This document shows positions 1 to 64,000 of a stretch of 64,000 bases of DNA, piece by piece. The translations under genes were made by a program, and so were the position numbers. The notes beneath the pieces are model-generated. The model searched no databases. It was not told the origin of the DNA and saw only the letters and a program-made list of their open reading frames with translations. This stretch comes from Verrucomicrobiota bacterium (GTDB lineage: Bacteria; Verrucomicrobiota; Verrucomicrobiia; Opitutales; UBA953), in contig BJHS01000003.1 of the NCBI GenBank assembly GCA_014193315.1, forward strand, positions 62,001-126,000, read 5' to 3'. Positions within the stretch are counted from its first letter, which is position 1. Every line of letters starts with the position of its first letter.

Positions 1-149
1 TCGATGCCCGGGTCGCCCTCGCCCGCGCCGCCCGGCTCGACGGTTCCCTCCTCGCCACCCACGGTTATTCGATGGATGCGGTCGAGGCTAAGGTCGGTGC
101 CGGCTCCGGACTCGACGACTCCCTCCCGCCTTTGCCCGAAACCCCATGA
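1..149 (+). CDS. C-terminal end of an outer-membrane efflux (TolC-like) protein, partial
   Basis: An open frame enters from the left edge (frame starting at base 3) and stops with TGA at 147-149. It encodes about 48 residues beginning DARVALARAARLDG, an Ala/Arg-rich helical stretch, and ending LPPLPETP. The stop overlaps the ATG of the next gene (ATGA), so the two are translationally coupled. A position just upstream of a MacA/MacB pair is where a TolC-family outer-membrane channel is often found, and the helical tail fits that. The visible part is too short to prove the family. Confidence 0.4.
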   Translation, partial: DARVALARAARLDGSLLATHGYSMDAVEAKVGAGSGLDDSLPPLPETP

Positions 150-1264
150 AGTCCAAGAATACCCTGCTCATCCTCCTCGTCCTCGCCCTCGGTGGCGCCA
201 CGTGGTACTGGTGGCCCGACGCCAAGTCGGCCCGCCGTCGCCCGGGCGCCGGGCAAGGCCCGGGGCCGGCCCGCCCGGAGAGCAGCCCGCTCGAGGCGGT
301 CGCCTCCGTGCGCGACATCGAGGAGACGGTCGACGCCGCGGGGTTCGTCCGTCCGGTCATCTTCAGCGACGTCAAAGCGGAGGTCAGCGGCAAGATCGCC
401 AAGATCCTTGTCCGCGACGGCCAAACCGTGAAGAAGGGCGATGTCCTGATCGAGCTCGACCCGACCCTCGTGAAGGCCGACGAGGATGAGGCGCGCCGCA
501 ACGTCCAGCTGCAGGAATTCAACCTCGAGAAGGTGAAGCGCGACCTCAGCCGCGCCGAGGTGCTGAAAGGGAAGGGCTTCGTCTCCGACCGCGAGCTGCT
601 CGACGCCCGGACCGCCCACGAGGTCGCCAAGCTCCAGCGCGACGTTGCCCAATCCCGCCTCGACAAGGCCTTGGAGAACGTCCGGAAGACCGTGCTGATC
701 GCCCCGCACGACGGCGTCGTCGACGCCTCCAACAGCCTCGTCGAGGGGCAGGTCGTCATCGGCGCCCAGTCGATCAACAACGGGACCACCCTGATGCGCG
801 TCTCCGACATCAGCGTGCTGCGCGTCGACGTGAACTTGAACGAGTTCGCCGCCACCCGCGTGAGTCTGGGGCGGACCGCCACCGTGACCTTCGACTCCCT
901 GCCGGGCCTGACCAAGCAGGGCAAGGTCACCTTCCTCGCCCCCTTCGGCACCGCTGACATCAAGACCCCTGATCTGCGCGTCTTCCCCTGTCAGGTTTCC
1001 TTCGCCGCCGGCGACGGCGCCCGCCCCGGCATCAGCGGTAATCTTTCCGTCCTCATCGCCAAGCAGGCCGGCTGCATTGCGGTGCCCGTCTCCGCCATCT
1101 TCGTCGAAGGCAATGAGCGCATCCTCTACGTGAAGGGCGAGGGTGACGTCTGGAATCGCCGGGTCGTCAAACTGGGCCTCAGCGACGCTGGTTGGACGGA
1201 GGTCAAGTCGGGCGTGGCGGCGGACGATACCGTCAGCCTCGTGCGCCCCTCGCTGCCCCGCTGA
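146..1264 (+). CDS. Periplasmic adaptor subunit of a MacAB-type efflux pump (HlyD/MacA family)
   Basis: The 372-residue protein has an N-terminal membrane anchor (about residues 5-22) and a short basic, proline-rich linker. A lipoyl/barrel-sandwich domain follows (VSGKIAKILVRDGQTVKKGD, about 75-94), then an alpha-helical hairpin (about 110-180), and the second lipoyl half resumes at APHDGVVDAS. The C-terminal half is beta-rich, as in membrane-fusion proteins. These adaptors connect an inner-membrane MacB-type transporter to a TolC channel. The gene overlaps the upstream partial gene by 4 bp and lies 2 bp before the ATPase gene, so it is the second gene of an efflux operon. The substrate is unknown. 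Confidence 0.88.
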   Translation: MKSKNTLLILLVLALGGATWYWWPDAKSARRRPGAGQGPGPARPESSPLEAVASVRDIEETVDAAGFVRPVIFSDVKAEVSGKIAKILVRDGQTVKKGDVLIELDPTLVKADEDEARRNVQLQEFNLEKVKRDLSRAEVLKGKGFVSDRELLDARTAHEVAKLQRDVAQSRLDKALENVRKTVLIAPHDGVVDASNSLVEGQVVIGAQSINNGTTLMRVSDISVLRVDVNLNEFAATRVSLGRTATVTFDSLPGLTKQGKVTFLAPFGTADIKTPDLRVFPCQVSFAAGDGARPGISGNLSVLIAKQAGCIAVPVSAIFVEGNERILYVKGEGDVWNRRVVKLGLSDAGWTEVKSGVAADDTVSLVRPSLPR

Positions 1265-1266
1265 GC

Positions 1267-1953
1267 ATGCCTTCGCTCATCGCCATCCGCGGCCTGCGCA
1301 AGACCTACCAGATGGGGGACGAGAGCGTGCACGCCCTCGCTGGCGTCGACCTGGAGTTTCAGCGCGGCGAGTTTGTCGCAATCCTCGGTCCCTCGGGCTC
1401 GGGTAAGTCGACCTTGATGCACATCCTCGGCTTCATGGACACGCCGACGGAAGGCAGCATCGTCTTCGAGGGCGAGGAGGTCGCGCGCCTCGGGGCCGAT
1501 CGGCGCGCGTGGTACCGCTCCAACTGCGTCGGCTTCGTCTTCCAGTCCTTCAACCTGCTGCCTCGCCTCACCGTCTTGGAGAATGTCGCGCTGCCGCTGC
1601 TGTACCGCGAAGACTCCGACCCCGAAGCCAACGCCGCCGCCGCCCGGGTCGCCCTGGAGCGCGTGGGGATGTCGCACCGGCTTGACCACCGACCCTCGCA
1701 GCTCTCGGGCGGCGAGCGCCAGCGCGTGGCCATCGCCCGCGCCATCGTCGGCTCGCCCGCCATCGTCTTCGCCGACGAGCCCACCGGCAACCTCGACGTG
1801 AAGAACGTGGCGCGCATCCTCGAGCTGCTCGCCTCCCTGATCGAGGAAGGCATCACCGTCGTGCTCGTCACCCACGACCTCGCCGTCGCCAGCCATGCCC
1901 GCCGCGTGATCTCGATGCGCGAAGGCCTGGTGCAGGAGGACCGCCGCCAATGA
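1267..1953 (+). CDS. ABC transporter ATP-binding protein (MacB/LolD type)
   Basis: The 228-residue ATPase starts at ATG 1267, just after the adaptor stop; a longer upstream frame overlaps the adaptor and is not used. Walker A is GPSGSGKST (residues 41-49). The signature is LSGGERQRVAIARA, Walker B is IVFADEPTGNLD, and the switch is VTHD. The sequence pattern is that of the MacB/LolD/FtsE ATPase family, which powers lipid or drug export through FtsX-like permeases rather than import. Its stop overlaps the start of the permease gene (ATGA), so the ATPase and permease are made together. In E. coli MacB these two parts are one protein; here they are separate. Confidence 0.95.
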   Translation: MPSLIAIRGLRKTYQMGDESVHALAGVDLEFQRGEFVAILGPSGSGKSTLMHILGFMDTPTEGSIVFEGEEVARLGADRRAWYRSNCVGFVFQSFNLLPRLTVLENVALPLLYREDSDPEANAAAARVALERVGMSHRLDHRPSQLSGGERQRVAIARAIVGSPAIVFADEPTGNLDVKNVARILELLASLIEEGITVVLVTHDLAVASHARRVISMREGLVQEDRRQ

Positions 1954-3239
1954 GGATTTTCCACCGCCTCCGTCCCGCCGTCGTCAACGGCCTCCGCGAA
2001 CTCCAGGCCAACAAGGTCCGCTCGCTCCTTTCGATGTCGGGCATCATCCTCGGCGTGGCCTCGCTGGTCGCGATGGTCACCGTCGTGCAAGGCATGGTCG
2101 GTAATTTCCGGCAGTTCGTCGACGCCATGGGCGGCATCGAGAAGATCACGGTGGACAAGCAGTCCCTCCCGAAGGAGCAGGAACACTTGGCCGAGCTCTC
2201 GGAGGGCATCACCATGCGCGACGTCGAGCAGATCAAGGCGACGATCCCGATCGTCCGCTACGTCTCGCCGGAGGCCCGCGTCGGGTTCGAGAAACTGACC
2301 TACGAAGGCCGCGAGGTGAACACGATGATCACCGGTGTCACGCCCGACTACCTGCCCGTCGCGAAGCGTTGGGTCGACCCAGGCCAAGGTCGGTTCATCA
2401 GCGACCTTGACATCCTCCATAAGTCGGACGTGTGCGTGCTCGGCTCCTCGATCGCCAACGACCTCTTCCCGGCCAACGTCGACCCGATCGGCAAGGTCAT
2501 CCGCGTCAAAGGCAAGCGCTTCATCGTCGTCGGCCTGCTCAATAACATCGAAGGCGCGGGCATGGAGATCCGCTCGGCCAACCGCAAGGGTGGGAGCGGG
2601 GGCATGTGGCGCTGGCGCAACAGCGGGGTCTACGTCCCGATCTCCACGGCCACGTCCAAGTTCAACGGCAACGACAAGCTCAGCGGCCTCGGCCTCCAGG
2701 TCGCCTCCGGGGACGACCTCCAGCACGCCGTGGAGCAGGTCGAGCGTACCCTCCTGCAGACCCACAACGGCCTGCGCGACTTCACCCTCAACACCAACGA
2801 GCAGACGCTCGAGGACTTCCGCAAGACCGAGGTCGCCTTCAAGCTCTCGTTGGGGGGCGTCGCGGGCATCTCCCTCTTCGTCGGGGGGATCGGCATCATG
2901 AACGTCATGCTCGCGTCCATCAACGAGCGCATCCGTGAGATTGGCGTGCGCAAGGCGGTCGGCGCCCGCGGCTCGGACCTCTTCCTGCAGTTCCTCGCCG
3001 AAGCCGCGGTGATCTCCGTGCTCGGCGGCTTCCTCGGCCTCGTCGTCTCGATGGGCATCGTCTCGGTGATGAACTACGTCCTGATGCAAGCCGTGCCCAC
3101 CGGCGTCGTCGCCAAGTTCGACTGGCTCATCATGCTGCAAGGCCTCTCCTTCTCCGTGGTCGTCGGCCTCGTCGCCGGCGTCTACCCCGCGCTGCGCGCG
3201 GCCCGACTCGACCCCATCGAAGCCCTTCGCCACGAATGA
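1950..3239 (+). CDS. ABC transporter permease (MacB/FtsX family)
   Basis: The 429-residue membrane protein has one N-terminal transmembrane helix (about 28-50), then a large periplasmic domain (about 55-300) and three C-terminal helices. The FtsX motif region is visible as GGIGIMNVMLASINERIREIG followed by RKAVGA. This is the MacB_PCD plus FtsX layout. MacB-type permeases transmit force mechanically to the periplasm and move substrate through the adaptor and TolC rather than across the inner membrane. The start overlaps the ATPase stop, and the stop overlaps the next gene's ATG. Confidence 0.93.
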   Translation: MRIFHRLRPAVVNGLRELQANKVRSLLSMSGIILGVASLVAMVTVVQGMVGNFRQFVDAMGGIEKITVDKQSLPKEQEHLAELSEGITMRDVEQIKATIPIVRYVSPEARVGFEKLTYEGREVNTMITGVTPDYLPVAKRWVDPGQGRFISDLDILHKSDVCVLGSSIANDLFPANVDPIGKVIRVKGKRFIVVGLLNNIEGAGMEIRSANRKGGSGGMWRWRNSGVYVPISTATSKFNGNDKLSGLGLQVASGDDLQHAVEQVERTLLQTHNGLRDFTLNTNEQTLEDFRKTEVAFKLSLGGVAGISLFVGGIGIMNVMLASINERIREIGVRKAVGARGSDLFLQFLAEAAVISVLGGFLGLVVSMGIVSVMNYVLMQAVPTGVVAKFDWLIMLQGLSFSVVVGLVAGVYPALRAARLDPIEALRHE

Positions 3240-4090
3240 AAACCACGCTGCTTGTCTACCTGTCCCTGACCGCCCTCCTCTGCGCCGAACCCCTGCCGCC
3301 GCTTCCCGTCTGGAAAGACGCGCCGCCAGCGGAGACGCTCGCGCCCAAGCCCGGCCAGGACCCGAAGGGCATCCTCAACAAGAACGGCCACCGCACGGAC
3401 GTGATGATCCCCGAGATCATCGTCTGGCCTTCCGCCAAGCCCAATGCCCCGCTCATCATCGTCTGCCCTGGCGGCGGCTACGGCATCCTCGCCGAGGAGC
3501 ATGAAGGTGCCGAGGTCGCGCGCCGCCTCAACGCCCACGGCGTCGGCGCCGTGGTGCTGCGCTACCGCGTCCCGCGCCGCAGCAACGACCAGCCGTGGGT
3601 CGTCCCGGTGCTGGACGCTCGCCGCACCCTCGAGCTTGTGCGCGAGCATGCCGCGGAATGGAACGCCGACCCGAAGAAGATTGGTATCCTCGGCTTCTCC
3701 GCCGGCGGCAACCTCGCGGCCCGCGTGGCCTACTCGCCCGCCGCCGCCGATGCGACCCGCCCGGACTTCGCGGTCATGGTCTACCCCGCGTACCTCTTCG
3801 AGAAGGACAAGCCCGACAGCGTCCTGCGCGAAGGCCCGGAAGGCGTCGTCCCGCCCAAAGGCCCCAAGCCCATCCCGGCGTTCTTCGCGCACAGCGCCGA
3901 CGACCCTTACCCGGCCGAAGGCTCGATGGCCCTCGCCGCCAAGCTCAAGTCGCTCGGCGGCAGCGCCGAGGTCCACGTCTGGGCCAAGGGTGGCCACGGT
4001 TGGGGCGCTTCCGACCGTTGTCTGGCCGCGAAGGAGTGGACCAACATCCTCGTCGCATGGATGAAGGAACGCGGCCTGCTGACGCCCTGA
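3236..4090 (+). CDS. Secreted alpha/beta-hydrolase (acetyl-esterase-like)
   Basis: The 284-residue protein has a signal peptide (about 1-17). An oxyanion-hole motif PGGGYG lies at about 79-84. The nucleophile elbow is GFSAGG with Ser155. The likely acid is the Asp in HSADDPY and the His is in GGHGWG near the C-terminus. This is the BD-FAE/esterase D-like group often annotated as acetyl-xylan or endo-xylanase-linked esterases, which remove acyl groups from polysaccharides outside the cytoplasm. It overlaps the efflux permease gene by 4 bp, so it is co-transcribed, although the functional link is unclear. A strong terminator follows. Confidence 0.85.
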   Translation: MKTTLLVYLSLTALLCAEPLPPLPVWKDAPPAETLAPKPGQDPKGILNKNGHRTDVMIPEIIVWPSAKPNAPLIIVCPGGGYGILAEEHEGAEVARRLNAHGVGAVVLRYRVPRRSNDQPWVVPVLDARRTLELVREHAAEWNADPKKIGILGFSAGGNLAARVAYSPAAADATRPDFAVMVYPAYLFEKDKPDSVLREGPEGVVPPKGPKPIPAFFAHSADDPYPAEGSMALAAKLKSLGGSAEVHVWAKGGHGWGASDRCLAAKEWTNILVAWMKERGLLTP

Positions 4091-4111
4091 GACCTTGCCC
4101 CTCCGGGCATG

Positions 4112-4144
4112 AAAAAGCCGCCCCGACTGGGGCGGCTTTCTTTT
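4112..4144. terminator. Bidirectional intrinsic terminator
   Basis: An 11-bp stem AAAGCCGCCCC (4114-4124) pairs with GGGGCGGCTTT (4129-4139) around a GACT loop. It is flanked by A-run and T-run, so it can end transcription from both sides. It separates the efflux/esterase operon from the convergent cyclophilin gene. Confidence 0.9.
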
Positions 4145-4159
4145 GGCCGGGGGGGCCGT

Positions 4160-4798
4160 TTACTTGGCCTTCGCGTCCTTCGCCGGGGCTTCGCCCACAA
4201 TCTCGACGGACTTGATCTCGACGCGTTCGGTCGGGGTGGAGCGCTCTTGGCCGACGCACGGGATGGCGGCGATCTTGTTGAGCACGTCTTCCCCGGCGAT
4301 GAGCTTGCCGAAGGCGGTGTACTTGTTGTTCAGGAAGTCGGCGTTGCCGTGGCAGATGAAGAACTGGCTACCGGCGCTGTCCGGGTCGCTCGAGCGGGCC
4401 ATCGAGAGGACGCCGCGGACGTGGGCGCGGTTGTTGAACTCGGCCTTGATCATGTAGCCGGGGCTGCCGGTGCCGGCGATGCCGCGGGCGCCGATCTTCG
4501 AGTTCGGGCAACCGCCCTGGATCATGAAGCCCTTGATGACGCGGTGGAAGGCCGTGCCGGTGTAGAAGCCTTCGCGGGAGAGCTTCAGGAAGTTCGCCAC
4601 CGTCTTGGGGGCCACCTCGGGCCAGAACTGGACGGTCATGTCGCCGTAGTTCGTGTGGATGATGACGTTGGGCGCGGATTCGGTGGTTTCTTTCATGGGA
4701 GAAGGGGCGGGTTTTTCGACGGGCTTGTCGGCGGCGGTCTGGGCCGGGCAGGCCGTCGAGGCGAGGGCGCAGAGGCAAAGCAGGCGGAGGAGGCTCAT
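4160..4798 (-). CDS. Exported peptidyl-prolyl cis-trans isomerase (cyclophilin)
   Basis: The start is taken at 4798, giving MSLLRLLCLCALASTAC, a good export signal with a possible lipobox Cys at residue 17. A longer upstream frame has no support. About 212 residues. The cyclophilin core is clear: AFHRVIKGFMIQGGCP, GSQFFICHGNADFLNNKYTA and FGKLIAGEDVL. It catalyses cis-trans isomerisation of prolyl bonds and probably aids folding of exported proteins. The linker before the core is Pro/Lys-rich. It is transcribed divergently from thiS with an 88-bp gap. Confidence 0.93.
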   Translation of the reverse strand: MSLLRLLCLCALASTACPAQTAADKPVEKPAPSPMKETTESAPNVIIHTNYGDMTVQFWPEVAPKTVANFLKLSREGFYTGTAFHRVIKGFMIQGGCPNSKIGARGIAGTGSPGYMIKAEFNNRAHVRGVLSMARSSDPDSAGSQFFICHGNADFLNNKYTAFGKLIAGEDVLNKIAAIPCVGQERSTPTERVEIKSVEIVGEAPAKDAKAK

Positions 4799-4886
4799 GG
4801 AGCCTAGGGAAGGACTCCGCGGACCCCCCGCAATCCCAAACCTCCGCTTGCCAGCCGCCCCGGGCAGGGGCAGGTTCGTCCCACGC

Positions 4887-5087
4887 ATGCGCGTCCACGT
4901 CAACGACGAGCCCTGGGAAACCGCCTCCCCCCACCTCGCCGCCCTCCTTCAGGAATTGGGCGTCGCGCAGGAGCCCGCCGTGGCCGCCGCCGTTAACGGT
5001 CAGGTCGTCCCGCGCTCGCGCTGGTCCGAACAAACCCTTTGCGAGGGCGCCCAAGTCCTCGTCATTCGCGCCGCCCAAGGCGGCTGA
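4887..5087 (+). CDS. thiS: Sulfur carrier protein ThiS
   Basis: A 66-residue ubiquitin-like protein ending in Gly-Gly, the tail that is adenylated and thiocarboxylated. MRVHVNDEPWE at the start and AVAAAVNGQVVPRS in the middle follow the ThiS pattern (a VxVN start, then VAVN and VVPRS-like strands). It donates sulfur to ThiG for thiazole formation. ATG at 4887 is chosen because upstream in-frame codons overlap the cyclophilin. It is the first gene of thiS-tenI-thiE-thiG. I see no TPP riboswitch in the 88 bases before it. Confidence 0.92.
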   Translation: MRVHVNDEPWETASPHLAALLQELGVAQEPAVAAAVNGQVVPRSRWSEQTLCEGAQVLVIRAAQGG

Positions 5088-5091
5088 ACCT

Positions 5092-5775
5092 ATGCTCCGC
5101 TTCGTCAAGGAACTCTTCGCGCCGAAACCCGAGGCTCCCGCCTCGGCCCAACTCGTGCTCATCAGCCCCAACGGCAAGTACGTCGAGGGGCGTGCCCTGC
5201 TCAAGACGACGCGGGCCTTGCTCGACGCCGGCCTCGCGCGCTTCCACCTCCGGGAATACGATTGGACCGACGCCCAGCACCTCGAGTTCATCGACGCGCT
5301 GCCCAAGGCCTACTGGTCGCGCCTCGTGCTGCACGGCCGCCCGGAACTCGCGCTAGCTCGGCCGCTCGGCGGCGTGCACCTGCGGGCCGGCGAACGCCGC
5401 CACCGCGCCTGGCCCAAGGAGCTCGCGCTCAGCTGCTCCTGCCACTCCTACGACGAATTGCAGCAGACCGCCGGCGGCTGTGCTTACGCCCTGCTCAGCC
5501 CCCTCTTCCCGTCGGTGTCGAAGTCGGGCTATCAACCGCAGCGCACCGCGCTCGAGCTCGCCGCGATCCGCGGTCATTGGCGGGCGCAGGGCGGTTGCCC
5601 GGTCTACGCCCTGGGGGGCATCACCGCGCAGACCGCGCCGCAGGCCCGCCAACTCGGCTTCGATGGCCTCGCTTTCATCGGCGAAGTCTGGGGGGCGGAA
5701 AATCCCGTGAAGGCCTTCTTGGAAATCGAGCGCGCCTGGTCGACGACCCCGCGTCCGTTGTTGCGCAAGTACTGA
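5092..5775 (+). CDS. tenI: TenI-like thiazole tautomerase (thiamine phosphate synthase superfamily)
   Basis: A 227-residue TIM-barrel protein of the ThiE/TenI superfamily with the TenI hallmarks: HLREYD, GVHLRAGER, a His in SCHSYDELQ where TenI carries its catalytic His, LSPLFPSVSKSGY, and the phosphate loop ALGGIT. TenI converts the ThiG thiazole product to its aromatic tautomer. It lacks the NDR/ND motif of true ThiE, and a genuine thiE follows, so the split of roles is consistent. A short N-terminal extension (1-20) is lineage-specific. It is 4 bp downstream of thiS. Confidence 0.78.
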   Translation: MLRFVKELFAPKPEAPASAQLVLISPNGKYVEGRALLKTTRALLDAGLARFHLREYDWTDAQHLEFIDALPKAYWSRLVLHGRPELALARPLGGVHLRAGERRHRAWPKELALSCSCHSYDELQQTAGGCAYALLSPLFPSVSKSGYQPQRTALELAAIRGHWRAQGGCPVYALGGITAQTAPQARQLGFDGLAFIGEVWGAENPVKAFLEIERAWSTTPRPLLRKY

Positions 5776-5785
5776 GGCCCGCGCC

Positions 5786-6400
5786 GTGAAGCCGCGCCTG
5801 CAGTTCCTGACCCTGGACGCCTCGCCGCTCACGCACCTGGAGCAAGCCCGCGCCGCCTTGCGGGGCGGCGTGCGTTGGATCCAGGTCCGCGCCAAGGGCC
5901 GCGGCGAAGCCGAGTGGGTCGCGCTTGCCCGCGAGGTCGTCGCGCTCTGCCGCGACCATGGCGCCACCTGCGTCGTGAACGATTCGCCGCGCGTGGCCCG
6001 CCTCGCCGGCGCGGACGGCGTGCACCTCGGTCCGGCGGACGCCTCGCCGGCCGACGCCCGCCGGGAATTGGGCGACGTCGCGATCGTCGGGGTGACCCTG
6101 AACTTCCCCGTACACCTCGCGCGACTCGGCGACACCCGTGTCGACTACGTGGGCGTCGGGCCGTTTCGTCCGACGACCAGCAAGGCGAAGCTCGCCCCCG
6201 TGCATTCCGCGGCGTCGCTCGCGGGGCTCATCGCCGCCGCCGCGCCCCGGCCGGCGTACGCCATCGGTGGCGTGACGGCCGCGGACTTCGTCGCGTTGCG
6301 GGCCCTCGGTGCCCACGGCATCGCCGTCAGCGGGGCCATCGCCCTGGCGGCCGATCCCACGGCGGCGGCCCGCGCCCTCGTGGTGGCCGTCGGCGACTAG
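5786..6400 (+). CDS. thiE: Thiamine-phosphate synthase ThiE
   Basis: A 204-residue TIM barrel starting at GTG 5786. QVRAKGRG is the pyrophosphate-binding stretch, followed by VVNDSPRVA, GVHLGPAD, GVGPFRPTTSK and AIGGVTAADF, all positions conserved in ThiE. It joins HMP-pyrophosphate to thiazole phosphate to give thiamine phosphate. It is the third gene of the thiamine operon, 10 bp after the tenI-like gene. No thiC, thiD, thiF, thiH or thiO is in the window, so the rest of the pathway must be elsewhere. Confidence 0.9.
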   Translation: MKPRLQFLTLDASPLTHLEQARAALRGGVRWIQVRAKGRGEAEWVALAREVVALCRDHGATCVVNDSPRVARLAGADGVHLGPADASPADARRELGDVAIVGVTLNFPVHLARLGDTRVDYVGVGPFRPTTSKAKLAPVHSAASLAGLIAAAAPRPAYAIGGVTAADFVALRALGAHGIAVSGAIALAADPTAAARALVVAVGD

Positions 6401-6454
6401 TTTCATGTGCGAGGGCTGGACAAGCCCGCCGGGTCTGGGATTGTCTGGTTTCCG

Positions 6455-7222
6455 ATGGCTTCGTTCCGCATCGCCGACCGTACCTTCACCTCGCGTCTCC
6501 TCACGGGCACGGGTAAGTACGCTTCCGCCGCCCAGCTGCGCGCCGTGCTGGATGCGTCGGGCGCCGAGGTCGTCACCATGGCCATCAAGCGCGTGCGCTT
6601 CAACGCGGCCGACGATGGCATCCTCTCCGCGCTCGACCGCACCAAGCACCTGATCCTACCGAACACCTCCGGGGTCCGCACGGCCAAGGAAGCGATCTTC
6701 GCCGCCGAGCTCGCCCGGGAGGCGCTGCAGACTTCCTGGCTCAAACTCGAGATCCACCCGGACCCGAAGTACCTCATGCCCGACCCGGTGGAGACCCTCG
6801 AAGCCTGCCGCGAGCTGGTGAAGAAGGGCTTCACGGTCCTCCCTTACATCCATGCCGACCCGGTCCTCGCCAAGCGCCTTGAGGAAGTCGGCGCCGCCGC
6901 GGTCATGCCGCTCGGTGCGCCCATCGGTTCGAATCGCGGCCTGCTCTCGCGCGATTTCCTGCGCATCATCATCGAGCAGGCCCGGGTGCCCGTGATCGTC
7001 GACGCCGGCCTCGGCGCGCCCTCGCACGCCGCCGAAGCCCTCGAACTGGGTGCCGACGCCGTCCTCGTGAACACCGCCATCGCCTCCTCCGGCGACCCGG
7101 TGGCGATGGCCCGCGCCTTCCGCCTCGCCGTCGAGGCCGGTCGCACCGCCCGCGAAGCCGGGCTCGGCGCCGGCTCCGCCACCGCGCAGCCGACCTCGCC
7201 GCTGACGGGTTTTCTCGACTGA
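6455..7222 (+). CDS. thiG: Thiazole synthase ThiG
   Basis: A 255-residue protein from ATG 6455. A GTG at 6407 would add 16 residues that do not look like ThiG. The N-terminus reads [14 protein letters not shown], followed by VTMAIKRV and LPNTSG. Schiff-base Lys97 lies in [20 protein letters not shown] and [20 protein letters not shown] complete the family pattern. ThiG forms the thiazole ring from deoxyxylulose phosphate, ThiS-thiocarboxylate and dehydroglycine. It has normal family length and is the last thiamine gene of the operon. Confidence 0.95.
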
Positions 7223-7226
7223 GGCC

Positions 7227-7982
7227 ATGGCCGCCAAGCCCGGCAGAATCCGCGCCGACGAGCTCCTCGTGAAGCTCGGTCTCGCGCCCTCCCGGTCGAT
7301 GGCCCAGGCGCTGATCCTCGGCGGCAAGGTCCGCTCCGGCCCGGACAGCGTCGTGCAGAAGGCCTCGCAATCCTTCCCCGAGGACGCCGTCCTCATCGTC
7401 GAGCAACCGCCCCGCTTCGTCTCCCGCGGCGGCGAGAAACTCGAAGGTGCGCTCGACCATTTCAAACTCCCGGTCGCCGGCCTGCATGGCCTCGACGTCG
7501 GCGCCTCCACCGGTGGGTTTACCGACTGCCTGCTCCAGCGCGGCGTCGTCGACATGACGTGCATCGATGTCGGCACCGCCCAACTGCATGCGAAGCTCCG
7601 GGCGGACGCGCGCGTGCGCAACTTCGAGAAGTTCAACGCCAAGGAACTTAATCACGTCGAGTTGCCGCATGACGCCTATGGCATCGTCGTGATGGACCTC
7701 TCGTTCATCTCCCTGAACCTGATCTTGCCGCTCGCCTGGCAACGGGTGGGGCCGGGCGGTCACCTCGTCGCGCTCATCAAGCCGCAGTTCGAGGCGACGC
7801 GGGCCGAGGCCGACAAAGGGCGCGGGATCATCAAGGACCCCGCCATCCATGCCCGCGTCGTCGAGGCCCTGACCGCCACCGGCGCCGGCCTACCCGGGGC
7901 CACCGTCCTCGGGGTCATCCCTTCTTCTATTGAGGGAGGGGAGGGGAATAAGGAGTTCTTGATTGGGCTGAAGCGGGGTTGA
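7227..7982 (+). CDS. tlyA: TlyA-family rRNA 2'-O-methyltransferase (hemolysin A type)
   Basis: 251 residues. An S4 RNA-binding domain covers about 1-65 ([20 protein letters not shown]), followed by an FtsJ-like methyltransferase. The SAM site is [16 protein letters not shown], then [19 protein letters not shown] and LIKPQFEA, matching the K-D-K-E-type catalytic region. TlyA proteins methylate cytidine 2'-OH in 16S/23S rRNA; older annotations call them hemolysins. It starts 4 bp after thiG, so it is probably read with the thiamine operon by proximity rather than function. Confidence 0.9.
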
Positions 7983-7984
7983 TT

Positions 7985-8150
7985 GGCCTAGGGCCTGGGC
8001 TGGGGATAGGGCCAGTGAAGGGTCAGGGGGAGTGAGCGTTTCTTTGCTAAAATGCCTAAATATCACGGATTCCTGCCCATGTCTCCGGGCCTGACCCCTG
8101 CCCTCGACCTTTCCTATACCTATTTCTACTTGCCCTCGGCCTCCCGTCCC
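7985..8150. repeat. Six-base periodic spacer island around the rpsR leader
   Basis: From 7985 to 8032 the spacer reads in six-base words such as GGCCTA, GGGCCT, GGGCTG, GGGATA and GGGCCA. From 8091 to 8150 it reads in pyrimidine words such as CTGACC, CCTGCC, CTCGAC, CTTTCC and TATACC. Between them lies an AT-rich core (8038-8075, containing TTTGCTAAAATGCC and TAAATAT) that could hold the rpsR promoter. The same layout recurs in other spacers of this window. Confidence 0.5.
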
Positions 8151-8167
8151 TTACTTCCAAACCTCCC

Positions 8168-8362
8168 ATGACCACCGAAGGTAAGCTCAAGCGCTCCCGC
8201 AACCCCCTCGACTTCGATTTCACCGAACCCGAGGCCTTGACGCGCTACGTCACCGAGACGGGCAAGATCCTGCCCCGCAAGCTGACCGGCCTCACCGCCC
8301 GCCAGCAGCGTCATATTGCCAAGGCCGTGAAGCGCGCCCGCAATATGATCACGATGAAGTAA
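8168..8362 (+). CDS. rpsR: 30S ribosomal protein bS18
   Basis: A 64-residue basic protein. Its core ([20 protein letters not shown], then [20 protein letters not shown]) is the bS18 signature: one helix-strand pair, then the Arg-rich rRNA/bS6-binding helix. It binds the 30S platform with bS6. It sits alone rather than with rpsF/ssb/rplI as in many bacteria, and is followed by its own terminator. Confidence 0.95.
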
Positions 8363-8384
8363 ACGGTCGCCCGTCGACCTGCCG

Positions 8385-8411
8385 AGGCCGTCTTTGCAGG
8401 CGGCCTTTTTG
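8385..8411 (+). terminator. Intrinsic terminator after rpsR
   Basis: AGGCCG (8385-8390) pairs with CGGCCT (8401-8406) and is followed by a run of T. It lies 23 bp after the rpsR stop and just before the threonylcarbamoyl-AMP synthase gene. Confidence 0.7.
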
Positions 8412-8428
8412 TTGGCCGGGATGGGAGG

Positions 8429-9484
8429 TTGCCCCCGTCCAGCCCTCGGGGTAAAACGGGCGGGACAATCCCGCCGTCTCCGCCTATCCGCTTCCTGTCC
8501 TTGGACTCGCCCGCTCCCAGCCCGCTCACGACCTCGCCGACCGACCTCGGGCGCGCGGCGGAGCTCTTGCGCACGGGCCACTGCGTGGCGCTGCCGACCG
8601 AGACGGTCTACGGTTTGGCCGCCGACGCGTTGAACCCGACGGCGGTCGCCCAGGTCTTCGCGATCAAGGGTCGCCCGTTGCTGGATCCGCTCATCGTGCA
8701 CGTGCTCGACCTCGCCGGCCTCGCGCAGGTGGCCGCGCCCGACCCGCGGCTGGCCAAGCTCGCCGCACTCTGGCCCGGCCCGCTCACGGTCGTGCTGCGT
8801 CGCCAGCCCAGCGTGCCCGACCTCGTCACCGCCGGCAAGGACACCGTGGCGGTGCGCCTGCCCGCGCACCCGGTCTTTCGCGAGGTGCTCCGGCTCGCCG
8901 GCCGGCCGCTCGCGGCGCCGAGCGCCAACCCCTTTGGTTACGTCAGCCCGACCCGCGCCGCGCACGTCGTTGACTCGTTGGGGGCGCGCTGCCCTTGGGT
9001 GGTCGACGGCGGCCCCTGCGAGCACGGCCTGGAGTCGACGATTCTCGACCTTTCCGTCCCGGGCCGCGCCCGCCTGCTCCGCCCTGGCCCGATTCCCGTC
9101 GAGACGCTGCGCGGGCTGTTAGGCGACGTCGCGGTGGTCACGCGTGCCGCGAGCCAGCACGCCGCGCAGGACGCCCCGGGCATGCTTGAGCGTCACTACA
9201 GCCCGGCCACGAAAGTCGCGCTCTTCCCGGCCGGCACCTTGCCCGTCGTGACGAACCTGCGTTCCGCGGTGGTCTTCCTCGGTCGGCGCGCGTCGCCGCC
9301 CGCCAACGCCGACGTCTTCCTGCTCTCGGAGGCGGGTTCAGTCGCGGAGGCCGCGCACCACCTCTTCGACCTCCTGCGCCGCCTGGATGGTCGCGGTTAC
9401 GCGACGATCCACGTGGAGCTGGCCAAGCCGGCCGGTGTGGGCGCCGCTTACAATGACCGCCTCACCCGCGCCGCCGCCCGCTGA
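8429..9484 (+). CDS. tsaC: Threonylcarbamoyl-AMP synthase (Sua5/TsaC type)
   Basis: About 351 residues. It makes threonylcarbamoyl-AMP from threonine, bicarbonate and ATP for the t6A37 modification of ANN-decoding tRNAs. The YrdC domain is clear: ALPTETVYGLAADA, KGRPLLDPLIVHV, LWPGPLTVVLRR, AVRLPAHPVF and PSANPFGYVSPT. After about residue 235 comes a Sua5 C-terminal domain introduced by GMLERHYSPAT. The start is unsure: no ATG is available, TTG 8429 gives the longest form, and TTG 8501 would still keep the whole catalytic domain. The stop overlaps prmC by one base. Confidence 0.92.
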   Translation: MPPSSPRGKTGGTIPPSPPIRFLSLDSPAPSPLTTSPTDLGRAAELLRTGHCVALPTETVYGLAADALNPTAVAQVFAIKGRPLLDPLIVHVLDLAGLAQVAAPDPRLAKLAALWPGPLTVVLRRQPSVPDLVTAGKDTVAVRLPAHPVFREVLRLAGRPLAAPSANPFGYVSPTRAAHVVDSLGARCPWVVDGGPCEHGLESTILDLSVPGRARLLRPGPIPVETLRGLLGDVAVVTRAASQHAAQDAPGMLERHYSPATKVALFPAGTLPVVTNLRSAVVFLGRRASPPANADVFLLSEAGSVAEAAHHLFDLLRRLDGRGYATIHVELAKPAGVGAAYNDRLTRAAAR

Positions 9485-10329
9485 TGCAAAACCTCCTCGA
9501 GACGTTGAAGAAGTCGACCGACTTCCTCGGCCGCAAAGGCATCGAGAAGCCGCGCGTCGAAGCCGAGCACCTCTTCGCCGCCGCGCTGGGGCTCAAGCGG
9601 CTCGACCTCTACCTGCAGTTCGAGCGCCTACTCACCGACGTCGAGGCTGATTGCCTGCGCGGGTTCGTGGTGCGCCGCGGTAACCGTGAGCCGCTCCAGC
9701 ACATCGTCGGCCACGTGGAGTTCCGCGACCTCGTCCTGAAGTCCGATCGACGCGCGCTCGTCCCCCGGCCCGAGACGGAGGAATTGATCGACCTCGCCCT
9801 GACGTTGTTCCCTCCGGATCAAGCGGTGCGCGTGCTCGACCTCGGCACGGGCTCAGGCGCGATCGCGCTGGCCTTGGCGTCGGAGCGCCCCGCGTGGGTC
9901 GTCGAGGCCGTGGACCGTTCGCCCGACGCCTTGGCGCTCGCCCGTGAAAACGCGGGGCGCTGCGGCCTCGCCGAACGCGTCGCCTTCGCGGAGTCCGACT
10001 GGTTCGCCGCGGTCACCGACGCCTACGACTTGATTGTCTCCAACCCGCCTTACTTGACGGAGGCCGAGGTCGCCGCCGCCGAGCCCGAGGTGCGCGAGTT
10101 CGATCCGAAGTCCGCGCTCATCGCGCCCGACGAGGGCTTGGCCGATCTTCGCCGCATCCTGACCGACGCCCCGCGCTTCCTGCGCGCCGGCGGCTGGGTG
10201 CTCCTCGAGACCGGCATCGACCAGCACGCCGCCTTGGCGGCGCTGTCGGCCCAAATAGGTTATGCCGAGTCTGCGGGCCAGCCCGACATGAGCGGCCGTC
10301 CGCGGTTCTGGCAGGCGAGGGTGGGTTGA
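9484..10329 (+). CDS. prmC: Release factor glutamine methyltransferase PrmC
   Basis: 281 residues. An N-terminal helical domain (1-85) is followed by a Rossmann methyltransferase with LDLGTGSGAIALALA and the diagnostic catalytic motif SNPPY. PrmC methylates the Gln of the GGQ motif in RF1/RF2. RPETEELIDLAL before the SAM site is also typical. It begins within the stop of the tsaC gene. Co-occurrence of Sua5/TsaC and PrmC in one translation-factor operon is common. Confidence 0.95.
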   Translation: MQNLLETLKKSTDFLGRKGIEKPRVEAEHLFAAALGLKRLDLYLQFERLLTDVEADCLRGFVVRRGNREPLQHIVGHVEFRDLVLKSDRRALVPRPETEELIDLALTLFPPDQAVRVLDLGTGSGAIALALASERPAWVVEAVDRSPDALALARENAGRCGLAERVAFAESDWFAAVTDAYDLIVSNPPYLTEAEVAAAEPEVREFDPKSALIAPDEGLADLRRILTDAPRFLRAGGWVLLETGIDQHAALAALSAQIGYAESAGQPDMSGRPRFWQARVG

Positions 10330-10330
10330 G

Positions 10331-10576
10331 GGCAGTAGGGAGTAAGTAGTGGGTGATAGGGAGTGGGGAGTCGGGAATCGGTGTTGGGGATTGGGAACAG
10401 GGTGCTGCCCCTACCTAGGCCCCTACCTGAACGGGGCCTTCGGCAACGGGGTCAGGCACGCCATCGCTACGCAAGGCGAAGCCAGACCCCCGCCTCGCCC
10501 ACTCCCTGCCATCTACTCCCCACTCCCTACTCCCTAATTCCTAATTCCCAATTCCCAACACCTCACCCGTCATCCC
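10331..10576. repeat. Seven-base periodic spacer island, two arms on opposite strands
   Basis: The 300-bp gap between prmC and proS holds ten consecutive heptads at 10331-10400 (GGCAGTA, GGGAGTA, AGTAGTG, GGTGATA, GGGAGTG, GGGAGTC, GGGAATC, GGTGTTG, GGGATTG, GGAACAG). Eleven heptads at 10500-10576 use the same vocabulary on the other strand (CACTCCC, TACTCCC, TAATTCC, CAATTCC, CAACACC). The middle has two GTAGGGG heads read on the minus strand (10406-10425). The order of words is not mirrored, so it is not a simple hairpin. Confidence 0.75.
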
Positions 10577-10629
10577 CCGGCACTTTCGTTTCCTTGCCCT
10601 TTCTCCTTCCTTCCCTCTTTACTGACCGC

Positions 10630-12159
10630 ATGTCCCAGCCGCCCGCCGCCAAGCCCAAGACCGCCATCTCGCCGACTCGCGCCGAGGATTACCCGGAGTG
10701 GTACCTCCAGGTCATCAAGCACGCCGACCTCGCCGAGAACAGCGCCGTCCGCGGTTGCATGGTGATCAAGCCGTGGGGCTACGCGCTCTGGGAAAACATC
10801 CAGCGCGACCTCGATGCGATGTTCAAGGAGACGGGCCACGTGAACGCCTATTTCCCGCTCTTCATCCCCGTCAGCTACATCCAGAAGGAAGCCGCCCACG
10901 TCGACGGCTTCGCCAAGGAGTGCGCGGTCGTCACCCACTCGCGCCTCGAGGCAGGCCCCGACGGCAAGCTCGTCCCCGCGGGTGAGCTCGAGGAGCCCCT
11001 CATCGTCCGCCCGACCTCCGAGACCATCATCGGCGAGACCTACGCCAAGTGGGTGCAGTCCTACCGCGACCTCCCCATCCTCATCAACCAGTGGGCCAAC
11101 GTCGTCCGCTGGGAGATGCGCACCCGCCTGTTCCTGCGTACCGCCGAGTTCCTCTGGCAGGAAGGCCACACCGTCCACGCCACCGAGGCCGAGGCGATCG
11201 AGGAGACCAACAAGATGCTCGAGGTCTACGCCGACTTCGCCGAGAACTATATGGCGATGCCGGTCATCAAGGGCCGCAAGACCGAGGGCGAGCGTTTCCC
11301 GGGCGCCGTCGACACGCTCTGCATCGAGTCGATGATGCAGGACCGCAAGGCCCTCCAGGCCGGTACCTCGCACTACCTTGGCCAGAACTTCGCCAAGTCC
11401 TGCGGCATCCAGTTCCAGGATGAGAAAGGCACCCAGCAGTTCGCGCACACCACCTCCTGGGGCGTCTCCACCCGCCTCATCGGCGGCATGATCATGACGC
11501 ATTCCGACGACGACGGGTTCGTCGCCCCGCCGCGCCTCGCCCCGCAGCACGTCGTCATCTGCCCGATCTACAAGGATGACGCGACCAAGGCCGATATCCT
11601 CGCCTATTGCCAGTCGCTCCAGAAGGAGCTCGCCGCCCAGCGCTTCCACGACCGCAAGATCGTCGTGACCGTCGACAACCGCGACATCCGCGGCGGCGAC
11701 AAGGCCTGGGGCTGGATCAAGAAGGGCGTCCCTCTGCGCGTCGAGGTCGGCCCGCGCGACTTCGCCGCCGGTGCGGTCTTCGTCGCCCGCCGCGACACCG
11801 GCGAGAAGGCCGGCGTCCCGCGCGCCGAGTTCGTCGCCACCATCGTCGACCGTCTGCAGGCCATCCAGGACAACCTCCTGGCCCGCGCCAAGGCCCATCG
11901 CGCCGCACACACCCGCACGATCGACACCTGGGAGGAGCTCAAGGCCTACTTCACGCCGCAGAACCCCGAGCGCCCCGAGATCCACGGCGGCTTCGCCCTG
12001 TGCCACTGGAACGGTAGCAAGGCGGTCGAGAAGCGCCTCAAGGAGGAGCTCAAGGTCACCATCCGCTGCATCCCGCTCGACGCCCAGGATGAGCCTGGCA
12101 AGTGCGTCGTCACCGGCGAGCCCAGCGCCCGCCGCGTCGTGATGGCGAAGGCGTACTGA
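10630..12159 (+). CDS. proS: Prolyl-tRNA synthetase, archaeal/eukaryotic type
   Basis: A 509-residue class II synthetase from ATG 10630; a longer upstream frame runs through the repeat island and is rejected. RPTSETII and the motif-2 stretch NQWANVVRWEMRTRLFLR are present, as are TEFLWQEGHT-like AEFLWQEGHT and the motif-3 SWGVSTRLIGGMIM. It lacks the bacterial editing insertion and ends with a C-terminal Tyr (VVMAKAY), both features of the archaeal-type (ProS3) enzyme. It charges tRNA-Pro. It is likely transcribed separately from prmC because of the 300-bp spacer. Confidence 0.96.
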   Translation: MSQPPAAKPKTAISPTRAEDYPEWYLQVIKHADLAENSAVRGCMVIKPWGYALWENIQRDLDAMFKETGHVNAYFPLFIPVSYIQKEAAHVDGFAKECAVVTHSRLEAGPDGKLVPAGELEEPLIVRPTSETIIGETYAKWVQSYRDLPILINQWANVVRWEMRTRLFLRTAEFLWQEGHTVHATEAEAIEETNKMLEVYADFAENYMAMPVIKGRKTEGERFPGAVDTLCIESMMQDRKALQAGTSHYLGQNFAKSCGIQFQDEKGTQQFAHTTSWGVSTRLIGGMIMTHSDDDGFVAPPRLAPQHVVICPIYKDDATKADILAYCQSLQKELAAQRFHDRKIVVTVDNRDIRGGDKAWGWIKKGVPLRVEVGPRDFAAGAVFVARRDTGEKAGVPRAEFVATIVDRLQAIQDNLLARAKAHRAAHTRTIDTWEELKAYFTPQNPERPEIHGGFALCHWNGSKAVEKRLKEELKVTIRCIPLDAQDEPGKCVVTGEPSARRVVMAKAY

Positions 12160-12163
12160 GCGT

Positions 12164-12212
12164 TAGGGGATGGCGGTTAGGGTGCGGGGCGGTTGGCGGC
12201 GGTAGGTTGATT
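12164..12212. repeat. Short G-rich periodic spacer stretch
   Basis: The 150-bp gap after proS starts with G-rich words built on GGCGGTT (first at 12172), including AGGGTGC, GGGGCGG and TTGGCGG. GGCGGTTAG also occurs at 15626 and 54807. The rest of the gap is AT-richer and has TTGTTA and TATGAAT about 15 bp apart (12244-12271), a weak promoter candidate for the next gene. Confidence 0.4.
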
Positions 12213-12309
12213 TCGCGCAGGGTTGCGTGAAACGCGCCGCGTTTGTTAAGTTTCTATCATTGGTATGAATAGGGTGTAACTCTGCGGGGGCGGCGGAGTA
12301 ATAAACCCC

Positions 12310-12642
12310 ATGAACCTATCCCGCGCCCTCCTCCTCGCCGCCGCCACCGCGTTGTCCGCCTCCCTTGAGGCGATCGGGTTCGATTTCACCTTCAGCGATA
12401 TCGGCGCGACGCAGACCCTGACCGGGACCATCGATGTCTCGAACGTGAGCTCGTCTCAGTATGCGAATTGGTCCATTTTTTGGCCTCCATCTTACTTCAC
12501 AGTCAACAGTCTTGCCATGACTTTGGCGGGAGCGCCTACCAGAGATGGTGCCTATAATCTGACGGCCATCTCTTACATCTACTTGTCGGTTCCGTCGGAT
12601 TTGGATCTGTCCGCCGAGTTGGTTGGTCAGTATTCTGCCTGA
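12310..12642 (+). CDS. Secreted protein fragment, N-terminal half of a broken locus
   Basis: 110 residues starting with a clear signal peptide ([18 protein letters not shown], cut near residue 20). A beta-rich stretch FDFTFSDIGATQTLTGTID follows, like the start of many exported PEP-CTERM or autotransporter-type proteins. It then ends abruptly at TGA 12640. From about 12440 base composition is clearly less GC-rich than the neighbours. An autotransporter beta-domain continues in a different frame immediately after, so this looks like the 5' remnant of a deleted or frameshifted gene. No function can be assigned. Confidence 0.45.
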   Translation: MNLSRALLLAAATALSASLEAIGFDFTFSDIGATQTLTGTIDVSNVSSSQYANWSIFWPPSYFTVNSLAMTLAGAPTRDGAYNLTAISYIYLSVPSDLDLSAELVGQYSA

Positions 12643-12695
12643 AGGGGGCGGTTGTCGCCTCGGACCTGCGGTTCGACGCCAGCCGTACCGGCGCC

Positions 12696-13211
12696 GTGGC
12701 GGGTGCGGGTTCCGCGACCAATCGCCAGAAACTCCGCTCCCTCGGCGGTCAGCTCACCGCCGCCGTCGAGCTTTACAAGGACGGCAGAATCACCTTCAGC
12801 CCGATGCTCGGCTTCGTGCATAGCCGCGCCACGACCGATGCCTTCGCCGAGAGCGGCCCCGGCGCGAACCTCGCGGTGAACGCCCTCGCCCAGGAGTCTT
12901 CCCGCCCGGTCGCCGGCTTTGGTGCCACGTACCTCGCGAGCTCCGTCCTGGCCTTCGACCTCACCGCGGCCTTCGAGCATGAGTATGCCTCGTCCGTCGG
13001 TTCGGCCACCGCCACCTTCGCCGGGGCCGCCTCAGCCTTGCCCATGACCACCGTACGTGGGATCGATGACCGCCAAACCACGATCTTTGGCCTGGGGGCC
13101 TCCTTCCAGATGGATCCCCGGACGACGTTGCGGCTCGGGGCGGAGGTGTGCGGCAACCGAGAACTCAGCCGAGATCACCGCTACAACGCCTCCGTCAACG
13201 TGCGGTTCTAG
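12696..13211 (+). CDS. Autotransporter beta-barrel C-terminal fragment (probable pseudogene)
   Basis: The frame is open from 12558, inside the preceding gene's frame, with no start before GTG 12696. The translation begins to look like an autotransporter barrel around 12645 (AVVASDLRFDAS). It continues with GFGATYLASSVLAFDLTAAF and ends ASVNVRF, with the terminal Phe required by the barrel-assembly machinery. Only about 190 residues are present, shorter than the usual 250-300-residue barrel, and there is no signal peptide in frame. With the fragment before it, this is most simply a decayed exported protein. Its TAG stop overlaps the xseA stop by two bases. Confidence 0.55.
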   Translation: MAGAGSATNRQKLRSLGGQLTAAVELYKDGRITFSPMLGFVHSRATTDAFAESGPGANLAVNALAQESSRPVAGFGATYLASSVLAFDLTAAFEHEYASSVGSATATFAGAASALPMTTVRGIDDRQTTIFGLGASFQMDPRTTLRLGAEVCGNRELSRDHRYNASVNVRF

Positions 13212-14392
13212 CCGCCGGTGGCGGCGGCCTCGCCGTCGCCGAACTTCAGGCGCAGCTTCCGGCCCGGGGTCACGCCTTCGCGGGTGCTGATCACGGCGCC
13301 ATCGGCGTTGCGCACGATGCTGTAGCCGCGGGCGAGGACGGAGTCGAAGCCCGCCGAGGTCAGGCGCTTGCCGAGCTGGTTGAGTTTCTCCCGCGCGACG
13401 CCCAAACGGGCCTTGGGGGAAAGCCGGTGCAGTTCGCCGCCGAGTTCCGACAGGCGGTGCTTGCGGTCCGCGACGAGCTCCTCGGCGGCGCCGTCGAGCC
13501 GTTCGCGCAGGAGGTCGAGGTCCTGGTAGAGCGACTGCAGGCGGGCCTTGGGCGAATGGCGGGCGAGTTCCGCGCCGAGCAGGCGGAGGCGATCGCGCAG
13601 CTTCGTCTGGCCGGAGGCGATGAGCTCCGCCGCGGCCGTCGGCGTCTCCGCGCGGCGGTCCGCCGCGAAGTCGCAGAGGGTGAAGTCGGTCTGGTGGCCG
13701 ACGGCGGAGATGACCGGGGTGCGGCTCGCGCGCACGGCGCGGACGAGTTGTTCGTCATTGAAGCCCCATAGGTCCTCCATCGAGCCGCCGCCGCGACCGA
13801 CCACGATCAGGTCGATGCCGGGGATGGCGTTGGCTTGTTTCAGGCCGTTGATCACCGACCCCGGGCAGGTCTCGCCCTGCACGCGGGCGGGCACGAGCCA
13901 GGCCGTCCCGCTCCAGCCGCGCGTCTTGAGCACCTCGGTGAAGTCATGCCAGACCGCGCCGATCTCGGACGTCACGAACGCGACGACCTTGGGGAAGTCG
14001 GGCAGGGGGCGCTTGAGGGACTCGTCGAAGAGACCTTCGGCCTTCAGCTTGTCGCGGAGCTCCTTGAACTTCTGGAAGAGGTCGCCTTCGCCGGCGGGTT
14101 TGATCGACTCGATGATCAGGGACATCTTGCCGGACTTGCCGTAGAAATCCGCCTTGGCCTTGGCCACGACCTTCTGGCCCTCGCGCAGCGGCTCCTTCAG
14201 CCAGCGGGCCTGGAAGGAGTACAGCACGCAGTCCACCTTGGCTTCGGCGTCCTTGAGCGCGAAGTAGTGGTGGCCGGAAGGGTAGGTTTTGTAACCCGAG
14301 ATCTCACCCGTCACCTCGAGCGTCCCCATCCCGTTGAGATGACCTTTGAGGACATCCGCAAGTTCGCTGATGGTGAGGGGGGCCGAGGCCAT
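13208..14392 (-). CDS. xseA: Exodeoxyribonuclease VII large subunit
   Basis: 394 residues from ATG at 14392; a 25-residue longer frame begins in repeat-like spacer. The N-terminal OB-fold (LEVTGEISGYK, HHYFALKDAEAKVDCVLY) binds ssDNA. The catalytic domain has VVGRGGGSMEDLW, SAVGHQTDFTLCDFAADRRA and ETPTAAAE. Two long coiled-coil stretches (about 270-350) bind XseB. It degrades single-stranded DNA. Slightly short for the family but complete. No xseB is visible nearby. It converges with the autotransporter fragment; the stops overlap. Confidence 0.95.
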   Translation of the reverse strand: MASAPLTISELADVLKGHLNGMGTLEVTGEISGYKTYPSGHHYFALKDAEAKVDCVLYSFQARWLKEPLREGQKVVAKAKADFYGKSGKMSLIIESIKPAGEGDLFQKFKELRDKLKAEGLFDESLKRPLPDFPKVVAFVTSEIGAVWHDFTEVLKTRGWSGTAWLVPARVQGETCPGSVINGLKQANAIPGIDLIVVGRGGGSMEDLWGFNDEQLVRAVRASRTPVISAVGHQTDFTLCDFAADRRAETPTAAAELIASGQTKLRDRLRLLGAELARHSPKARLQSLYQDLDLLRERLDGAAEELVADRKHRLSELGGELHRLSPKARLGVAREKLNQLGKRLTSAGFDSVLARGYSIVRNADGAVISTREGVTPGRKLRLKFGDGEAAATGG

Positions 14393-14437
14393 GTGGACAG
14401 GTTCGGGGATTTCGGAGGGGAGGGCAAGAGGGGTATG

Positions 14438-14719
14438 TTGGCAGCTGGCACGCTGGCAAGGGGGCACGTGGGCAAGGGAAGATGTAGAGATGCGGTGAGG
14501 GACAGTGATAAGGACAGGGTCAGAGACAGGGTCAGGGGAAGGATTCAGTTATACGGATTTTGAACCCAATGTTTTTAATCTGACCTTTTCCCTGTCCCTG
14601 ACCCTATTGCTCTTGTTGCCTCTAGGTAGGGCTGACCATCCTCGGTCGGCCGCGGACCTGCAGGGACGCTGGTCCCTGCAGGTGACTGGAGCGCGCCTTG
14701 CCCGCTTGCCAGCGTGTCC
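14438..14719. repeat. Nested 8-base and 6-base periodic spacer island, repeat copy A
   Basis: The 348-bp gap between xseA and the dehydrogenase is layered. The left arm has octamers at 14438-14477 (TTGGCAGC, TGGCACGC, TGGCAAGG, GGGCACGT, GGGCAAGG), then hexamers at 14501-14548 (GACAGG, GTCAGA, GACAGG, GTCAGG). An AT-rich core follows. The right arm has hexamers on the other strand at 14591-14608 (CCTGTC, CCTGAC, CCTATT), a GGTAG-headed palindrome, and octamers at 14696-14719 (CCTTGCCC, GCTTGCCA, GCGTGTCC). 14555-14683 is closely repeated at 15703-15833. Confidence 0.75.
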
Positions 14720-14740
14720 CCTAGTCATCTCAATCCCTTC

Positions 14741-15619
14741 ATGAAAATCGCGTTCGTCGGTACGGGAGTGATGGGCAAGAGCATGGTGATCAACCTGCTC
14801 AAGGCCGGCCATGCGGTCACGGTCTACACCCGCACCAAGGCCAAGGCCGAGGACTTGTTTGCGCTGGGCGCGACCTGGGCGGACTCACCGGCCGCGGCCG
14901 TGCGCGGGGCCGACGCTGCGATCTCGATGGTGGGCTACCCGAACGATGTGGCGGAAGTCTGGCAGGGTTTCCTTTCCGCGGCGCGCCCGGGTTGCCTGAT
15001 CATCGATATGACCACCTCAAGCCCGGCCCTGGCCCGGCAGCTGGCGGCGGCGGCGACCGCGAAAGGTTGCCTGCCCCTGGATGCTCCGGTGTCCGGCGGC
15101 GACCGCGGCGCCCGCGAGGGCACCATGACCATCATGGTCGGCGGTGAAGCCGCGGCGTTCGAGCAGGCCCGCCCGCTCTTCGAGGCCATGGGCAAGACGA
15201 TCTCCCTGCAGGGCAGCCCGGGGGCCGGGCAGCTTTGCAAGCTCGCCAATCAGATTGCGATCGCCTCGGGCATGGTCGCGATGGCGGAGGCCCTCGCTTT
15301 CGCGCGTGCCAACCAGCTCGACCTCGAGGCCGTGCTGAAAGCGCTCTCCGGCGGCGGTGCCTCCAGCTGGGCCCTGCTGAATCTCGCGCCTCGTGTGCTC
15401 AAGGGCGACTTCGCCCCGGGCTTCTACGTGAAGCATTTCGTCAAGGACATCGGCCTGTCCCTCGAGGTCTGCCGCGAGCTGAAGCTCTCGCTGCCCGGAC
15501 TGGAGCTAGCCGCGAAACTCTACGCCGACGTCCAGGCCGCTGGTGACGGCGACTGCGGCACGCAGGCCTTGGCCCGGCTGTATTTCTCGAGGCAGGGGCA
15601 GCACCGCGTGCTGCCCTAG
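14741..15619 (+). CDS. Beta-hydroxyacid dehydrogenase (3-hydroxyisobutyrate / tartronate semialdehyde reductase family)
   Basis: 292 residues from ATG 14741. Dinucleotide site GTGVMG (7-12), substrate motif DAPVSGGDRGAREGT, and the catalytic Lys in GAGQLCKLANQ define the family (MmsB/GarR/GlxR), which oxidises or reduces small beta-hydroxyacids with NAD(P). The C-terminal helical half is present. The exact substrate cannot be told. The gene is bounded on both sides by copies of a repeat island. Its last codons (RQGQHRVLP) are formed by a REP-like palindrome at 15596-15616, so the natural C-terminus may have been altered. Confidence 0.88.
   Translation: MKIAFVGTGVMGKSMVINLLKAGHAVTVYTRTKAKAEDLFALGATWADSPAAAVRGADAAISMVGYPNDVAEVWQGFLSAARPGCLIIDMTTSSPALARQLAAAATAKGCLPLDAPVSGGDRGAREGTMTIMVGGEAAAFEQARPLFEAMGKTISLQGSPGAGQLCKLANQIAIASGMVAMAEALAFARANQLDLEAVLKALSGGGASSWALLNLAPRVLKGDFAPGFYVKHFVKDIGLSLEVCRELKLSLPGLELAAKLYADVQAAGDGDCGTQALARLYFSRQGQHRVLP
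15596..15616. repeat. REP-like palindrome overlapping the dehydrogenase stop
   Basis: GGGCAGCAC (15596-15604), loop CGC, GTGCTGCCC (15608-15616): a perfect 9-bp stem with a 3-nt loop, followed by TAGG. Geometry matches the GTAG-headed palindromes elsewhere in the window, here on the minus strand with head CTAGG in place of GTAGG. It supplies the final codons and stop context of the gene. Confidence 0.6.
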
Positions 15620-15625
15620 GTTGAG

Positions 15626-15833
15626 GCGGTTAGCGGATAGCGATTGGGGGATGCAAAAGGGTCAGGGGCAGGTGGATACAAAAAGGACAGGATTCAGGGA
15701 CAGGATTTTGAACTTCATGTTTTTGCCTGATCCTTCCCCTGACCCTGTCACTGACCCTGTTGCTCTTGTTGCATCTTGGTAGGGCTGACCGTCCTCGGTC
15801 GGCCGCGGACCAGCAGGGACGCTGGCCCCTGCC
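15626..15833. repeat. Periodic spacer island, repeat copy B
   Basis: The gap between the convergent dehydrogenase and pyk genes starts with heptads GGCGGTT, AGCGGAT, AGCGATT, GGGGGAT (15626-15653). A hexamer arm follows (AAAAGG, GTCAGG, GGCAGG at 15655-15672), then an AT-rich core. The opposite-strand hexamer arm is at 15726-15761 (CCTGAT, CCTTCC, CCTGAC, CCTGTC, ACTGAC, CCTGTT). A GGTAG-headed palindrome lies at 15778-15802. Bases 15703-15833 align with 14555-14683 in direct orientation with only scattered differences. Confidence 0.75.
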
Positions 15834-15842
15834 TGCGCGCCA

Positions 15843-17282
15843 TCACCCCTTCGGCGCTTGGATCGCCGGCACCGCGCGGAGCTGGACGGAGTCGATGACG
15901 GTCGGGCCGAGGATGACGTTGGTGACGATGACGAGCACCTGGCCGGGCACGCAGTAGCCTTCGTCGCGCAGGCGGAGGAGTGCCAAGGTGATGTTATCCT
16001 CGGCCTTCGGCTCGAACTTCATCTGGAACGACTCGACACCCCAGAGGAGGCTCATCTTCCGGTGGACGGGTTCCTCTTCCATGAAAGCGTAGATCGGGCA
16101 GCCGACGGCGCGGAGGGAGGAGAGGGTGCGGGGGACGTCGCCGTTGCGGGTGAACGCGATGATCCCGGTGTTACCGAGGTCCTGGGCGAGGCCGGCGGCG
16201 GCCCGGAGGAGCTTGATCTTGGGGGTCTCGTGCGGTTGCTCGGCCGACAGCACGCGCGGGAGCTCGTGTTCGGTGGTCTTGGCGATGCGCGCCATCACTT
16301 CGACGCAGCGGATCGGGTGCTTGCCCGTGGTGGTCTCGCCCGAAAGCATGACCGAGTCGGCCATCTCGAGCACCGCGTTGGAGACATCGGTCACCTCGGC
16401 CCGGGTCGGGACCGGCGCCTGGATCATCGACTCGAGCATGTGCGTGGCCACGATCACCGGCTTGCGGCAGGCGATGGCCATCGCGACGGCCTTGCGCTGG
16501 ATGAGCGGGAGGGTCTCGTAAGGGATCTCGATGCCGAGGTCGCCGCGGGCGACCATCAGGGCGTCGGTCGCCTCGAGGATCGAGCCGAGGTGGGCGATCG
16601 CCGACTGGTCCTCGATCTTGGAGATGATGTGCGCCTTGGAATCATGCCGGGCGAGCAGGCTGCGCAGCGCCTGCACGTCGGCCGCCTCGCGCACGAACGA
16701 GAGCGCGAAGTAATCCACTCCCACCTCGCAGCCCACGGCGACGTCGGCGCGGTCCTTGTCGGTGAGGGCGGGGAGGTCCACCTTCACGCCGGGGAGGTTG
16801 ATGTGGCGCCGGCTGCCGAGCGGGCCGGGTTGCTCGACCTTGCAGCGCAGGCGGTCGGGTCGTTGCTCCAGCACGCGCAGCTGGATGAGCCCGTTGTCGA
16901 CGAGGACCACGCCGCCCACGGGGACGGCGGTGATCATCTTCGGGTAGTTGGTAGGGATGACGAGGATGTCCCCGTCGGCCGGGGCGGTGTCGGAGCCGGT
17001 GACATCGACGATCTGGTCGACGTGCAGCTGAGCCGGATCCTTGCGCGCCCCGGTGCGGATCTCCGGCCCCTTGATGTCCATCATCACGGCGAGTTCCCTC
17101 TTCAGCCGCCGGCTGACGTCGCGGACACGCGCGACAATCTGTCGGACCCAGGCGTGGTCGGCGTGGGCCATGTTGAGACGGACCACGTTGGCGCCGGCGG
17201 TGATGATCGCTTCCAGCTGGGCCTCCGACTCGGTGGCCGGCCCGATGGTGAAAGTGATGCGAGTGTGGCGGAAGGACTTCAC
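15843..17282 (-). CDS. pyk: Pyruvate kinase
   Basis: 479 residues. Start MKSFRHTRITFTIGPATES; substrate loop VVRLNMAHADH (usually RLNFSHG); MMDIKGPEIRTG; a B-domain at about 75-165; KIEDQSAI; the catalytic MVARGDLGIEIP; and PVIVATHMLESMI where Q is usual in ATQMLESM. The C-terminal domain is present and has GIIAFTRNGDVPRTLSSLR. It converts phosphoenolpyruvate and ADP to pyruvate and ATP. The NMAH and ATHM variants mark a divergent subfamily, but the Mg- and K-binding residues look intact. Confidence 0.95.
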   Translation of the reverse strand: MKSFRHTRITFTIGPATESEAQLEAIITAGANVVRLNMAHADHAWVRQIVARVRDVSRRLKRELAVMMDIKGPEIRTGARKDPAQLHVDQIVDVTGSDTAPADGDILVIPTNYPKMITAVPVGGVVLVDNGLIQLRVLEQRPDRLRCKVEQPGPLGSRRHINLPGVKVDLPALTDKDRADVAVGCEVGVDYFALSFVREAADVQALRSLLARHDSKAHIISKIEDQSAIAHLGSILEATDALMVARGDLGIEIPYETLPLIQRKAVAMAIACRKPVIVATHMLESMIQAPVPTRAEVTDVSNAVLEMADSVMLSGETTTGKHPIRCVEVMARIAKTTEHELPRVLSAEQPHETPKIKLLRAAAGLAQDLGNTGIIAFTRNGDVPRTLSSLRAVGCPIYAFMEEEPVHRKMSLLWGVESFQMKFEPKAEDNITLALLRLRDEGYCVPGQVLVIVTNVILGPTVIDSVQLRAVPAIQAPKG

Positions 17283-17357
17283 GTGGTTTATGACAACTTA
17301 TGCAAGGTGGCGATGCAAGGGAAAGAACGCCGTAACAATCGTGGCGAATGGGTGATT

Positions 17358-17966
17358 TTACAGCACCCTCTCTGCTTCCAGATCGCGCTTTGCGTGCATG
17401 CGTTCCTCAAAGAACGTCGTTTGTTCGAAGGGCCAGGGCGCCCCCTCCTGGAGTTGCCAGCCGGCGTGCTCCGCGATGTGCGTGCGCGTCCATTCGAAGT
17501 AATCGGCGTCGTCGGTGCGGAAGTGCAGCCGCGTCCCGGCGACGGCGCGCTTGGCCAGGAGATCCAGGCTCGAGGCGTTGATGAAGCGGTGCTTGTGGTG
17601 CTTCTTCTTCGGCCACGGGTCGGGGTAGAGGATGAAGACCTTGCGGAGCACGATGGCGGGCGGGAGCGCCTCGAGGAACTCCGTCGCCTCGGCCTTGAGG
17701 AAGATGACGTTGTCCAGTTTGCCCATCGTCTGCTTACGCACGGAGCGTTCGACGCGGTGCGTGATGAGGTCGATGCCCACGCAGAACTCCTCCGGGTGAG
17801 CGGCGGCGTAGGCGGCGAGCCAGTGGCCGTGGCCGCACCCCAGCTCGAACGTGATCCCGGTCCGGCCCGCCAAGGTGGTGGCCAACGTCGCGACCAGGCG
17901 GGCCACGTTGGCGGCCCGGCGGGCGTCCGCCCACTCCTTGCCCATGACTTTGGTATGCTCCGGCAC
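17358..17966 (-). CDS. trmB: tRNA (guanine-N7)-methyltransferase TrmB
   Basis: 202 residues. SAM motif FELGCGHGHWLAAYA; GIDLITHRVERSVRK; and the family hallmark YPDPWPKKKHHKHRF, which forms the tRNA and guanine site. The C-terminal stretch FRTDDADYFEWT is also typical. It makes m7G46 in tRNA variable loops. A second Met at residue 8 is an alternative start. It lies 75 bp upstream of pyk on the same strand and may share its transcript. Confidence 0.94.
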   Translation of the reverse strand: MPEHTKVMGKEWADARRAANVARLVATLATTLAGRTGITFELGCGHGHWLAAYAAAHPEEFCVGIDLITHRVERSVRKQTMGKLDNVIFLKAEATEFLEALPPAIVLRKVFILYPDPWPKKKHHKHRFINASSLDLLAKRAVAGTRLHFRTDDADYFEWTRTHIAEHAGWQLQEGAPWPFEQTTFFEERMHAKRDLEAERVL

Positions 17967-17989
17967 GAGGGGGTTAAGAGGGAAAGGGG

Positions 17990-18119
17990 GAGGGGAGGCA
18001 AGTGATGGCTCAGGAAGGTGGTAGGGAGTGGGAAGTAGGGCTTAGTCGTGGCGAGGACTCGCTCCCAACTCCTCACCCCTCCCCCCCTCACCTAACACCT
18101 CCCGGCCCGTCTGGCCGGG
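17990..18119. repeat. Periodic spacer island and GC hairpin between trmB and the next gene
   Basis: The 207-bp divergent gap has a purine arm (GGAGGGGAGG, then GTAGGGA, GTGGGAA, GTAGGGC at about 18018-18040). A pyrimidine arm with the same step follows (CTCCCAA, CTCCTCA, CCCCTCC, ACCTAAC, ACCTCCC at about 18061-18103). A separate hairpin CCCGGCC / GGCCGGG lies at 18101-18119, 55 bp before the next ATG. No clear promoter is visible. Confidence 0.45.
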
Positions 18120-18173
18120 TTGCGAATAACTCCGGCTTCCCTCGGGGGCCTGCTTGGAGTCTCTTGGGGGTCT

Positions 18174-18617
18174 ATGGCCAAGGTAGACCTCGAATTGGTA
18201 CAGCGCATCCTCAAGGAGAACGGCGTGGACGTCCGCCTTGCCGCGTCGATCCTCAACCAGATCCGTGAGGCCGCGGCCGAGGAAGCTCCCGTCGAGCGCG
18301 AGAGGCTGCCGAAGAAGGAATACATGGTGCTCGTCAGCGAGCCCGAGGGCGGCTTGCCCAATGACTTGACCGGCTGGGTCATCCAGTACCCCGAGGATGG
18401 CGACCCCCGCGATGTCTCCGACAAGATTGCGGAGATTGCCGCGACCTTCAACGGCTCGCCCAAAGGTAAGCGCGTGCCGGTGACTTCCTTTGGTGACGCC
18501 TGCCAGAGCCTCCCGCCCAAGCTGCTCAAGGAACGCGACGTCTGGGTCAAGACGCGTGAGCCCGTTCGCGTCATCGCGGTGAAGAATGCGCTCGGTCGTC
18601 GTCGCGCGGCGGAATAA
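18174..18617 (+). CDS. Conserved-looking hypothetical protein, 147 residues
   Basis: Starts at ATG 18174 (MAKVDLELVQRILKENGVD). I do not recognise the family. The first 40 residues look helical (LAASILNQIREAAAEEAPVE) and could be a small DNA- or protein-binding bundle. The rest is mixed alpha/beta, with KEYMVLVSEPEGGL, TGWVIQYPEDGDP and PVRVIAVKNALGRRRAAE at the basic end. There is no signal peptide or membrane segment, so it is probably cytoplasmic. It stands alone, with repeats upstream and 164 bp before the desaturase gene downstream. Codon use matches the neighbours, supporting a real gene. Confidence 0.7.
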   Translation: MAKVDLELVQRILKENGVDVRLAASILNQIREAAAEEAPVERERLPKKEYMVLVSEPEGGLPNDLTGWVIQYPEDGDPRDVSDKIAEIAATFNGSPKGKRVPVTSFGDACQSLPPKLLKERDVWVKTREPVRVIAVKNALGRRRAAE

Positions 18618-18781
18618 GCCGCGTTGGTGCGTTGTCGCGATAGAGCGAGTTTTTTAGCGGATTTCTCCGGCTAAGACGACGTATTACGCCGATTGATGGC
18701 TTCTTCGTTCGTTCGTTTCATCAGGTTGCCCGGCGTGCTTTCGTCTCGCCAAATCAGCCTGCGAACGCACTGTCAAAACCC

Positions 18782-19981
18782 ATGAAGTTCAAAAACTTTC
18801 CTATCTACCGCATCGAGTGGGTGACCTCCTCCTTCCTTATCGGGACGGCCCTCCTTTCGTTGACCGTCGTACCCTGGTTCCTCTGGAACCAGTTCAACCT
18901 GCCGGCGGACGCCGCCAACAAGGTCCACGGCTGGGGCTTCATCTGGGCTCTGTTCGTGTTCTACTACTACGCGACCGGGTTCGGCATCACCCTGGGCTAC
19001 CACCGCCTGTTTTCGCATATTTCCTTCAAGGCCAAGTGGCCGGTGAAGGTCTTCGTCCTCCTGTTCGGCGCCGCTTCCTTCGAGAATTCGGCCCTGGATT
19101 GGTCTGCCGACCACCGGATCCACCACAAGCACGTGGATGAAGATGAGGACCCGTACGACATCTCCAAGGGCTTCTTTTACGCCCACATCGGCTGGCTCCT
19201 CTTCCGCCTCAAGCCGAAGCCGCCCGTCACCAACGTCAAGGACCTGCAGGCCGACCCCCTCGTCATGCTGCAGCACCGCTATGTCCAGTGGATCGGGGCC
19301 TTCGTTGGCTTCGTCGTCCCGGCCGCCCTCGGTTACGCCTACGCCGTGCTGTTCGTGCCGGCGGAACTCCACGCCAACCCCTGGATGACCGCGCTCGCCG
19401 CCTTCCTCATCGCCGGCCTGCTCCGCACCGTGATCGTCCAGCAGGGCACGTTCTGCATCAATTCGCTCTGCCACATGATCGGCCGTCAGCCGTATTCCAC
19501 CGACCACAGCGCCCGGGACAGCGGGCTTGTCGCGCTCCTCACCTTCGGCGAGGGGTATCATAACTACCATCACGAGTTCCAGCACGACTACCGAAACGGC
19601 GTGAAGGGCTGGCAGTTCGACCCGACCAAGTGGATCATCTGGACGCTCTCGAAGGTAGGCCTCACCGAGGACCTGCGCCGCGTGCCCGATTCCCGGATCA
19701 TGGCCGCCGAGCTCAAGGAGAAGAGCCGCACCCTCGGTCGCGACATCGACTCGCTGGCCGCCCGCCTCGATGCCCGCACGCTCGAGGTCAAAGCCAAGAC
19801 CATCACCGCCGCGCACGACTTGGCCAAGGAACTGGCGGTCCGCGCCGAGACCTTGAAGGAGGCCGCCACCACCAAGGCCGAGGTGGCCAATGAGACCATG
19901 GTCGAACTGCGCGCCCTGCTGAATCAGGCGGCTGGCTACCTCGAGACCCTGCGTCGGGCCGACGCTGGTTCCGCGGCCTGA
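18782..19981 (+). CDS. Acyl-lipid/acyl-CoA delta-9 desaturase with C-terminal helical extension
   Basis: A 399-residue membrane di-iron desaturase. His boxes: HRLFSH (74-79), HRIHH (111-115) and EGYHNYHHEF (about 257-266). Four predicted membrane helices lie around 15-35, 48-72, 160-180 and 205-225. It introduces a cis double bond into saturated acyl chains. After about residue 305 comes a roughly 90-residue Ala/Glu/Lys-rich helical stretch (AKELAVRAETLKEAATTKAE) that is not part of the desaturase fold and looks like a coiled coil. A second desaturase (30921-31901) lacks it. The 164-bp upstream gap should hold the promoter. Confidence 0.92.
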   Translation: MKFKNFPIYRIEWVTSSFLIGTALLSLTVVPWFLWNQFNLPADAANKVHGWGFIWALFVFYYYATGFGITLGYHRLFSHISFKAKWPVKVFVLLFGAASFENSALDWSADHRIHHKHVDEDEDPYDISKGFFYAHIGWLLFRLKPKPPVTNVKDLQADPLVMLQHRYVQWIGAFVGFVVPAALGYAYAVLFVPAELHANPWMTALAAFLIAGLLRTVIVQQGTFCINSLCHMIGRQPYSTDHSARDSGLVALLTFGEGYHNYHHEFQHDYRNGVKGWQFDPTKWIIWTLSKVGLTEDLRRVPDSRIMAAELKEKSRTLGRDIDSLAARLDARTLEVKAKTITAAHDLAKELAVRAETLKEAATTKAEVANETMVELRALLNQAAGYLETLRRADAGSAA

Positions 19982-20446
19982 TCAGACCGGTCCGCCGAAC
20001 TCCCTGACCAGGTCGAGGACGCGTGCCTCGATCTGGGGGAGGGCTTGCTCCGGGTCGAGGAAATCGATGTCGTGCACGGTCCAGTATTCGATGCGATCGG
20101 CCCATTCGGGGTGGGATTGGAGCATCATGGCGTGGTGCTCGTCGTGCTTGAGGGCGATGGTCCGGTGGGCCCGGGCCAGGTCTTCCTTGTGCAACTGGGT
20201 GGGGGCGGCGCCGGTATGGTGCAGGGGGACGCCCAATTGGCCTAGCCGGCGTTCCGTATCCCGGGAAAGCAGGGTCGGCTCGTCGGCCACCAGGGAGGTC
20301 AGCAGGCCGCGGGAGAAGGCCCGGGCGGCCAGCCCATATCGCTCCGCCTGCCAGTTGAAGAGGGCCTCCGCATGCCGGCTACGGTAGAAATTGCCCGTGC
20401 AGACGAAGAGGAGGAGCTTGGAATCTGCGCTTGTGCGAATCGGCAT
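19982..20446 (-). CDS. Low-molecular-weight phosphotyrosine phosphatase family protein
   Basis: A 154-residue single-domain protein. The P-loop VCTGNFYRSR matches C-x5-R-S (Cys16, Arg22). DIDFLDPEQAL near the C-terminus has the Asp-Pro general-acid position. Family members dephosphorylate phosphotyrosine or act as arsenate reductases. FY in the loop replaces the more usual IC of eukaryotic-type enzymes (CxGNICRS). The gene is convergent with the desaturase; the stops abut with no gap. Confidence 0.82.
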   Translation of the reverse strand: MPIRTSADSKLLLFVCTGNFYRSRHAEALFNWQAERYGLAARAFSRGLLTSLVADEPTLLSRDTERRLGQLGVPLHHTGAAPTQLHKEDLARAHRTIALKHDEHHAMMLQSHPEWADRIEYWTVHDIDFLDPEQALPQIEARVLDLVREFGGPV

Positions 20447-20483
20447 GCGGGGTAGAGTGCCAATACTCTAACACCACACCGCC

Positions 20484-20744
20484 ATGGTACGCAAACTGTT
20501 CGTCATCTCCGCCCTTTCCTTTGCCTTCGTCGGTTGCCTAGGTCCCAAGAAGGGTCCTAGCCCCGTCACCGATGGCGCTGCCGCCGCAGCTCCGGCCGTC
20601 TTTGTGCCGATTGACTCCGGACTCACCCCGGTGACTCCGGTCGCCCCGGCCCCCGTCAAGGCGGTGACCCCGGCCAAGACCACGACCCCAGCCAAGAAGT
20701 CGACCGGTCGTCTGCCAATCGGGAACAACGCCGGTAACAAGTAA
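20484..20744 (+). CDS. Small Pro/Ala/Thr-rich lipoprotein
   Basis: 86 residues. The signal is MVRKLFVISALSFAFVGC, with lipobox FVGC and acylated Cys18. The mature part is low-complexity Pro/Ala/Val/Thr (TPVTPVAPAPVKAVTPAK) with a basic tail ending NNAGNK. This looks like an unstructured periplasmic or surface tether. No domain is recognisable. It is divergent from the phosphatase (37 bp), and its stop lies in a hairpin shared with the next, convergent gene. Confidence 0.7.
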   Translation: MVRKLFVISALSFAFVGCLGPKKGPSPVTDGAAAAAPAVFVPIDSGLTPVTPVAPAPVKAVTPAKTTTPAKKSTGRLPIGNNAGNK

Positions 20745-20758
20745 GCCGACCGGCTTAC
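20741..20758. terminator. Hairpin shared by two convergent stop codons
   Basis: GTAAGCCG and CGGCTTAC form an inverted repeat with a 2-nt centre. Both convergent stop codons (TAA at 20742-20744, and TAA on the minus strand at 20755-20757) are inside it. There is no T-run, so it may act only as an RNA 3'-end hairpin. A much stronger perfect 12-bp stem follows at 20793-20821, inside the next gene. Confidence 0.4.
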
Positions 20759-21684
20759 ATCAACGACACTTCGGTCACGAAGCTGTCGACCTGACCGGGC
20801 TCCGCAAAACGGAGCCCGGTCTTATGTTCGGGGCTGTTGGGCGGCCCCATCCAAGGCTCGACGCAATAATACGGCGCCTCAGGGTCGGGGGTCCAAGTGA
20901 CGACGCTCGCCCAGGCCCCGGGGATCGCTTCCTCGCCGACCTTGATGCTGATGTCCTCCTCGCCCGACTTCGGCCCGAAGCCGAGCGTCGCCGAGGTGAG
21001 GTTGGTGAAGATGCAGTCGGACAGGTGCGGGTTGTCGAAGCCGATCGCGGTCTGGCCCTTCAACTCGGCGAAGGGCACGAGCTTGCCGTCGGCGGCGTGG
21101 CGCCACTGCTTCTTGGAGGGGATTTTCACCACGTAGTCGCGGCGGCTGAGGCCGGCATGCCACGGCAGCGTGAAGTAGAAATGATGGCCAGCGCACCAAG
21201 GGAGCGGCTGGCTATCCCGGTTCTCCAATTCGAAGGTGATGCGGAGGAAGAGCTCGAGGAAGTCGAACCGGACCCGGAAGTCGTACGCAAACGGGTAGCA
21301 CCCGCGGCCGCGCTCATCCTGGAGGAGGCGCACCACCGCGTGCCGGGGGCCGCTCTCGATGATCTCAAAGGCCGAGTCGCGGGCGAAACCGTGCTGCGGC
21401 ATCGGGCGCTTGACCCCATCCGCGGCCTTCCAAGCGAACTTCTCGCCGTCGGCGTAGTTGCGCCCCATGAACGGGAAGAGGATCGGGTTGCCGCCCCGCA
21501 CCGGCCCGATCTTGTCGAGGTCCATCGGCGCGCCTTCGGGCCAGAAAAGGATTTCCCGCCGGCCCGTGGGGACGGCGAGGTTCCAGCGCAGCAGGCGCGC
21601 ACCGCGGGTGAGGCAGGTCTCGTAGGTGGAGGCCCCGACCTTCCATCTTTCCATGGGCACGCCGTTCACTTCGAAGCTCTGCAT
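20755..21684 (-). CDS. Aldose 1-epimerase-like protein
   Basis: 309 residues from ATG at 21684 (MQSFEVNGVPMERWKVG); a 59-residue extension would overlap the next gene and is rejected. The galactose mutarotase fold is suggested by NPILFPFMGRN, MPQHGFARDSAFEI, the His-rich CAGHHFYFTLPW and the late acidic PYYCVEPWMGPPN, where the family keeps its catalytic Glu. Such proteins interconvert sugar anomers or act on sugar phosphates. It lies 43 bp downstream of the CFA-type methyltransferase and may be the last gene of that operon. Confidence 0.8.
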   Translation of the reverse strand: MQSFEVNGVPMERWKVGASTYETCLTRGARLLRWNLAVPTGRREILFWPEGAPMDLDKIGPVRGGNPILFPFMGRNYADGEKFAWKAADGVKRPMPQHGFARDSAFEIIESGPRHAVVRLLQDERGRGCYPFAYDFRVRFDFLELFLRITFELENRDSQPLPWCAGHHFYFTLPWHAGLSRRDYVVKIPSKKQWRHAADGKLVPFAELKGQTAIGFDNPHLSDCIFTNLTSATLGFGPKSGEEDISIKVGEEAIPGAWASVVTWTPDPEAPYYCVEPWMGPPNSPEHKTGLRFAEPGQVDSFVTEVSLM

Positions 21685-21727
21685 GGGGCGGAGCAAACGC
21701 GGCGATGGCCCGGAGGCAAACGCGGAC

Positions 21728-22768
21728 TTAGCCCGCGCGCTTGGCGAAGCGGTAATGGCAGACCATCCATTCCGCGCCGCCCCGGTAGTTCCAGAGCTCG
21801 GCGCAGGCCATGAAGAAGACCCGCCAGTTGGCCAGCCAGGCCCGGGCCCGCTTCTCGCCATAGGTCCGGGCGAAGATTCGGAGGACCTCCGCCCGGTGGC
21901 GATCGGTGTTCTCGAGCCAATGCTCCGCCGTCTGGCCGTAGTGGCGTCCTTCGACCGCCCACTGCTGCTCCAGCTTTAGGTCGTCCTGGAAGCGGCTGGC
22001 GAGGCAGTTCGAGGGCATGATGCCGCCGGTGAAGAAGTGGCGCGACATCCAGTCGGTGCCATCCTTGGCCGCGAAGTGGTAGGCGATATCCTTGTGCGTG
22101 AACACGTGGAAGAACAGCTTACCGCCGGGCTTGAGCCACCCGGCGATGCGGCGCATCAGCTCAGCCCAGTTCTTCATGTGCTCGAACATCTCGACGGAGA
22201 CCACGCGATCATAGCGCGCGGCCTCGGCCGCGAAGACGTTCATGTCGCAGGTGATGATCCGGACGTTCGGGAAGCCCCGCTTGGCGCACTCGCCCTCGAT
22301 GTAGGCGCGTTGCGAGGCGGAGTTGGACACCCCGGTGATCCGCGCGTGCGGGTACTTCTCGGCCATCCAGAGGGTGAGCGACCCCCACCCGCAGCCAAGC
22401 TCGAGGATCTCGAGCCCGTCCGCGAGCTCCGCCCGGGCGCAGGTGCGGGCCAGCATGGCCTCCTCGGCCTGACCGAGGGTCTCGGGGCCGAGCTCATAGA
22501 AGCACGACGAGTATTTCAGGCGAGGCCCGAGGCAGAGTTTATAGAAGTCAGCCGGCACCTCATAGTGCTGCTCGTTGGCCGCCGCGGTGGCGATGGCGAC
22601 GGGTAGGCGGCGCAACTCGGCGGCAAAGGCGTCGACCTGGGCGAAACGCGCGGCGGCCGAAGCCGGTCGCTCAACCGCAAGCCGGCGGCGGAGGAGGCGA
22701 CGGATACCCCAGCGGAGCACGCGGTCCGGTAGGATGTCCCAGGCGATCAGGGTATCGATCAGCGGCAT
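21728..22768 (-). CDS. CFA-synthase-type SAM methyltransferase
   Basis: 346 residues. An N-terminal helical part is followed by NEQHYEVPADFYKLCLGPRLKYSSCFYE, then the SAM site LELGCGWGSLTLWMAEKYP and VSVEMFEHMKNW. This is the cyclopropane-synthase/coclaurine N-methyltransferase superfamily. The C-terminus ends YRGGAEWMVCHYRF. The true CFA synthase in this region is a separate gene (24773-25984), so this paralogue may methylate a different acyl or amine substrate. It belongs to a minus-strand set with DUF1295, DUF2062 and a DUF1475-like protein. Confidence 0.87.
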   Translation of the reverse strand: MPLIDTLIAWDILPDRVLRWGIRRLLRRRLAVERPASAAARFAQVDAFAAELRRLPVAIATAAANEQHYEVPADFYKLCLGPRLKYSSCFYELGPETLGQAEEAMLARTCARAELADGLEILELGCGWGSLTLWMAEKYPHARITGVSNSASQRAYIEGECAKRGFPNVRIITCDMNVFAAEAARYDRVVSVEMFEHMKNWAELMRRIAGWLKPGGKLFFHVFTHKDIAYHFAAKDGTDWMSRHFFTGGIMPSNCLASRFQDDLKLEQQWAVEGRHYGQTAEHWLENTDRHRAEVLRIFARTYGEKRARAWLANWRVFFMACAELWNYRGGAEWMVCHYRFAKRAG

Positions 22769-22819
22769 GACTCCAGCGTGGGCACCGGGCCGCGTTTGGC
22801 AACTCGCGGCGGCTGAAAA

Positions 22820-23629
22820 TCAGCCGCGGGGCGGGCGGGGCCAGAAGGCCGGCACCTTGGCTTGATACTCGGCGTAGGCGGGGCCTTTCGAGGCGAGGAG
22901 TTGTGCTTCGGTCAGCGGCACGCCGGTGACATGGTTGAGCAGGTAGTACATGCCTGCGGCGCAGAGTAGCCCGGGGATGCCGAGGAGCAGCGGGCTCCAA
23001 CTCAGCAGCGCGAACCCGACCCAGATGAGCCATTCGCAGAAATAGTTGGGGTGGCGCGACCAAGCCCAGAGTCCTTGGGCGCAGACTTGGCCGCGCTGCG
23101 CCGGGTCGCGTTTGAAGCGGGCGAGCTGCAGGTCGGCCCAGCCTTCGCCAAGCATCGCGAGCGCGACCAGCGCCAGCCCGAGGAGGTGAACCGGGCGGAC
23201 ACCACAGGGGTCGGTCCACGAGGCGAGCAAGGGTAGCGTCAGGATCGTGAGCGCAATCGCCTGCTGCACATAGAAGACGCCCATCTTGTAGGCAGTGCGT
23301 GCGCCCCAAGCCGCGCGCATCTTGACGTAGCGGCCGTCTTCCTGACCGAGGTGCCCCAGCACGCGGAACCCGAGGTGCGTGCCCAAGCGCAAACTCCAGA
23401 GCGTCAGCATCGTCGCATGCAGCGCGAAGGCCGACCAGCCGTTCGGGCCGCCACTCCGGTAGGCGAGGAGCCCGGCGAGGAGGGCGAAGCCAAAGGACCA
23501 GACCACGTCGACGATCGACCAGTTGTCGAGGCGCCGGGCGAGCACCCAAGTCAGCGCGAAGAGCGCCAGCGAGGGGAGGAAGACCCAGAGTAGGGCCGCT
23601 TGGGCGTAGTCGAGTAGGATGGTGCTCAT
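22820..23629 (-). CDS. DUF1295 membrane protein (steroid 5-alpha-reductase-like)
   Basis: 269 residues with about seven hydrophobic segments from ATG 23629. The hallmark SRHPNYFCEWLIW near residue 200 is the NADPH-site motif shared by DUF1295, steroid 5-alpha-reductases and isoprenylcysteine methyltransferases. Family members reduce or methylate lipid-like substrates in the membrane. It overlaps the DUF2062 gene by 4 bp and lies in the lipid-modification cluster, so an acyl-chain or isoprenoid substrate is likely. Confidence 0.88.
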   Translation of the reverse strand: MSTILLDYAQAALLWVFLPSLALFALTWVLARRLDNWSIVDVVWSFGFALLAGLLAYRSGGPNGWSAFALHATMLTLWSLRLGTHLGFRVLGHLGQEDGRYVKMRAAWGARTAYKMGVFYVQQAIALTILTLPLLASWTDPCGVRPVHLLGLALVALAMLGEGWADLQLARFKRDPAQRGQVCAQGLWAWSRHPNYFCEWLIWVGFALLSWSPLLLGIPGLLCAAGMYYLLNHVTGVPLTEAQLLASKGPAYAEYQAKVPAFWPRPPRG

Positions 23630-24108
23630 GGAAGGGGTTGCAGGCGCCGGACTGCCCGCCGGAAGATGCCGCGGAAGATCCAGTAGATCGGCAGGATGAT
23701 GAAGGGCGCCGCCACGATCCAACCGAGTAGCCCGTGCAGCCCCGCCTGTCCATAGTGATGGAAGGCCTGCCCCGGGTCCTCGCCGAAGGCGACGACCATC
23801 GCGCCGATGTGGAGGTCGGCGGGGTCGGCGGCGGTGAGCCGTTCGCCGAGGCGCACGAACGGGAGGATCAGGAGCAACTGCAGCGGGGCGGCGAAGACGT
23901 TGATCGTCTGCAGGATGACGTGGTTAAGCCGGAGGAGCCAGCCGGCGAGGAAGCAGAGCACGGTGGCCGTGCCCAGGAAGGGAGAGACGCAGAGGAACAG
24001 GCCCACCGCGCCCGCCAAGGCCAAGCCCTCGGGGCTGACGCCTTTGAGGAGCTCGGCCCGGAGCGGGTCGCGCACCTTGCGGCGCAGCCAATCCCCGGTC
24101 CGGCTCAT
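23626..24108 (-). CDS. DUF2062 membrane protein
   Basis: 160 residues. A basic N-terminus (WLRRKVRDPLRAELLKG) is followed by the DUF2062 pattern: a helix ending in GLFLCVSPFLGTATVLCF, then LRLNHVILQTINVFAAPLQ, and two further helices. Function is unknown; the family often sits beside glycosyltransferases or lipid genes. It overlaps both neighbours by 4 bp, so the three genes are one translational unit. Confidence 0.85.
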   Translation of the reverse strand: MSRTGDWLRRKVRDPLRAELLKGVSPEGLALAGAVGLFLCVSPFLGTATVLCFLAGWLLRLNHVILQTINVFAAPLQLLLILPFVRLGERLTAADPADLHIGAMVVAFGEDPGQAFHHYGQAGLHGLLGWIVAAPFIILPIYWIFRGIFRRAVRRLQPLP

Positions 24109-24488
24109 GCAGCGGGCTGGCGCGTAAAGAAGATTGCCGCCGGGTCCGCGGAGGTGGAGGCCCGCAGGCAGAGCAGGGCATAGGCCGCGATGGCGAAATT
24201 ACCTAGGAGCATCAAGGCGACGAACCAGCCGAGGCGAGCGGTGACCGTGCGCTCCCGCCAAGCGACGTAGAGCCAGAAGGCGAGGAAGCCGAAGTAGGCG
24301 TCGAACATCGTGGCCAGGCCCCACGGCTCGGCGCACACGGTGACATAGCCCCCGAGGACGTTCAGGGCTTTGCCGGTGTAAGCCGGCAGGGTGCTCGTCG
24401 AGGGATTGACGCAGGCCTGCCAGGACACCCAGGTCATGGCGGCGAGCACGAGGACGAAGTAGAGGGCGAGAGCGCGGCGGGAGGTCAT
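24105..24488 (-). CDS. Small four-helix membrane protein, DUF1475-like
   Basis: 127 residues from ATG at 24488, with hydrophobic segments near 8-22, 45-52, 60-75 and 88-108. The core PWGLATMFDAYFGFLAFWLY followed by VAWRERT resembles the DUF1475 pattern I recall mainly from plants (PW-ATL-D-Y---LALWV-YKE). Function is unknown. It is the first gene of the overlapping trio with DUF2062 and DUF1295. A longer upstream frame through the repeat island is not real. Confidence 0.72.
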   Translation of the reverse strand: MTSRRALALYFVLVLAAMTWVSWQACVNPSTSTLPAYTGKALNVLGGYVTVCAEPWGLATMFDAYFGFLAFWLYVAWRERTVTARLGWFVALMLLGNFAIAAYALLCLRASTSADPAAIFFTRQPAA

Positions 24489-24547
24489 GGGGTGAGGATG
24501 AGGGAAAGGCGGGGAAAGGCAAATGGGGGAGGCGGGGATAGGGCTAG

Positions 24548-24771
24548 GGACGGAGTACAGAGTGCGGGGTACAGAGGACAGAGTACAGAGTACAGAGTGC
24601 AGAGGACGGAGTACGGAGTGCGGAGGGTGGGGTGGTGGATTCGGATTATAATAGGGAATGGGTGGGGAGATTTTCTTATCCGTACTTCGTCCTTTGCGCT
24701 CCGTCCTCATCACTTCCCCTTGTCCACGTGTCCCCGTGCCCACGTGTCCCCTCGCGAGGCTTCGCCTCGCG
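24548..24771. repeat. Eleven-heptad array with opposite-strand heptads and octamers
   Basis: The 284-bp gap between two minus-strand genes holds eleven uninterrupted heptads (24548-24624): GGACGGA, GTACAGA, GTGCGGG, GTACAGA, GGACAGA, GTACAGA, GTACAGA, GTGCAGA, GGACGGA, GTACGGA, GTGCGGA. An AT-rich core (GATTATAATAGG) follows. Opposite-strand heptads TCCGTAC, TTCGTCC, TTTGCGC, TCCGTCC lie at 24679-24706, and octamers CCTTGTCC, ACGTGTCC, CCGTGCCC, ACGTGTCC at 24718-24749. A hairpin CGCGAGGC-TTC-GCCTCGCG (24753-24771) ends it beside the cfa stop. Confidence 0.85.
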
Positions 24772-24772
24772 C

Positions 24773-25984
24773 TCAACCCTTCCGATTCGGACGCACGTAG
24801 ACAGCCTGGACGACCCCGATGTTGCGGTGCACGAAGGCCGCCTGGCAGTAGCGGAAATAGAGGCGCCACTTACGGATGAAACGCTCGTCGAAGCCCATCG
24901 CGCGGATGGCGTCGAGCTTGGTCTCGAAGGTCTGGCACCAGGCGTCGAGGGTCCGGGCGTAATCGAGGCCGAATTCCTCGAGGCGCTCCAACTGGAAGCC
25001 GCTTTCCGAGGTCATCAACGCGCCGACGCGGTTGATCGAGAGCAGGAGCGAGCCGGGGAAGATGTGCTTCTGGATGAAGTCCACCCCGTCGCGGAACTGC
25101 GCGTAACGGCTGTCCGGGCAGGTGATGTACTGGAAAGCGGCGATGCCGTCCGGCTTGAGCAGGCGGCCGATGGAGGCGCAGAAGGACGGCAGGTACTTGT
25201 CGCCGAGGGCTTCCATCATCTCGATGGAGACGCACTTGTCGTAGATGCCTTGGTGGTCGCGGAAGTCCTCGAGCTTGACGGTGATGCGGTCCGACAGGCC
25301 GGCGGCCTTGATGCGCTCGACGGCCAGGTCGTGCTGGGCCTGCGAGATGGTGAGCGAGGTGACGCGGCAGCCGTGGTGCTTCACCGCGTGCAGGGCCCAG
25401 CCGCCCCAGCCGGTGCCGATCTCGATGACGTGGTCGGTGGGCTTCAGCTGCAGGAACCGGCAGAGGGATTCGTTCTTGTTGGCCTGGGCCTGCTCGAGCG
25501 TCGCCGCGCCTGCCCAGCGGGCGGACGAGTACATCATCGACGGGTCCAGCCAGAGGCGGAAGAAATCGTTGGAGACGTCGTAGTGCTCCGAGATGTTGCG
25601 GCGGACGGTCTTCTTGTCGTTCGGCCGCAGGAGGTGGCCGAGGCGGTCGGCGATCCGGAACAGGCCGACGCCGAGGGCCTTGCGGGCCGAGCCAGACATG
25701 CCCGGGGTCTGGTCGATGTTCTCGATGAAGAAGCCGATGAGGGCGTTAAGGTCCTGCGAATGCCACTCACCTTCCATGTAGCCCTCGGTCAGCCCGATGT
25801 CCGCCGCGAGCATGATGCGGCGGAAGGCGTTCTCGTCGCCGATCTCGAGGCGGGCCCCGCCGGTGGCCGCGGGGTCGCCGAAGACGAGCTCCGCGCCCTC
25901 GGGCAGACGGAGCATGAGCCGACCCCGGCGGAGTTTCGCCAGCTCGTTCAGGACGAGGCGACGGGCGAGGGAAGGCTGGCTCAT
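24773..25984 (-). CDS. cfa: Cyclopropane-fatty-acyl-phospholipid synthase
   Basis: 403 residues. NISEHYDVSNDFFRLWLDPSM and MYSSARW are the substrate-proximal signature. The SAM site is IEIGTGWGGWALHAVKHHGC. SIEMMEALG and the C-terminal FQLERLEEFGLDYARTLDAW complete the CFA pattern. It adds a methylene (or methyl) from SAM across unsaturated phospholipid acyl chains at the membrane. It overlaps the DUF1365 gene by 4 bp; this pair with an FAD oxidoreductase is a recurrent bacterial cluster. Confidence 0.94.
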   Translation of the reverse strand: MSQPSLARRLVLNELAKLRRGRLMLRLPEGAELVFGDPAATGGARLEIGDENAFRRIMLAADIGLTEGYMEGEWHSQDLNALIGFFIENIDQTPGMSGSARKALGVGLFRIADRLGHLLRPNDKKTVRRNISEHYDVSNDFFRLWLDPSMMYSSARWAGAATLEQAQANKNESLCRFLQLKPTDHVIEIGTGWGGWALHAVKHHGCRVTSLTISQAQHDLAVERIKAAGLSDRITVKLEDFRDHQGIYDKCVSIEMMEALGDKYLPSFCASIGRLLKPDGIAAFQYITCPDSRYAQFRDGVDFIQKHIFPGSLLLSINRVGALMTSESGFQLERLEEFGLDYARTLDAWCQTFETKLDAIRAMGFDERFIRKWRLYFRYCQAAFVHRNIGVVQAVYVRPNRKG

Positions 25985-26856
25985 GAAGGGCGGGTCAGTT
26001 CGGGGGTGGGGTGGCGCAGGTTGCGCTGGAGGGGGATGTCATCCCCCTTGCGGCGAAAAGGAAGTTTTTTCACCAGCCAGAGCCAGGCGGCGTGCAGGTG
26101 GATCAGCGCGATGACCTTGAGGATGAGGAAGGGGGTCTTGACCGTCAGCCAGAGCAGGCGCCCGTCGGTGCAGGGTACCTCGCGGCCGGTCCAGGCGCTG
26201 ACCAGCGTGAGCCGCCCGCCCTCGTAGTGGTCGACGCCGACCGCGAGCCGCGCGTCCGGCAGACGCAGCGTGAACGCGAATTCCGTGTCCAGGCCGGAGA
26301 AGGGCGACACGTAGAAACGCTTGGGCGTGCGCAGGCGCAGGCAGGGCCGGCCGGCTTCGTCGACCTGCCGGCAGGCCGCGCCGAGGAACCAGGCCTTGCG
26401 TTCGCCGAAGGTGTTGTGGACTTCCGCGATCCCGCAACGCAGCTCACCCCCGACCGTCACCAGGAGGAAGCTCGCCGGGTTGTAGGACTTGCCGAACGCG
26501 CGTGGCATCGCGACGAGCGTCACCCGGGCCTCCGGCGGCAGGGGCTCGCCCTGCGCCGCGCAGAACGCGCGCACCCGCGCCTCGAGGTCGGCCGGGGAAG
26601 CGCCGAAGGATTGCGGCGGCCCTTCCGGCTGGAAGAGCGGGGCGGCCGGGAGGAAGTCCTGGTCGCGGAACGCGTAGGGCGACCAACGTCGGCCGAGCAG
26701 CCATCGTCCACGGCCGAGCTCCTTGAATTCCGCCGGTTCCACCGCGCAGGCGAAGGCCGTGTGCGTGAAGCGGTGCGCCTTCGGCCAGAGCCGGGCGTGC
26801 ATCACCTCCGCGTCGTAGAGTCGGGCCACGCGGCGAAAGTGGGGGCGAAGACCCAT
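25981..26856 (-). CDS. DUF1365 family protein
   Basis: 291 residues. AEVMHARLWPKAHRFTHTAF at the start, FGKSYNPASFLLV, IAEVHNTFGERKAWFL, and KRFYVSPFSGLDTEF are the DUF1365 hallmarks. The C-terminal hydrophobic stretch (LILKVIALIHLHAAWLWLV) suggests membrane association. The family has no established reaction but is tightly linked to CFA synthases and FAD amine-oxidase-like proteins. The start could be residue 1 or Met19. Translation is coupled to cfa by a 4-bp overlap. Confidence 0.9.
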   Translation of the reverse strand: MGLRPHFRRVARLYDAEVMHARLWPKAHRFTHTAFACAVEPAEFKELGRGRWLLGRRWSPYAFRDQDFLPAAPLFQPEGPPQSFGASPADLEARVRAFCAAQGEPLPPEARVTLVAMPRAFGKSYNPASFLLVTVGGELRCGIAEVHNTFGERKAWFLGAACRQVDEAGRPCLRLRTPKRFYVSPFSGLDTEFAFTLRLPDARLAVGVDHYEGGRLTLVSAWTGREVPCTDGRLLWLTVKTPFLILKVIALIHLHAAWLWLVKKLPFRRKGDDIPLQRNLRHPTPELTRPS

Positions 26857-26925
26857 GGGCGCAAGCGTGGCGGGGGCTTATTGGCTCGCTTGCTTTCCGG
26901 ACCCTCGGCGGCATACCCTGCCGCG

Positions 26926-28209
26926 ATGTCTTCCGACCCCCAGACGCTTGGCGCGGGAACCGCCGCCTTGTCCTTGGGCATGCTGTGGCTGGGTCTGCGG
27001 GCCGGCCGCAAGCAACGACTGCTCGACGACACCCCGGTCTCCAAGGCCCTCGGGGTCTTCATCGGGGAGGTCGAGATCGAGGGGGCCTGCGTGCTGAGCG
27101 AGCCGTTCACGGCCTACCTGTCCGGTCAGCCCTGCGCCATCTATCGCTGGAGCATCGAGGAGGAGTGGGAGCGCTGGGAGACGGAGACCTACACCGACAA
27201 GGACGGGCGGACCCGCACGCGGCGCGTCCTGCGCAGCGGCTGGACCACGGTGGCCGACGGCGGCGAGTCCTCCGGCTTCTACATCCAGGACGAGACGGGG
27301 TACGTCTGGGTCCGGCCCAAGGGCGCCGAGATTGAGCTGCTCTCGCTGTTCTCGACGTCGGCCTGCCGCGGTGAAGCGCTCTACCATGAGAAGGGGCCGT
27401 CCGAGGCGATCGACGATTCGACGGGACGTCGCCGGTACTTCGAACGGGGCATGCCCATCGGCACGCGCTTGTTCGTGCGCGGTCGCGCCCGCGAACGCAC
27501 GGACATCGTCGCGGCGGAGATCGCCGAGGACCCGCGCGCGGAGATGTTCATCATCAGCCCGCGCAAGGAGAGCGACCTCAGCGCGGGCCGCGAAGGGGCC
27601 TACTGGACCTGGTGCGTGCTCGGCGGTCTGCTGGCCGTCGTCGCCACCTGCCTGCTCGCCGGCGCCGAGGTGGGCTTCCGCGGCGCCGCGGCGTGGTGGG
27701 GCGGCTTCGCCTACCTCCTGGCGTGGATCGCCGGTTGGGTCTGGATGGTGTACAATAGCCTGGTCAGCCTGCGGCTGCGCGTCCAGCAGGCCTGGTCGCT
27801 CATCGATGTGCAGCTCAAGCGGCGGGCCGACCTCATCCCCCCGCTGGTGGGCTGCGTCCAGGGGTATCGCGACCACGAGGCGCGGCTGCAGACGGCGATC
27901 GCCGCGCTCCGCGCCCAGGCCGCCGTCGGCGGCCGTCCGCAGGCCCTCACGCCGACCTTGCTGGCGCTGGCCGAGGCTTATCCGGAGCTGCAGGTGCGGG
28001 CGTCCTTCGGCGAGCTCCAGCGCAACCTCGTGGAGACCGAGCAGCGCATCGCGCTAGCGCGGAACTATTACAACGACAGCGCCACCTTCCATAATACCCG
28101 CCTCGAGCGCGTGCCGGACCGCTACGTGGCGAACTTGCTCCGGATGAAACCGGCGGCCCTGTTCGCCGCGACCGGCTTCGAGCGCGCCGCGGTCGGCGTG
28201 AAGTTCTGA
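26926..28209 (+). CDS. GIDE-LemA fusion membrane protein, copy 1
   Basis: 427 residues from ATG 26926; a long upstream extension is antisense to DUF1365 and rejected. N-terminal membrane helix (about 8-25). A GIDE/BAM-type domain, as in MULAN E3 ligases, covers about 30-215 (GFYIQDETGYVWVRPKGAE; MPIGTRLFVRGRARER). Two membrane helices lie at about 228-275. A LemA-type helical bundle follows (VYNSLVSLRLRVQQAWSLID, VQLKRRADLIPPLVGCVQGY, LARNYYNDSATFHNTR). There is no RING finger. Function is unknown. It lies opposite to the lipid genes on each side. Confidence 0.85.
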   Translation: MSSDPQTLGAGTAALSLGMLWLGLRAGRKQRLLDDTPVSKALGVFIGEVEIEGACVLSEPFTAYLSGQPCAIYRWSIEEEWERWETETYTDKDGRTRTRRVLRSGWTTVADGGESSGFYIQDETGYVWVRPKGAEIELLSLFSTSACRGEALYHEKGPSEAIDDSTGRRRYFERGMPIGTRLFVRGRARERTDIVAAEIAEDPRAEMFIISPRKESDLSAGREGAYWTWCVLGGLLAVVATCLLAGAEVGFRGAAAWWGGFAYLLAWIAGWVWMVYNSLVSLRLRVQQAWSLIDVQLKRRADLIPPLVGCVQGYRDHEARLQTAIAALRAQAAVGGRPQALTPTLLALAEAYPELQVRASFGELQRNLVETEQRIALARNYYNDSATFHNTRLERVPDRYVANLLRMKPAALFAATGFERAAVGVKF

Positions 28210-28212
28210 TCA

Positions 28213-28235
28213 GGCACCCCGGGGGGCCTTTTATA
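28213..28235 (+). terminator. Possible weak terminator between the GIDE-LemA copies
   Basis: GGCACCCC followed directly by GGGGGGCC and TTTTAT. The stem is imperfect and the loop would be tight, so this is only a candidate. Confidence 0.3.
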
Positions 28236-28306
28236 CAAGGGTTTTACGATAGGCACGCGGCGGATTAAGGTCTCGCTTATCCGGCGCGGGGCGGGCAGGA
28301 TAACCC

Positions 28307-29650
28307 ATGGAACTGGATACGGTCGCGATCGTCGCCTTTTCGGTCGCTGGCCTTGCCCTGTACCTCGCCTTGGAGGGCGACCGAAAGCGCCGGCTGCTCG
28401 ATGACACCCCGACCTCCAAGGCCCTGGGCGTCTTTGTTGGCGAGGTGGAACTCGTGGGCCAATGCACCCGCCAGGAACCCTTGCGGAGTTACCTCGCGGA
28501 TAAGCCCTGCGTCCAGTATAACTGGATGATCGTCGAGCACTGGGAACGGATCACGGTGGAATTCACCGAAAAGGGCATCCCCTACCCATCCAGCGTGACC
28601 GGCTCCTCGCTCGTGGCCTCGGGCGGCTCGCTCGTCGGTTTTTACCTGCAGGATGAGACCGGCTTCGTCTGGATCGAGCCCGCGGGGGCCGAGCTCTCCT
28701 CGCGGGTCATCCTCAATCGCGACATCGACATCTCCGACCCGATGTATTTCGATAAGGGTCCGGCCGAGAAGGTCCTGGGCTCGACCGGGCGGCGGACCTT
28801 CACCGAGCACGCGCTGCCGATCGGCACGACGCTGTTTATCCACGGTCGCGCGAGCGAACGACCGAACATCGTCGCGGCGCAGATCAAGTATGAATCCCCC
28901 GCCGAGTTGTTCATTATCACGGACAAGACCGAGAGCGCTGTCGTGGCGAACATGTCCTGCGCCTCGTTTTGCTGGAACGTCTTCGGGACCGCGGCCACTT
29001 TCTTCGCCTTCGTGGTCCTCTTCGCCGGCTGGAGCCTCGTCGCGCCGGCCGTCGAGGCCTTCCTGCATATATTGGACGAGGGTCGCCCGTTCTCGATCGC
29101 CATGGCCCAACTCGGCTGGGCCACGCCCGCGAGCCTCCTGCTGGGGGTCGTGGTGTACCAGCTGGGTCGCGGGCTCCTCTGGTCGTGGATGGTCTTCAAT
29201 AGCATCATCGGGCTCCGCAATCGCGTGGCCCAGGCGTACTCGCTGATCGATGTCCAGCTGAAGCGCCGTGCGGACCTGATCCCGCGCCTCGTGGCTTCGG
29301 TGCAGGGTTTCCGCGAGCATGAGGCCGCGGTGCAGGCCTTGGTGGCCACGGCGCGGGCGCAGGCGGGGACCGGCCCGCTCAAGGCCCTCGCCCCCGGGCT
29401 GCTCGCCATCAGTGAGAACTATCCGGAGCTCCGGGCGGAAGCGACCTTCGCCTCCCTGAGCAAACTCTTGATCGAGACGGAGGACCGGATCGCCCTGGCC
29501 CGTGGCTACCATAATAGTATTGCGACCTTCTATAACACCCGGATCCAGGTGGTGCCGGATCGGTTGCTGGCGGACTTCGTCAAGATGAAGCCCGAGGCTT
29601 TGTTCGAGGCCGAAGGTTTCGGCTACCACCCCGCGACCGTCGCGTTCTGA
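28307..29650 (+). CDS. GIDE-LemA fusion membrane protein, copy 2
   Basis: A 447-residue paralogue of the preceding gene with the same order: membrane helix (8-22), then RKRRLLDDTPTSKALGVFVG and a GIDE/BAM-type domain (GFYLQDETGFVWIEPAGAEL; LPIGTTLFIHGRASER). Two membrane helices lie at about 225-295, then a LemA bundle (SLIDVQLKRRADLIPRLVAS, ARGYHNSIATFYNTR). Sequence between the copies is conserved at the motifs but has diverged elsewhere, so the duplication is old and both copies are probably used. Its stop abuts the convergent FAD oxidoreductase stop. Confidence 0.85.
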   Translation: MELDTVAIVAFSVAGLALYLALEGDRKRRLLDDTPTSKALGVFVGEVELVGQCTRQEPLRSYLADKPCVQYNWMIVEHWERITVEFTEKGIPYPSSVTGSSLVASGGSLVGFYLQDETGFVWIEPAGAELSSRVILNRDIDISDPMYFDKGPAEKVLGSTGRRTFTEHALPIGTTLFIHGRASERPNIVAAQIKYESPAELFIITDKTESAVVANMSCASFCWNVFGTAATFFAFVVLFAGWSLVAPAVEAFLHILDEGRPFSIAMAQLGWATPASLLLGVVVYQLGRGLLWSWMVFNSIIGLRNRVAQAYSLIDVQLKRRADLIPRLVASVQGFREHEAAVQALVATARAQAGTGPLKALAPGLLAISENYPELRAEATFASLSKLLIETEDRIALARGYHNSIATFYNTRIQVVPDRLLADFVKMKPEALFEAEGFGYHPATVAF

Positions 29651-30928
29651 TCAGGCCGACCAAGCGTCGCGCCCGAGCAGGTGCGAGCAGAGGCGATGCG
29701 CGGACCAGAGGCCGTCTTCGTGGAAGCCGTAGCGTTGCCAGGCCCCGACGAAGTGGACGCAGGCCGCCGGGCGGGCGTTGAGCCCGGCGACCTCGCCCTG
29801 GGCGGCGACGGCCTCGAGGGAGAAGAGGGGGTGCGCCGTCGGGATCGAGCACAGCACCTTGGCCGGTTCGATCTGTTCGGGGTAGTTGATCGTCACCACG
29901 AAATCTCCCTTGTCCGTCAGCCCTTGCAGCGAGTTCATCCAGTAGTGCGTCGACGTCGCCCGCTGGCCGTCCTTGGTCCACGTGCGGTAGTTCCAGGAAG
30001 AGCGGGCCTTCGGTGCCCGGGGGAGGGGGCCCACGTCGGTGTGCACGATTGCCGTGTTCTGGTTGTACGCGAACGCGGCGAGAATCAGGCGTTCCTCGGC
30101 CTCCGCGTCACGAAGCAAGGCCAGCGTCGTCGGAGCGTGCGTCGCGAAGATCACCCGGTCAAAGCGTTCCTCGCCCTGGTCGGTCGTGACGACCACGCCG
30201 CCGCCCTCGCGCCGGACCGCGGTGACGCCTTGGCCGAGCCGGCGGTCGACCGGATGCGCTTGCAGCAGGGCTTCGACGTAGGTGCGCGAACCGCCCTCGA
30301 GGGTCAGCCACTGGTGTTGGGTGTCGAGGCCGAGGAACCCGTGGTTATGGAAGAAGCGCATCAGCGCCGCGGCGGGGAACCCCAGCATCTTCTCCGCCGG
30401 CGTGGACCAGACCGCGGCGGACATCGGGATCAGGTAGAGGTCGAGAAAGTCGTGCCCGAGGCCCTTCTGGGCACACCAGTCGCGCAGGGAGGTTGTCTCG
30501 GCCGCCGCGGTCTGCCATTCGGTCTTGGCGAGCCGGTTGAAGCGGTTGATCTGTAGGAGGAGTTTCCAGAAGCGCAGGCTAAACAGGTTTTTCCGCTGCG
30601 CGAAGAGGTGGTTGAGCGAGCTCCCGCACCATTCCAGCCCCGTGGGGTCGTGGCGGACCGCGAAGGACATCGAGGTAGGCTTCGGTTTCACGCCGAGTTC
30701 CTTGAATAAGCGACAGAGGTGCGGGTAGGTCACCTCGTTGAAGACCATGAACCCGGTGTCCATCGGGAGCGGGCGTCCGGTGCCTGGCTCGGTGACGTCG
30801 ATGGTGTGGGCGTGGCCGCCTGGCCGGGTGTCGCGGTCGAAGAGCGTGACGTCGTGATGCGCGGCGAGGAAGCGCACGCAACCCAGTCCGCTCACGCCGG
30901 AGCCGAGGATGGCGATCCGTTCACGCAC
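29651..30928 (-). CDS. FAD-dependent amine-oxidase-like oxidoreductase of the DUF1365/CFA cluster
   Basis: 425 residues. The N-terminal dinucleotide motif is IAILGSGVSGLGCVRFL, then LFDRDTRPGGHAHTI, PMDTGFMVFNEVTYPHLCRL, and the late FAD motif VHFVGAWQRYGFHEDGLWSA. This subfamily of NAD(P)-binding/amine-oxidase-like flavoproteins is repeatedly encoded with DUF1365 and CFA synthase; in Rhodobacter related genes take part in methylated/furan fatty-acid formation (from memory). It overlaps the desaturase gene by 8 bp, so the two are co-translated. Likely cytoplasmic or membrane-peripheral. Confidence 0.9.
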   Translation of the reverse strand: MRERIAILGSGVSGLGCVRFLAAHHDVTLFDRDTRPGGHAHTIDVTEPGTGRPLPMDTGFMVFNEVTYPHLCRLFKELGVKPKPTSMSFAVRHDPTGLEWCGSSLNHLFAQRKNLFSLRFWKLLLQINRFNRLAKTEWQTAAAETTSLRDWCAQKGLGHDFLDLYLIPMSAAVWSTPAEKMLGFPAAALMRFFHNHGFLGLDTQHQWLTLEGGSRTYVEALLQAHPVDRRLGQGVTAVRREGGGVVVTTDQGEERFDRVIFATHAPTTLALLRDAEAEERLILAAFAYNQNTAIVHTDVGPLPRAPKARSSWNYRTWTKDGQRATSTHYWMNSLQGLTDKGDFVVTINYPEQIEPAKVLCSIPTAHPLFSLEAVAAQGEVAGLNARPAACVHFVGAWQRYGFHEDGLWSAHRLCSHLLGRDAWSA

Positions 30929-31901
30929 GCGTCGACAAGGACTCGGTCGGCGGGCGCGCGGCCTCCTCGTACACCGAGGCGGGCACTCCCTTGAGGCCCC
31001 AGATCAGGCCCATCCACGACAGGAGCTTCAGCAGGTAGTACGTGGGGTCGAATTCCCACCAGTAGAAGCCCTGCTTCGTCGTGGCCTGGTAACGGTGGTG
31101 GTTGTTATGCCAACCTTCGCCCAGGGTGATGAGCGTCAGGATGAAGGAATTACGCGACTCGTCCCCGGTGGTGCGGAAGCGCTTGGTGCCGAAGACATGC
31201 GCGAGTGAGTTGATGCAGCCCGTGCCATGAAAGAGGACCACCGTGGAGATGACGCCCCAGACCAGGAGTTGCGGGCCATTGGTGTCGTAGCCGTGGGCGC
31301 CGAGCCAGGCGCCGACCCCGTAGATCGTGAGCCCCGTCAGGGCCGGCACGAGGGTGTCGAAGCGGTTGAGGAAGACCAGTTCCGGGTATTTTGCCAAGTC
31401 CGGGATTCGGGCGTAGTCGGTCGGGAAGTTTTTTTTGGCGGTGATCCAGCCGACGTGCGACCACCAGAAGCCGTCGACCACCGGCGAGTGTTTATCTTCC
31501 GCTTCATCGGAGTGCAGGTGGTGGTGACGATGGGTGCCGGCCCACCAAAGGGCGCCCCGCTGGACACTCGTCGCGCCCCAGACGGCCATGACAAATTGGA
31601 AGGCCCGGGAAGTGCTGAAGGTCTTGTGGGAGAAATAGCGGTGGAAGAAGCCGGTGATGGCGAACATCCGGATGAAGTAGAGGCCGACGGCCATCCAGAC
31701 CGCGATCGGGCTCACCCCGACCCAAATGACCGCGAAGCAGACGAGGTGCATCAGCACGAACGGGATGCTCCGAGGCCAGTCGACCTGCTTGGGGGTGCTC
31801 CGGAGGGTTTCGGCCCCCTCAGGGAGGTAATCCGAGTCAAACCAACGGATCAGCGACCGGAGCAGGCCGGTCGCGCTGGCTGGGACGGGGGGGGAGGGCA
31901 T
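30921..31901 (-). CDS. Fatty-acid desaturase, second copy
   Basis: 326 residues from ATG at 31901; a 43-residue extension has no homology character. His boxes HRYFSH, HRHHH and EGWHNNHHRY lie among about four membrane helices. This is the delta-9 acyl-CoA/acyl-lipid type. It differs clearly from the desaturase at 18782 and lacks its helical tail. It is the promoter-proximal gene of a two-gene operon with the FAD oxidoreductase and is divergent from an ECF sigma gene (127-bp gap), which may control it. Confidence 0.92.
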   Translation of the reverse strand: MPSPPVPASATGLLRSLIRWFDSDYLPEGAETLRSTPKQVDWPRSIPFVLMHLVCFAVIWVGVSPIAVWMAVGLYFIRMFAITGFFHRYFSHKTFSTSRAFQFVMAVWGATSVQRGALWWAGTHRHHHLHSDEAEDKHSPVVDGFWWSHVGWITAKKNFPTDYARIPDLAKYPELVFLNRFDTLVPALTGLTIYGVGAWLGAHGYDTNGPQLLVWGVISTVVLFHGTGCINSLAHVFGTKRFRTTGDESRNSFILTLITLGEGWHNNHHRYQATTKQGFYWWEFDPTYYLLKLLSWMGLIWGLKGVPASVYEEAARPPTESLSTRA

Positions 31902-32028
31902 CTGTGCCGAGTTAGGGGGCACTTGCCGGGTTCGCAACTGCTTTGACCAGTTTAACCCTGGGGCACAGAATGGCACGGTCGGTAGACAAACCCGGCCCCT
32001 TGCCTCGCTCCTAATCATACTCCCCCGC
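31902..32028. promoter_or_regulatory. Divergent promoter region, desaturase / ECF sigma
   Basis: 127 bp between two divergent starts. It contains CTTTGACCAGTTTAACCC (about 31941-31958) and TCCTAATCATACTCCCC near the sigma start. I cannot pick a secure -35/-10. An ECF-type promoter serving both directions would be expected if the sigma factor autoregulates. Confidence 0.3.
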
Positions 32029-32532
32029 ATGATTGATGCCCATGCCGATCAAGATTGGCGGGCCTGGTTCGCCGAGCACGGCGCCCGGCTCCGGCTCATC
32101 GCACGCCAGTGGACCCGTTCGGAAGCGGATGCCGACGACGTCGTGCAGGAGGCATTTGTACGCTTTTGGAAACACCAACGTCACCTGCCCGGCGACCCGA
32201 ACGCGCTGGTGGTGACCTCGATCCGCCGTGCGGCCCTCGACTTATTGCGCCGCACCGACCGCCGCTCGGGGCGCGAGCAAGCCGTCGCGGCCGAGGCCGA
32301 GACCATGACCTGGTTCGAGCCCGAGGCCGACCCGTGCCAGCAGGCCTTGATCCAGTCGTTGGCTTTGCTGTCGGCCGAGCAACGCGAGGTCGTCGTCCTG
32401 AAGGTCTGGGGCGAACTCACCTTCGACCAGATTGGTGAAAAATTACAGGTTTCGCCAAACACCGCCGCCTCCCGGTGGCGCTATGCCATGGAGGCCCTTC
32501 GTAAACACATCACCGCCCGCGCCCATGACTGA
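32029..32532 (+). CDS. ECF-family RNA polymerase sigma factor
   Basis: 167 residues. Region 2: ARQWTRSEADADDVVQEAFV then RFWKH. Region 4: LSAEQREVVVLKVWGELTFD then QIGEKLQVSPNTAASRWRYA, a clear helix-turn-helix for -35 recognition. There is no extra regulatory domain. It directs RNA polymerase to a small regulon. Its stop overlaps the next gene, which encodes a single-pass membrane protein, the usual place for an anti-sigma factor. The divergent desaturase/FAD operon is the most obvious candidate target. Confidence 0.9.
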   Translation: MIDAHADQDWRAWFAEHGARLRLIARQWTRSEADADDVVQEAFVRFWKHQRHLPGDPNALVVTSIRRAALDLLRRTDRRSGREQAVAAEAETMTWFEPEADPCQQALIQSLALLSAEQREVVVLKVWGELTFDQIGEKLQVSPNTAASRWRYAMEALRKHITARAHD

Positions 32533-32941
32533 CCCAGATCACGACCTTACCTCGGCCCTCGCCAGCCTCCGCCCGCGGCCCCCTGGTCCCGCCGTTACCG
32601 CCGCCCTCGCTCGCGAGCTCGACCCGCCGGCCGCCCGGCGCGGCGTCATCCTCGCCTGGTCCACGGGTCTCGCCGCGGCCGCCGCCCTCGTGCTCGGCCT
32701 TTATCTCGGCGTCGCCCCGGCCGAGGCGCCTGCGCCGTCTTACCAGTTGGTCCGTGCCGAGCAGTCCCCGGCCAATGTCGAGGTCCTCCGCCCCGTCCGC
32801 TTGGACGATGGTTCCTTCGCTCGACCGGTCCGGGTGCGCTGGGATAGCACCACCCAGTGGGAGGACCCCCGTTCGCGGACCCGCTTCATCAATTTCCGGC
32901 CGAACGAGACCACGACCTTGCTTCCGTTGGAGACTTACTGA
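32525..32941 (+). CDS. Single-pass membrane protein, possible anti-sigma partner
   Basis: 138 residues from ATG 32525, overlapping the sigma gene by 8 bp. A short cytoplasmic N-terminus (about 1-44) is followed by one membrane helix (GVILAWSTGLAAAAALVLGL) and a periplasmic tail of about 75 residues ending in NFRPNETTTLLPLETY. No zinc-binding HxxxCxxC motif is present, so it is not a ChrR-type or zinc anti-sigma protein. The anti-sigma role rests on position and topology only. Confidence 0.6.
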   Translation: MTDPDHDLTSALASLRPRPPGPAVTAALARELDPPAARRGVILAWSTGLAAAAALVLGLYLGVAPAEAPAPSYQLVRAEQSPANVEVLRPVRLDDGSFARPVRVRWDSTTQWEDPRSRTRFINFRPNETTTLLPLETY

Positions 32942-32968
32942 ACAAATCTGTCGTCCCGCGCCGCCTTT

Positions 32969-34090
32969 ATGCTGAAACCCCGTACCGCCATGAACATCCC
33001 CCTCCACATGCTCCTGCTCGCTGGCCTCGTCGCCCCGTCGGCCCTTTCCGCGCAGGCCACGTCGGCCGCCCCGGTCGCGGCCGAGACCCCGGCTGACATT
33101 CAGCCATACTCCGGCCTTAACCTCGGCTACCTCTCCGAGAAGGCTCGCGCGGCGACGCAGCCCGTGCTCCCGGCCGGCATCGGTGTGCTCGTCGGTTTCG
33201 TCGACCCGACCGGCCCGGCCGCTAACAAGATTGAAGAGGGCGACATTCTGACCCGCCTCGACGACCAGATCCTGATGAACTCCTCGCAGTTCCAGTCGCT
33301 CGTCCGCCTGCGTAAGCCGGGCGATACCGTGAAAGTCACCTTGGTCCGGGGCGCTGAGGTCCAGGTCGTCGAACTCAAGCTCGACGGCCGCGTGCCCAAG
33401 GCTTTCGCCGCGCGGCCTTCCCCGGTGCGCAGTCTCGTCAAGCCTGCGCCCGCCAACTCGGCGAACCCGGGCCTCGGCGGCGGCGGGCGCGCGTCCATCA
33501 CCATCAACGGTCAGCCGATCGAGATCGACCTCAACCATGGCGGGACGGTGCAGGCGGGCCCGGGCAATGTCGTCGTGATCGGGCCCAACAACGCCCAGTT
33601 GCCGCCCGAGGTGATCAAACGCCTCGAAGAGATGCGTGCCCGCGGCCTCCCGATCCCGTCGCTCGACCCGTCGGGTACGGTCGCCGGCGGTGGCACGGTG
33701 GTCGTCGAGCCAGGCGTGAGTTCCTCGACGTTCTCCAAGAGTTTCTCCTTCAGCCTCGGCACTGGTTCCGGTCACGCCTCCAGCTCGGTCGCGTCGGATC
33801 AGGATGGGACGGTCTCGCTCGAGGAGAAGGACGGCAAGCGCCATGTCACGATCAAGGACCCGGCCGGCAAGGTCCAGTTCGACGGCGCCGTCACCACGCC
33901 CGAGCAGCGGGCCGCGATGCCCGAAGAGGCGCGCCGCCGACTCAAACTGGTCGAGGGTAATGGTTTCTCGATTCCGGGTTTTCCGAATGGTCCTGGCGTC
34001 AACCCGAAGGCCGACGGTGCGGCCAAGGGTGGCGTCGCCCCCGCGGAGGAGAAACCCAAGAAGAAGCGCGACCCCAAGGAAGGCGCGTGA
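32969..34090 (+). CDS. Secreted PDZ-domain protein
   Basis: 373 residues. The start at 32969 gives a signal peptide with basic residues (MLKPRTAMNIPLHMLLLAGL); Met8 is an alternative. A PDZ domain lies at about 60-135 (GIGVLVGFVDPTGPAANKIE; EGDILTRLDDQILMNSSQFQ; GDTVKVTLVRG). The rest is Gly/Ser/Pro-rich and ends with a Lys-rich tail (EEKPKKKRDPKEGA). No protease triad is visible. It follows the sigma and membrane-protein genes and could sense periplasmic protein ends in a loose sigmaE-like circuit. Confidence 0.75.
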   Translation: MLKPRTAMNIPLHMLLLAGLVAPSALSAQATSAAPVAAETPADIQPYSGLNLGYLSEKARAATQPVLPAGIGVLVGFVDPTGPAANKIEEGDILTRLDDQILMNSSQFQSLVRLRKPGDTVKVTLVRGAEVQVVELKLDGRVPKAFAARPSPVRSLVKPAPANSANPGLGGGGRASITINGQPIEIDLNHGGTVQAGPGNVVVIGPNNAQLPPEVIKRLEEMRARGLPIPSLDPSGTVAGGGTVVVEPGVSSSTFSKSFSFSLGTGSGHASSSVASDQDGTVSLEEKDGKRHVTIKDPAGKVQFDGAVTTPEQRAAMPEEARRRLKLVEGNGFSIPGFPNGPGVNPKADGAAKGGVAPAEEKPKKKRDPKEGA

Positions 34091-34110
34091 ACCCTGGAGC
34101 GCGATGAATG

Positions 34111-34139
34111 AAAAGGCCTCCCGGGTGGGAGGCCTTTTT
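34111..34139. terminator. Bidirectional intrinsic terminator
   Basis: A perfect 12-bp stem AAAAGGCCTCCC / GGGAGGCCTTTT with a GGGT loop and T-run separates the PDZ gene from the convergent YHYH gene. Confidence 0.92.
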
Positions 34140-34147
34140 GGTCACGG

Positions 34148-35266
34148 TTATTTCGCAGCGGGCGCTTCGCCCTTGGGCGGACCATCCGCAGGCGGTGGGC
34201 CGTCGAACGGCGGCGGACCATCGAACGGCGGCGGGCCGCCCGCCCCACCTTTACGCATGCCCGCGCCACCCTTGCCCTGGCCGGGGCCGCCCTTGCGTTG
34301 GCCTGCGCCACCGGCTTGGCCGCCCGTCTGTCCGCCGAGATTGGCGTGCGGGTCCATCTTCTGCTTGCTGAAGGACGGATCCGGCGTGCCCTTGAATTTA
34401 CGCGGGATGAACGGGAAGTCTTCGGTCAGGACGTAGTAGTAAGTGCCCTTGGGGAACTCCGGGGTCACCCCGGTGCGGCCGCCGAACTCATCGAGGTCGC
34501 CCGAGCCGGCGACATACTCGAAGTCGAGCGCGTACGACCCGTCGGGCTTGCCGGTCGGGGTCTCCTTGCCGTCGCCACCCCGGTCGGCGGTCTTGAGGCG
34601 GTAGCTGCTCTTCATCTTCTTCAGCTCGCTCTTTGGGTCCTCGGGCTGCGCGTAACCATAGATCGCATACGCGGGGTAGCCATCGGCCGCCCAACCGACG
34701 TGCACCATCTTCTTCTCGCCGGTGGAGAGCCGCTCGACGAGCAGGGTGGGGAGGCCGTGGTAGTGGTAGGCGCCGTTGGGCTGGACGTGGCCGTGGTTCT
34801 CGTCGAGGCCGAGCCCGGTGGGGATGCGGGGTGTGGTGCCCATGGTGGTGTTACTCCGTAGTGCCTCGTAGTGCCAGGGGTTGGAGCGTTCGCCGTCGTT
34901 GTAGACCTCGGCGGTGCCCGGGTCGAAGACCACGCCGTTCAGGGCCACGCCCCAGGCGGACATCATCCGGCCGGTGGCGCCGCCTTTCGCGGGCTTGGGG
35001 TTGGCCGTCACTTCCAGGTGGTACTTCTGCTCGGAAATGGGGTTCGGGTTCCCCCGGTTGGGGAACTTCGAGACCTTGTGGTCGGGGATGCCGTTGGAAT
35101 CGATCACCCGCTTGTCGCCCTTCACGGTGATGGTGACCTTGTTTTGGGCGGGCGGTTCGGAGTCGGCCTTGGCCAAGGCGGGGCCTTTGGCGGTCGCCGG
35201 GGCGTCGGCCGCGGTCAGGCCGGCGGTCAGGCCGAGGAGGAGGAGGGGGAGGAGTCGGGGGCTCAT
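34148..35266 (-). CDS. Secreted YHYH-domain protein
   Basis: 372 residues with a signal peptide (1-20). The YHYH core is ENHGHVQPNGAYHYHGLP, about residues 156-173, preceded by a conserved GVALNGVVFDPGTAEV stretch and followed by VGWAADGYPAYAIYGY. The family is extracytoplasmic and of unknown function; the His cluster suggests metal binding. The C-terminal 60 residues are low-complexity Gly/Gln/Lys, then repeated PPPFDG units. It is convergent with the PDZ gene and divergent from DUF420. Confidence 0.88.
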   Translation of the reverse strand: MSPRLLPLLLLGLTAGLTAADAPATAKGPALAKADSEPPAQNKVTITVKGDKRVIDSNGIPDHKVSKFPNRGNPNPISEQKYHLEVTANPKPAKGGATGRMMSAWGVALNGVVFDPGTAEVYNDGERSNPWHYEALRSNTTMGTTPRIPTGLGLDENHGHVQPNGAYHYHGLPTLLVERLSTGEKKMVHVGWAADGYPAYAIYGYAQPEDPKSELKKMKSSYRLKTADRGGDGKETPTGKPDGSYALDFEYVAGSGDLDEFGGRTGVTPEFPKGTYYYVLTEDFPFIPRKFKGTPDPSFSKQKMDPHANLGGQTGGQAGGAGQRKGGPGQGKGGAGMRKGGAGGPPPFDGPPPFDGPPPADGPPKGEAPAAK

Positions 35267-35361
35267 GGAGTAGGCTTATATTTTACGCTTTTACCCCTTA
35301 AGTAAAGGTTAAGAGACTCACGTCGGGTTGCCTTTTTAAGCGGTAAGGTTCTGGTGGAGGC

Positions 35362-35841
35362 ATGGCTTCCACCACCGAACTCCTTTCCCGCGGCGTCGCC
35401 GCGATGAACGCCCTGGCCACCGTCTTCCTGCTCGTCGGCTACGTGCGCATCCGCCGGGGGGATCGGGCCGGGCACGGTCAGGCCATGGCGACCGCCTTCG
35501 TGACCTCGGCCCTCTTCCTCGCTCTCTACCTCGCCTCCAAGGTCCACCTGTGGGTGGCGCTGGGCAAGACCAACATCCTCTACCGCCCGGAGGTGGGCCT
35601 GACCTGGGATAAGCTCATCTATTATATCATTCTCTTCCCCCACATCCTCCTGGCGATCGCCGTGACCCCTTTCATCATCCGGGCGGTGATGCTGGCCCGG
35701 GCCGGCCGGTACGAGGACCACAAGCGTCTGACGCGCTGGGTTTTCCCGGTCTGGCTCTACGTCGCGGTCACCGGGGTCATCGTCTGGGCCTTCATGGAGT
35801 TCAGCGGCTCGCTTGCCACGGCCGCCGCGGCCGCCCGCTAA
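35362..35841 (+). CDS. DUF420 membrane protein (cytochrome oxidase assembly type)
   Basis: 159 residues with four membrane helices. MNALATVFLLVGYVRIRRGD at the start, SALFLALYLASKVHLW, the helix pair LIYYIILFPHILLAIAVTPF, and HKRLTRWVFPVWLYVAVTGV carry the DUF420/CtaM-like His positions. Family members are linked to heme-copper oxidase assembly. No oxidase gene is in the window. A strong GGAGG lies just before the ATG. The 95-bp upstream gap is AT-rich and probably holds divergent promoters with the YHYH gene. Confidence 0.87.
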   Translation: MASTTELLSRGVAAMNALATVFLLVGYVRIRRGDRAGHGQAMATAFVTSALFLALYLASKVHLWVALGKTNILYRPEVGLTWDKLIYYIILFPHILLAIAVTPFIIRAVMLARAGRYEDHKRLTRWVFPVWLYVAVTGVIVWAFMEFSGSLATAAAAAR

Positions 35842-35896
35842 CCCCGCCATTTTCCCCTCGCCCGTCGGGGGGATTCGGTTTCACTCGCGGGTCGTC

Positions 35897-36328
35897 ATGG
35901 AGAGCGCCGAAACTTCCTCGAACCCGCAGACCGAGAAGCTCGTGCTCTGGGCCGTCTTCTTCCTTTTCTGCTCCGTGCTCGCGTTCACGGTTTCGACTTA
36001 CTCCGAGGAGACCGAACGGCTCGAGGCCCTCGGTCTCTCCGAGCGACAGAAAAACAGCCAGCTCACCGCCCTAGAGCGGCAGCGCGAGCAGACCTCGCGT
36101 TACATCGAGCGGATGAGCCGCGACCCGGAGTTCGTCCAGGACCAGGCCCGGGAGCGGCTCGGCGTCGCCAAGGAAGGCGAGATCGTCATCCGCATCGAAG
36201 GCGGCGCGACCGCGGGTGCGCCGATGCAGGTCGTCGCCAGCGTCCCCAACCCTTCCGCGGCGGCCAAGAACCCGCCGGCGAAAGGCGCGGGAGCCAAGGA
36301 TAAGGCCGCGCCCAAGGCCGCCCGCTGA
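35897..36328 (+). CDS. Septum formation initiator (DivIC/FtsB) family protein
   Basis: 143 residues from ATG 35897. A short N-terminus and one membrane helix (KLVLWAVFFLFCSVLAFTVS) are followed by a coiled coil (ERQKNSQLTALERQREQTSR). The family motif of a conserved Arg/Pro-x-hydrophobic bend is visible as MSRDPEFVQDQARERLGVAK, then GEIVIRIE. Such proteins bridge FtsL and FtsQ in the divisome. The C-terminus is Ala/Lys/Pro-rich low complexity. It is 45 bp before argH. Confidence 0.8.
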   Translation: MESAETSSNPQTEKLVLWAVFFLFCSVLAFTVSTYSEETERLEALGLSERQKNSQLTALERQREQTSRYIERMSRDPEFVQDQARERLGVAKEGEIVIRIEGGATAGAPMQVVASVPNPSAAAKNPPAKGAGAKDKAAPKAAR

Positions 36329-36373
36329 GCGTCCTTGCTTGCCTGTCCGGCTTGCCCGGGGCATGGATGGGTC

Positions 36374-37780
36374 ATGTCCGCACGGAAGAAGGCACAGGCA
36401 ACCTGGGGCGGCCGGTTTACCGCCGGTCCCGCCGAACTCATGCTGCGTTTCGGCGAGTCCGTCTCCTTTGACCATCGCCTTTGGGCCCAGGATATCCGCG
36501 GCTCGAAGGCGCATGCCACGATGCTCGCCCAAGCCGGCATCCTGACCAAGCGGGAGCGCGACGCCATCGTGCGTGGCCTCGACGGTATCGCCCGGGAGAT
36601 CGCCGCCGGCAAGTTCACCTGGAGCCGCGACCTCGAGGACGTGCACATGAACATCGAGAGCGCGCTCACGAAGCGCGTCCCGGCCGCCGCCAAGCTGCAC
36701 ACGGCCCGCTCCCGTAACGACCAGGTCGCCACCGACGTGCGTCTCTGGATCAAGGACCAGTGCGACGCCGCCGACGCGGCCCTCGTCTCGCTGCTCAAGA
36801 CCTTGGTCAAGCTGGCGGAAGCCAACGCCGACGTGGTCCTGCCGGGTTACACGCACCTGCAGCGCGCCCAGCCGGTCTCCGTCGCCCACCACCTACTCGC
36901 CTACGCCGAGATGTTCGGTCGCGACCGCACGCGCCTCGTCGCCGCCAAGGCTTCGGCCAATTGGTGCCCGCTCGGCTCGGGCGCCATCGCCGGTACGACC
37001 CTCCCGATCCGCCGCGAGGTCACGGCGAAGCTGCTCGGCTTCGTCGACGTCAAGGGTCGCCCGCAGGTCACGCGCAACTCGATGGACGCCGTCGCCGACC
37101 GCGACCCGGCCACGGAGTTCTGCTTCGCCGCCGCGCTTTGCGGCGTGCACCTCTCGCGCCTCGCGGAGGATATGGTCCTCTGGTCTTCCGCGGAGTTCGG
37201 CTTCGCGCGCATGCCCGACGAGTTCTCGACGGGTTCGTCGCTGATGCCGCAGAAGCGCAACCCGGATTCGATGGAGCTGCTCCGGGGGAAGGCCGCCCGT
37301 TTCCAAGCGTCGCTCACGCACCTGCTCACGCTCACCAAGGGCTTGCCGCTTACGTACAACCGCGACCTGCAGGACGATAAGCCGCCGCTTTTCGACGCCG
37401 CCGACCAGCTGATCCTTTCGGTCGCCGTGGCCGACGCCACGCTCGCCGGCACGAAGTTCCATAAGGCCCGCTGCCTCGCCGCGGCCTCGGACCCCGCGCT
37501 GCTCGCCACCGACCTCGCCGACTGGCTCGTCCGCAAGGGTATGCCGTTCCGCCACGCCCACCACGCGGTCGGTCGCCTCGTGGCGCTGGCCGAGAAGTCC
37601 GGCGTGCCGCTCGACCAAGTCTCCGCTGCGGCCGCGCTGACCGCCGACAAGGCGTTCACGCAGGGCTGGCGCAAGGTTTTCAGTCTCAAGCGTGGTTTCG
37701 CCGCGCGCGAGAACACGGGCATGCCCGGCCCCAAGGCCGTCGCCCGCGAGCTCGCCCGCTGGAAGCAGTCGCTGCGCTAA
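36374..37780 (+). CDS. argH: Argininosuccinate lyase
   Basis: 468 residues from ATG 36374. [57 protein letters not shown] and the fumarase-superfamily signature [20 protein letters not shown] are all intact. It splits argininosuccinate to arginine and fumarate, the last step of arginine synthesis. No other arg genes are in the window. Normal length. Confidence 0.97.
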
Positions 37781-37786
37781 GCGACG

Positions 37787-38413
37787 ATGAACGTCAGCGT
37801 GCTGATTACCGCTTGCTTGACGGCAAGCCTCTCGCCTGGGCCGGCGGCCCTGTCGACGATCGAGGCGTCGCTTCGTTACGGTAAGCGCCGGACCTTCTGG
37901 CACACCCTCGGGCTCGCGATCGGCGAGACGCCGCACCTCTTCCTGTCGCTCTTCGGGACGCTTTGGCTGGAACAGCACCTGCCCTACGCCCAGCTGGTGA
38001 TTGCCGGGGCTGGCACGGCCTACTTTTTTTACCTCGGTGCCGAGCACCTGCTCCGCCCGCGTTCGGCCTTGCCGGAGGCGGCCGGGCTCGAAGGCGGCGG
38101 CTGGCGGCTCTTTTGCCGCGGTGCCTGGGTGAACTTCTCGAACCCCAAGACCATCCCGTGGATGATCATCATCATCCAGGCCGCGGGCGTGCCGTCCGAT
38201 GCGTTGGCGTGGTCGACGACGGGGGTCTTTCTGCTATGTACGCTGGGTTCGGAGATTTCGGTCATGAGTTTCTACGCGTTTGTCGGGGACCGGCTACGCG
38301 TCCGCCTCAAGGAGCCTGCCACGATTCGTCTCGTGGATCGCGTGACGGGCTTACTCTGGACGGTGATGGGACTGCTCATGGGTTCGCAGGTTTGGCAGCT
38401 CCTCAGGGCTTGA
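37787..38413 (+). CDS. LysE/RhtB-family amino-acid exporter
   Basis: 208 residues with about six membrane helices. ACLTASLSPGPAALSTIEAS is the LysE/RhtB N-terminal motif (the usual form has PGP followed by the first loop), and GAWVNFSNPKTIPWMI is the conserved NPK segment. The family exports basic or neutral amino acids. It sits 6 bp after argH, so arginine or a derivative is a plausible cargo (inference). Confidence 0.85.
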   Translation: MNVSVLITACLTASLSPGPAALSTIEASLRYGKRRTFWHTLGLAIGETPHLFLSLFGTLWLEQHLPYAQLVIAGAGTAYFFYLGAEHLLRPRSALPEAAGLEGGGWRLFCRGAWVNFSNPKTIPWMIIIIQAAGVPSDALAWSTTGVFLLCTLGSEISVMSFYAFVGDRLRVRLKEPATIRLVDRVTGLLWTVMGLLMGSQVWQLLRA

Positions 38414-38443
38414 GCCCCTCGCCGCTCGGCCCATCCTGAGGGC

Positions 38444-39457
38444 ATGCCCCGCTTACCACTACTGGTCACGATGCTCGGACTGACCTTGTCCGGGGCCGAG
38501 CCCGCGGCGGAGCCTTTCCGTAAGGTCGGGATTGTCGGGCTCGATACCTCGCATGTCGTGGCGTTCACCCAGACCCTGAACCGCGGCCCGAAGGTGGCCG
38601 CCGACGCCCCGAAGTTCGCGGGTTTCCGCGTCGTCGCGGCGTTCCCCCAGGGGGGCCGCGACATCGCCGCCAGCGTCGAGCGCGTGCCGGAGTACACGGC
38701 CAAGCTCCGCGCGCTCGGGGTTGAGATCGTGCCGTCGATTGAGGCGCTCTGTGCCAAGGTCGACTTCGTCTTGCTGGAGTCGAATGACGGTCGCGTCCAC
38801 TTGGAGCAATTGAAGCCCATCCTGCGCGCCCGGAAGCCGGTCTTCGTCGATAAGCCGATCGCGGGCTCGCTCGGGGATGTCCTGCGCATGCAGGCGCTCG
38901 CCCGCGACGCGGGGGTCCCTCTGTTCTGCTCCTCGTCGCTGCGCTTCGGGGCTGGCACGGTCGCGGTCCATGGTGGTTCCCTTGGCGTGGTTCGCGAGGC
39001 GACGACCTTTAGTCCGGTACACCTCGAGCCCACGCACCCCGACCTTTATTGGTACGGTGTCCATGGCTGCGAAAGCCTCTACACGGTCATGGGGACAGGC
39101 TGCCGTTCTGTGCGGCGCGGTTTGACCGAGGACGGTAAGATCGAGGTGGTGGGCGATTGGGGGGATGGCCGAAAGGGTGTCTTTCAGGAAGAGAATGGCA
39201 AAGCCCGCAAGGGATACGGCGGGATCGCGCGCGGCCCGAAGGGCGAGGCCATCGTCGGCACCTACGATGGCTACGACCCGCTGCTCGCGGAGGTGGTTGC
39301 CTTCTTCCGCACCGGTCGAGCCCCGGTCTCCGCCGAGGAGACACTCGAGCTTTACACCTTCATGTCCGCCGCCGACGAGAGCAAGCGGCAGGGCGGCGCC
39401 GAGGTCAGGCTCGCCGACGTCCTCGCCCGCGCGAAAGCAGAAGTCGCGGGGCGCTAG
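38444..39457 (+). CDS. Secreted Gfo/Idh/MocA-family oxidoreductase
   Basis: 337 residues with a signal peptide (about 1-18). The Rossmann start VGIVGLDTSHVVAFTQTL lacks the classic GxGxxG. LESNDGRVHLEQLKPILRAR and KPVFVDKPIAGSL carry the conserved EKP-like Lys (here DKP), and YWYGVHGCESLYTVMG the substrate-side His. These proteins use NAD(P) to oxidise sugars, often exported in Verrucomicrobiota and Planctomycetota. The substrate is unknown. A nested palindrome begins at its stop codon. Confidence 0.85.
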   Translation: MPRLPLLVTMLGLTLSGAEPAAEPFRKVGIVGLDTSHVVAFTQTLNRGPKVAADAPKFAGFRVVAAFPQGGRDIAASVERVPEYTAKLRALGVEIVPSIEALCAKVDFVLLESNDGRVHLEQLKPILRARKPVFVDKPIAGSLGDVLRMQALARDAGVPLFCSSSLRFGAGTVAVHGGSLGVVREATTFSPVHLEPTHPDLYWYGVHGCESLYTVMGTGCRSVRRGLTEDGKIEVVGDWGDGRKGVFQEENGKARKGYGGIARGPKGEAIVGTYDGYDPLLAEVVAFFRTGRAPVSAEETLELYTFMSAADESKRQGGAEVRLADVLARAKAEVAGR

Positions 39458-39579
39458 GGAAGCAAAGGGGTCAGGGAAGCAAAGGGGTCAGGCCGTTAGT
39501 CGGGCCCCCTGTTAGTTTAAACGGCCAAAATCGGCCTCTAAACTAACAGGCTAGACGACGAACGGCCTGACCCCTTTGC
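39456..39579. repeat. Tandem 17-mers leading into a nested 100-bp palindrome
   Basis: Two exact tandem copies of AGGGAAGCAAAGGGGTC (39456-39472, 39473-39489) lead into a palindrome with three nested stems. The outer stem is 19 bp (39479-39497 with 39561-39579, ending CCTGACCCCTTTGC). The middle stem is 12 bp (CCTGTTAGTTTA at 39508-39519 with TAAACTAACAGG at 39539-39550). The inner stem is GGCC/GGCC. It fills the gap between convergent genes and looks like a MITE or REP-type hairpin element. Confidence 0.85.
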
Positions 39580-39597
39580 CGCGGAAAAACCTCAGGG

Positions 39598-39918
39598 CTA
39601 CGCGAAGCCGTGCTCCTTGAGCATGCGGGCGACGGCCTGGGGGAGGGCGGGGCGGAGGGCGGTGGGGACAGCTTTCTGTGCTTCGACGGTGCAATGGAGG
39701 TAGCCGAGCTTGCGCTCGGTATCCGCGCTGCGGCCGGCGGCCTCGAGCCAGCGTTGCAGCACGGCGGCGGCACGGGCCCACTCGGGCCAGTCGCTGTCGA
39801 CGCCATCAGCGGCCTCGACCAACGTGCACAAGGCGCAACCACCCAGGAAGCGTTCGACCGCGGCGGCATCTTCGTGCCCAATAATCGTGACAAGCTTCTC
39901 GCGTTCGCGTGCTTCCAT
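39598..39918 (-). CDS. Small hypothetical protein downstream of metH
   Basis: 106 residues from ATG at 39918, two bases after the metH stop, so it is read with metH. It is mostly helical and rich in Ala/Glu/Arg. VERFLGGCALCTLVEAADGV contains a Cys-x-x-Cys pair, and RKLGYLHCTVEAQKAVPTAL follows. There is no signal or membrane segment. I do not recognise the family. Coupling to metH suggests a role near methionine or cobalamin metabolism, but the sequence does not show one. Confidence 0.6.
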   Translation of the reverse strand: MEAREREKLVTIIGHEDAAAVERFLGGCALCTLVEAADGVDSDWPEWARAAAVLQRWLEAAGRSADTERKLGYLHCTVEAQKAVPTALRPALPQAVARMLKEHGFA

Positions 39919-39920
39919 GG

Positions 39921-43610
<3,690 letters not shown>

Positions 43611-43658
43611 CGCCTTTACCGTGCGGGTTGCCGCCCACGGGTCAAGGCACGGGGCGGG

Positions 43659-44333
43659 CTAGTTCGTCATACCCGGTACGTCCGGCTTCTTGCAACGGAG
43701 CAGGTCCTGGGTGCGGTAGAGGACGATCCGCTTGCCCTCGAATTTCTCGTCGTTCCAGAGCAGGGGACGGAGTTCGAAGCTGAACACCGGGTTCAGGTGC
43801 GACTTGGCGGCCTCTTCCGCGGGGTCGCCGCCCTGCCAGTAGAGGATACCATTGGCCAAGGAATGCTTCTGGCCCTTGCAGAGGAGCTGGCGGGTGTTGT
43901 GGACGAAGGTGCGCAGGTCCGCCACGGCGCGCCCGGTCACGAAGTCGTGCTCGTGGTTCATCGTCTCGGCCCGGGCGTTCTTCACGTCGACGTTCTTGAG
44001 GCCGAGTTTGGTGGCGATGTCCTCGACGACCGTGATCTTCTTGCCGACGGAGTCGACGAGCGTGAAGCGCGCCTTGGGGTAGAGGACGGCGAGGATGAGC
44101 CCGGGGAAGCCGCCGCCGGTGCCGACGTCCATGACGCGGCAGCCATCCATGAGCTTGAGGAACTTCACCGCGGCGATGCACGGCGCGTAGTGGTGGCGCT
44201 CGAGGTGTTCGATGTCCTTGCGCGAGACGAGGTTGATCTTCTCGTTCCACTCGCGGTGCAGCGCGGCCATGGCCGAGAGCTGGTCCCATTGGGCGGGGGT
44301 GACTTCAGGGAAGAGCGGAACGAGGGCCTGCAT
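43659..44333 (-). CDS. rsmG: 16S rRNA (guanine-527-N7)-methyltransferase RsmG (GidB)
   Basis: 224 residues from ATG at 44333. NEKINLVSRKDIEHLERHHY, the SAM site MDVGTGGGFPGLILAVLYP, LVDSVGKKITVVEDIA and TGRAVADLRTFV match RsmG. It adds m7G527 in the 530 loop of 16S rRNA. The gene is not in its usual place beside gidA/parA. A 14-residue N-terminal extension is possible but unsupported. Confidence 0.92.
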   Translation of the reverse strand: MQALVPLFPEVTPAQWDQLSAMAALHREWNEKINLVSRKDIEHLERHHYAPCIAAVKFLKLMDGCRVMDVGTGGGFPGLILAVLYPKARFTLVDSVGKKITVVEDIATKLGLKNVDVKNARAETMNHEHDFVTGRAVADLRTFVHNTRQLLCKGQKHSLANGILYWQGGDPAEEAAKSHLNPVFSFELRPLLWNDEKFEGKRIVLYRTQDLLRCKKPDVPGMTN

Positions 44334-44382
44334 GCGGAAGGGCGGTGAGCGTGCCGCGGTCGGGGCTGGAGGCAAGGATGGT

Positions 44383-45027
44383 TCAGCGCCGGGCCGGGGT
44401 CAGCGCCTCGCGGAGGCGGCCGATCTGCTCCAGCCGCGCCTGCACCGCGGCCCGCTCCTCCTCGCGCGTGGCCAGGTGGATGCGGGCGTTCCAACGTAGG
44501 TACTCCTTGGCCAGGTGCCGCCGCGCGGGCTCGAGTTCCCACTCGCGACGCAGCCCCAGCTCGCTCGCCAGCGCCAGCGTCGCCGGCGCCAACCCGTCGA
44601 GGACATCGCCCGTCGTCCGCGGCGCCCGTTTCCGTCCGCCCGCCGCCGCCTTGCGCTGGCCGCGGCGGACATGCGCCACGTAGGCGGCGAACTGGGCGAC
44701 GGTCATCCCGAGCCCTGCCTCCGTCAGGGTGAGTTCGAGCCCGAACTCCCGGCCCACCGCGGTGAGAAAGGTCGCGGGGGCCGTTCGGCCGAGCGTCTCG
44801 CGAAGTGTCGCCTCTGCGGCGATCTTGCGCGGGGGCACGCGGGTGAGTTTGCCGAGGACCCAGGCGACCCGCTCGACTTCGCGGGCCCCGGTGGGGGCGG
44901 AGGGAATCGCGGCGCGCCGGCGGGGTCGTCGCCGCGGGGTCGCCGGCGACCGGCCGAAGGCCCACCACGCGGCGCCCAGCAGAAGGAGCAGGCCGGTGGC
45001 GGCCGTCGGCAGGAACCAGGTATCCAC
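44383..45027 (-). CDS. Membrane-anchored protein with ACP-like segment, partner of short Hsp70
   Basis: 214 residues. N-terminal membrane helix (TAATGLLLLLGAAWWAFG) and an Arg-rich linker. A region at about 60-125 (PPRKIAAEATLRETLGR, FGLELTLTEAGLGMTVAQFA, AYVAHVR) has the helix order of an acyl-carrier-like domain but no Ser in the usual Asp-Ser site. The C-terminal half is charged and helical (AKEYLRWNARIHLATREEER). No family recognised. It starts 2 bp after the Hsp70-like gene, so the two proteins are made together and probably interact. Confidence 0.6.
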   Translation of the reverse strand: MDTWFLPTAATGLLLLLGAAWWAFGRSPATPRRRPRRRAAIPSAPTGAREVERVAWVLGKLTRVPPRKIAAEATLRETLGRTAPATFLTAVGREFGLELTLTEAGLGMTVAQFAAYVAHVRRGQRKAAAGGRKRAPRTTGDVLDGLAPATLALASELGLRREWELEPARRHLAKEYLRWNARIHLATREEERAAVQARLEQIGRLREALTPARR

Positions 45028-45029
45028 GT

Positions 45030-46526
45030 TCAGCCGAGCGTGACCTTCGCGACGTTGAGCGAACCGCGGCCCGCGCCTTCATCGCGCAATTCGATGACGA
45101 GGGGTTGGCCGGTGCCAAGGTCGCGGAACTCCGCGCGCATGATCCCGTTGAGGTCGTAGGCGAAGGTGACTTCGATGGCTTGGTCGGCCGGGCGGCCGGC
45201 GGGCAGGGCCATCTCCACTTCGGCGATGCGCAGGACCATGAGCGGGTCGTTCTCGGGAATCGCGGACTGCGTGACCTCGCAGGTCAGGACGCGTTGATCG
45301 GCCTCGACGGTATAGTAGGTCCGGGTCCGGGCCACGGGCAGTTTCTCGCCCTTGGAAATGATGATGCTATTCTCCAGCACGCCGTCGTCGTCGAGCGAGA
45401 GCGTGCCGTAGTAGTGCGGGGCGATATCCTGGAAGCTGATCTCCGCGGCGCGTCGGCGCTGGGCGGGCGAGAGCTTCGCTGGGTCGGCCTTATGCGCGGC
45501 GTAGAGCGCGGCGCCAAGGGCCACCGCGGTGTCGGGGTCGCGGAGCTGCGGTTCTTGGCCGAAGACGCGGCGGACGGCCGCTTGGACGCTGGGCACACGA
45601 CAAGTGCCGCCGGCGAGGAAGACGCCGGCGAGTTCGCGGCGGTCGAGTCCGGCCCGTAGCAGCACGCCTTCGCAGGCCATCTCGGCTTGGGCGACGAGGC
45701 CCGCGATGGCGGCTTCGAATTCAGCCCGCGTCACCTCGACATGCACGCGACCGTGCTTGGCGGAACGGAGCGGGAGGCGGATGGCTTGCCGGGACGATAG
45801 CCGATGCTTGAGGTCTTCGGCGTCGGCCTTGGAGAACTCGCAATCGCCGGCGCGGAGCTCGTCGCCGGTTTCCGCCTGGAATTTGGCCGCCACGAGGGCG
45901 GAGAGCTTGGCATCGAAGTCTTTCCCGCCGAGCCGTTGCACGCCTTCGGTGAAGACGACTTGGACGGACATGCCCTTCGCGCGCACAAGGGAGACGTCGA
46001 ACGTCCCGCCGCCGAAATCGAAGACCGCATAGAGGCCGTCGAGCGGTTGCTTTTGGCCGCGCGCATAGGCGAGGGCCGCCGCGGTCGGCTCGTTGATCAT
46101 GTGCACCTGCGCGAAGCCCGCTCGGCGTGCGGCCTCGAGGGTGGCTTCGCGGGCGGCGTTGGTGAAGTTCGCGGGGATGGTGATGACCGCGAGGTCGACG
46201 GGGCCGTGGGCGGCTTCGGCGTGGGTGCGGACCTTGCGGAGCAGCAGGGCGGAGAGGTCGAGGGGCGTGACGCGTTGGCCGAAGACCGGGTGCGAGACCC
46301 CCGTGCCCATGTCACGCTTGAATTCCAGGAATGCGTGTTCGGCATCCTCGGCCATCGCGCGGGCTTCGCGGCCCACGACGACGTGCGTGGCGGTCTCGAA
46401 GCACAGGGCCGACGGGGTGATGGCCTCGCCTTCCCAGTCGCGGACGATTTCGGGGGCGCCGGACTCGTCGACGCGCGCGACGATGGTCGTCGTGGTGCCG
46501 AGGTCGATGCCGAGGAGGTGGGCCAT
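45030..46526 (-). CDS. Hsp70 (DnaK-like) protein lacking the lid domain
   Basis: 498 residues against about 630 for DnaK. Actin-like ATPase domain: LLGIDLGTTTTIVARVD, AVITIPANFTNAAREATLEA, INEPTAAALAYA, VFDFGGGTFDVSLV, FLAGGTCRVPSVQAAV. A beta-sandwich-like part follows (to 498), but the helical lid and acidic tail are missing. Such short Hsp70s act as specialised chaperones in dedicated systems. No DnaJ or GrpE is adjacent; instead a membrane-anchored protein follows. It is divergent from the SGNH gene. Confidence 0.9.
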   Translation of the reverse strand: MAHLLGIDLGTTTTIVARVDESGAPEIVRDWEGEAITPSALCFETATHVVVGREARAMAEDAEHAFLEFKRDMGTGVSHPVFGQRVTPLDLSALLLRKVRTHAEAAHGPVDLAVITIPANFTNAAREATLEAARRAGFAQVHMINEPTAAALAYARGQKQPLDGLYAVFDFGGGTFDVSLVRAKGMSVQVVFTEGVQRLGGKDFDAKLSALVAAKFQAETGDELRAGDCEFSKADAEDLKHRLSSRQAIRLPLRSAKHGRVHVEVTRAEFEAAIAGLVAQAEMACEGVLLRAGLDRRELAGVFLAGGTCRVPSVQAAVRRVFGQEPQLRDPDTAVALGAALYAAHKADPAKLSPAQRRRAAEISFQDIAPHYYGTLSLDDDGVLENSIIISKGEKLPVARTRTYYTVEADQRVLTCEVTQSAIPENDPLMVLRIAEVEMALPAGRPADQAIEVTFAYDLNGIMRAEFRDLGTGQPLVIELRDEGAGRGSLNVAKVTLG

Positions 46527-46617
46527 CCGTAAGGTTTATATGAACGTAAGGGGAGTGCGGGGGAAGGCGAAACCCTTTGCGCTTCCCAGCGGGCGGCAGG
46601 TCTTTAGTAAAGGGGTC

Positions 46618-47307
46618 ATGCGCCCCTTGCTGACCCTGCTGTGCCTGACCCTCGGCCTCGCCGCCGCCGAGCCCGCTCCCTTGGGCCCGATCGTCCAAGC
46701 CCTCGAAGTGAAGTGGCCGAAGAACCGGACCATGCATATCGTCTGCCATGGCCACAGCGTGCCGGCGGGCTATTTCGTCACGCCCATCGTCCAGTCCAAT
46801 CAAGCCTATCCCGCCGGCCTGCAGGCAGGCCTGCGCGAGAGCTTCCCGAACGCCGTGCTCAACGTCATCGTCACCGCCATCGGCGGTGAAGCCTCGGACC
46901 GCGGAGCCGCGCGGTTTGAACGCGACGTCCTGGCGCTGCGTCCCGCGGTGGTGACGATCGACTACTCCCTGAACGACCGTCGTATGGGCTTGGAGAAGGC
47001 CAAGGCCAATTGGAGTGCCATGATTGTCGCGGCCAAGGCGGCGGGCGTTAAAGTCATTTTACTGACCCCGACGCCGGATCAGTCGGCCAAGCTCGATGAC
47101 CCGCAGGACCCGCTGAACCTCCATGCGGAGCAGGTGCGGGCTTTAGCGAAGGAGCACGACGTCCTGCTCGTCGATAGCCTCGCGCTCTTCAAGGCCAAGG
47201 TCGCCGCGGGTACCCCGCTCAAGGACCTCATGTCGCAGGTCAACCACCCCAACGCCGCGGGCCACGCCCTCGTCACCGCCGCATTGCTGGACCTCTTCCG
47301 GCAGTAA
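46618..47307 (+). CDS. Secreted SGNH/GDSL-like hydrolase
   Basis: 229 residues from ATG 46618 with a signal peptide (1-17). The block-I nucleophile motif reads CHGHSVPAG, with His in place of the usual Asp of GDS. IGGEASDRGAARF is block II, IDYSLNDRRMGL the GxND-like block III, and NHPNAAGH the Asp/His block V with Asn for Asp. It probably removes acyl groups from polysaccharides. The two substitutions may affect activity or mark a subfamily. Confidence 0.85.
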   Translation: MRPLLTLLCLTLGLAAAEPAPLGPIVQALEVKWPKNRTMHIVCHGHSVPAGYFVTPIVQSNQAYPAGLQAGLRESFPNAVLNVIVTAIGGEASDRGAARFERDVLALRPAVVTIDYSLNDRRMGLEKAKANWSAMIVAAKAAGVKVILLTPTPDQSAKLDDPQDPLNLHAEQVRALAKEHDVLLVDSLALFKAKVAAGTPLKDLMSQVNHPNAAGHALVTAALLDLFRQ

Positions 47308-47359
47308 GCCGCAGTTTGCTGTTTCCTTCTGCCGTTCCCTCTCCAAATCTGTCGCTCCT

Positions 47360-47659
47360 ATGTTCCACCACGTCGTCTTCTTTTACCTGAAAAAGGGTAT
47401 CACCGCCGCCCAGCGCGCGGAATTCGAGGCTAAGCTCCGCGGCCTCCTCGCCATCAAGTCCATCCATAGCGGCTACGTCGGCGTCCCCAGCAAGCATGCC
47501 GTCCGCCCGATCATCGACACCGCGTACGACTTCGCCGAGTTCTTCGTCTTCAAGAACCACGCCGACCACGACGCCTACCAGGTCGACCCCATCCACGAGG
47601 CCTTCATCGCCGACTGCAAGGCCTACTGGGATTCGGTGAAGATCTACGACTTCGAATAA
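47360..47659 (+). CDS. Dabb (stress-responsive A/B barrel) domain protein
   Basis: 99 residues. FHHVVFFYLKKGITAAQRAE, IKSIHSGYVGVPSKHAVRP and FVFKNHADHDAYQVDPIHEA match the Dabb dimeric ferredoxin-like fold, with the typical final DSVKIYDFE strand. Function is not established for most members. It follows the SGNH gene by 52 bp and ends at a terminator. Confidence 0.88.
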   Translation: MFHHVVFFYLKKGITAAQRAEFEAKLRGLLAIKSIHSGYVGVPSKHAVRPIIDTAYDFAEFFVFKNHADHDAYQVDPIHEAFIADCKAYWDSVKIYDFE

Positions 47660-47682
47660 GCCGAGGTCCGGATGACCGCATC

Positions 47683-47711
47683 AAAAGACCGCCCACCCGG
47701 GCGGCCTTTTT
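47683..47711. terminator. Bidirectional intrinsic terminator
   Basis: AAAAGACCGCCC (47683-47694) pairs with GGGCGGCCTTTT (47699-47710) with one mismatch and a 4-nt loop. It separates the convergent Dabb and lipoprotein genes. Confidence 0.85.
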
Positions 47712-47714
47712 GGT

Positions 47715-48863
47715 TCACTTGGCCAACGGGCCGTCGTGCTTGGCGTGGAGGCGCTGCCAATAGTCTTTCCAATACTTGTCGTAGTAATCCTGAGCCGCGG
47801 TATCGATGTGTGGGAGTTTCTTCACCTTCGGGGCGGTGGTCGGGTCATAGCCAGCGAGGTGTCCTTGGCCGGCACGGAGGCGCGGTGACACGAAGCGCCA
47901 AGGGGTGTCGCCCATGACCTCCTTGCACAGTGCGGCGAGTGGGACGTCGTAGGCCTTCAGTTGATCGCGCGTGTGCAGTTGGTTGTGGTCGTGGTCCATG
48001 GTGCGGTTGGTGTCGAACCAGTCCTGCACGCCTTCGGCCCAGTATTCGGCGGAGTTCGTGCCGGCGTAGCATTGCTTGGGGCCACCGAAAACGATTAGCA
48101 CCTTGTCGTCTTTCGTCACGGTGACCTTGGCGTGGCTGGGTTGGCCGTTCACGAGGATGTCGCCCCCAGCGAGGCACTTCGCCAAGAAAGCGCGTGGTTG
48201 GTAAGGGAAAGCGGTGGCTAACGCATCCAGTAGGCTGACGGGCGTGGCGCTCTGGACCCGACGGAAGCGTTGGGCGGCGTAGCCATCTTGGTAGCGTCCA
48301 GCTTGCTTGGACTGCTCGAAGGAGGCCTTCACGCGGGCGTTCTGTTCAGGCGTGAAGCCGGCGCCTTGGATGACATGGCCGAACTCATGGATGAGGATGC
48401 TCTCCGACTGCATGCCGCCCTCGTATTCCATCACATCCTCTTCCGCGAAGAGCACGACCTGACGGCCCTCGACGCGCGTGAGGAAGCCCCGTTGGCGCCA
48501 GTTGTAGAAATCGAGTTCCTTGCCGGTCTTGTCCGACGCGAACAGCGGGACGTCGGAGGTTAGCTCATCATGGGCGACGATCACGCAGAGGAGCTTCTTC
48601 GCGCGGATGCGTTCGGCGATTTCCGGGGCGATGGTGGCCATCACTTGGTTGAATTGGTAGGCCGCCTCGCGGTGCGTGTGGTCGGCGACCTTGCTGGAGG
48701 TGGCGATGAGGATGCCCTGCACCAGCGTGCCCTTACGGAAGAACTTCGGTTCGAGCTTGTATTCCGTGGCCTGCTCCGCCGTCAGGGTCGGCACTGGTGC
48801 CAAGGCAGCCGATTGGCAGCCCGAGACTAAAGCGAGCAGGCAGAGTGCGAGGGGGAAGCGCAT
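47715..48863 (-). CDS. Lipoprotein with a HExxH metallopeptidase-like motif
   Basis: 382 residues. The signal ends VSGC with lipidated Cys16. The zinc-site candidate SILIHEFGHVIQGAGFTPEQ lies near residue 160. A third ligand could be in SAEYWAEGVQDWFDTN near 275, where a Glu sits in a helix. The rest is alpha/beta, with KELDFYNWRQRGFLTRVEGR and a Tyr-rich tail (DYYDKYWKDYWQRLH). I do not recognise a named peptidase family. Likely anchored in the outer membrane facing the periplasm. Confidence 0.72.
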   Translation of the reverse strand: MRFPLALCLLALVSGCQSAALAPVPTLTAEQATEYKLEPKFFRKGTLVQGILIATSSKVADHTHREAAYQFNQVMATIAPEIAERIRAKKLLCVIVAHDELTSDVPLFASDKTGKELDFYNWRQRGFLTRVEGRQVVLFAEEDVMEYEGGMQSESILIHEFGHVIQGAGFTPEQNARVKASFEQSKQAGRYQDGYAAQRFRRVQSATPVSLLDALATAFPYQPRAFLAKCLAGGDILVNGQPSHAKVTVTKDDKVLIVFGGPKQCYAGTNSAEYWAEGVQDWFDTNRTMDHDHNQLHTRDQLKAYDVPLAALCKEVMGDTPWRFVSPRLRAGQGHLAGYDPTTAPKVKKLPHIDTAAQDYYDKYWKDYWQRLHAKHDGPLAK

Positions 48864-48944
48864 TGGGGGAGATTGGTTTATCGTCTGACTTGGTCGATGG
48901 CGAAACCTCGGGTGGGGCTACGCATCTGTCTGCTGATAGGGCGA

Positions 48945-48976
48945 TTGTAAACCTAGCCGCACTTCTGGCTTAACAA
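48945..48976 (+). promoter_or_regulatory. BirA-like biotin operator upstream of bioA
   Basis: TTGTAAACC (48945-48953), 14-base spacer, then GCTTAACAA (48968-48976). The bacterial BirA site is TTGTAAACC-N14/15-GGTTTACAA. The left half matches fully and the right half at seven of nine positions. It lies 29 bp before the bioA start, the expected place for biotin-responsive repression. Confidence 0.75.
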
Positions 48977-49004
48977 TGGGCCGGGAGGGCCCTAGATAAA
49001 AGGG

Positions 49005-50387
49005 GTGCCGACTGCCCCTGCAGCTGTCCCGTCCGTCTTGGACGTCCTCGATGCCGCTGACCGGCGCTTCGGGTGGCACCCGTTCACCCAAATGCAGGAA
49101 TACCAGGACAACCCCCGGCTCCACTTGGTCCGGGGTGAGGGTTCCTGGCTGATCGACGGGGAAGGGCGGCGCTACCTCGATGGGAACGCCTCGGTCTGGA
49201 CAAATGTCCACGGGCATAACGACCCCGACCTCAACCGGGCCCTCCGTGAGCAGGCTGAGCAGGTCGCGCACGTCACCCTCCTCGGGCTCAACCACCCGGT
49301 CGCGACCGAGCTGGCCGAGGATCTCGCCGGGCTCACCGGCGGCGCGCTGCCCCGCTGCCTCTTCACCGACAATGGCAGCAACGCCGTGGAGGTCGCCCTG
49401 AAGCTCTCGTTCCAGTACTGGCAACTCGTCGGCCAGCCCGCCAGGCGCGGGGTAATCTCGATGGAAGGCGCCTACCATGGCGATACCTTCGGCACGATGG
49501 CCGTCGGCGACCGTTCGGAGTTCCACCGACGTTTCAACCCCTGGCTCTTCGCCGCGCAGACTTTCCCCGCGCCGACGCACTCCGAATGCGCCGGCCAGGT
49601 GGCCCGTTCCGACGCCACCGCCTCGCTGGCCGCGCTCCGGGCCATCCTGGAACGCGACGGCCCCACGACGGCTTGCCTGATCCTCGAACCTCGCGTGCAG
49701 GGCGCCGCCGGGATGGTCCAGCAGCCCGCAGGTTTCGTGAAGGCCGTCACCGAGCTGTGCCGTCGACATGACGTGCACCTGATCCTCGACGAGGTCTTTA
49801 CCGGTTTCGGCCGTCTGGGCGCACTCACCTCCGCCGAGACCGAAGGCGTCGTCCCGGATTTCCTCTGCCTCGCGAAAGGCCTCGCCGCCGGCTACCTGCC
49901 GTTGGCCGCCACGCTAACGTCCGAGAAGGTATACGAGGCTTTCCTCGGCGCGTTCTCGGAAGGGAAGACCTTCTTCCATGGCCATACTTTCTCGGGCAAT
50001 CCGCTTGGCTGCGCGGTCGCCCGTGCTTCGCTCTGCAAGCTGAAGCCGATGCTGGCCTCGGGTCAGGTCGCCGAACGCGCCGCGCTCCTCGGCAGTGAGA
50101 TGGAGGCCGCCTTCGCCGGACACGTGCATGTGTGTACGTTCCGTCAGCTCGGTCTCACGGGCTCCGTCGAATTCAAGCCCGCCGCCGCCGATTGCTGGCC
50201 GACCGATACCCGTGCGGGTTATCGCGTCGCCCTCGCGGCCCGACGTCACGGACTCGTCATCCGCCCGCTCGGCGATTCGATCCTGTTCGTCCCCCCGATC
50301 TCCATCCAAGCCGACGAAGTGAAGCACCTCGTCCATGCCGTCCGCCTCGCGATGGACGAAGTCCTGCCCCAGTTAAAAGCCGACTAG
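49005..50387 (+). CDS. bioA: Adenosylmethionine-8-amino-7-oxononanoate aminotransferase
   Basis: 460 residues from GTG 49005. WHPFTQMQEY, YLDGNASVWTNVHGHNDPDL, FTDNGSNAVEVALKLS, EGAYHGDTFGTMAV, LDEVFTGFGRLG, and the PLP Lys in CLAKGLAAGYLPLA are BioA hallmarks. It transaminates KAPA to DAPA with SAM as donor. The GTG sits directly after AAAAGGG, a very close ribosome site, so a start a few codons later is possible. It is the first gene of the biotin operon and follows the BirA-like operator. Confidence 0.95.
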   Translation: MPTAPAAVPSVLDVLDAADRRFGWHPFTQMQEYQDNPRLHLVRGEGSWLIDGEGRRYLDGNASVWTNVHGHNDPDLNRALREQAEQVAHVTLLGLNHPVATELAEDLAGLTGGALPRCLFTDNGSNAVEVALKLSFQYWQLVGQPARRGVISMEGAYHGDTFGTMAVGDRSEFHRRFNPWLFAAQTFPAPTHSECAGQVARSDATASLAALRAILERDGPTTACLILEPRVQGAAGMVQQPAGFVKAVTELCRRHDVHLILDEVFTGFGRLGALTSAETEGVVPDFLCLAKGLAAGYLPLAATLTSEKVYEAFLGAFSEGKTFFHGHTFSGNPLGCAVARASLCKLKPMLASGQVAERAALLGSEMEAAFAGHVHVCTFRQLGLTGSVEFKPAAADCWPTDTRAGYRVALAARRHGLVIRPLGDSILFVPPISIQADEVKHLVHAVRLAMDEVLPQLKAD

Positions 50388-50412
50388 GTCGGCACGCAGT
50401 GCCGACCCTACC
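50387..50412 (-). repeat. REP-like palindrome between bioA and bioB
   Basis: GGTCGGCAC (50387-50395), loop GCA, GTGCCGACC (50399-50407), then CTACC. On the minus strand this is a GGTAG head followed by a 9-bp stem and 3-nt loop, the same geometry as the array at 54662-54948. It overlaps the last base of the bioA stop. Confidence 0.7.
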
Positions 50413-50416
50413 TTTC

Positions 50417-50451
50417 CCCGATACTCGATACTCTAAACTCCATACTCTATC
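50417..50451. repeat. Five heptads forming the bioB leader
   Basis: CCCGATA, CTCGATA, CTCTAAA, CTCCATA, CTCTATC run without a break to 3 bp before the bioB ATG. They leave no purine-rich ribosome site. Confidence 0.65.
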
Positions 50452-50454
50452 ATT

Positions 50455-51525
50455 ATGCCCAACCTCACCGAAGCCCGAGCGCTCTACGACCTGCCGCTCA
50501 ACACGCTGATCTTCAAGGCTCAGCAAGTCCATCAGGCCAACCAGGATCCGGCCGGCGTGCAGCTCTGCACCCTGAAGTCGATCAAGACCGGCGCCTGCCC
50601 CGAAGACTGCGCCTACTGCCCGCAGTCGGTGCACAACAACACCGGCCTCGAGAGCGAAGCCCTGATGGAGACGCAGGCGATCCTCGCCGACGCGCGTAAG
50701 GCGAAGGCCGGCGGCGCGACCCGCTTCTGCATGGGCGCCGCCTGGCGACGCGTGAACGACGGCAAGCAGTTCGACAGCGTCCTGAACACGGTCTCGGGCG
50801 TGAAGGAACTCGGCCTCGAAGTCTGCTGCACCCTCGGGATGGTCAGCGAAGCCCAGGCCGCCCGCCTCAAGCAGGCGGGTTGCGACGTCTATAACCACAA
50901 CCTCGACACCTCCCGCGAGCACTACTCGAAGATCATCACTACCCGCACCTATGACGATCGTCTCCAGACGCTCTCGAACGTCCGCAAAGCCGGCCTCGAA
51001 GTCTGCTCCGGCGGTATCATCGGCATGGGCGAGACGGTCGACGACCGCTTGAAGATGCTCGTCGAGCTCGCCCAGCTCGACCCTCAGCCCGACTCAGTGC
51101 CGATCAACGCCCTGGTGGCCGTCGAAGGCACGCCGCTCGCGGGCCGCAAGTTCGTCGATACGATCGAGTTCGTCCGCACGATCGCGGTCGCCCGGATCCT
51201 GATGCCGAAGGCGATGGTCCGCCTCTCCGCCGGCCGTGCCAACATGAACGACGAGACGCAGGCCCTCTGCTACCTCGCCGGCGCCAACTCGATCTTCCTC
51301 GGCGAGAAGCTCCTTACGACGGGCAATCCCGACATCGAGGAGGACATGAACCTGATGAAGCGTCTCGGCCTGCACCCGATGCACCCGGACGAAGCCCGTC
51401 GCATCCATCGTGGCGAACTCGCCCCGTCCGCCGCCAAGCCGGCCGAATGGCCGAGCGTCGCGGAATTCGCCGCGGCCAACGCGGCCGAAGAATCCTGCGG
51501 CAAGGGCGGTTGCGGCTGCAAGTAA
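50455..51525 (+). CDS. bioB: Biotin synthase
   Basis: 356 residues. The radical-SAM cluster [13 protein letters not shown] (Cys48, 52, 55) is present. [37 protein letters not shown] and [10 protein letters not shown] are conserved BioB stretches holding the second FeS-cluster ligands. It inserts sulfur into dethiobiotin. The C-terminus has an unusual Cys-rich tail (CGKGGCGCK). There is no clear ribosome site: the 35 bases before ATG are pyrimidine-rich heptads. It runs into bioD one base later. Confidence 0.96.
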
Positions 51526-51526
51526 C

Positions 51527-52153
51527 ATGGCCGTCGTCTTCGTCACCGGCAGCGACACCGGCGTGGGCAAGACCCACGTCGCCGGCCTGCTCGCGCGTCG
51601 CCTTTCCCGCGACGGTTTCACGCAGGTCATCAAGCCGGTGGAATCGGGTGCGGGCGCCGGTCGTCCGGACGACGCCAAGAAGGCCGCAGGCCAATGGGCC
51701 GAAGCCCACACGCTGATTTCCTTGCCCGCCCCGATCGCCCCGCTCGCCGCGGCGAAGAAGGCCCGCAAGCCGCTCGACCTCGCGCTGCTCCTCAGGCTCT
51801 ACAAGGCCGTCCCGCATGCGCCGTGTCGCGTCGTCGAAGGCGCGGGTGGCGTGGCCGTGCCGATCGACCCCAAGGGCAAGGACTGGGCGGACTTCGCCGC
51901 CGCCATCCAGCCGACCGTCGCCATCGTGGTGGTCGAGGATCGCCTCGGCGCAATCAACCAGGCGCGTCTGGCGATCTCCTATCTCCGTCGCCGTTACGAC
52001 GGGCCCATCGGCGTCTGGCTCAACGCGAGCAAGAAGCCTTCGAAGGAAGTCGCCGCCGCGAACCGCGCCGGTCTGGCCGAATCCTGGATTCCGTTGCTGG
52101 GCGAATCCGGCAAAGGCGAAAAGTCCGCCCGCTTCCACTTCCTGCCCCGATGA
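51527..52153 (+). CDS. bioD: Dethiobiotin synthetase
   Basis: 208 residues from ATG 51527. P-loop TGSDTGVGKTHVAGLLA, IKPVESGAGAG and VVEGAGGVAVPID are BioD signatures. It closes the ureido ring of DAPA with CO2 and ATP. Start one base after the bioB stop; its stop overlaps bioF (ATGA). Confidence 0.92.
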   Translation: MAVVFVTGSDTGVGKTHVAGLLARRLSRDGFTQVIKPVESGAGAGRPDDAKKAAGQWAEAHTLISLPAPIAPLAAAKKARKPLDLALLLRLYKAVPHAPCRVVEGAGGVAVPIDPKGKDWADFAAAIQPTVAIVVVEDRLGAINQARLAISYLRRRYDGPIGVWLNASKKPSKEVAAANRAGLAESWIPLLGESGKGEKSARFHFLPR

Positions 52154-53295
52154 ACGCGGCCTTGCTGCAGCGCCTGCGCCAGTCCCTCGCCCAGCGCGAG
52201 GGCTCGTCGTTGCGCCGCAAGCTGGCCGCCCGCGCCTCGGCGGATACGCGCGTCAACCTGGCCGATAACGATTACCTCGGTCTCTCCCGCGACCCCGCGG
52301 TCGTCGCCGCCGGCGTCGCCGCGCTCCACGAATGGGGCGCCTCTTCCTCCGCCTCGCCGCTGGTCACAGGCTACACCGAGATCCACCAGAAGCTCGAGCA
52401 GACCCTCGCCGCCTGGCAGGGCTATGCGCACGGGCTGGTAATGAACACGGGCTTCTCGGCCAATTCCGCGGTGCTCGGCGGACTGCCGAAGAAGGGCGAC
52501 CTCATCCTCGCCGACCGCTTGGTCCACGCGAGCATGCTCGACGGCATCATGGCTTCAGGCGCCCGCCTTCGTCGGTTCGCCCATAACGACCTCGACGCGC
52601 TCGAGCTCATGCTCCACGAGGAGCCGGCCTTGGATGGCGTCATCTTTGTCGTCACGGAAAGCGTCTACTCGATGGACGGCGACAGCCCGGACCTGAAGCG
52701 TCTGGCCTCGCTGCGTAAGCGCTTTGGTTTCTGCTGGGTGCTCGACGAAGCCCATGCCACGGGTTGGTTCGGTTCTACGGGTTCCGGCCTGCAGGAAGCC
52801 CAAGGCGCCTTCGCCGCCGCCGATATCGTGGTCGGCACCCTGGGCAAAGGCCTCGGCTCCCAGGGCGCCTACGTGCTTTCGCATGCCCCGGAAGTCCGCG
52901 ATGCCCTGATCAACTTCGCCGGCGAGTTCGTCTACTCGACCTACCTCGCCCCGTCCTGCGCCGCCGCCGCGCTCGCTGCGGTCGAGCGCGTGAAGGGGAT
53001 GTCCGCCGAGAGGGCCGAACTCCACGCGCTCTCCCATGCCTGGCGCGACGGACTGGTCGAAGCCGGCTTCGCGGTGCCTTCGGGCGACTCGCCGATCATC
53101 CCGCTCATCCTGGGCGACTCGGACGTCACCTTGAAATACGCCACCGCGCTCCGCGCCGCCGGCTTCATGGTCTCCGCCATCCGCCCGCCCACGGTGCCCG
53201 TGCGTACCGGTCGGATCCGCCTCTCGCTCCGTCGAGGCCTTTCTCCCGCCGTGCTGTCCTCGTTTATCTCCGCCTTGAAGGGCGTCTCGTCATGA
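52150..53295 (+). CDS. bioF: 8-amino-7-oxononanoate synthase
   Basis: 381 residues from ATG 52150. NLADNDYLGLSRDPAVVAAG, GASSSASPLVTGYTEIHQKL, DEAHATGWFG and the PLP Lys in VGTLGKGLGSQGAYVLS define the alpha-oxoamine synthase BioF. It condenses pimeloyl-ACP/CoA with alanine. A long upstream extension of the frame overlaps bioD and is rejected. Four-base overlaps on both sides keep it within the tight operon. Confidence 0.95.
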   Translation: MNAALLQRLRQSLAQREGSSLRRKLAARASADTRVNLADNDYLGLSRDPAVVAAGVAALHEWGASSSASPLVTGYTEIHQKLEQTLAAWQGYAHGLVMNTGFSANSAVLGGLPKKGDLILADRLVHASMLDGIMASGARLRRFAHNDLDALELMLHEEPALDGVIFVVTESVYSMDGDSPDLKRLASLRKRFGFCWVLDEAHATGWFGSTGSGLQEAQGAFAAADIVVGTLGKGLGSQGAYVLSHAPEVRDALINFAGEFVYSTYLAPSCAAAALAAVERVKGMSAERAELHALSHAWRDGLVEAGFAVPSGDSPIIPLILGDSDVTLKYATALRAAGFMVSAIRPPTVPVRTGRIRLSLRRGLSPAVLSSFISALKGVSS

Positions 53296-53897
53296 AGATC
53301 GGCTGGATCGGCGGCTGGGGTGTCTCGCTCGAGGAGATGAAGGTCATCGCGTTGGCCCATGCGCCTGACGCCGAGCACCTGATCTACCCGCCCGTCGTCG
53401 GCGCGGCGGAGAACCTGTCCGGCTGCGATGCCGTCATCGCGTGGTCGCTCGGCGCGCACCTCGTCCTCGAGGCCGGCGCCCGCGGCGTGAAGTTCCCGGC
53501 CAAGGTGCTGCTCTTCGCTCCGTTCACGTCCTTCTGCTCGGAGCACGGGAAGTGCGGGAAACATTCCGAGACCCAGGTGAAGTGGTTGCGACGCTGGATC
53601 GACACCGACGCTCCGGCGGCCTTGGCCGATTTCCGTAAGCGCGCGGGCCTCGCTCCGCTGGCCGGCGACGCCTTGCCCTACGAAAAGGAGTACCTGCAGG
53701 CCGGCCTGGACCTCCTGTCCCAACCCGCTGGCATCTCGCTCATCACCTTCGGACGCCAAGGACTCAATCCCGGCTGGGAAGCCTATGTCGGCGACCAGGA
53801 TACGCTCCTGAATCCCGAGGGCGTTTGCCAAGCCATCGCGGGTTGTCATATTGTCGGGGGACTCGGGCATGACCTGCGCGAGTTCCTCGCCCCCTGA
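53292..53897 (+). CDS. Alpha/beta-hydrolase in the bioH position (candidate pimeloyl-ACP methyl ester esterase)
   Basis: 201 residues from ATG 53292, overlapping bioF by 4 bp. Nucleophile elbow WSLGAH (Ser52), acid in GDQDTL (Asp168 or Asp170), His193 in GGLGHDLREF at the very end. The protein is short, has no lid domain, and does not closely resemble E. coli BioH. BioF-BioC context argues that it removes the methyl ester from pimeloyl-ACP. It could belong to the BioG-type group or be a separate replacement. Confidence 0.75.
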   Translation: MKIGWIGGWGVSLEEMKVIALAHAPDAEHLIYPPVVGAAENLSGCDAVIAWSLGAHLVLEAGARGVKFPAKVLLFAPFTSFCSEHGKCGKHSETQVKWLRRWIDTDAPAALADFRKRAGLAPLAGDALPYEKEYLQAGLDLLSQPAGISLITFGRQGLNPGWEAYVGDQDTLLNPEGVCQAIAGCHIVGGLGHDLREFLAP

Positions 53898-53901
53898 CCC
53901 C

Positions 53902-54606
53902 ATGCGTTTCGACGAACGAGCCGAGAGCTACGACGCGCATGCCGCTCCGCAGAAGCGCTTCGCCGAGGCGCTGGCCGCCTTCGCTCCGTTCCGTCGCGGC
54001 GTCCGCGTCACCGAACTCGGCGCCGGCACCGGCTTCCTGACCTCCGCCTTGCTCGCCCAAGGCGTGAACGTCGACGCCACCGATGCTTCGCCCGCGATGG
54101 TCGAGCTCGGCCGTCAGTCCGTACCCGCCGCCAACTGGTCGGTGCATAATGCTTTCGGTCCGATCGAGAAGGCCAGCGCGCTCGCCTCCACCAGCCTTCT
54201 CCATTGGGCGGCCGATCCGGCGGCGGTGCTCCGTCATTGGCGCGCGGCCTTGCCGGCCGGCGGCCGACTGCTGCTCGGGGTGCCGTGCGATCCTTGTCTC
54301 AACGAGCTACGCGACCTTATCGGCGAAGGCCCCGTGCGCTGGCGCGACGAAGCCCAGTGGCTCGCCTTGCTCAAGGGCGCGAAGTTCGACGTCCATGCGC
54401 ACGGCGTGCTCGAGTCCGAAGAAATCTACCCGAGCGCCCTCGATTTCCTCCGGCACCTGCATCGTAGCGGCGTGACCGGCGACCCCCGTTTCTCGCCGAC
54501 CGAGCTCAAGTCGCTCCTGCGGGATTACGACCGACTCAACGCCCGGCCCGACGGCGTCGTCGCCACCTGGGCGTGGTTGCTGGTGGATGCGACCGCGCGC
54601 GCTTAG
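53902..54606 (+). CDS. bioC: Malonyl-ACP O-methyltransferase BioC
   Basis: 234 residues from ATG 53902. RFDERAESYDAHAAPQKRFA is the BioC N-terminus, then the SAM site VTELGAGTGFLTSALL, VDATDASPAMVEL and TSLLHWAADPAAVLRHWRA. It methylates malonyl-ACP so the chain can be extended to pimeloyl. It starts 4 bp after the hydrolase and is the last gene of bioA-B-D-F-hydrolase-C. A large repeat region follows. Confidence 0.9.
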   Translation: MRFDERAESYDAHAAPQKRFAEALAAFAPFRRGVRVTELGAGTGFLTSALLAQGVNVDATDASPAMVELGRQSVPAANWSVHNAFGPIEKASALASTSLLHWAADPAAVLRHWRAALPAGGRLLLGVPCDPCLNELRDLIGEGPVRWRDEAQWLALLKGAKFDVHAHGVLESEEIYPSALDFLRHLHRSGVTGDPRFSPTELKSLLRDYDRLNARPDGVVATWAWLLVDATARA

Positions 54607-54661
54607 CGCGCAGAGTGAGTTGATCCGTTGATCAGTTGGCCGGTTGGCAAGGGATACGGAA
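54607..54661. repeat. Octamer array after bioC
   Basis: Four in-phase octamers TTGATCCG, TTGATCAG, TTGGCCGG, TTGGCAAG (54620-54651). TTGGCAAG-type words are also seen in the spacer at 14438-14477. Confidence 0.6.
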
Positions 54662-54948
54662 GGTAGGGATGCGATGACATCGCATCCGTTTGCATTAGGT
54701 AGGGGCGCCACGGCGTGGCGTCCGTGGGCGTAGGGTAGGGACGGCTCTCCGAGCCGTCCGTATGATGCCGGCGGGCTCGGAGAGCCGCGCCCTACCCAAA
54801 GCTGAGGCGGTTAGGCAGTGAAGGGGGTAGGGCGGTGATTGCCATCACCGCCGTTCGAGATCGGAGAAGGGGAGTCGTCGGGTCTTAGCTCAGCGCGATG
54901 AGGCCGCCTGTCCGTCCGCGAACGGGCGCGACGCCGTCGCGCCCCTAC
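54662..54948. repeat. Array of six GTAG-headed REP-like palindromes in both orientations
   Basis: Forward units have head GGTAG and then a stem. Unit 1: GGATGCGAT-GAC-ATCGCATCC (54667-54687). Unit 2: GGGCGCCAC-GGC-GTGGCGTCC (54703-54723). Unit 3: GGACGGCTC-TCC-GAGCCGTCC (54739-54759). Unit 5: GGCGGTGAT-TGCC-ATCACCGCC (54831-54852). Reverse units end in CTAC. Unit 4 is at about 54770-54796, imperfect and related to unit 3. Unit 6: GGGCGCGAC-GCC-GTCGCGCCC (54924-54948). Stems differ in sequence; head, stem length and loop length are constant. Confidence 0.85.
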
Positions 54949-55134
54949 GCAATGCCGGCCGCCGCATGGTGGCCGATGGTAGGGGCAGGACTCCGTCATG
55001 ACCTATTGATGCGAAAGGGCGCGGCGTAGCCTAGCCCCTACCTTTCGTTCACCATTCGGCGAACGTGCTGCAGCACCCCGTGCGGAGCGCTTTCCCAACC
55101 GCCATCCGCTAACCGCCAACCGCTACTACCTTGC
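54949..55134. repeat. Rest of the bioC-rnhB spacer with a heptad block
   Basis: Contains further GTAGGGGC heads (54979, and 55031-55043 reversed as CCCCTACC) and a palindrome-like GTGCTGCAGCACCC (55070-55083). Heptads AACCGCC, ATCCGCT, AACCGCC, AACCGCT, ACTACCT lie at 55097-55131. ATCCGCTAACCGCC is the exact reverse complement of the 14-mer at 15626-15639. No gene is seen in the 528-bp gap. Confidence 0.6.
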
Positions 55135-55884
55135 TTATTCGAAACTGAACTCGCCGTCGGTCGACTCGGGCGGAGGGGCGTCGCCGGCGAGGATGGTGCG
55201 GACGAAGAGGTCGCGGTGCTCGGCGCACGGGCCGTGCGCGCGCAGGGCTTCGACGTGTTCGGGCGTGCCGTAACCTTTGTGCGTGGCGAAGCCGTATTGG
55301 GGATAACGCGCGTCCATCTCGACGAGCATCCGGTCGCGTTCGACCTTGGCGACAATCGAGGCGAGGGCGATGGCCAGGCTCTTGCCGTCGCCGCCCTTGA
55401 CGGCCTCGTGCGCCCAAGCAAACGGCCGCAGGGGCAGTCCGTCCACGAGCACGAGCATGTTGCGTTCTTCGGTGCGTCCGAAGAGTTCGCCTTCGGTGCC
55501 GGCGGCTGGGAAGAGCGCGGCCAGCGGGCCTTGGGCCAGTTGCGCGATGCATCGGGCCATCGCCAGGCGCGTCGCCCCGAGGATGTTATGGGCGGAGATT
55601 TCGAGCACCGAGGCCTCCGCCCAGACGGCGTGCAGTTTGCCCTCGGCGGCCATCGCCGCGAGGCGTCCACGCAGTTCGGCCCGTTTCTCGGGCGTCAGCT
55701 TCTTCGAGTCGTTGGCTCCGGCAAGCCGGCGGAGCCAGCCCGCCTCGCCGTAGAAGCCGGCGTCGAGCAACACCGCGCCCGCCACGACGGGCCCGCAGAG
55801 CGATCCACGGCCGGCCTCGTCGACGCCCGCGATCCCCGGTCGGCCAGCCCCGCGCTTGCGGTCGAAGGATGCCAGCGACGCCAT
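55135..55884 (-). CDS. rnhB: Ribonuclease HII
   Basis: 249 residues. GIAGVDEAGRGSLCGPVVAG holds the DEAGRG signature. NDSKKLTPEKRAELR, VLVDGLPLRP (the D in LVDG) and ALASIVAKVERDRMLVEMD complete the DEDD active site. A GYGTPEHVEALRAHGPCAEH tail follows. It removes single ribonucleotides and RNA from RNA/DNA hybrids. The last residues are acidic and Pro/Ser-rich. It lies 4 bp downstream of rnhC. Confidence 0.95.
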   Translation of the reverse strand: MASLASFDRKRGAGRPGIAGVDEAGRGSLCGPVVAGAVLLDAGFYGEAGWLRRLAGANDSKKLTPEKRAELRGRLAAMAAEGKLHAVWAEASVLEISAHNILGATRLAMARCIAQLAQGPLAALFPAAGTEGELFGRTEERNMLVLVDGLPLRPFAWAHEAVKGGDGKSLAIALASIVAKVERDRMLVEMDARYPQYGFATHKGYGTPEHVEALRAHGPCAEHRDLFVRTILAGDAPPPESTDGEFSFE

Positions 55885-55888
55885 CGGC

Positions 55889-56899
55889 TCACTCCGCCTT
55901 CTTGCGGCGGAAGAAGGGCTTGGGTTCCGGGGGCTCGAGCCCGCGGGCCTCGTACGCCGTCTTGAAATGCATCTTCGCGAAGTTGATCAGGATCGCCGGG
56001 CCGAGGCGTTCGATCAGTTCGACCGCGGCGCGCTTGGCTTCTGCGCCCGAGCCCTTGGGCAGGTGGACCCCGCCGTCGGCCGACAGGCGGTCCAGTTCGC
56101 GCACGAACGCGGCGCGGGCGACGATCGAGGCCGCGGCCACGACCGGGTCGGACTCGGCCTTGGTGCGCATGCGCAGGTCGAAGGTGACGTTCTTGCGGGC
56201 GAGCTCCTTCTGGACGATGGGCTCTTCGGAGAACTGGTCGAGCAGGCCCCAGCTCGGGCGGTGGCCGTTCAGTTCCTCGTAGTTCTTCAGCGCCTCCTCG
56301 CAGGAAGTCGCATGCATCCAGCCCAGCAGGCGGTTTAGGTTTTTACCGAAGCGGGAATGCAGCACGTTGTACTTCGCCATGCGGGCGAAGGTCGTCTTCA
56401 CCGCCACGCCCGGGGTGGAGCGGATCATGCGGTCCAGTTCGGCGATGGTCGGGTCGGTCAGTTTCTTGGAATCCTTGATGCCCGCCGTGATCCACTCGCG
56501 GACCACGTCGCCCGAGGCGATCACGCAGGCCGAGACCACCGGGCCGAAGAGGTCGCCCTTGCCCGACTCATCGAGACCGGCGTGTTCCTCGAACCACTCC
56601 GGGTTCAGCTCCTCGTCGTAGCCGAGGACCGCCTGGCCGGTGACGTCGGGCTCGAGGGTGAACTTCACGAAGTCCTCGGTGCCCTTACCGGAGATGACGC
56701 ACTTCCCTGACTTGTAGTGCACGAGGTTCAGGTTCTCGCCCTTGAAGGCGAAGGCGGAGTGTTCGACCGGGAAGGAGACCCAGCCTTTGGCGACGAGGAT
56801 GGCCCGGAGCTTCGTGGCCTGGGTGGCGTCGAGCTTGAGGGTGTGCATCGCCACCTTCTTCGGTTCGTCGTCGGAGTCCTGCTTTGCCTTTCGTGCCAT
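55889..56899 (-). CDS. rnhC: Ribonuclease HIII
   Basis: 336 residues. The start is ATG at 56899 because GGAGGA lies 1-2 bp before it; a TTG three codons upstream is less likely. An N-terminal TBP-like substrate-binding domain covers about 15-85. The catalytic domain has AGLDESGKGDLFGPVVSACV (DESGKG where HII has DEAGRG), IKDSKKLTDPTIAELD, LLDQFSEEPIVQKEL and AAASIVARAAFVREL. It cleaves RNA in hybrids. The C-terminus ends in a basic FFRRKKAE. Directly upstream of rnhB, same transcript. Confidence 0.93.
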   Translation of the reverse strand: MARKAKQDSDDEPKKVAMHTLKLDATQATKLRAILVAKGWVSFPVEHSAFAFKGENLNLVHYKSGKCVISGKGTEDFVKFTLEPDVTGQAVLGYDEELNPEWFEEHAGLDESGKGDLFGPVVSACVIASGDVVREWITAGIKDSKKLTDPTIAELDRMIRSTPGVAVKTTFARMAKYNVLHSRFGKNLNRLLGWMHATSCEEALKNYEELNGHRPSWGLLDQFSEEPIVQKELARKNVTFDLRMRTKAESDPVVAAASIVARAAFVRELDRLSADGGVHLPKGSGAEAKRAAVELIERLGPAILINFAKMHFKTAYEARGLEPPEPKPFFRRKKAE

Positions 56900-56946
56900 G
56901 TCCTCCAAGGTCTACCGTGCGGTACAACCAAATCCAGCCCCATCCT

Positions 56947-58011
56947 ATGCCGACCCCTGAACCAAAGCCTTTCGCGGCCGCCGCGGCGTTCCGGAAGGCC
57001 TTGTTGGCGTGGTACGTCCGGCACCAGCGTCCGCTCCCCTGGCGGACCGAGGTCTCCGCCTACCGCACCGTCGTCTCGGAGCTGATGTGCCAGCAGACCC
57101 AAGTCGCCACCGCCCTCCCGTATTTTGAGCGCTGGGTCGCCCGCTGGCCTGGCTTCACCGCTCTGGCGAAGGCGCACGAGGCCGAGGTTCTCGCGGCGTG
57201 GGCGGGGTTGGGCTATTACACCCGTGCCCGTCACCTCCTTGCCCTCGCCCAGCAGGTCGCGGGCCGCCCAGAGCCCCGCACGGCGGAAGCTTGGCGGGCC
57301 TTCAAAGGCGTCGGGCCCTACACCGCCGCCGCCATCGCGAGTATCGCGTTCCGGGAGCCCGTGGCCGTCGTCGATGGCAATGTGATCCGGGTGCTCGCGC
57401 GCGTCGCAGGTGTCCGCGAACGATTCAAGGACGGTGCCGCCGCCGCGAAGCGTTTCACCGGACTCGCCGCCGGCTTGGTCGACCGGCGGCGGCCCGGGGA
57501 TTTCAATCAGGCGATGATGGAGCTCGGTGCCACCGTCTGCCGCAAGGCTGCGCCGGAGTGCGCGCGTTGTCCCGTCGCCCGATGGTGTCAGGCCCGCAAG
57601 GAAGGCGACCCCGCGGAGCTCCCTCGCTTCGCACCCAAGACCCGCCGGACCGACGAGGTGTCCCGGGGGCTGGTGAGCCATCGTGGTCGGGTCCTGCTCC
57701 ACCGTGCCCCCGCCGAGGCGCGGCGCCTGGCGGGGATGGCCGAGTTGCCGACGTTGGCGCTGCTCGGCGTGGCGGCCCGAGGGGAGCCGGCGTTGGTCCG
57801 CCGGCGAGCCATCGGGTCCGTCACCTACGTGGAATCCCTCCATGCCTTGCCCGTTACCGCGGCCGACGTGCGTCGCTGGACCCGTGCGGCGAAGCTCGAA
57901 TGGGTGCCCGTAGCGCAGCTCGCCGCGGTCGCGGTGACCGGTCCACACCTCCGCTGGTTAAACGAGTGGCTTAATCCACCCGGTCGGCCAGCGCGCGGCA
58001 CACCGCCTTGA
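56947..58011 (+). CDS. mutY: A/G-specific adenine glycosylase
   Basis: 354 residues from ATG 56947. Catalytic Glu in VVSELMCQQTQVATALPYFE (Cys replaces the usual Leu of MLQQTQ), HhH FKGVGPYTAAAIASIAF, catalytic Asp in VVDGNVIRVLARVAG, and FeS ligands C-x6-C-x2-C-x5-C (CRKAAPECARCPVARWC). A NUDIX-like C-terminal domain (about 235-350) recognises 8-oxoG. It removes A mispaired with 8-oxoG. Its last 41 bases overlap the end of the convergent PPK2 gene. Confidence 0.95.
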   Translation: MPTPEPKPFAAAAAFRKALLAWYVRHQRPLPWRTEVSAYRTVVSELMCQQTQVATALPYFERWVARWPGFTALAKAHEAEVLAAWAGLGYYTRARHLLALAQQVAGRPEPRTAEAWRAFKGVGPYTAAAIASIAFREPVAVVDGNVIRVLARVAGVRERFKDGAAAAKRFTGLAAGLVDRRRPGDFNQAMMELGATVCRKAAPECARCPVARWCQARKEGDPAELPRFAPKTRRTDEVSRGLVSHRGRVLLHRAPAEARRLAGMAELPTLALLGVAARGEPALVRRRAIGSVTYVESLHALPVTAADVRRWTRAAKLEWVPVAQLAAVAVTGPHLRWLNEWLNPPGRPARGTPP

Positions 58012-59401
58012 GCACCGCCACGCGGGCATGGCGCTTGTCGTCGCCCGAGACCACGATCCACGGGGCATGCGGGGTGTCGGTCCGCGCGATCATATCCTCG
58101 GCGGCGCGCAGGTTATCATCCCACTTCTTGCGGTTGCGGTAGTCCTCCGGCGTCATCTTGTGGCGCTTGTGCGGTGATTCCTCGCGGGCGTGGAAGCGCC
58201 GGAGCTGCTCTTCCTTCGAGAGGTTGATCCACAGTTTGAGCACCACGGCGCCAGCCTCGGCCAGACGGGCCTCGAAGTCGTTCAGCTCGGCGTAGGCGCG
58301 GGCCCAGGCTTGTTCCGGGGCGAAACCTTCGACCCGTTCGACCACCACGCGGCCGTACCAGGAACGATCGAAGATCGCAACGTGCCCGGGCTCCGGGGTC
58401 TTGGTCCAGAAGCGCCATAGGTAGTGGCGGGACTTCTCCTCCGGGGAGGGGGCGGAAGTCGGGTGCACGTGGTAGTGGGCCGCGTCGAGTTTACCGCAGA
58501 GCCGGCGGATTGCACCGCCCTTGCCCGCGGCATCCGGACCCTCCAGGACGACGACAGTCGCAATCCCGCGGCGAGTGGCCAAGCGGCTCAAGCGCCCGAG
58601 GCGGGCCTGCAGTTTGGCGACCTGCGACGAATACTCCTTCTTCTCCAAGGTGGGGTGAGCCGCCGCGCTCTCGAGCAGCCCGCGTGGCCGGCTGCCGGGT
58701 TTCTTCGCCTTGGCCGCCGGTTTGCGGCGGCTGGCTTGCATGAGTTGGTCAGCGATGGCCAGACCGGCGTGGAGGTCGCGATGCTTCGGTTCGCCGGCGG
58801 TGAGCACTTTCCAGCCCAGGTTCTTGCCCGCGCCTTGGACGCGGAGCGCGCGGGTCAGCGCGTACGCCTTCGGTTTGGCGAGCGTCAGGTCGGTCGGGTC
58901 GACGACCCAGCCCTCCGTCTCGGTGTCCTCCGCTTCGCGTGACCGTTTGCGGAGAAGTTTCTCCGAGGCATCGAGCCAGACCTTGGCCACGGTGGTGCCA
59001 TCGGCGGCGAGCATCTCCTCGAATTGGCGCAGCGCCTTGAGTCGGGCGCGCAGTTGACCGTTGCCCAGTTTACCTTCCGCCGCGGCGATCGCGGTGCGCG
59101 TGAGCCAGTCGCTTACGACGATCGTGATTTGCCCTTGGGCCGGCACCTGCTGCCAATAGGGCCAGAGGAAGGGTCGGCCGGCGAGCGTCGGGCACCGGTC
59201 ATCAGGGGCGCAGATCCGCACCGTCCGCGAGTCGAACCACTCCGTCAATTGGTTGGCCAGTTCCGAGGCGCCGAGCCGGTCGTTGCCCCCGATCACGATG
59301 ACCGCCCCGCGGCGTTCGGTCGTGAGGCGGCGTTGCGCGGTCAGGAGCCGAAGGTGGAGGGCGGAACGGGCCCGGTCGAGTGCGCTGCGGGTGGGTGCCA
59401 T
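57971..59401 (-). CDS. Two-domain polyphosphate kinase 2 family protein (polyphosphate:AMP phosphotransferase type)
   Basis: 476 residues with two tandem PPK2-like domains. The C-terminal one is intact: Walker A VLEGPDAAGKGGAIRRLCG, FDRSWYGRVVVERVEG, and the lid KLWINLSKEEQLRRFHAREE. The N-terminal one is degenerate: IVIGGNDRLGASELANQL has lost the GK of the P-loop. This is the class II (PAP) layout, which usually phosphorylates AMP to ADP with polyphosphate. A basic linker (KPAAKAKKPGSRPRG) joins them. Its 3' end overlaps mutY by 41 bp, tail to tail. Confidence 0.88.
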   Translation of the reverse strand: MAPTRSALDRARSALHLRLLTAQRRLTTERRGAVIVIGGNDRLGASELANQLTEWFDSRTVRICAPDDRCPTLAGRPFLWPYWQQVPAQGQITIVVSDWLTRTAIAAAEGKLGNGQLRARLKALRQFEEMLAADGTTVAKVWLDASEKLLRKRSREAEDTETEGWVVDPTDLTLAKPKAYALTRALRVQGAGKNLGWKVLTAGEPKHRDLHAGLAIADQLMQASRRKPAAKAKKPGSRPRGLLESAAAHPTLEKKEYSSQVAKLQARLGRLSRLATRRGIATVVVLEGPDAAGKGGAIRRLCGKLDAAHYHVHPTSAPSPEEKSRHYLWRFWTKTPEPGHVAIFDRSWYGRVVVERVEGFAPEQAWARAYAELNDFEARLAEAGAVVLKLWINLSKEEQLRRFHAREESPHKRHKMTPEDYRNRKKWDDNLRAAEDMIARTDTPHAPWIVVSGDDKRHARVAVLKAVCRALADRVD

Positions 59402-59469
59402 CGGGGGGCGTCAGCGTAGCGGTCGACCCTCGGAAGGGAAGCGAGGACTGCGTGATTTCCCGGTGGCGC

Positions 59470-60729
59470 TCAATCCAGCAGTTCGCCGATGTCAGCCAAG
59501 TAGACCTGCCGGCCGCCGGCGTGGGCGGAGTCGAAGCAGAATTGGCGACCGCTGCGGCTCGCGGACGGGTGCGTGTCACATCGCCATTCGCCCGAGTAGG
59601 CCGGCGGGGCGGGGAACGCGCCGACCGGGACGCGACGGTTGGTCGGGACGTGGTAGAGGTACGGGCTCTGGAGGCGTTCCTTGCCTTGCGGGTAGGTATC
59701 GTTGAGCACCCAATCGCCGTTCGTCCCCGGCAGGTAGGTGTTATGGCCGTTGGCCGGCATGGCGTCCTGGCCGACGACCGTGACTTCGTCGGAGAGGTCT
59801 TTGAAGAGGTAGAAGCGCTCGCCGTGCGACGGGTGCCAGGCGAAGGCGAAGATGTGCCGCGGGTCACGCCAGACGAAGTGCGAGGTGCCGCCATTGGGGT
59901 CCAGCACGTGGATTTTACCGCCGTTGACGTCCATCGTCAGCGCACGCGTGCGGAAGCCGGCCCGATCGCCGGGGGTACGCCAGCGGTGGAGGAAGAAAAG
60001 GCGCGTGCCGTCGGTGTTGCAGAGCAGGTGGTTGAACCAATGCACGGAATCAGGCTTGAAAGCGGAGGCCGCCGGGCCCGTGAACGGCAGTTGCGCCGCG
60101 TCGGCGATCGAGAATAGCAGACGTTGCCGGCTCGTGGCGATGTCCAACCGCCAGATGCCCGTGTCGGCGGGCATGCGGACGAGCTTCCACGGGTCCCGGT
60201 CGGCACCGGTGGCGTAGCCATAGCCGGGGCGGGTGACGTCGAGCCGGGCGAAGTCGGGTGCGAAGGCGGTCCGTCCATCGGGGCTGAAGGTGTAGAAGGG
60301 GTGCGGTAGTGTGCGGGTGCGTCCGGACTTCACGTCAAGGATGCGGGTGACAAACCGGCCGTCCTCGCGGTCGTTCCAGGCCACGTCACGGTCCGATCCC
60401 GGGACCCACTGGAGCATGCAGCCTTGCTGCCAGTTCCAGGCGTGGGAACCGCCGAGGTCGGTCCAGCGGTCGCCGTCCTGCGTGTCGACCATCCCGACGC
60501 GGATCGAATCCGCCTGGGTTGGCGAGCGGCCTTCGAAACTCGTCTCATTCGCCAGCACGAAGCGATCGTCGGCGGAGAAGAGGAATTTGTCGTAGTAGCC
60601 CCGCCAGTGGAATTTCGGGCCGTGGGTGATCGGGCGGATGCGTGCCGTCCCCGGACGCGCGGCGCAGCCCGCGAGCAGGCTGGTGCCGAGCCAGGCGGCG
60701 CTGTGGGCGAGGAAGTCGCGCCGCTCCAT
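59470..60729 (-). CDS. Tat-exported lipoprotein with beta-propeller repeats
   Basis: 419 residues. N-terminal MERRDFLAHSAAWLGTSLLA carries RRDFL, a Tat motif, and ends in LLAGC, a lipobox, so it is folded before export and lipid-anchored. Repeated blade-like stretches follow: KFLFSADDRFVLANE, YTFSPDGRTAFAPDFA, CNTDGTRLFFLHRW, DTHPSASRSGRQFCFDSAHA. The last resembles the C-terminal part of oligogalacturonate-lyase-like propellers. Substrate unknown. It is 4 bp downstream of the TlpA-like gene. Confidence 0.72.
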   Translation of the reverse strand: MERRDFLAHSAAWLGTSLLAGCAARPGTARIRPITHGPKFHWRGYYDKFLFSADDRFVLANETSFEGRSPTQADSIRVGMVDTQDGDRWTDLGGSHAWNWQQGCMLQWVPGSDRDVAWNDREDGRFVTRILDVKSGRTRTLPHPFYTFSPDGRTAFAPDFARLDVTRPGYGYATGADRDPWKLVRMPADTGIWRLDIATSRQRLLFSIADAAQLPFTGPAASAFKPDSVHWFNHLLCNTDGTRLFFLHRWRTPGDRAGFRTRALTMDVNGGKIHVLDPNGGTSHFVWRDPRHIFAFAWHPSHGERFYLFKDLSDEVTVVGQDAMPANGHNTYLPGTNGDWVLNDTYPQGKERLQSPYLYHVPTNRRVPVGAFPAPPAYSGEWRCDTHPSASRSGRQFCFDSAHAGGRQVYLADIGELLD

Positions 60730-60733
60730 CGCC

Positions 60734-61810
60734 TCAGCGATCCTCGTCGGCCAGCTTCTCCGCCGGGGGCAGCTCCCCCTTCTTCAAGGCGTCGAGCGTC
60801 TGCTGCAGGATACCCTTCATCTCGGAATCGGTCGCGGCCGCGACGGCCTTCTCCTGCAACTGCACGGCCTCCGCCTTGCGCCCTTGCAGCCAGCGGAGGC
60901 GGGCGAGGGTGTCGAGTTTATCGCCTTCCTTCTCCTTGCTCAGGGCCACGGCGCGCAGGGCGCACTTCTCGGCGAGGGCGAAGTTCGGCTTCTTGAGGAA
61001 AAGCGGGTCGGTGACCAGTTCCCAGGCGAGTTCGTTCTGCGCCTCCGCATCGTCGGCTTCCTCTTCGGCAAGCTTGGCCATCTGCGCGTAGATTTTGGAG
61101 GGGTCGCCCTTGGCCAGCGCGATCTGGGCGCCGACGGAATCGATGAGGTCTTGGCGTTCCTCGGCGGGGAGGACGGCCGCGGCGGCGGGGAGCGCCTTCT
61201 CGGCGGCGGCCCAATCCTTGCGCATCATCGCCTCGGCCAGCGCCTGCAACTTGGCCTCGTTGCGTGCCTGCTCCGGGTCAGCGGGCGCGGCGGCCTTCTC
61301 GGGCTTGGGCGTGTAGGTGCCGGTGATGATGTCTCCCAGCAGTTCCTCGTTCATCTGCATCGGGTGACCCTGCCAGACCAGTTTGCCTTCCTTGACGATG
61401 AAAGCGTGCGGGATCCCGTTCACGCCGGCGGCCTCGAGCCAATCCTTGATGAAGGCCTTGCCGCCGAGGGCGACCCGGTAGGACATCTTGGCGCCCTGTT
61501 CCTTGACGAACGCCTTCACGCGCTCGACGGCGGCGGGATCCTTCTCGGATTCCCAGACGTTGACGCCGGTGATGACCACGCCCTTCTTGCCCATCTTCTT
61601 GTGCAGGTCGTTGAGGTGCGGGATCGCGGCGACGCACGGGCCGCACCAGCTCGCCCAGCATTCGAAGACGTAGATCTCGCCCTTCTTGAATTCTTTCACC
61701 GCTTCGCCTTGGAGCATCGACTCCGGGCGCGCGGCGGGGGCGGGGTCGCCGACTTTCAGGCCGGCGGCGGAAAGGGTGGCCGTGAGCAGCAACAGGAGTA
61801 GGGCGCGCAT
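60734..61810 (-). CDS. Exported TlpA-like thioredoxin with helical repeat tail
   Basis: 358 residues. Signal peptide 1-16. A TlpA/AhpC-type thioredoxin domain covers about 20-165, with the redox motif ECWASWCGPCVAAIPHLNDL and the cis-Pro in VNGIPHAFIV. From about 180 the chain is helical and TPR-like (WAAAEKALPAAAAVLPAEER, DTLARLRWLQGRKAEAVQLQ). It probably reduces disulfides or serves cytochrome or protein maturation in the periplasm. First gene of a pair with the Tat propeller protein. Confidence 0.88.
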   Translation of the reverse strand: MRALLLLLLTATLSAAGLKVGDPAPAARPESMLQGEAVKEFKKGEIYVFECWASWCGPCVAAIPHLNDLHKKMGKKGVVITGVNVWESEKDPAAVERVKAFVKEQGAKMSYRVALGGKAFIKDWLEAAGVNGIPHAFIVKEGKLVWQGHPMQMNEELLGDIITGTYTPKPEKAAAPADPEQARNEAKLQALAEAMMRKDWAAAEKALPAAAAVLPAEERQDLIDSVGAQIALAKGDPSKIYAQMAKLAEEEADDAEAQNELAWELVTDPLFLKKPNFALAEKCALRAVALSKEKEGDKLDTLARLRWLQGRKAEAVQLQEKAVAAATDSEMKGILQQTLDALKKGELPPAEKLADEDR

Positions 61811-61864
61811 GGGGGAGAAATAGGGGGAAGGGCGAGGGGAGGCAAGTGGGGTTGAGGTCTTCGT

Positions 61865-63880
<2,016 letters not shown>

Positions 63881-63932
63881 GGCGGGGCGGTGGGGTCATC
63901 CATTTGAACGAACTTGCCCGCCCTTGGGCAAT

Positions 63933-63955
63933 AAAAACCCCCTCTGGTGGGGTGG
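63933..63955 (-). terminator. Intrinsic terminator for a minus-strand gene entering from the right
   Basis: On the minus strand, ACCCC and GGGGGT pair around ACCAGA and are followed by TTTTTAT. A short open frame ending in TGA (63978-63980, minus) runs off the right edge, encoding ...ELPARI, and would be the gene it serves; too little is visible to call that gene. Confidence 0.6.
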
Positions 63956-64000
63956 ATTTGCCGCGGCCCCGGCAGGGTCAGATGCGGGCCGGCAGTTCGG

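Follow-up and report, generated by a model that had tools for sequence, protein, structure and literature searches.

Many intergenic spacers of the verrucomicrobial genus studied here carry two degenerate tandem arrays of short G-rich words that face each other, the G-rich strand of each arm pointing its 3′ end towards the middle. In a more permissive scan, this order (G-rich arm first) has been found in 46 of 47 two-arm spacers whatever the gene orientation, with 19 of 20 for '--' gene pairs, 11 of 11 for convergent, 10 of 10 for divergent and 6 of 6 for '++' pairs. This permissive scan has a background of noise, as block shuffling of those spacers leaves 41 arms in all; a stricter scan gives about 0 arms in shuffles of a slightly different kind. 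With single and paired arms taken together, 50 of 64 G-rich arms lie in the left half of their spacer and 34 of 37 C-rich arms in the right half (p = 2e-12). The facing rule stays constant while the words themselves are exchanged between sister species, and this combination points to directional DNA-copying and not to a conserved signal.

The rule can be followed at the 300-base spacer between prmC and proS in the window (the whole stretch of 64,000 nucleotides analysed, with 67% G+C, from a genome of 2.36 Mb). The features of this locus and the other array-bearing spacers of the window are the following:

9484–10329, + strand: prmC (release factor glutamine methyltransferase), left neighbour; NCBIfam TIGR03534, 258 bits, over the cut-off
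10331–10400, + strand: left arm, about ten degenerate G-rich heptads; period-7 identity 0.63
10418–10438, no strand: palindrome GGCCCC-N9-GGGGCC between the arms (sequence, fold)
10448–10490, no strand: imperfect REP-like palindrome GGGGTCAGGC...GCCAGACCCC between the arms (sequence, fold, genome search)
10498–10576, − strand: right arm, about ten to eleven heptads, G-rich on the − strand; period-7 identity 0.69; TRF
10630–12159, + strand: proS (class I-type proline--tRNA ligase), right neighbour; NCBIfam TIGR00408, 502.7 bits, over the cut-off
14438–14726, no strand: two-arm spacer with octad and hexad arms, ordered G, G then C, C (low threshold)
15626–15764, no strand: two-arm spacer, heptads then hexads, G first, between convergent genes (low threshold)
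17970–18100, no strand: two-arm spacer (spacer 17967–18173), G first; other words in the G021 and G011 orthologues
24553–24755, no strand: first island, G-rich heptads at 24553–24638, then C-rich octads at 24710–24755; G first
50410–50453, no strand: lone C-rich heptad arm upstream of a + gene
54615–55131, no strand: two-arm spacer, octads then heptads, G first, with a long loop, between convergent genes (low threshold)

The left arm starts 1 base past the prmC stop codon, 97 bases holding both palindromes lie between the arms, and a pyrimidine-rich proS leader comes after the right arm. At this locus, in line with the polarity across the genus, the repeats stand on the sense strand after stops and on the antisense strand before starts. 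The preliminary description had proposed heptad arrays on the two strands; its left array is confirmed, and on the right the regular part spans about 10498–10562, the last 14 bases to 10576 being weaker. The match at lag 7 reaches 0.63 in the left arm (mean of dinucleotide shuffles 0.35) and 0.69 in the reverse complement of 10498–10576 (0.37 shuffled), with 0 of 2000 shuffles as high in either case; in addition, TRF calls a period of 7/14 at 10513–10558. The words GGGAGTA, GGGAGTG and GGTGTTG are indeed present in both arms, which have 17 distinct 7-mers in common (shuffle mean 3.3, maximum 15, with 0 of 2000 reaching 17). Their order is unmirrored, as had been proposed: the local alignment of the left arm with the reverse-complemented right arm scores 21, heptad-order shuffles average 23.7 and equal or beat the real order in 843 of 1000 cases, and a mirrored hairpin is therefore rejected for this locus. 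The units comprise GGGAGTR, GGGAATY, GGTGTTG and others, so that this is not an array of GGGNATC units; GGGAATC occurs once, in the left arm. The locus had also been presented as a second island of one design, and in fact, besides the island near 24550, it is the sole site of the window with a 60-base stretch of at least 0.58 period-7 identity. Recurrence of the design at unrelated loci is borne out by the many spacers with facing arrays.

Proteins of the genus match those of named Verrucomicrobia contigs at 53–61%, which suggests that it belongs to this phylum. The survey of the genus covered about 2.2 Mb from five genomes (862 kb of the window's genome and 160 to 707 kb from each of four congeners, these being draft genomes, one per species), in which genes were called by a simple codon model and 792 spacers were scanned. 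Part of the G021 sample was picked around known word matches; array densities are therefore not unbiased, and the polarity counts are independent of that choice. This yielded 102 array arms, with periods of 6, 7 or 8. Among the 513 spacers sampled first, periods 7 and 8 were prominent, 6 in some genomes, together with multiples, and periods 4, 5, 9, 10, 11 and 13 were at or near the shuffle level. Read on the G-rich strand, the word families are GGGAGTR, RGAGTRC, RGCGGTT, GGGGATR and SGAGTAT for heptads; CGAGGRCR, RGTTGRYC/AGTGGGCC, AGGTGCAA and ACGKGGRC for octads; and AGGGCT and CAGGGW for hexads, several families often being mixed in one spacer. Words are shared preferentially within loci, a check that had been suggested: 6-mer sharing is 0.179 for arms of the same spacer vs 0.102 for those of different spacers of one genome (permutation p = 2e-4), with about half of the arm pairs having no or hardly any common words. 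The arrays are degenerate, since none of the 83 heptad and octad arms reaches 95% adjacent-unit identity, and they do not have the near-identical units of simple sequence repeats of the phase-variation type. Unit similarity falls with distance (trimmed profile 0.81, 0.79, 0.76 and 0.70 at lags 1–4 in the genus), the difference between lag 2 and lag 4 giving p = 4e-4 in the genus and p = 1.5e-21 in other phyla. This is expected if each unit is copied from its neighbour, and it would also arise if an array consisted of a few blocks of different words. No gradient of homogeneity exists along the arms (p = 0.31 and 0.13), and a directional growth gradient has accordingly been discarded. Transitions between neighbouring units show no excess in the genus (0.395 vs 0.396 expected), so there is no sign of wobble-tolerant copying, and transition-biased (wobble) copying has been set aside as well.

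General base composition of spacers has been rejected as the cause of the polarity, because array-free spacers are skewed only beside start codons and those between convergent genes are almost without skew (+0.09 and −0.03). In array-free spacers, the sense strand is rich in C and T immediately before start codons (GC skew about 0.15–0.24), a hint that these leaders lack a strong Shine-Dalgarno sequence. As leaders are thus pyrimidine-rich even where no array is present, part of the polarity at these places may be due to selection.

Array-bearing spacers turn over between species. The prmC–proS comparison included fifteen proS loci with that of the window, nine congeners being counted and five not (the other end being shown). 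The nearest relative, G014, has flanks 88–95% identical to those of the window's genome and carries octads CGAGGACA/CGAGGGCG and their reverse complements, on both strands. In G015 octads are found on the C-rich side; the spacers of G011, G007, G021, G001 and G010 hold mainly palindromes; and those of G019 and G018 are short, with no arrays. On a larger scale, 387 orthologous spacer comparisons (both directions counted) include 34 that start from an array-bearing spacer; the partner has an array in 7 of them, and in the other 27 none is called in the orthologue, so that retention at the same locus is not the usual case. For example, one gene pair is separated by 284 bases in the window's genome vs 4 in G021. 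Another array differs by several units between G020 and G021, its place in G000 being taken by octads from a different family. The spacer at 17967–18173 shows kept edges around three different word sets in three species, and spacer edges in orthologues indicate replacement, not a clean insertion with target duplication. The preliminary description took the design for a mobile or actively generated spacer element. The lack of conservation in close relatives fits a repeat-generating process and not a selected sequence; a mobile element in the strict sense is not supported, as no array-specific transposase or mobile element was found, and the orthologous spacers read showed neither recurrent ends nor clean insertions.

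Palindromes accompany the arrays in several genomes. REP-like palindromes (GGTAGGGTCGGCACTACGTGCCGACC and relatives) fill array spacers in congeners (upstream of proS, L005, L007, L011, L015 and L016), where they are often paired as facing GGTAGGG...CCCTACC. In G021 a composite block of heptads and palindromes is common to four spacers, and such dispersal within one genome implies that copying between loci does occur. A stretch of the same genome (L125, about 8400–12150) contains heptads, GTGCAAA palindromes and GGTAGGGGCGTGGC palindromes as a composite repeat, four times within 4 kb. Genes of the Y1 transposase type (Y1_Tnp) have been detected in 20 of 41 congeners, several of them in frames of about 300–330 amino acids, as in RAYT proteins. 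None was detected in the window's genome, and a Y1 transposase (RAYT) was consequently dropped as the driver. The Ku gene is absent in 41 of 41 genomes and reverse transcriptase in 40 of 41, being present in one; Ku-dependent end joining and, save in that genome, a resident reverse transcriptase have been discarded on these grounds, and the two gene searches implicate no enzyme.

The facing rule extends to other phyla. An exact scan of named genomes with GGAGTRSGGAGTRSGGAGTR lists matches mainly in cyanobacteria, and also in planctomycetes, spirochaetes, acidobacteria, verrucomicrobia, gemmatimonads, proteobacteria and others. Among 78 arrays from the matches listed, a C-rich array lies 3′ in 36 and 5′ in 1 (within 350 bases); with phylum labels taken from record titles, the ratio among these matches is 30 to 1 (of 54) for cyanobacteria and 6 to 0 for the others. 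Four named verrucomicrobial arrays among the matches listed have no C-rich array within 350 bases. The exact pattern is present in 14 of 237 genomes of the window's class, and the words are therefore patchy. Some cyanobacterial spacers (L212, L220, L229 and L237) contain octads (GTCTCCGC) and ATGCCCA heptads beside GGGAGTG words, facing likewise.

The arrays are degenerate short tandem repeats of heptamer type, rich in G (STRR or long simple sequence repeat) and in a paired, facing form. As to their origin, we give a probability of roughly one half to slippage with template switching, which would produce a turnover-prone, non-coding filler of spacers. A 3′ end lying in a G-rich stretch would slip one word back and copy again, leading to tandem growth, and the growing end would sometimes take the facing arm or a different locus as its template instead. 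Such switching could yield two arms with one vocabulary in unmirrored order, and rewrite spacers between sister species. Growth would start at G-rich 3′ ends that flank a gap or break on both sides, and the polarity of the arms suggests a 3′-end start of this sort. From the sequences we infer slippage, template switching, this origin of the polarity and the absence of a sequence-specific function. Slippage would account for the tandem arrangement and for similarity falling with distance, and switching to the facing arm for common words without a common order. Plain slippage does not predict polarity, so an additional asymmetry is needed, for which G-rich 3′ ends at a gap provide the simplest geometry; and since about half of the arm pairs share hardly any words, templating by the facing arm would not be the whole story.

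Other explanations share some of this evidence. The arms might be a selected structure, folding as stem-loop, G-quadruplex or i-motif in DNA or RNA and acting at gene ends, e.g., in termination, mRNA stability or translation initiation. The spacer RNA does fold better than shuffles (z = −4.0), the left arm (not the right one) has one three-tier G-quadruplex motif (GGGTGATAGGGAGTGGGGAGTCGGG), the leaders at start codons of the genus are generally C/T-rich, and GGGAATC repeats form G-quadruplexes in vitro, most repeats being transcribed (Rehm et al., 2015; PMC4692102). We nevertheless consider this unlikely, at the level of one chance among several, because the three-tier motif is found in only 35 of the 102 arms of the genus and 1 of 24 octad arms, no intrinsic terminator (short GC stem then a T run) or promoter was matched at the prmC–proS spacer, and the best Rfam matches there are far under the gathering scores. 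Moreover, C-first and G-first arms would form a stem equally well and leave the ratio of 46 to 1 unexplained, the polarity persists between convergent genes, where no leader exists, and in congeners no arrays separate these same genes, as in the pair with 284 and 4 bases.

A palindromic element looks G-first in either orientation, and the arms could be the ends of such an element, dispersed and mobile or gene-converted, of the REP/BIME or MITE kind. The REP-like palindromes between the arms and in the same spacer of congeners, the composite G021 block and the Y1 transposase-type genes of the congeners agree with such an element, whose likelihood is lowered, somewhat below that of a selected structure, by the arrays of a genome with no Y1 transposase detected, by a central palindrome (10448–10490) that is single-copy in that genome (search to 3 mismatches over 31 bases), by word families and periods that vary between the arms of one spacer and between orthologues, and by edges of the replacement type. 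The geometry itself, in which G-rich strands have their 3′ ends inward (46 of 47 spacers in the genus and, among the matches listed, 36 to 1 in other phyla), is exactly that of end-healing, in which both 3′ ends of a break would gain G-rich repeats (telomerase-like or by error-prone end joining) and then be joined, so that facing arrays would remain around a variable middle. Periods confined to 6–8 and orthologous sites that resemble replaced filler inside conserved edges are in line with it, and the lack of Ku throughout the genus and of reverse transcriptase in 40 of 41 genomes, together with arms without a growth gradient, makes it improbable, the least favoured of the three. Just as speculative is its general form, i.e., that in many bacteria an unrecognised process adds 6–8-base G-rich words to the 3′ ends flanking a spacer lesion, a telomere-like end-healing without telomerase of which facing arrays would be the scars. 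Slippage with template switching is the reading that we favour. Whichever is right, a rule of 46 to 1 in the genus and 36 to 1 elsewhere (among the matches listed), whatever the gene direction or the words, narrows the range of possible mechanisms. It speaks against slippage alone and against a function tied only to the direction of transcription, and for a process that treats both sides of a spacer alike; it is also testable in culturable cyanobacteria and laboratory strains.

Heptameric repeats in bacterial spacers have been noted since 1990, without an accepted origin. The STRR heptanucleotide repeats of heterocystous cyanobacteria, reportedly described by Mazel et al. in 1990 without any facing rule, are short tandem heptads scattered in spacers as here, a likeness of description and not unit by unit. 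The TAACTGA direct repeats of Beggiatoaceae and cyanobacteria are also intergenic heptamers, patchy over phyla; unlike the present arrays, they repeat one invariant A+T-rich word, placed immediately before start codons and for the most part pointing the same way, with a single indirect repeat reported (MacGregor, 2015; PMC4679880). REP/BIME palindromes with their RAYT transposases are likewise dispersed in spacers, and palindromes occur here between the arms, although the arrays, instead of a fixed palindrome, are tandem words of period 6–8 without a detected Y1 transposase. The closest known system is that of the GGGAATC / GGGGA(C/T)T heptameric G-quadruplex repeats of Xanthomonas and Nostoc, for which no settled origin has been proposed (Rehm et al., 2015; PMC4692102). 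These are also degenerate tandem 7-nt G-rich units that lie between genes close to ORF ends, on the sense strand behind stop codons and on the antisense strand ahead of start codons, and they too form convergent +/− pairs. In two Xanthomonas genomes, 70 and 75 such pairs in close proximity have been counted, all of one motif, so the facing layout is already known from that genus (Rehm et al., 2015; PMC4692102). On the other hand, that study found one motif per genome, 83% of the Xanthomonas repeats at the same locus in two species, and few pairs in Nostoc (Rehm et al., 2015; PMC4692102). Here one genome has many word families with periods 6, 7 and 8, words are replaced at orthologous spacers, and facing pairs are also common in cyanobacteria when all words are counted (30 of 54 vs 1 among the matches listed). 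Searches of the open-access literature found no paper stating such a rule for further words or phyla. What is new here is a facing rule that holds across several word families, all gene arrangements and phyla, and that extends the layout of Rehm et al. (2015; PMC4692102).

Follow-up and report, generated by a model that had tools for sequence, protein, structure and literature searches.

The 284-nt spacer at positions 24489-24772 of the window (the whole 64,000-nt stretch of DNA that was analyzed) belongs to a family of simple-sequence arrays, unit GAGTACR, that is dispersed among the intergenic regions of the genome. Tandem 7-nt units beyond chance, dispersed intergenic copies and changes in unit number among close relatives, the marks of an intergenic heptad simple-sequence array, were all found.

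Anatomy of the spacer and its repeat family

The spacer separates a gene encoding a CMAS-type (cfa-like) methyltransferase (24773-25984; Pfam PF02353, E 3.9e-76) from a small DUF1475-like gene (24105-24488; below the Pfam cut-off), both on the minus strand. Its G-strand arm (24548-24624, plus strand), supported by TRF, shuffles and a detector score of 106.8, comprised 11 degenerate heptads, GAGTACR in another rotation, reading GGACGGA GTACAGA GTGCGGG GTACAGA GGACAGA GTACAGA GTACAGA GTGCAGA GGACGGA GTACGGA GTGCGGA. A core (24625-24678), the AT-richest portion of the spacer, separated this arm from a C-strand arm on the minus strand (24679-24706; detector score 28.1), whose four heptads, TCCGTAC TTCGTCC TTTGCGC TCCGTCC, drew on the vocabulary of the G-strand arm and paired with it in both RNA and DNA folds. 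Four minus-strand octamers (24718-24749), supported by TRF and by relatives, read CCTTGTCC ACGTGTCC CCGTGCCC ACGTGTCC, the reverse complement of the GTGGACAA/GTGGGCAC/GGGGACAC type. The left edge of the spacer (24489-24547, plus strand) was G-rich with hexad-like words (GGGATAGGGCTAGGG), and a separate GC-rich stem-loop, GCGAGGC-TTC-GCCTCGC (24753-24771), found in some relatives as well, lay directly downstream of cfa. No Rfam match reached the gathering score anywhere in the window.

An earlier note on this DNA had placed 11 heptads, four inverted heptads and four octamers here, and TRF recovered the same arrays at exactly these positions. The form it proposed, G[GT][AG]C[AG]G[AG], fitted 11/11 heptads of the G-strand arm; that the opposite-strand heptads share this vocabulary held strictly, as reverse complements, for 2/4, while the remaining 2/4 were off by 1-2 bases. 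Its exclusion of codon structure as the cause was upheld, and a coding explanation of the heptads was rejected, since no gene lies over the cfa/DUF1475-like spacer. GAGTACR is stop-free in every frame, hence long spurious ORFs cross the arrays.

Across the 284-nt spacer, the best lag-7 run scored 31.5, compared with a mean of 4.3 and a maximum of 9 across 1000 dinucleotide shuffles; the 77-nt array alone scored 30.5, where 2000 shuffles reached at most 13.5. In the spacer, the octamers produced further peaks at lags 8 and 16. Chance periodicity in a skewed spacer, the outcome the earlier note had set against its own reading, therefore has next to nothing in its favor and was rejected: 0/1000 shuffles approached the observed score, the phase recurred in other spacers and in relatives, and a genome-wide search with a pattern of three heptads, one mismatch allowed, returned 46 matches versus 1 for the reversed pattern used as control.

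These 46 matches grouped into ~16 sites, almost all intergenic. Using a detector built on GAGTRCR, which was nearly silent on reversed sequence, paired arms were found at most sites of this genome; many sites had a single arm. Among the elements in the window were another paired array, of GGGAGTA/GGGAATT-type heptads, G strand first and C strand second (10330-10560), and a lone C-strand arm of the GAGTACR family, called by the detector on the minus strand 6 nt ahead of a start codon (50422-50448). Across the examined loci, which were mostly picked for arrays, spacers held 5.6 word arrays per kb and coding sequence 0.06. Outside the repeat words, the sites of this genome shared no sequence with the query spacer, and nearly all other matches were array-only.

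Further word families were present in the window and related loci, including hexads (AGGGCT type), other heptads (GCGGTTR, GGGARTA) and octamers (GTTGGCCA and GTGGGCAC types). The GCGGTTR family occurred in 35/41 genomes and was abundant in many that lack GAGTACR; lineages thus differ in vocabulary. A further recurring element of spacers, a hairpin whose stem varies and which GTAGGG and CCCTACC delimit (e.g., GGTCGGCACGCAGTGCCGACCCTACC), was seen in the L082 spacer, in L228 and L008, and at 50388-50420 of the window. A 17-mer tandem copy (AGGGAAGCAAAGGGGTC) occupied a gene end at 39456-39492 of the window, with the inverse CCTGACCCCTTTGCC ~75 bp later. A 6S RNA gene (Rfam RF00013) at L042:1317-1480 was highly conserved between G000 and G014, and a heptad array started directly past its T-tract.

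Arm polarity, folding and turnover of units

Where opposite-strand arms lay within 300 bp of each other, the G strand came first without exception, 10:0 in this genome and 8:0 in the relative G014 (p = 7.6e-6). Of 61 arms, 50 also had as their closer neighbor the gene lying 5' of the G strand (p = 4.6e-7), and this bias held both where that gene ends (28/34) and where it starts (22/27); the G strand thus points away from the adjoining gene, whichever it is. Non-GAGTACR tandem arrays followed the G-then-C order 12:2 and a broader word scan of all families 40:8, most exceptions falling in long spacers that string one G...C unit after another. The L237 spacer of G014 was nested, running GCGGTTR, AGGGCT, heptads, AGGGCT type and GCGGTTR. 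Sites between divergent genes numbered 3/39 versus 8/23 window spacers (Fisher p = 0.013), the baseline of 23 spacers being small, drawn from one window only and inclusive of array spacers. Purine loading of all spacers was rejected as the cause of the polarity: within the window it was a weak signal, 0.57 at one edge and 0.55 at the other, and came from the long word-bearing spacers. GAGTACR has no GGG tract and no G4 motif occurred in the detected arms of this genome; quadruplex formation consequently cannot cause the geometry here.

The spacer folded with z scores of -3.8 as RNA and -3.2 as DNA, so the RNA folding that the earlier note thought possible is real as a potential. A search for intrinsic terminators (stem-loop plus T tract) gave 0 sites on either strand. 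The two arms of a site lacked arm-to-arm register. Complementarity within sites equaled that across sites both in this genome together with G014 (9258/20000 permutations as high) and in Clostridium hydrogenum (8617/20000). The one significant set pools species whose vocabularies differ, and this would account for it. Since arms match no better within than across sites, they share a vocabulary, not copied sequence. The templated growth that the earlier note had entertained was not borne out in the sense of one arm copying the other, and arm copying via a hairpin was rejected. Given the unmatched arms, the many one-armed sites and the lack of a T-tract, we take the hairpin potential to be a consequence of the shared vocabulary.

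Comparison of the orthologous cfa spacer among relatives, a check the earlier note had named, revealed that the arrays vary. In G014 (98% cfa identity) both arms were present with fewer heptads and different words; in G010 (88%) the left side held G-rich hexads and the right side octamers, and in G006 (69%) there were octamers only. In G009 and G017, which carry arrays elsewhere, the cfa spacer was ~25 nt with no array. The octamer block by cfa comprised four units in G000, G014, G007, G015 and G006, at a near-constant distance from the gene; unlike the fast-changing heptads, this block (24718-24749; L075, L076, L081, L082, L087) was stable across 69-98% cfa identity.

Seven orthologous G014 sites retained arrays, with 7-nt gains and losses and altered words, and substitutions in orthologous arrays fell mainly at unit positions 5 and 7. 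Position 7 was A in C. hydrogenum, G in Thiohalocapsa and both in this genus; these differences were large, and such within-unit preferences lean on a detector made for that unit. The proposal of slippage followed by drift was partly supported. Adjacent heptads were more alike than permuted ones genus-wide (2/1000 permutations as high), the rare variant unit GAGTAAG was repeated in six consecutive copies in L234 of a relative, and heptad numbers changed; against this, the adjacency effect was small, did not reach significance when this genome was taken by itself and was missing from C. hydrogenum. G014 also contained second-place copies of two spacer segments with their arrays, one of 175 bp (L240:4008-4181 versus L040:1424-1596) and one of 127 bp (L237:2575-2701 versus L034:1470-1595), at 87-91% identity; one was inverted, across the same gene.

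Distribution in the genus, the phylum and beyond

The GAGTRCR array was found in 10/37 genomes of the genus, with 9 to 111 matches each, and in none of the remaining 27, nor in 20 genomes of other families within the order. Across the phylum, 7/388 genomes contained an exact match, and among the matches listed, GTAC words occurred only in this genome. Six array genomes formed one clade on a recA tree and this genome fell elsewhere, a split that implies at least two changes on a tree of one gene with several weak forks. Array sites common to both lineages included L066/L039, L183/L043 and L161/L234, among others, and may be old sites in which the words were replaced, or else spacers that are preferred.

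Y1_Tnp (the RAYT transposase) was absent from the array-bearing G000, G023 and G026, whereas many genomes free of arrays had it; its presence being uncorrelated with arrays, it was rejected as their driver. SbcD exceeded its curated cut-off in 0/41 genomes, whereas 8/14 control genomes passed. Loss of the SbcCD hairpin nuclease was accordingly rejected as an on/off switch: with SbcD below cut-off in 41/41 genomes, its absence could be permissive but cannot explain patchiness. Ku was likewise absent from 41/41 genomes.

Beyond the phylum, an exact four-unit scan of GTDB genomes returned at least 118 stretches. Among the matches listed were C. hydrogenum and other Clostridia, Thiohalocapsa, Photorhabdus, Bacteroidota, Omnitrophota, Chloroflexota, Spirochaetales, Planctomycetota, Myxococcota and Opitutae. 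Misbinning may affect some of the MAG contigs, a doubt from which the isolates C. hydrogenum, Thiohalocapsa and Photorhabdus are free. At 80 examined loci from named genomes of several phyla, the arms followed the G-then-C order 63:4, including 32:0 in C. hydrogenum; in one of the four exceptions, a complete G...C unit was copied in tandem. In C. hydrogenum L105, L116 and L134, arms adjoined cores with further stem-loops (e.g., TTTTCTGC...GCAGAAAA) and a GAAGGATGATTT inverted repeat, and whole spacers of this species resembled nested hairpins.

Known heptad repeats and the origin of the arrays

Arrays of this kind are already known from Xanthomonas and Nostoc. The GGGAATC and GGGGA(C/T)T heptads of these bacteria are degenerate 7-nt tandem units, mostly intergenic, with ~70 convergent plus/minus pairs per Xanthomonas genome; the G strand lies near the ORF on its 5' side irrespective of ORF direction, few sites are divergent, and gene pairs remain constant among relatives while array length and sequence vary (PMC4692102). 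Quadruplex formation is the property proposed for them, with polarity discussed alongside (PMC4692102). GAGTACR arrays are similarly paired and convergent, with the G strand by the ORF on its 5' side, but they have no quadruplex G tracts, are patchy within one genus and recur in many phyla. TAACTGA direct repeats of Beggiatoaceae, cyanobacteria and Bacteroidetes are also spacer heptads, patchy across unrelated phyla, whose copy number shifts by 7 nt between close strains; in the BOGUAY genome most lie immediately ahead of start codons and share one direction, with only one inverted set reported (PMC4679880). GAGTACR arrays resemble these in their spacer location, patchiness across phyla and 7-nt copy changes, and differ in sequence, in occupying gene 3' and 5' ends alike and in their head-to-head arms. 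In Mrazek's 2007 survey of long simple sequence repeats and in work on cyanobacterial STRR, as cited in later papers, heptads are the commonest long-unit class and polymerase slippage is proposed; those citations describe neither GAGTACR nor paired polarity (PMC4679880, PMC4692102). The heptanucleotide elements of Geobacter metallireducens are multicopy, consist of four or five tandem heptads and are proposed to be regulatory; unlike GAGTACR arrays, their units are GGACCGG and MTYCTGA, their unit number is fixed and one class is also intragenic (PMC2700814). A literature search for the literal GAGTACR unit, judged by titles and abstracts, found no repeat report. Two things are new: a Xanthomonas-like geometry in arrays that lack G-quadruplex words, and the occurrence of identical words in different phyla.

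The explanation we favor, and regard as reasonably probable, is that these are arrays of the STRR or long-simple-sequence-repeat type that grow by unit duplication and point mutation and are tolerated in spacers, their hairpin potential being a by-product. A site consists of one or two arms, the two set head to head with the G-rich strand reading away from each flanking gene. Arrays would gain and lose whole units by replication slippage, point mutation would drift them at preferred unit positions, and a whole spacer segment would at times be copied elsewhere. They may persist because spacers tolerate them, and the long imperfect hairpin that paired arms can form, in DNA or RNA, is probably not selected base by base. 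We infer that slippage is the motor and that the arrays have no sequence-specific function. Slippage accounts for turnover, not for polarity, pairing or shared words; the clustering of opposite-strand arms within spacers, their fixed polarity and the presence of GAGTACR in Clostridium, Thiohalocapsa, Bacteroidota, Omnitrophota and other groups speak against slippage alone.

An RNA-level element, in which paired arms act as a bidirectional 3'-end hairpin (transcript end, mRNA stabilizer or leader element) selected in long spacers, seems to us unlikely, even with the strong fold, the rarity of sites between divergent genes and the retention of arrays between the same genes in relatives. Such hairpins have no T-tract terminator, though an ordinary T-tract follows 6S RNA in this genome; many sites are one-armed, arms are not co-adapted within sites, two array-bearing relatives do without an array in their short cfa spacer, and hairpin selection alone gives no preference for G-first over C-first. 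Insertion of whole units by a mobile miniature element (REP/REPIN/MITE type) is improbable. The arrays are indeed dispersed, intergenic and hairpin-forming, and two whole segments were copied in G014, but apart from those copies the sites have no common ends and, beyond the repeat words, nothing in common with the query spacer, and Y1_Tnp does not track them. The fixed G-outward polarity would follow directly if GAGTACR were added by template to broken 3' ends that were then joined, yielding head-to-head arrays like fused telomeres. Such addition would also account for arms that are independent yet share a vocabulary, for sites with a single arm and for geometry that ignores gene direction, and other word families mostly keep the same order. 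We nevertheless consider it very improbable: Ku-dependent joining was rejected, so that joining of extended ends would need another route, no candidate gene was found, the likeness of neighboring units suggests duplication in place, and we know of no bacterial activity that adds such repeats to DNA ends.

In its boldest form, which we rate a long shot, bacteria of several phyla would possess an activity that adds repeats from a short template of its own, writing G-strand words onto 3' ends at spacer breaks; head-to-head arrays would be the scars of joined ends, and a change of template would switch the vocabulary. If true, the words written would be GAGTACR in some lineages and GCGGTTR, GGGARTA or 6- or 8-mers in others.

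For decades, heptad arrays have been recorded in the spacers of bacteria with no cause assigned to them. The paired outward-G geometry is more general than quadruplexes: the Xanthomonas polarity rule holds equally for a unit unable to form them, and the rule therefore needs another explanation. The all-or-none pattern within the genus, with a six-species array clade beside array-free species, offers a comparison in which to seek the responsible gene, if there is one.
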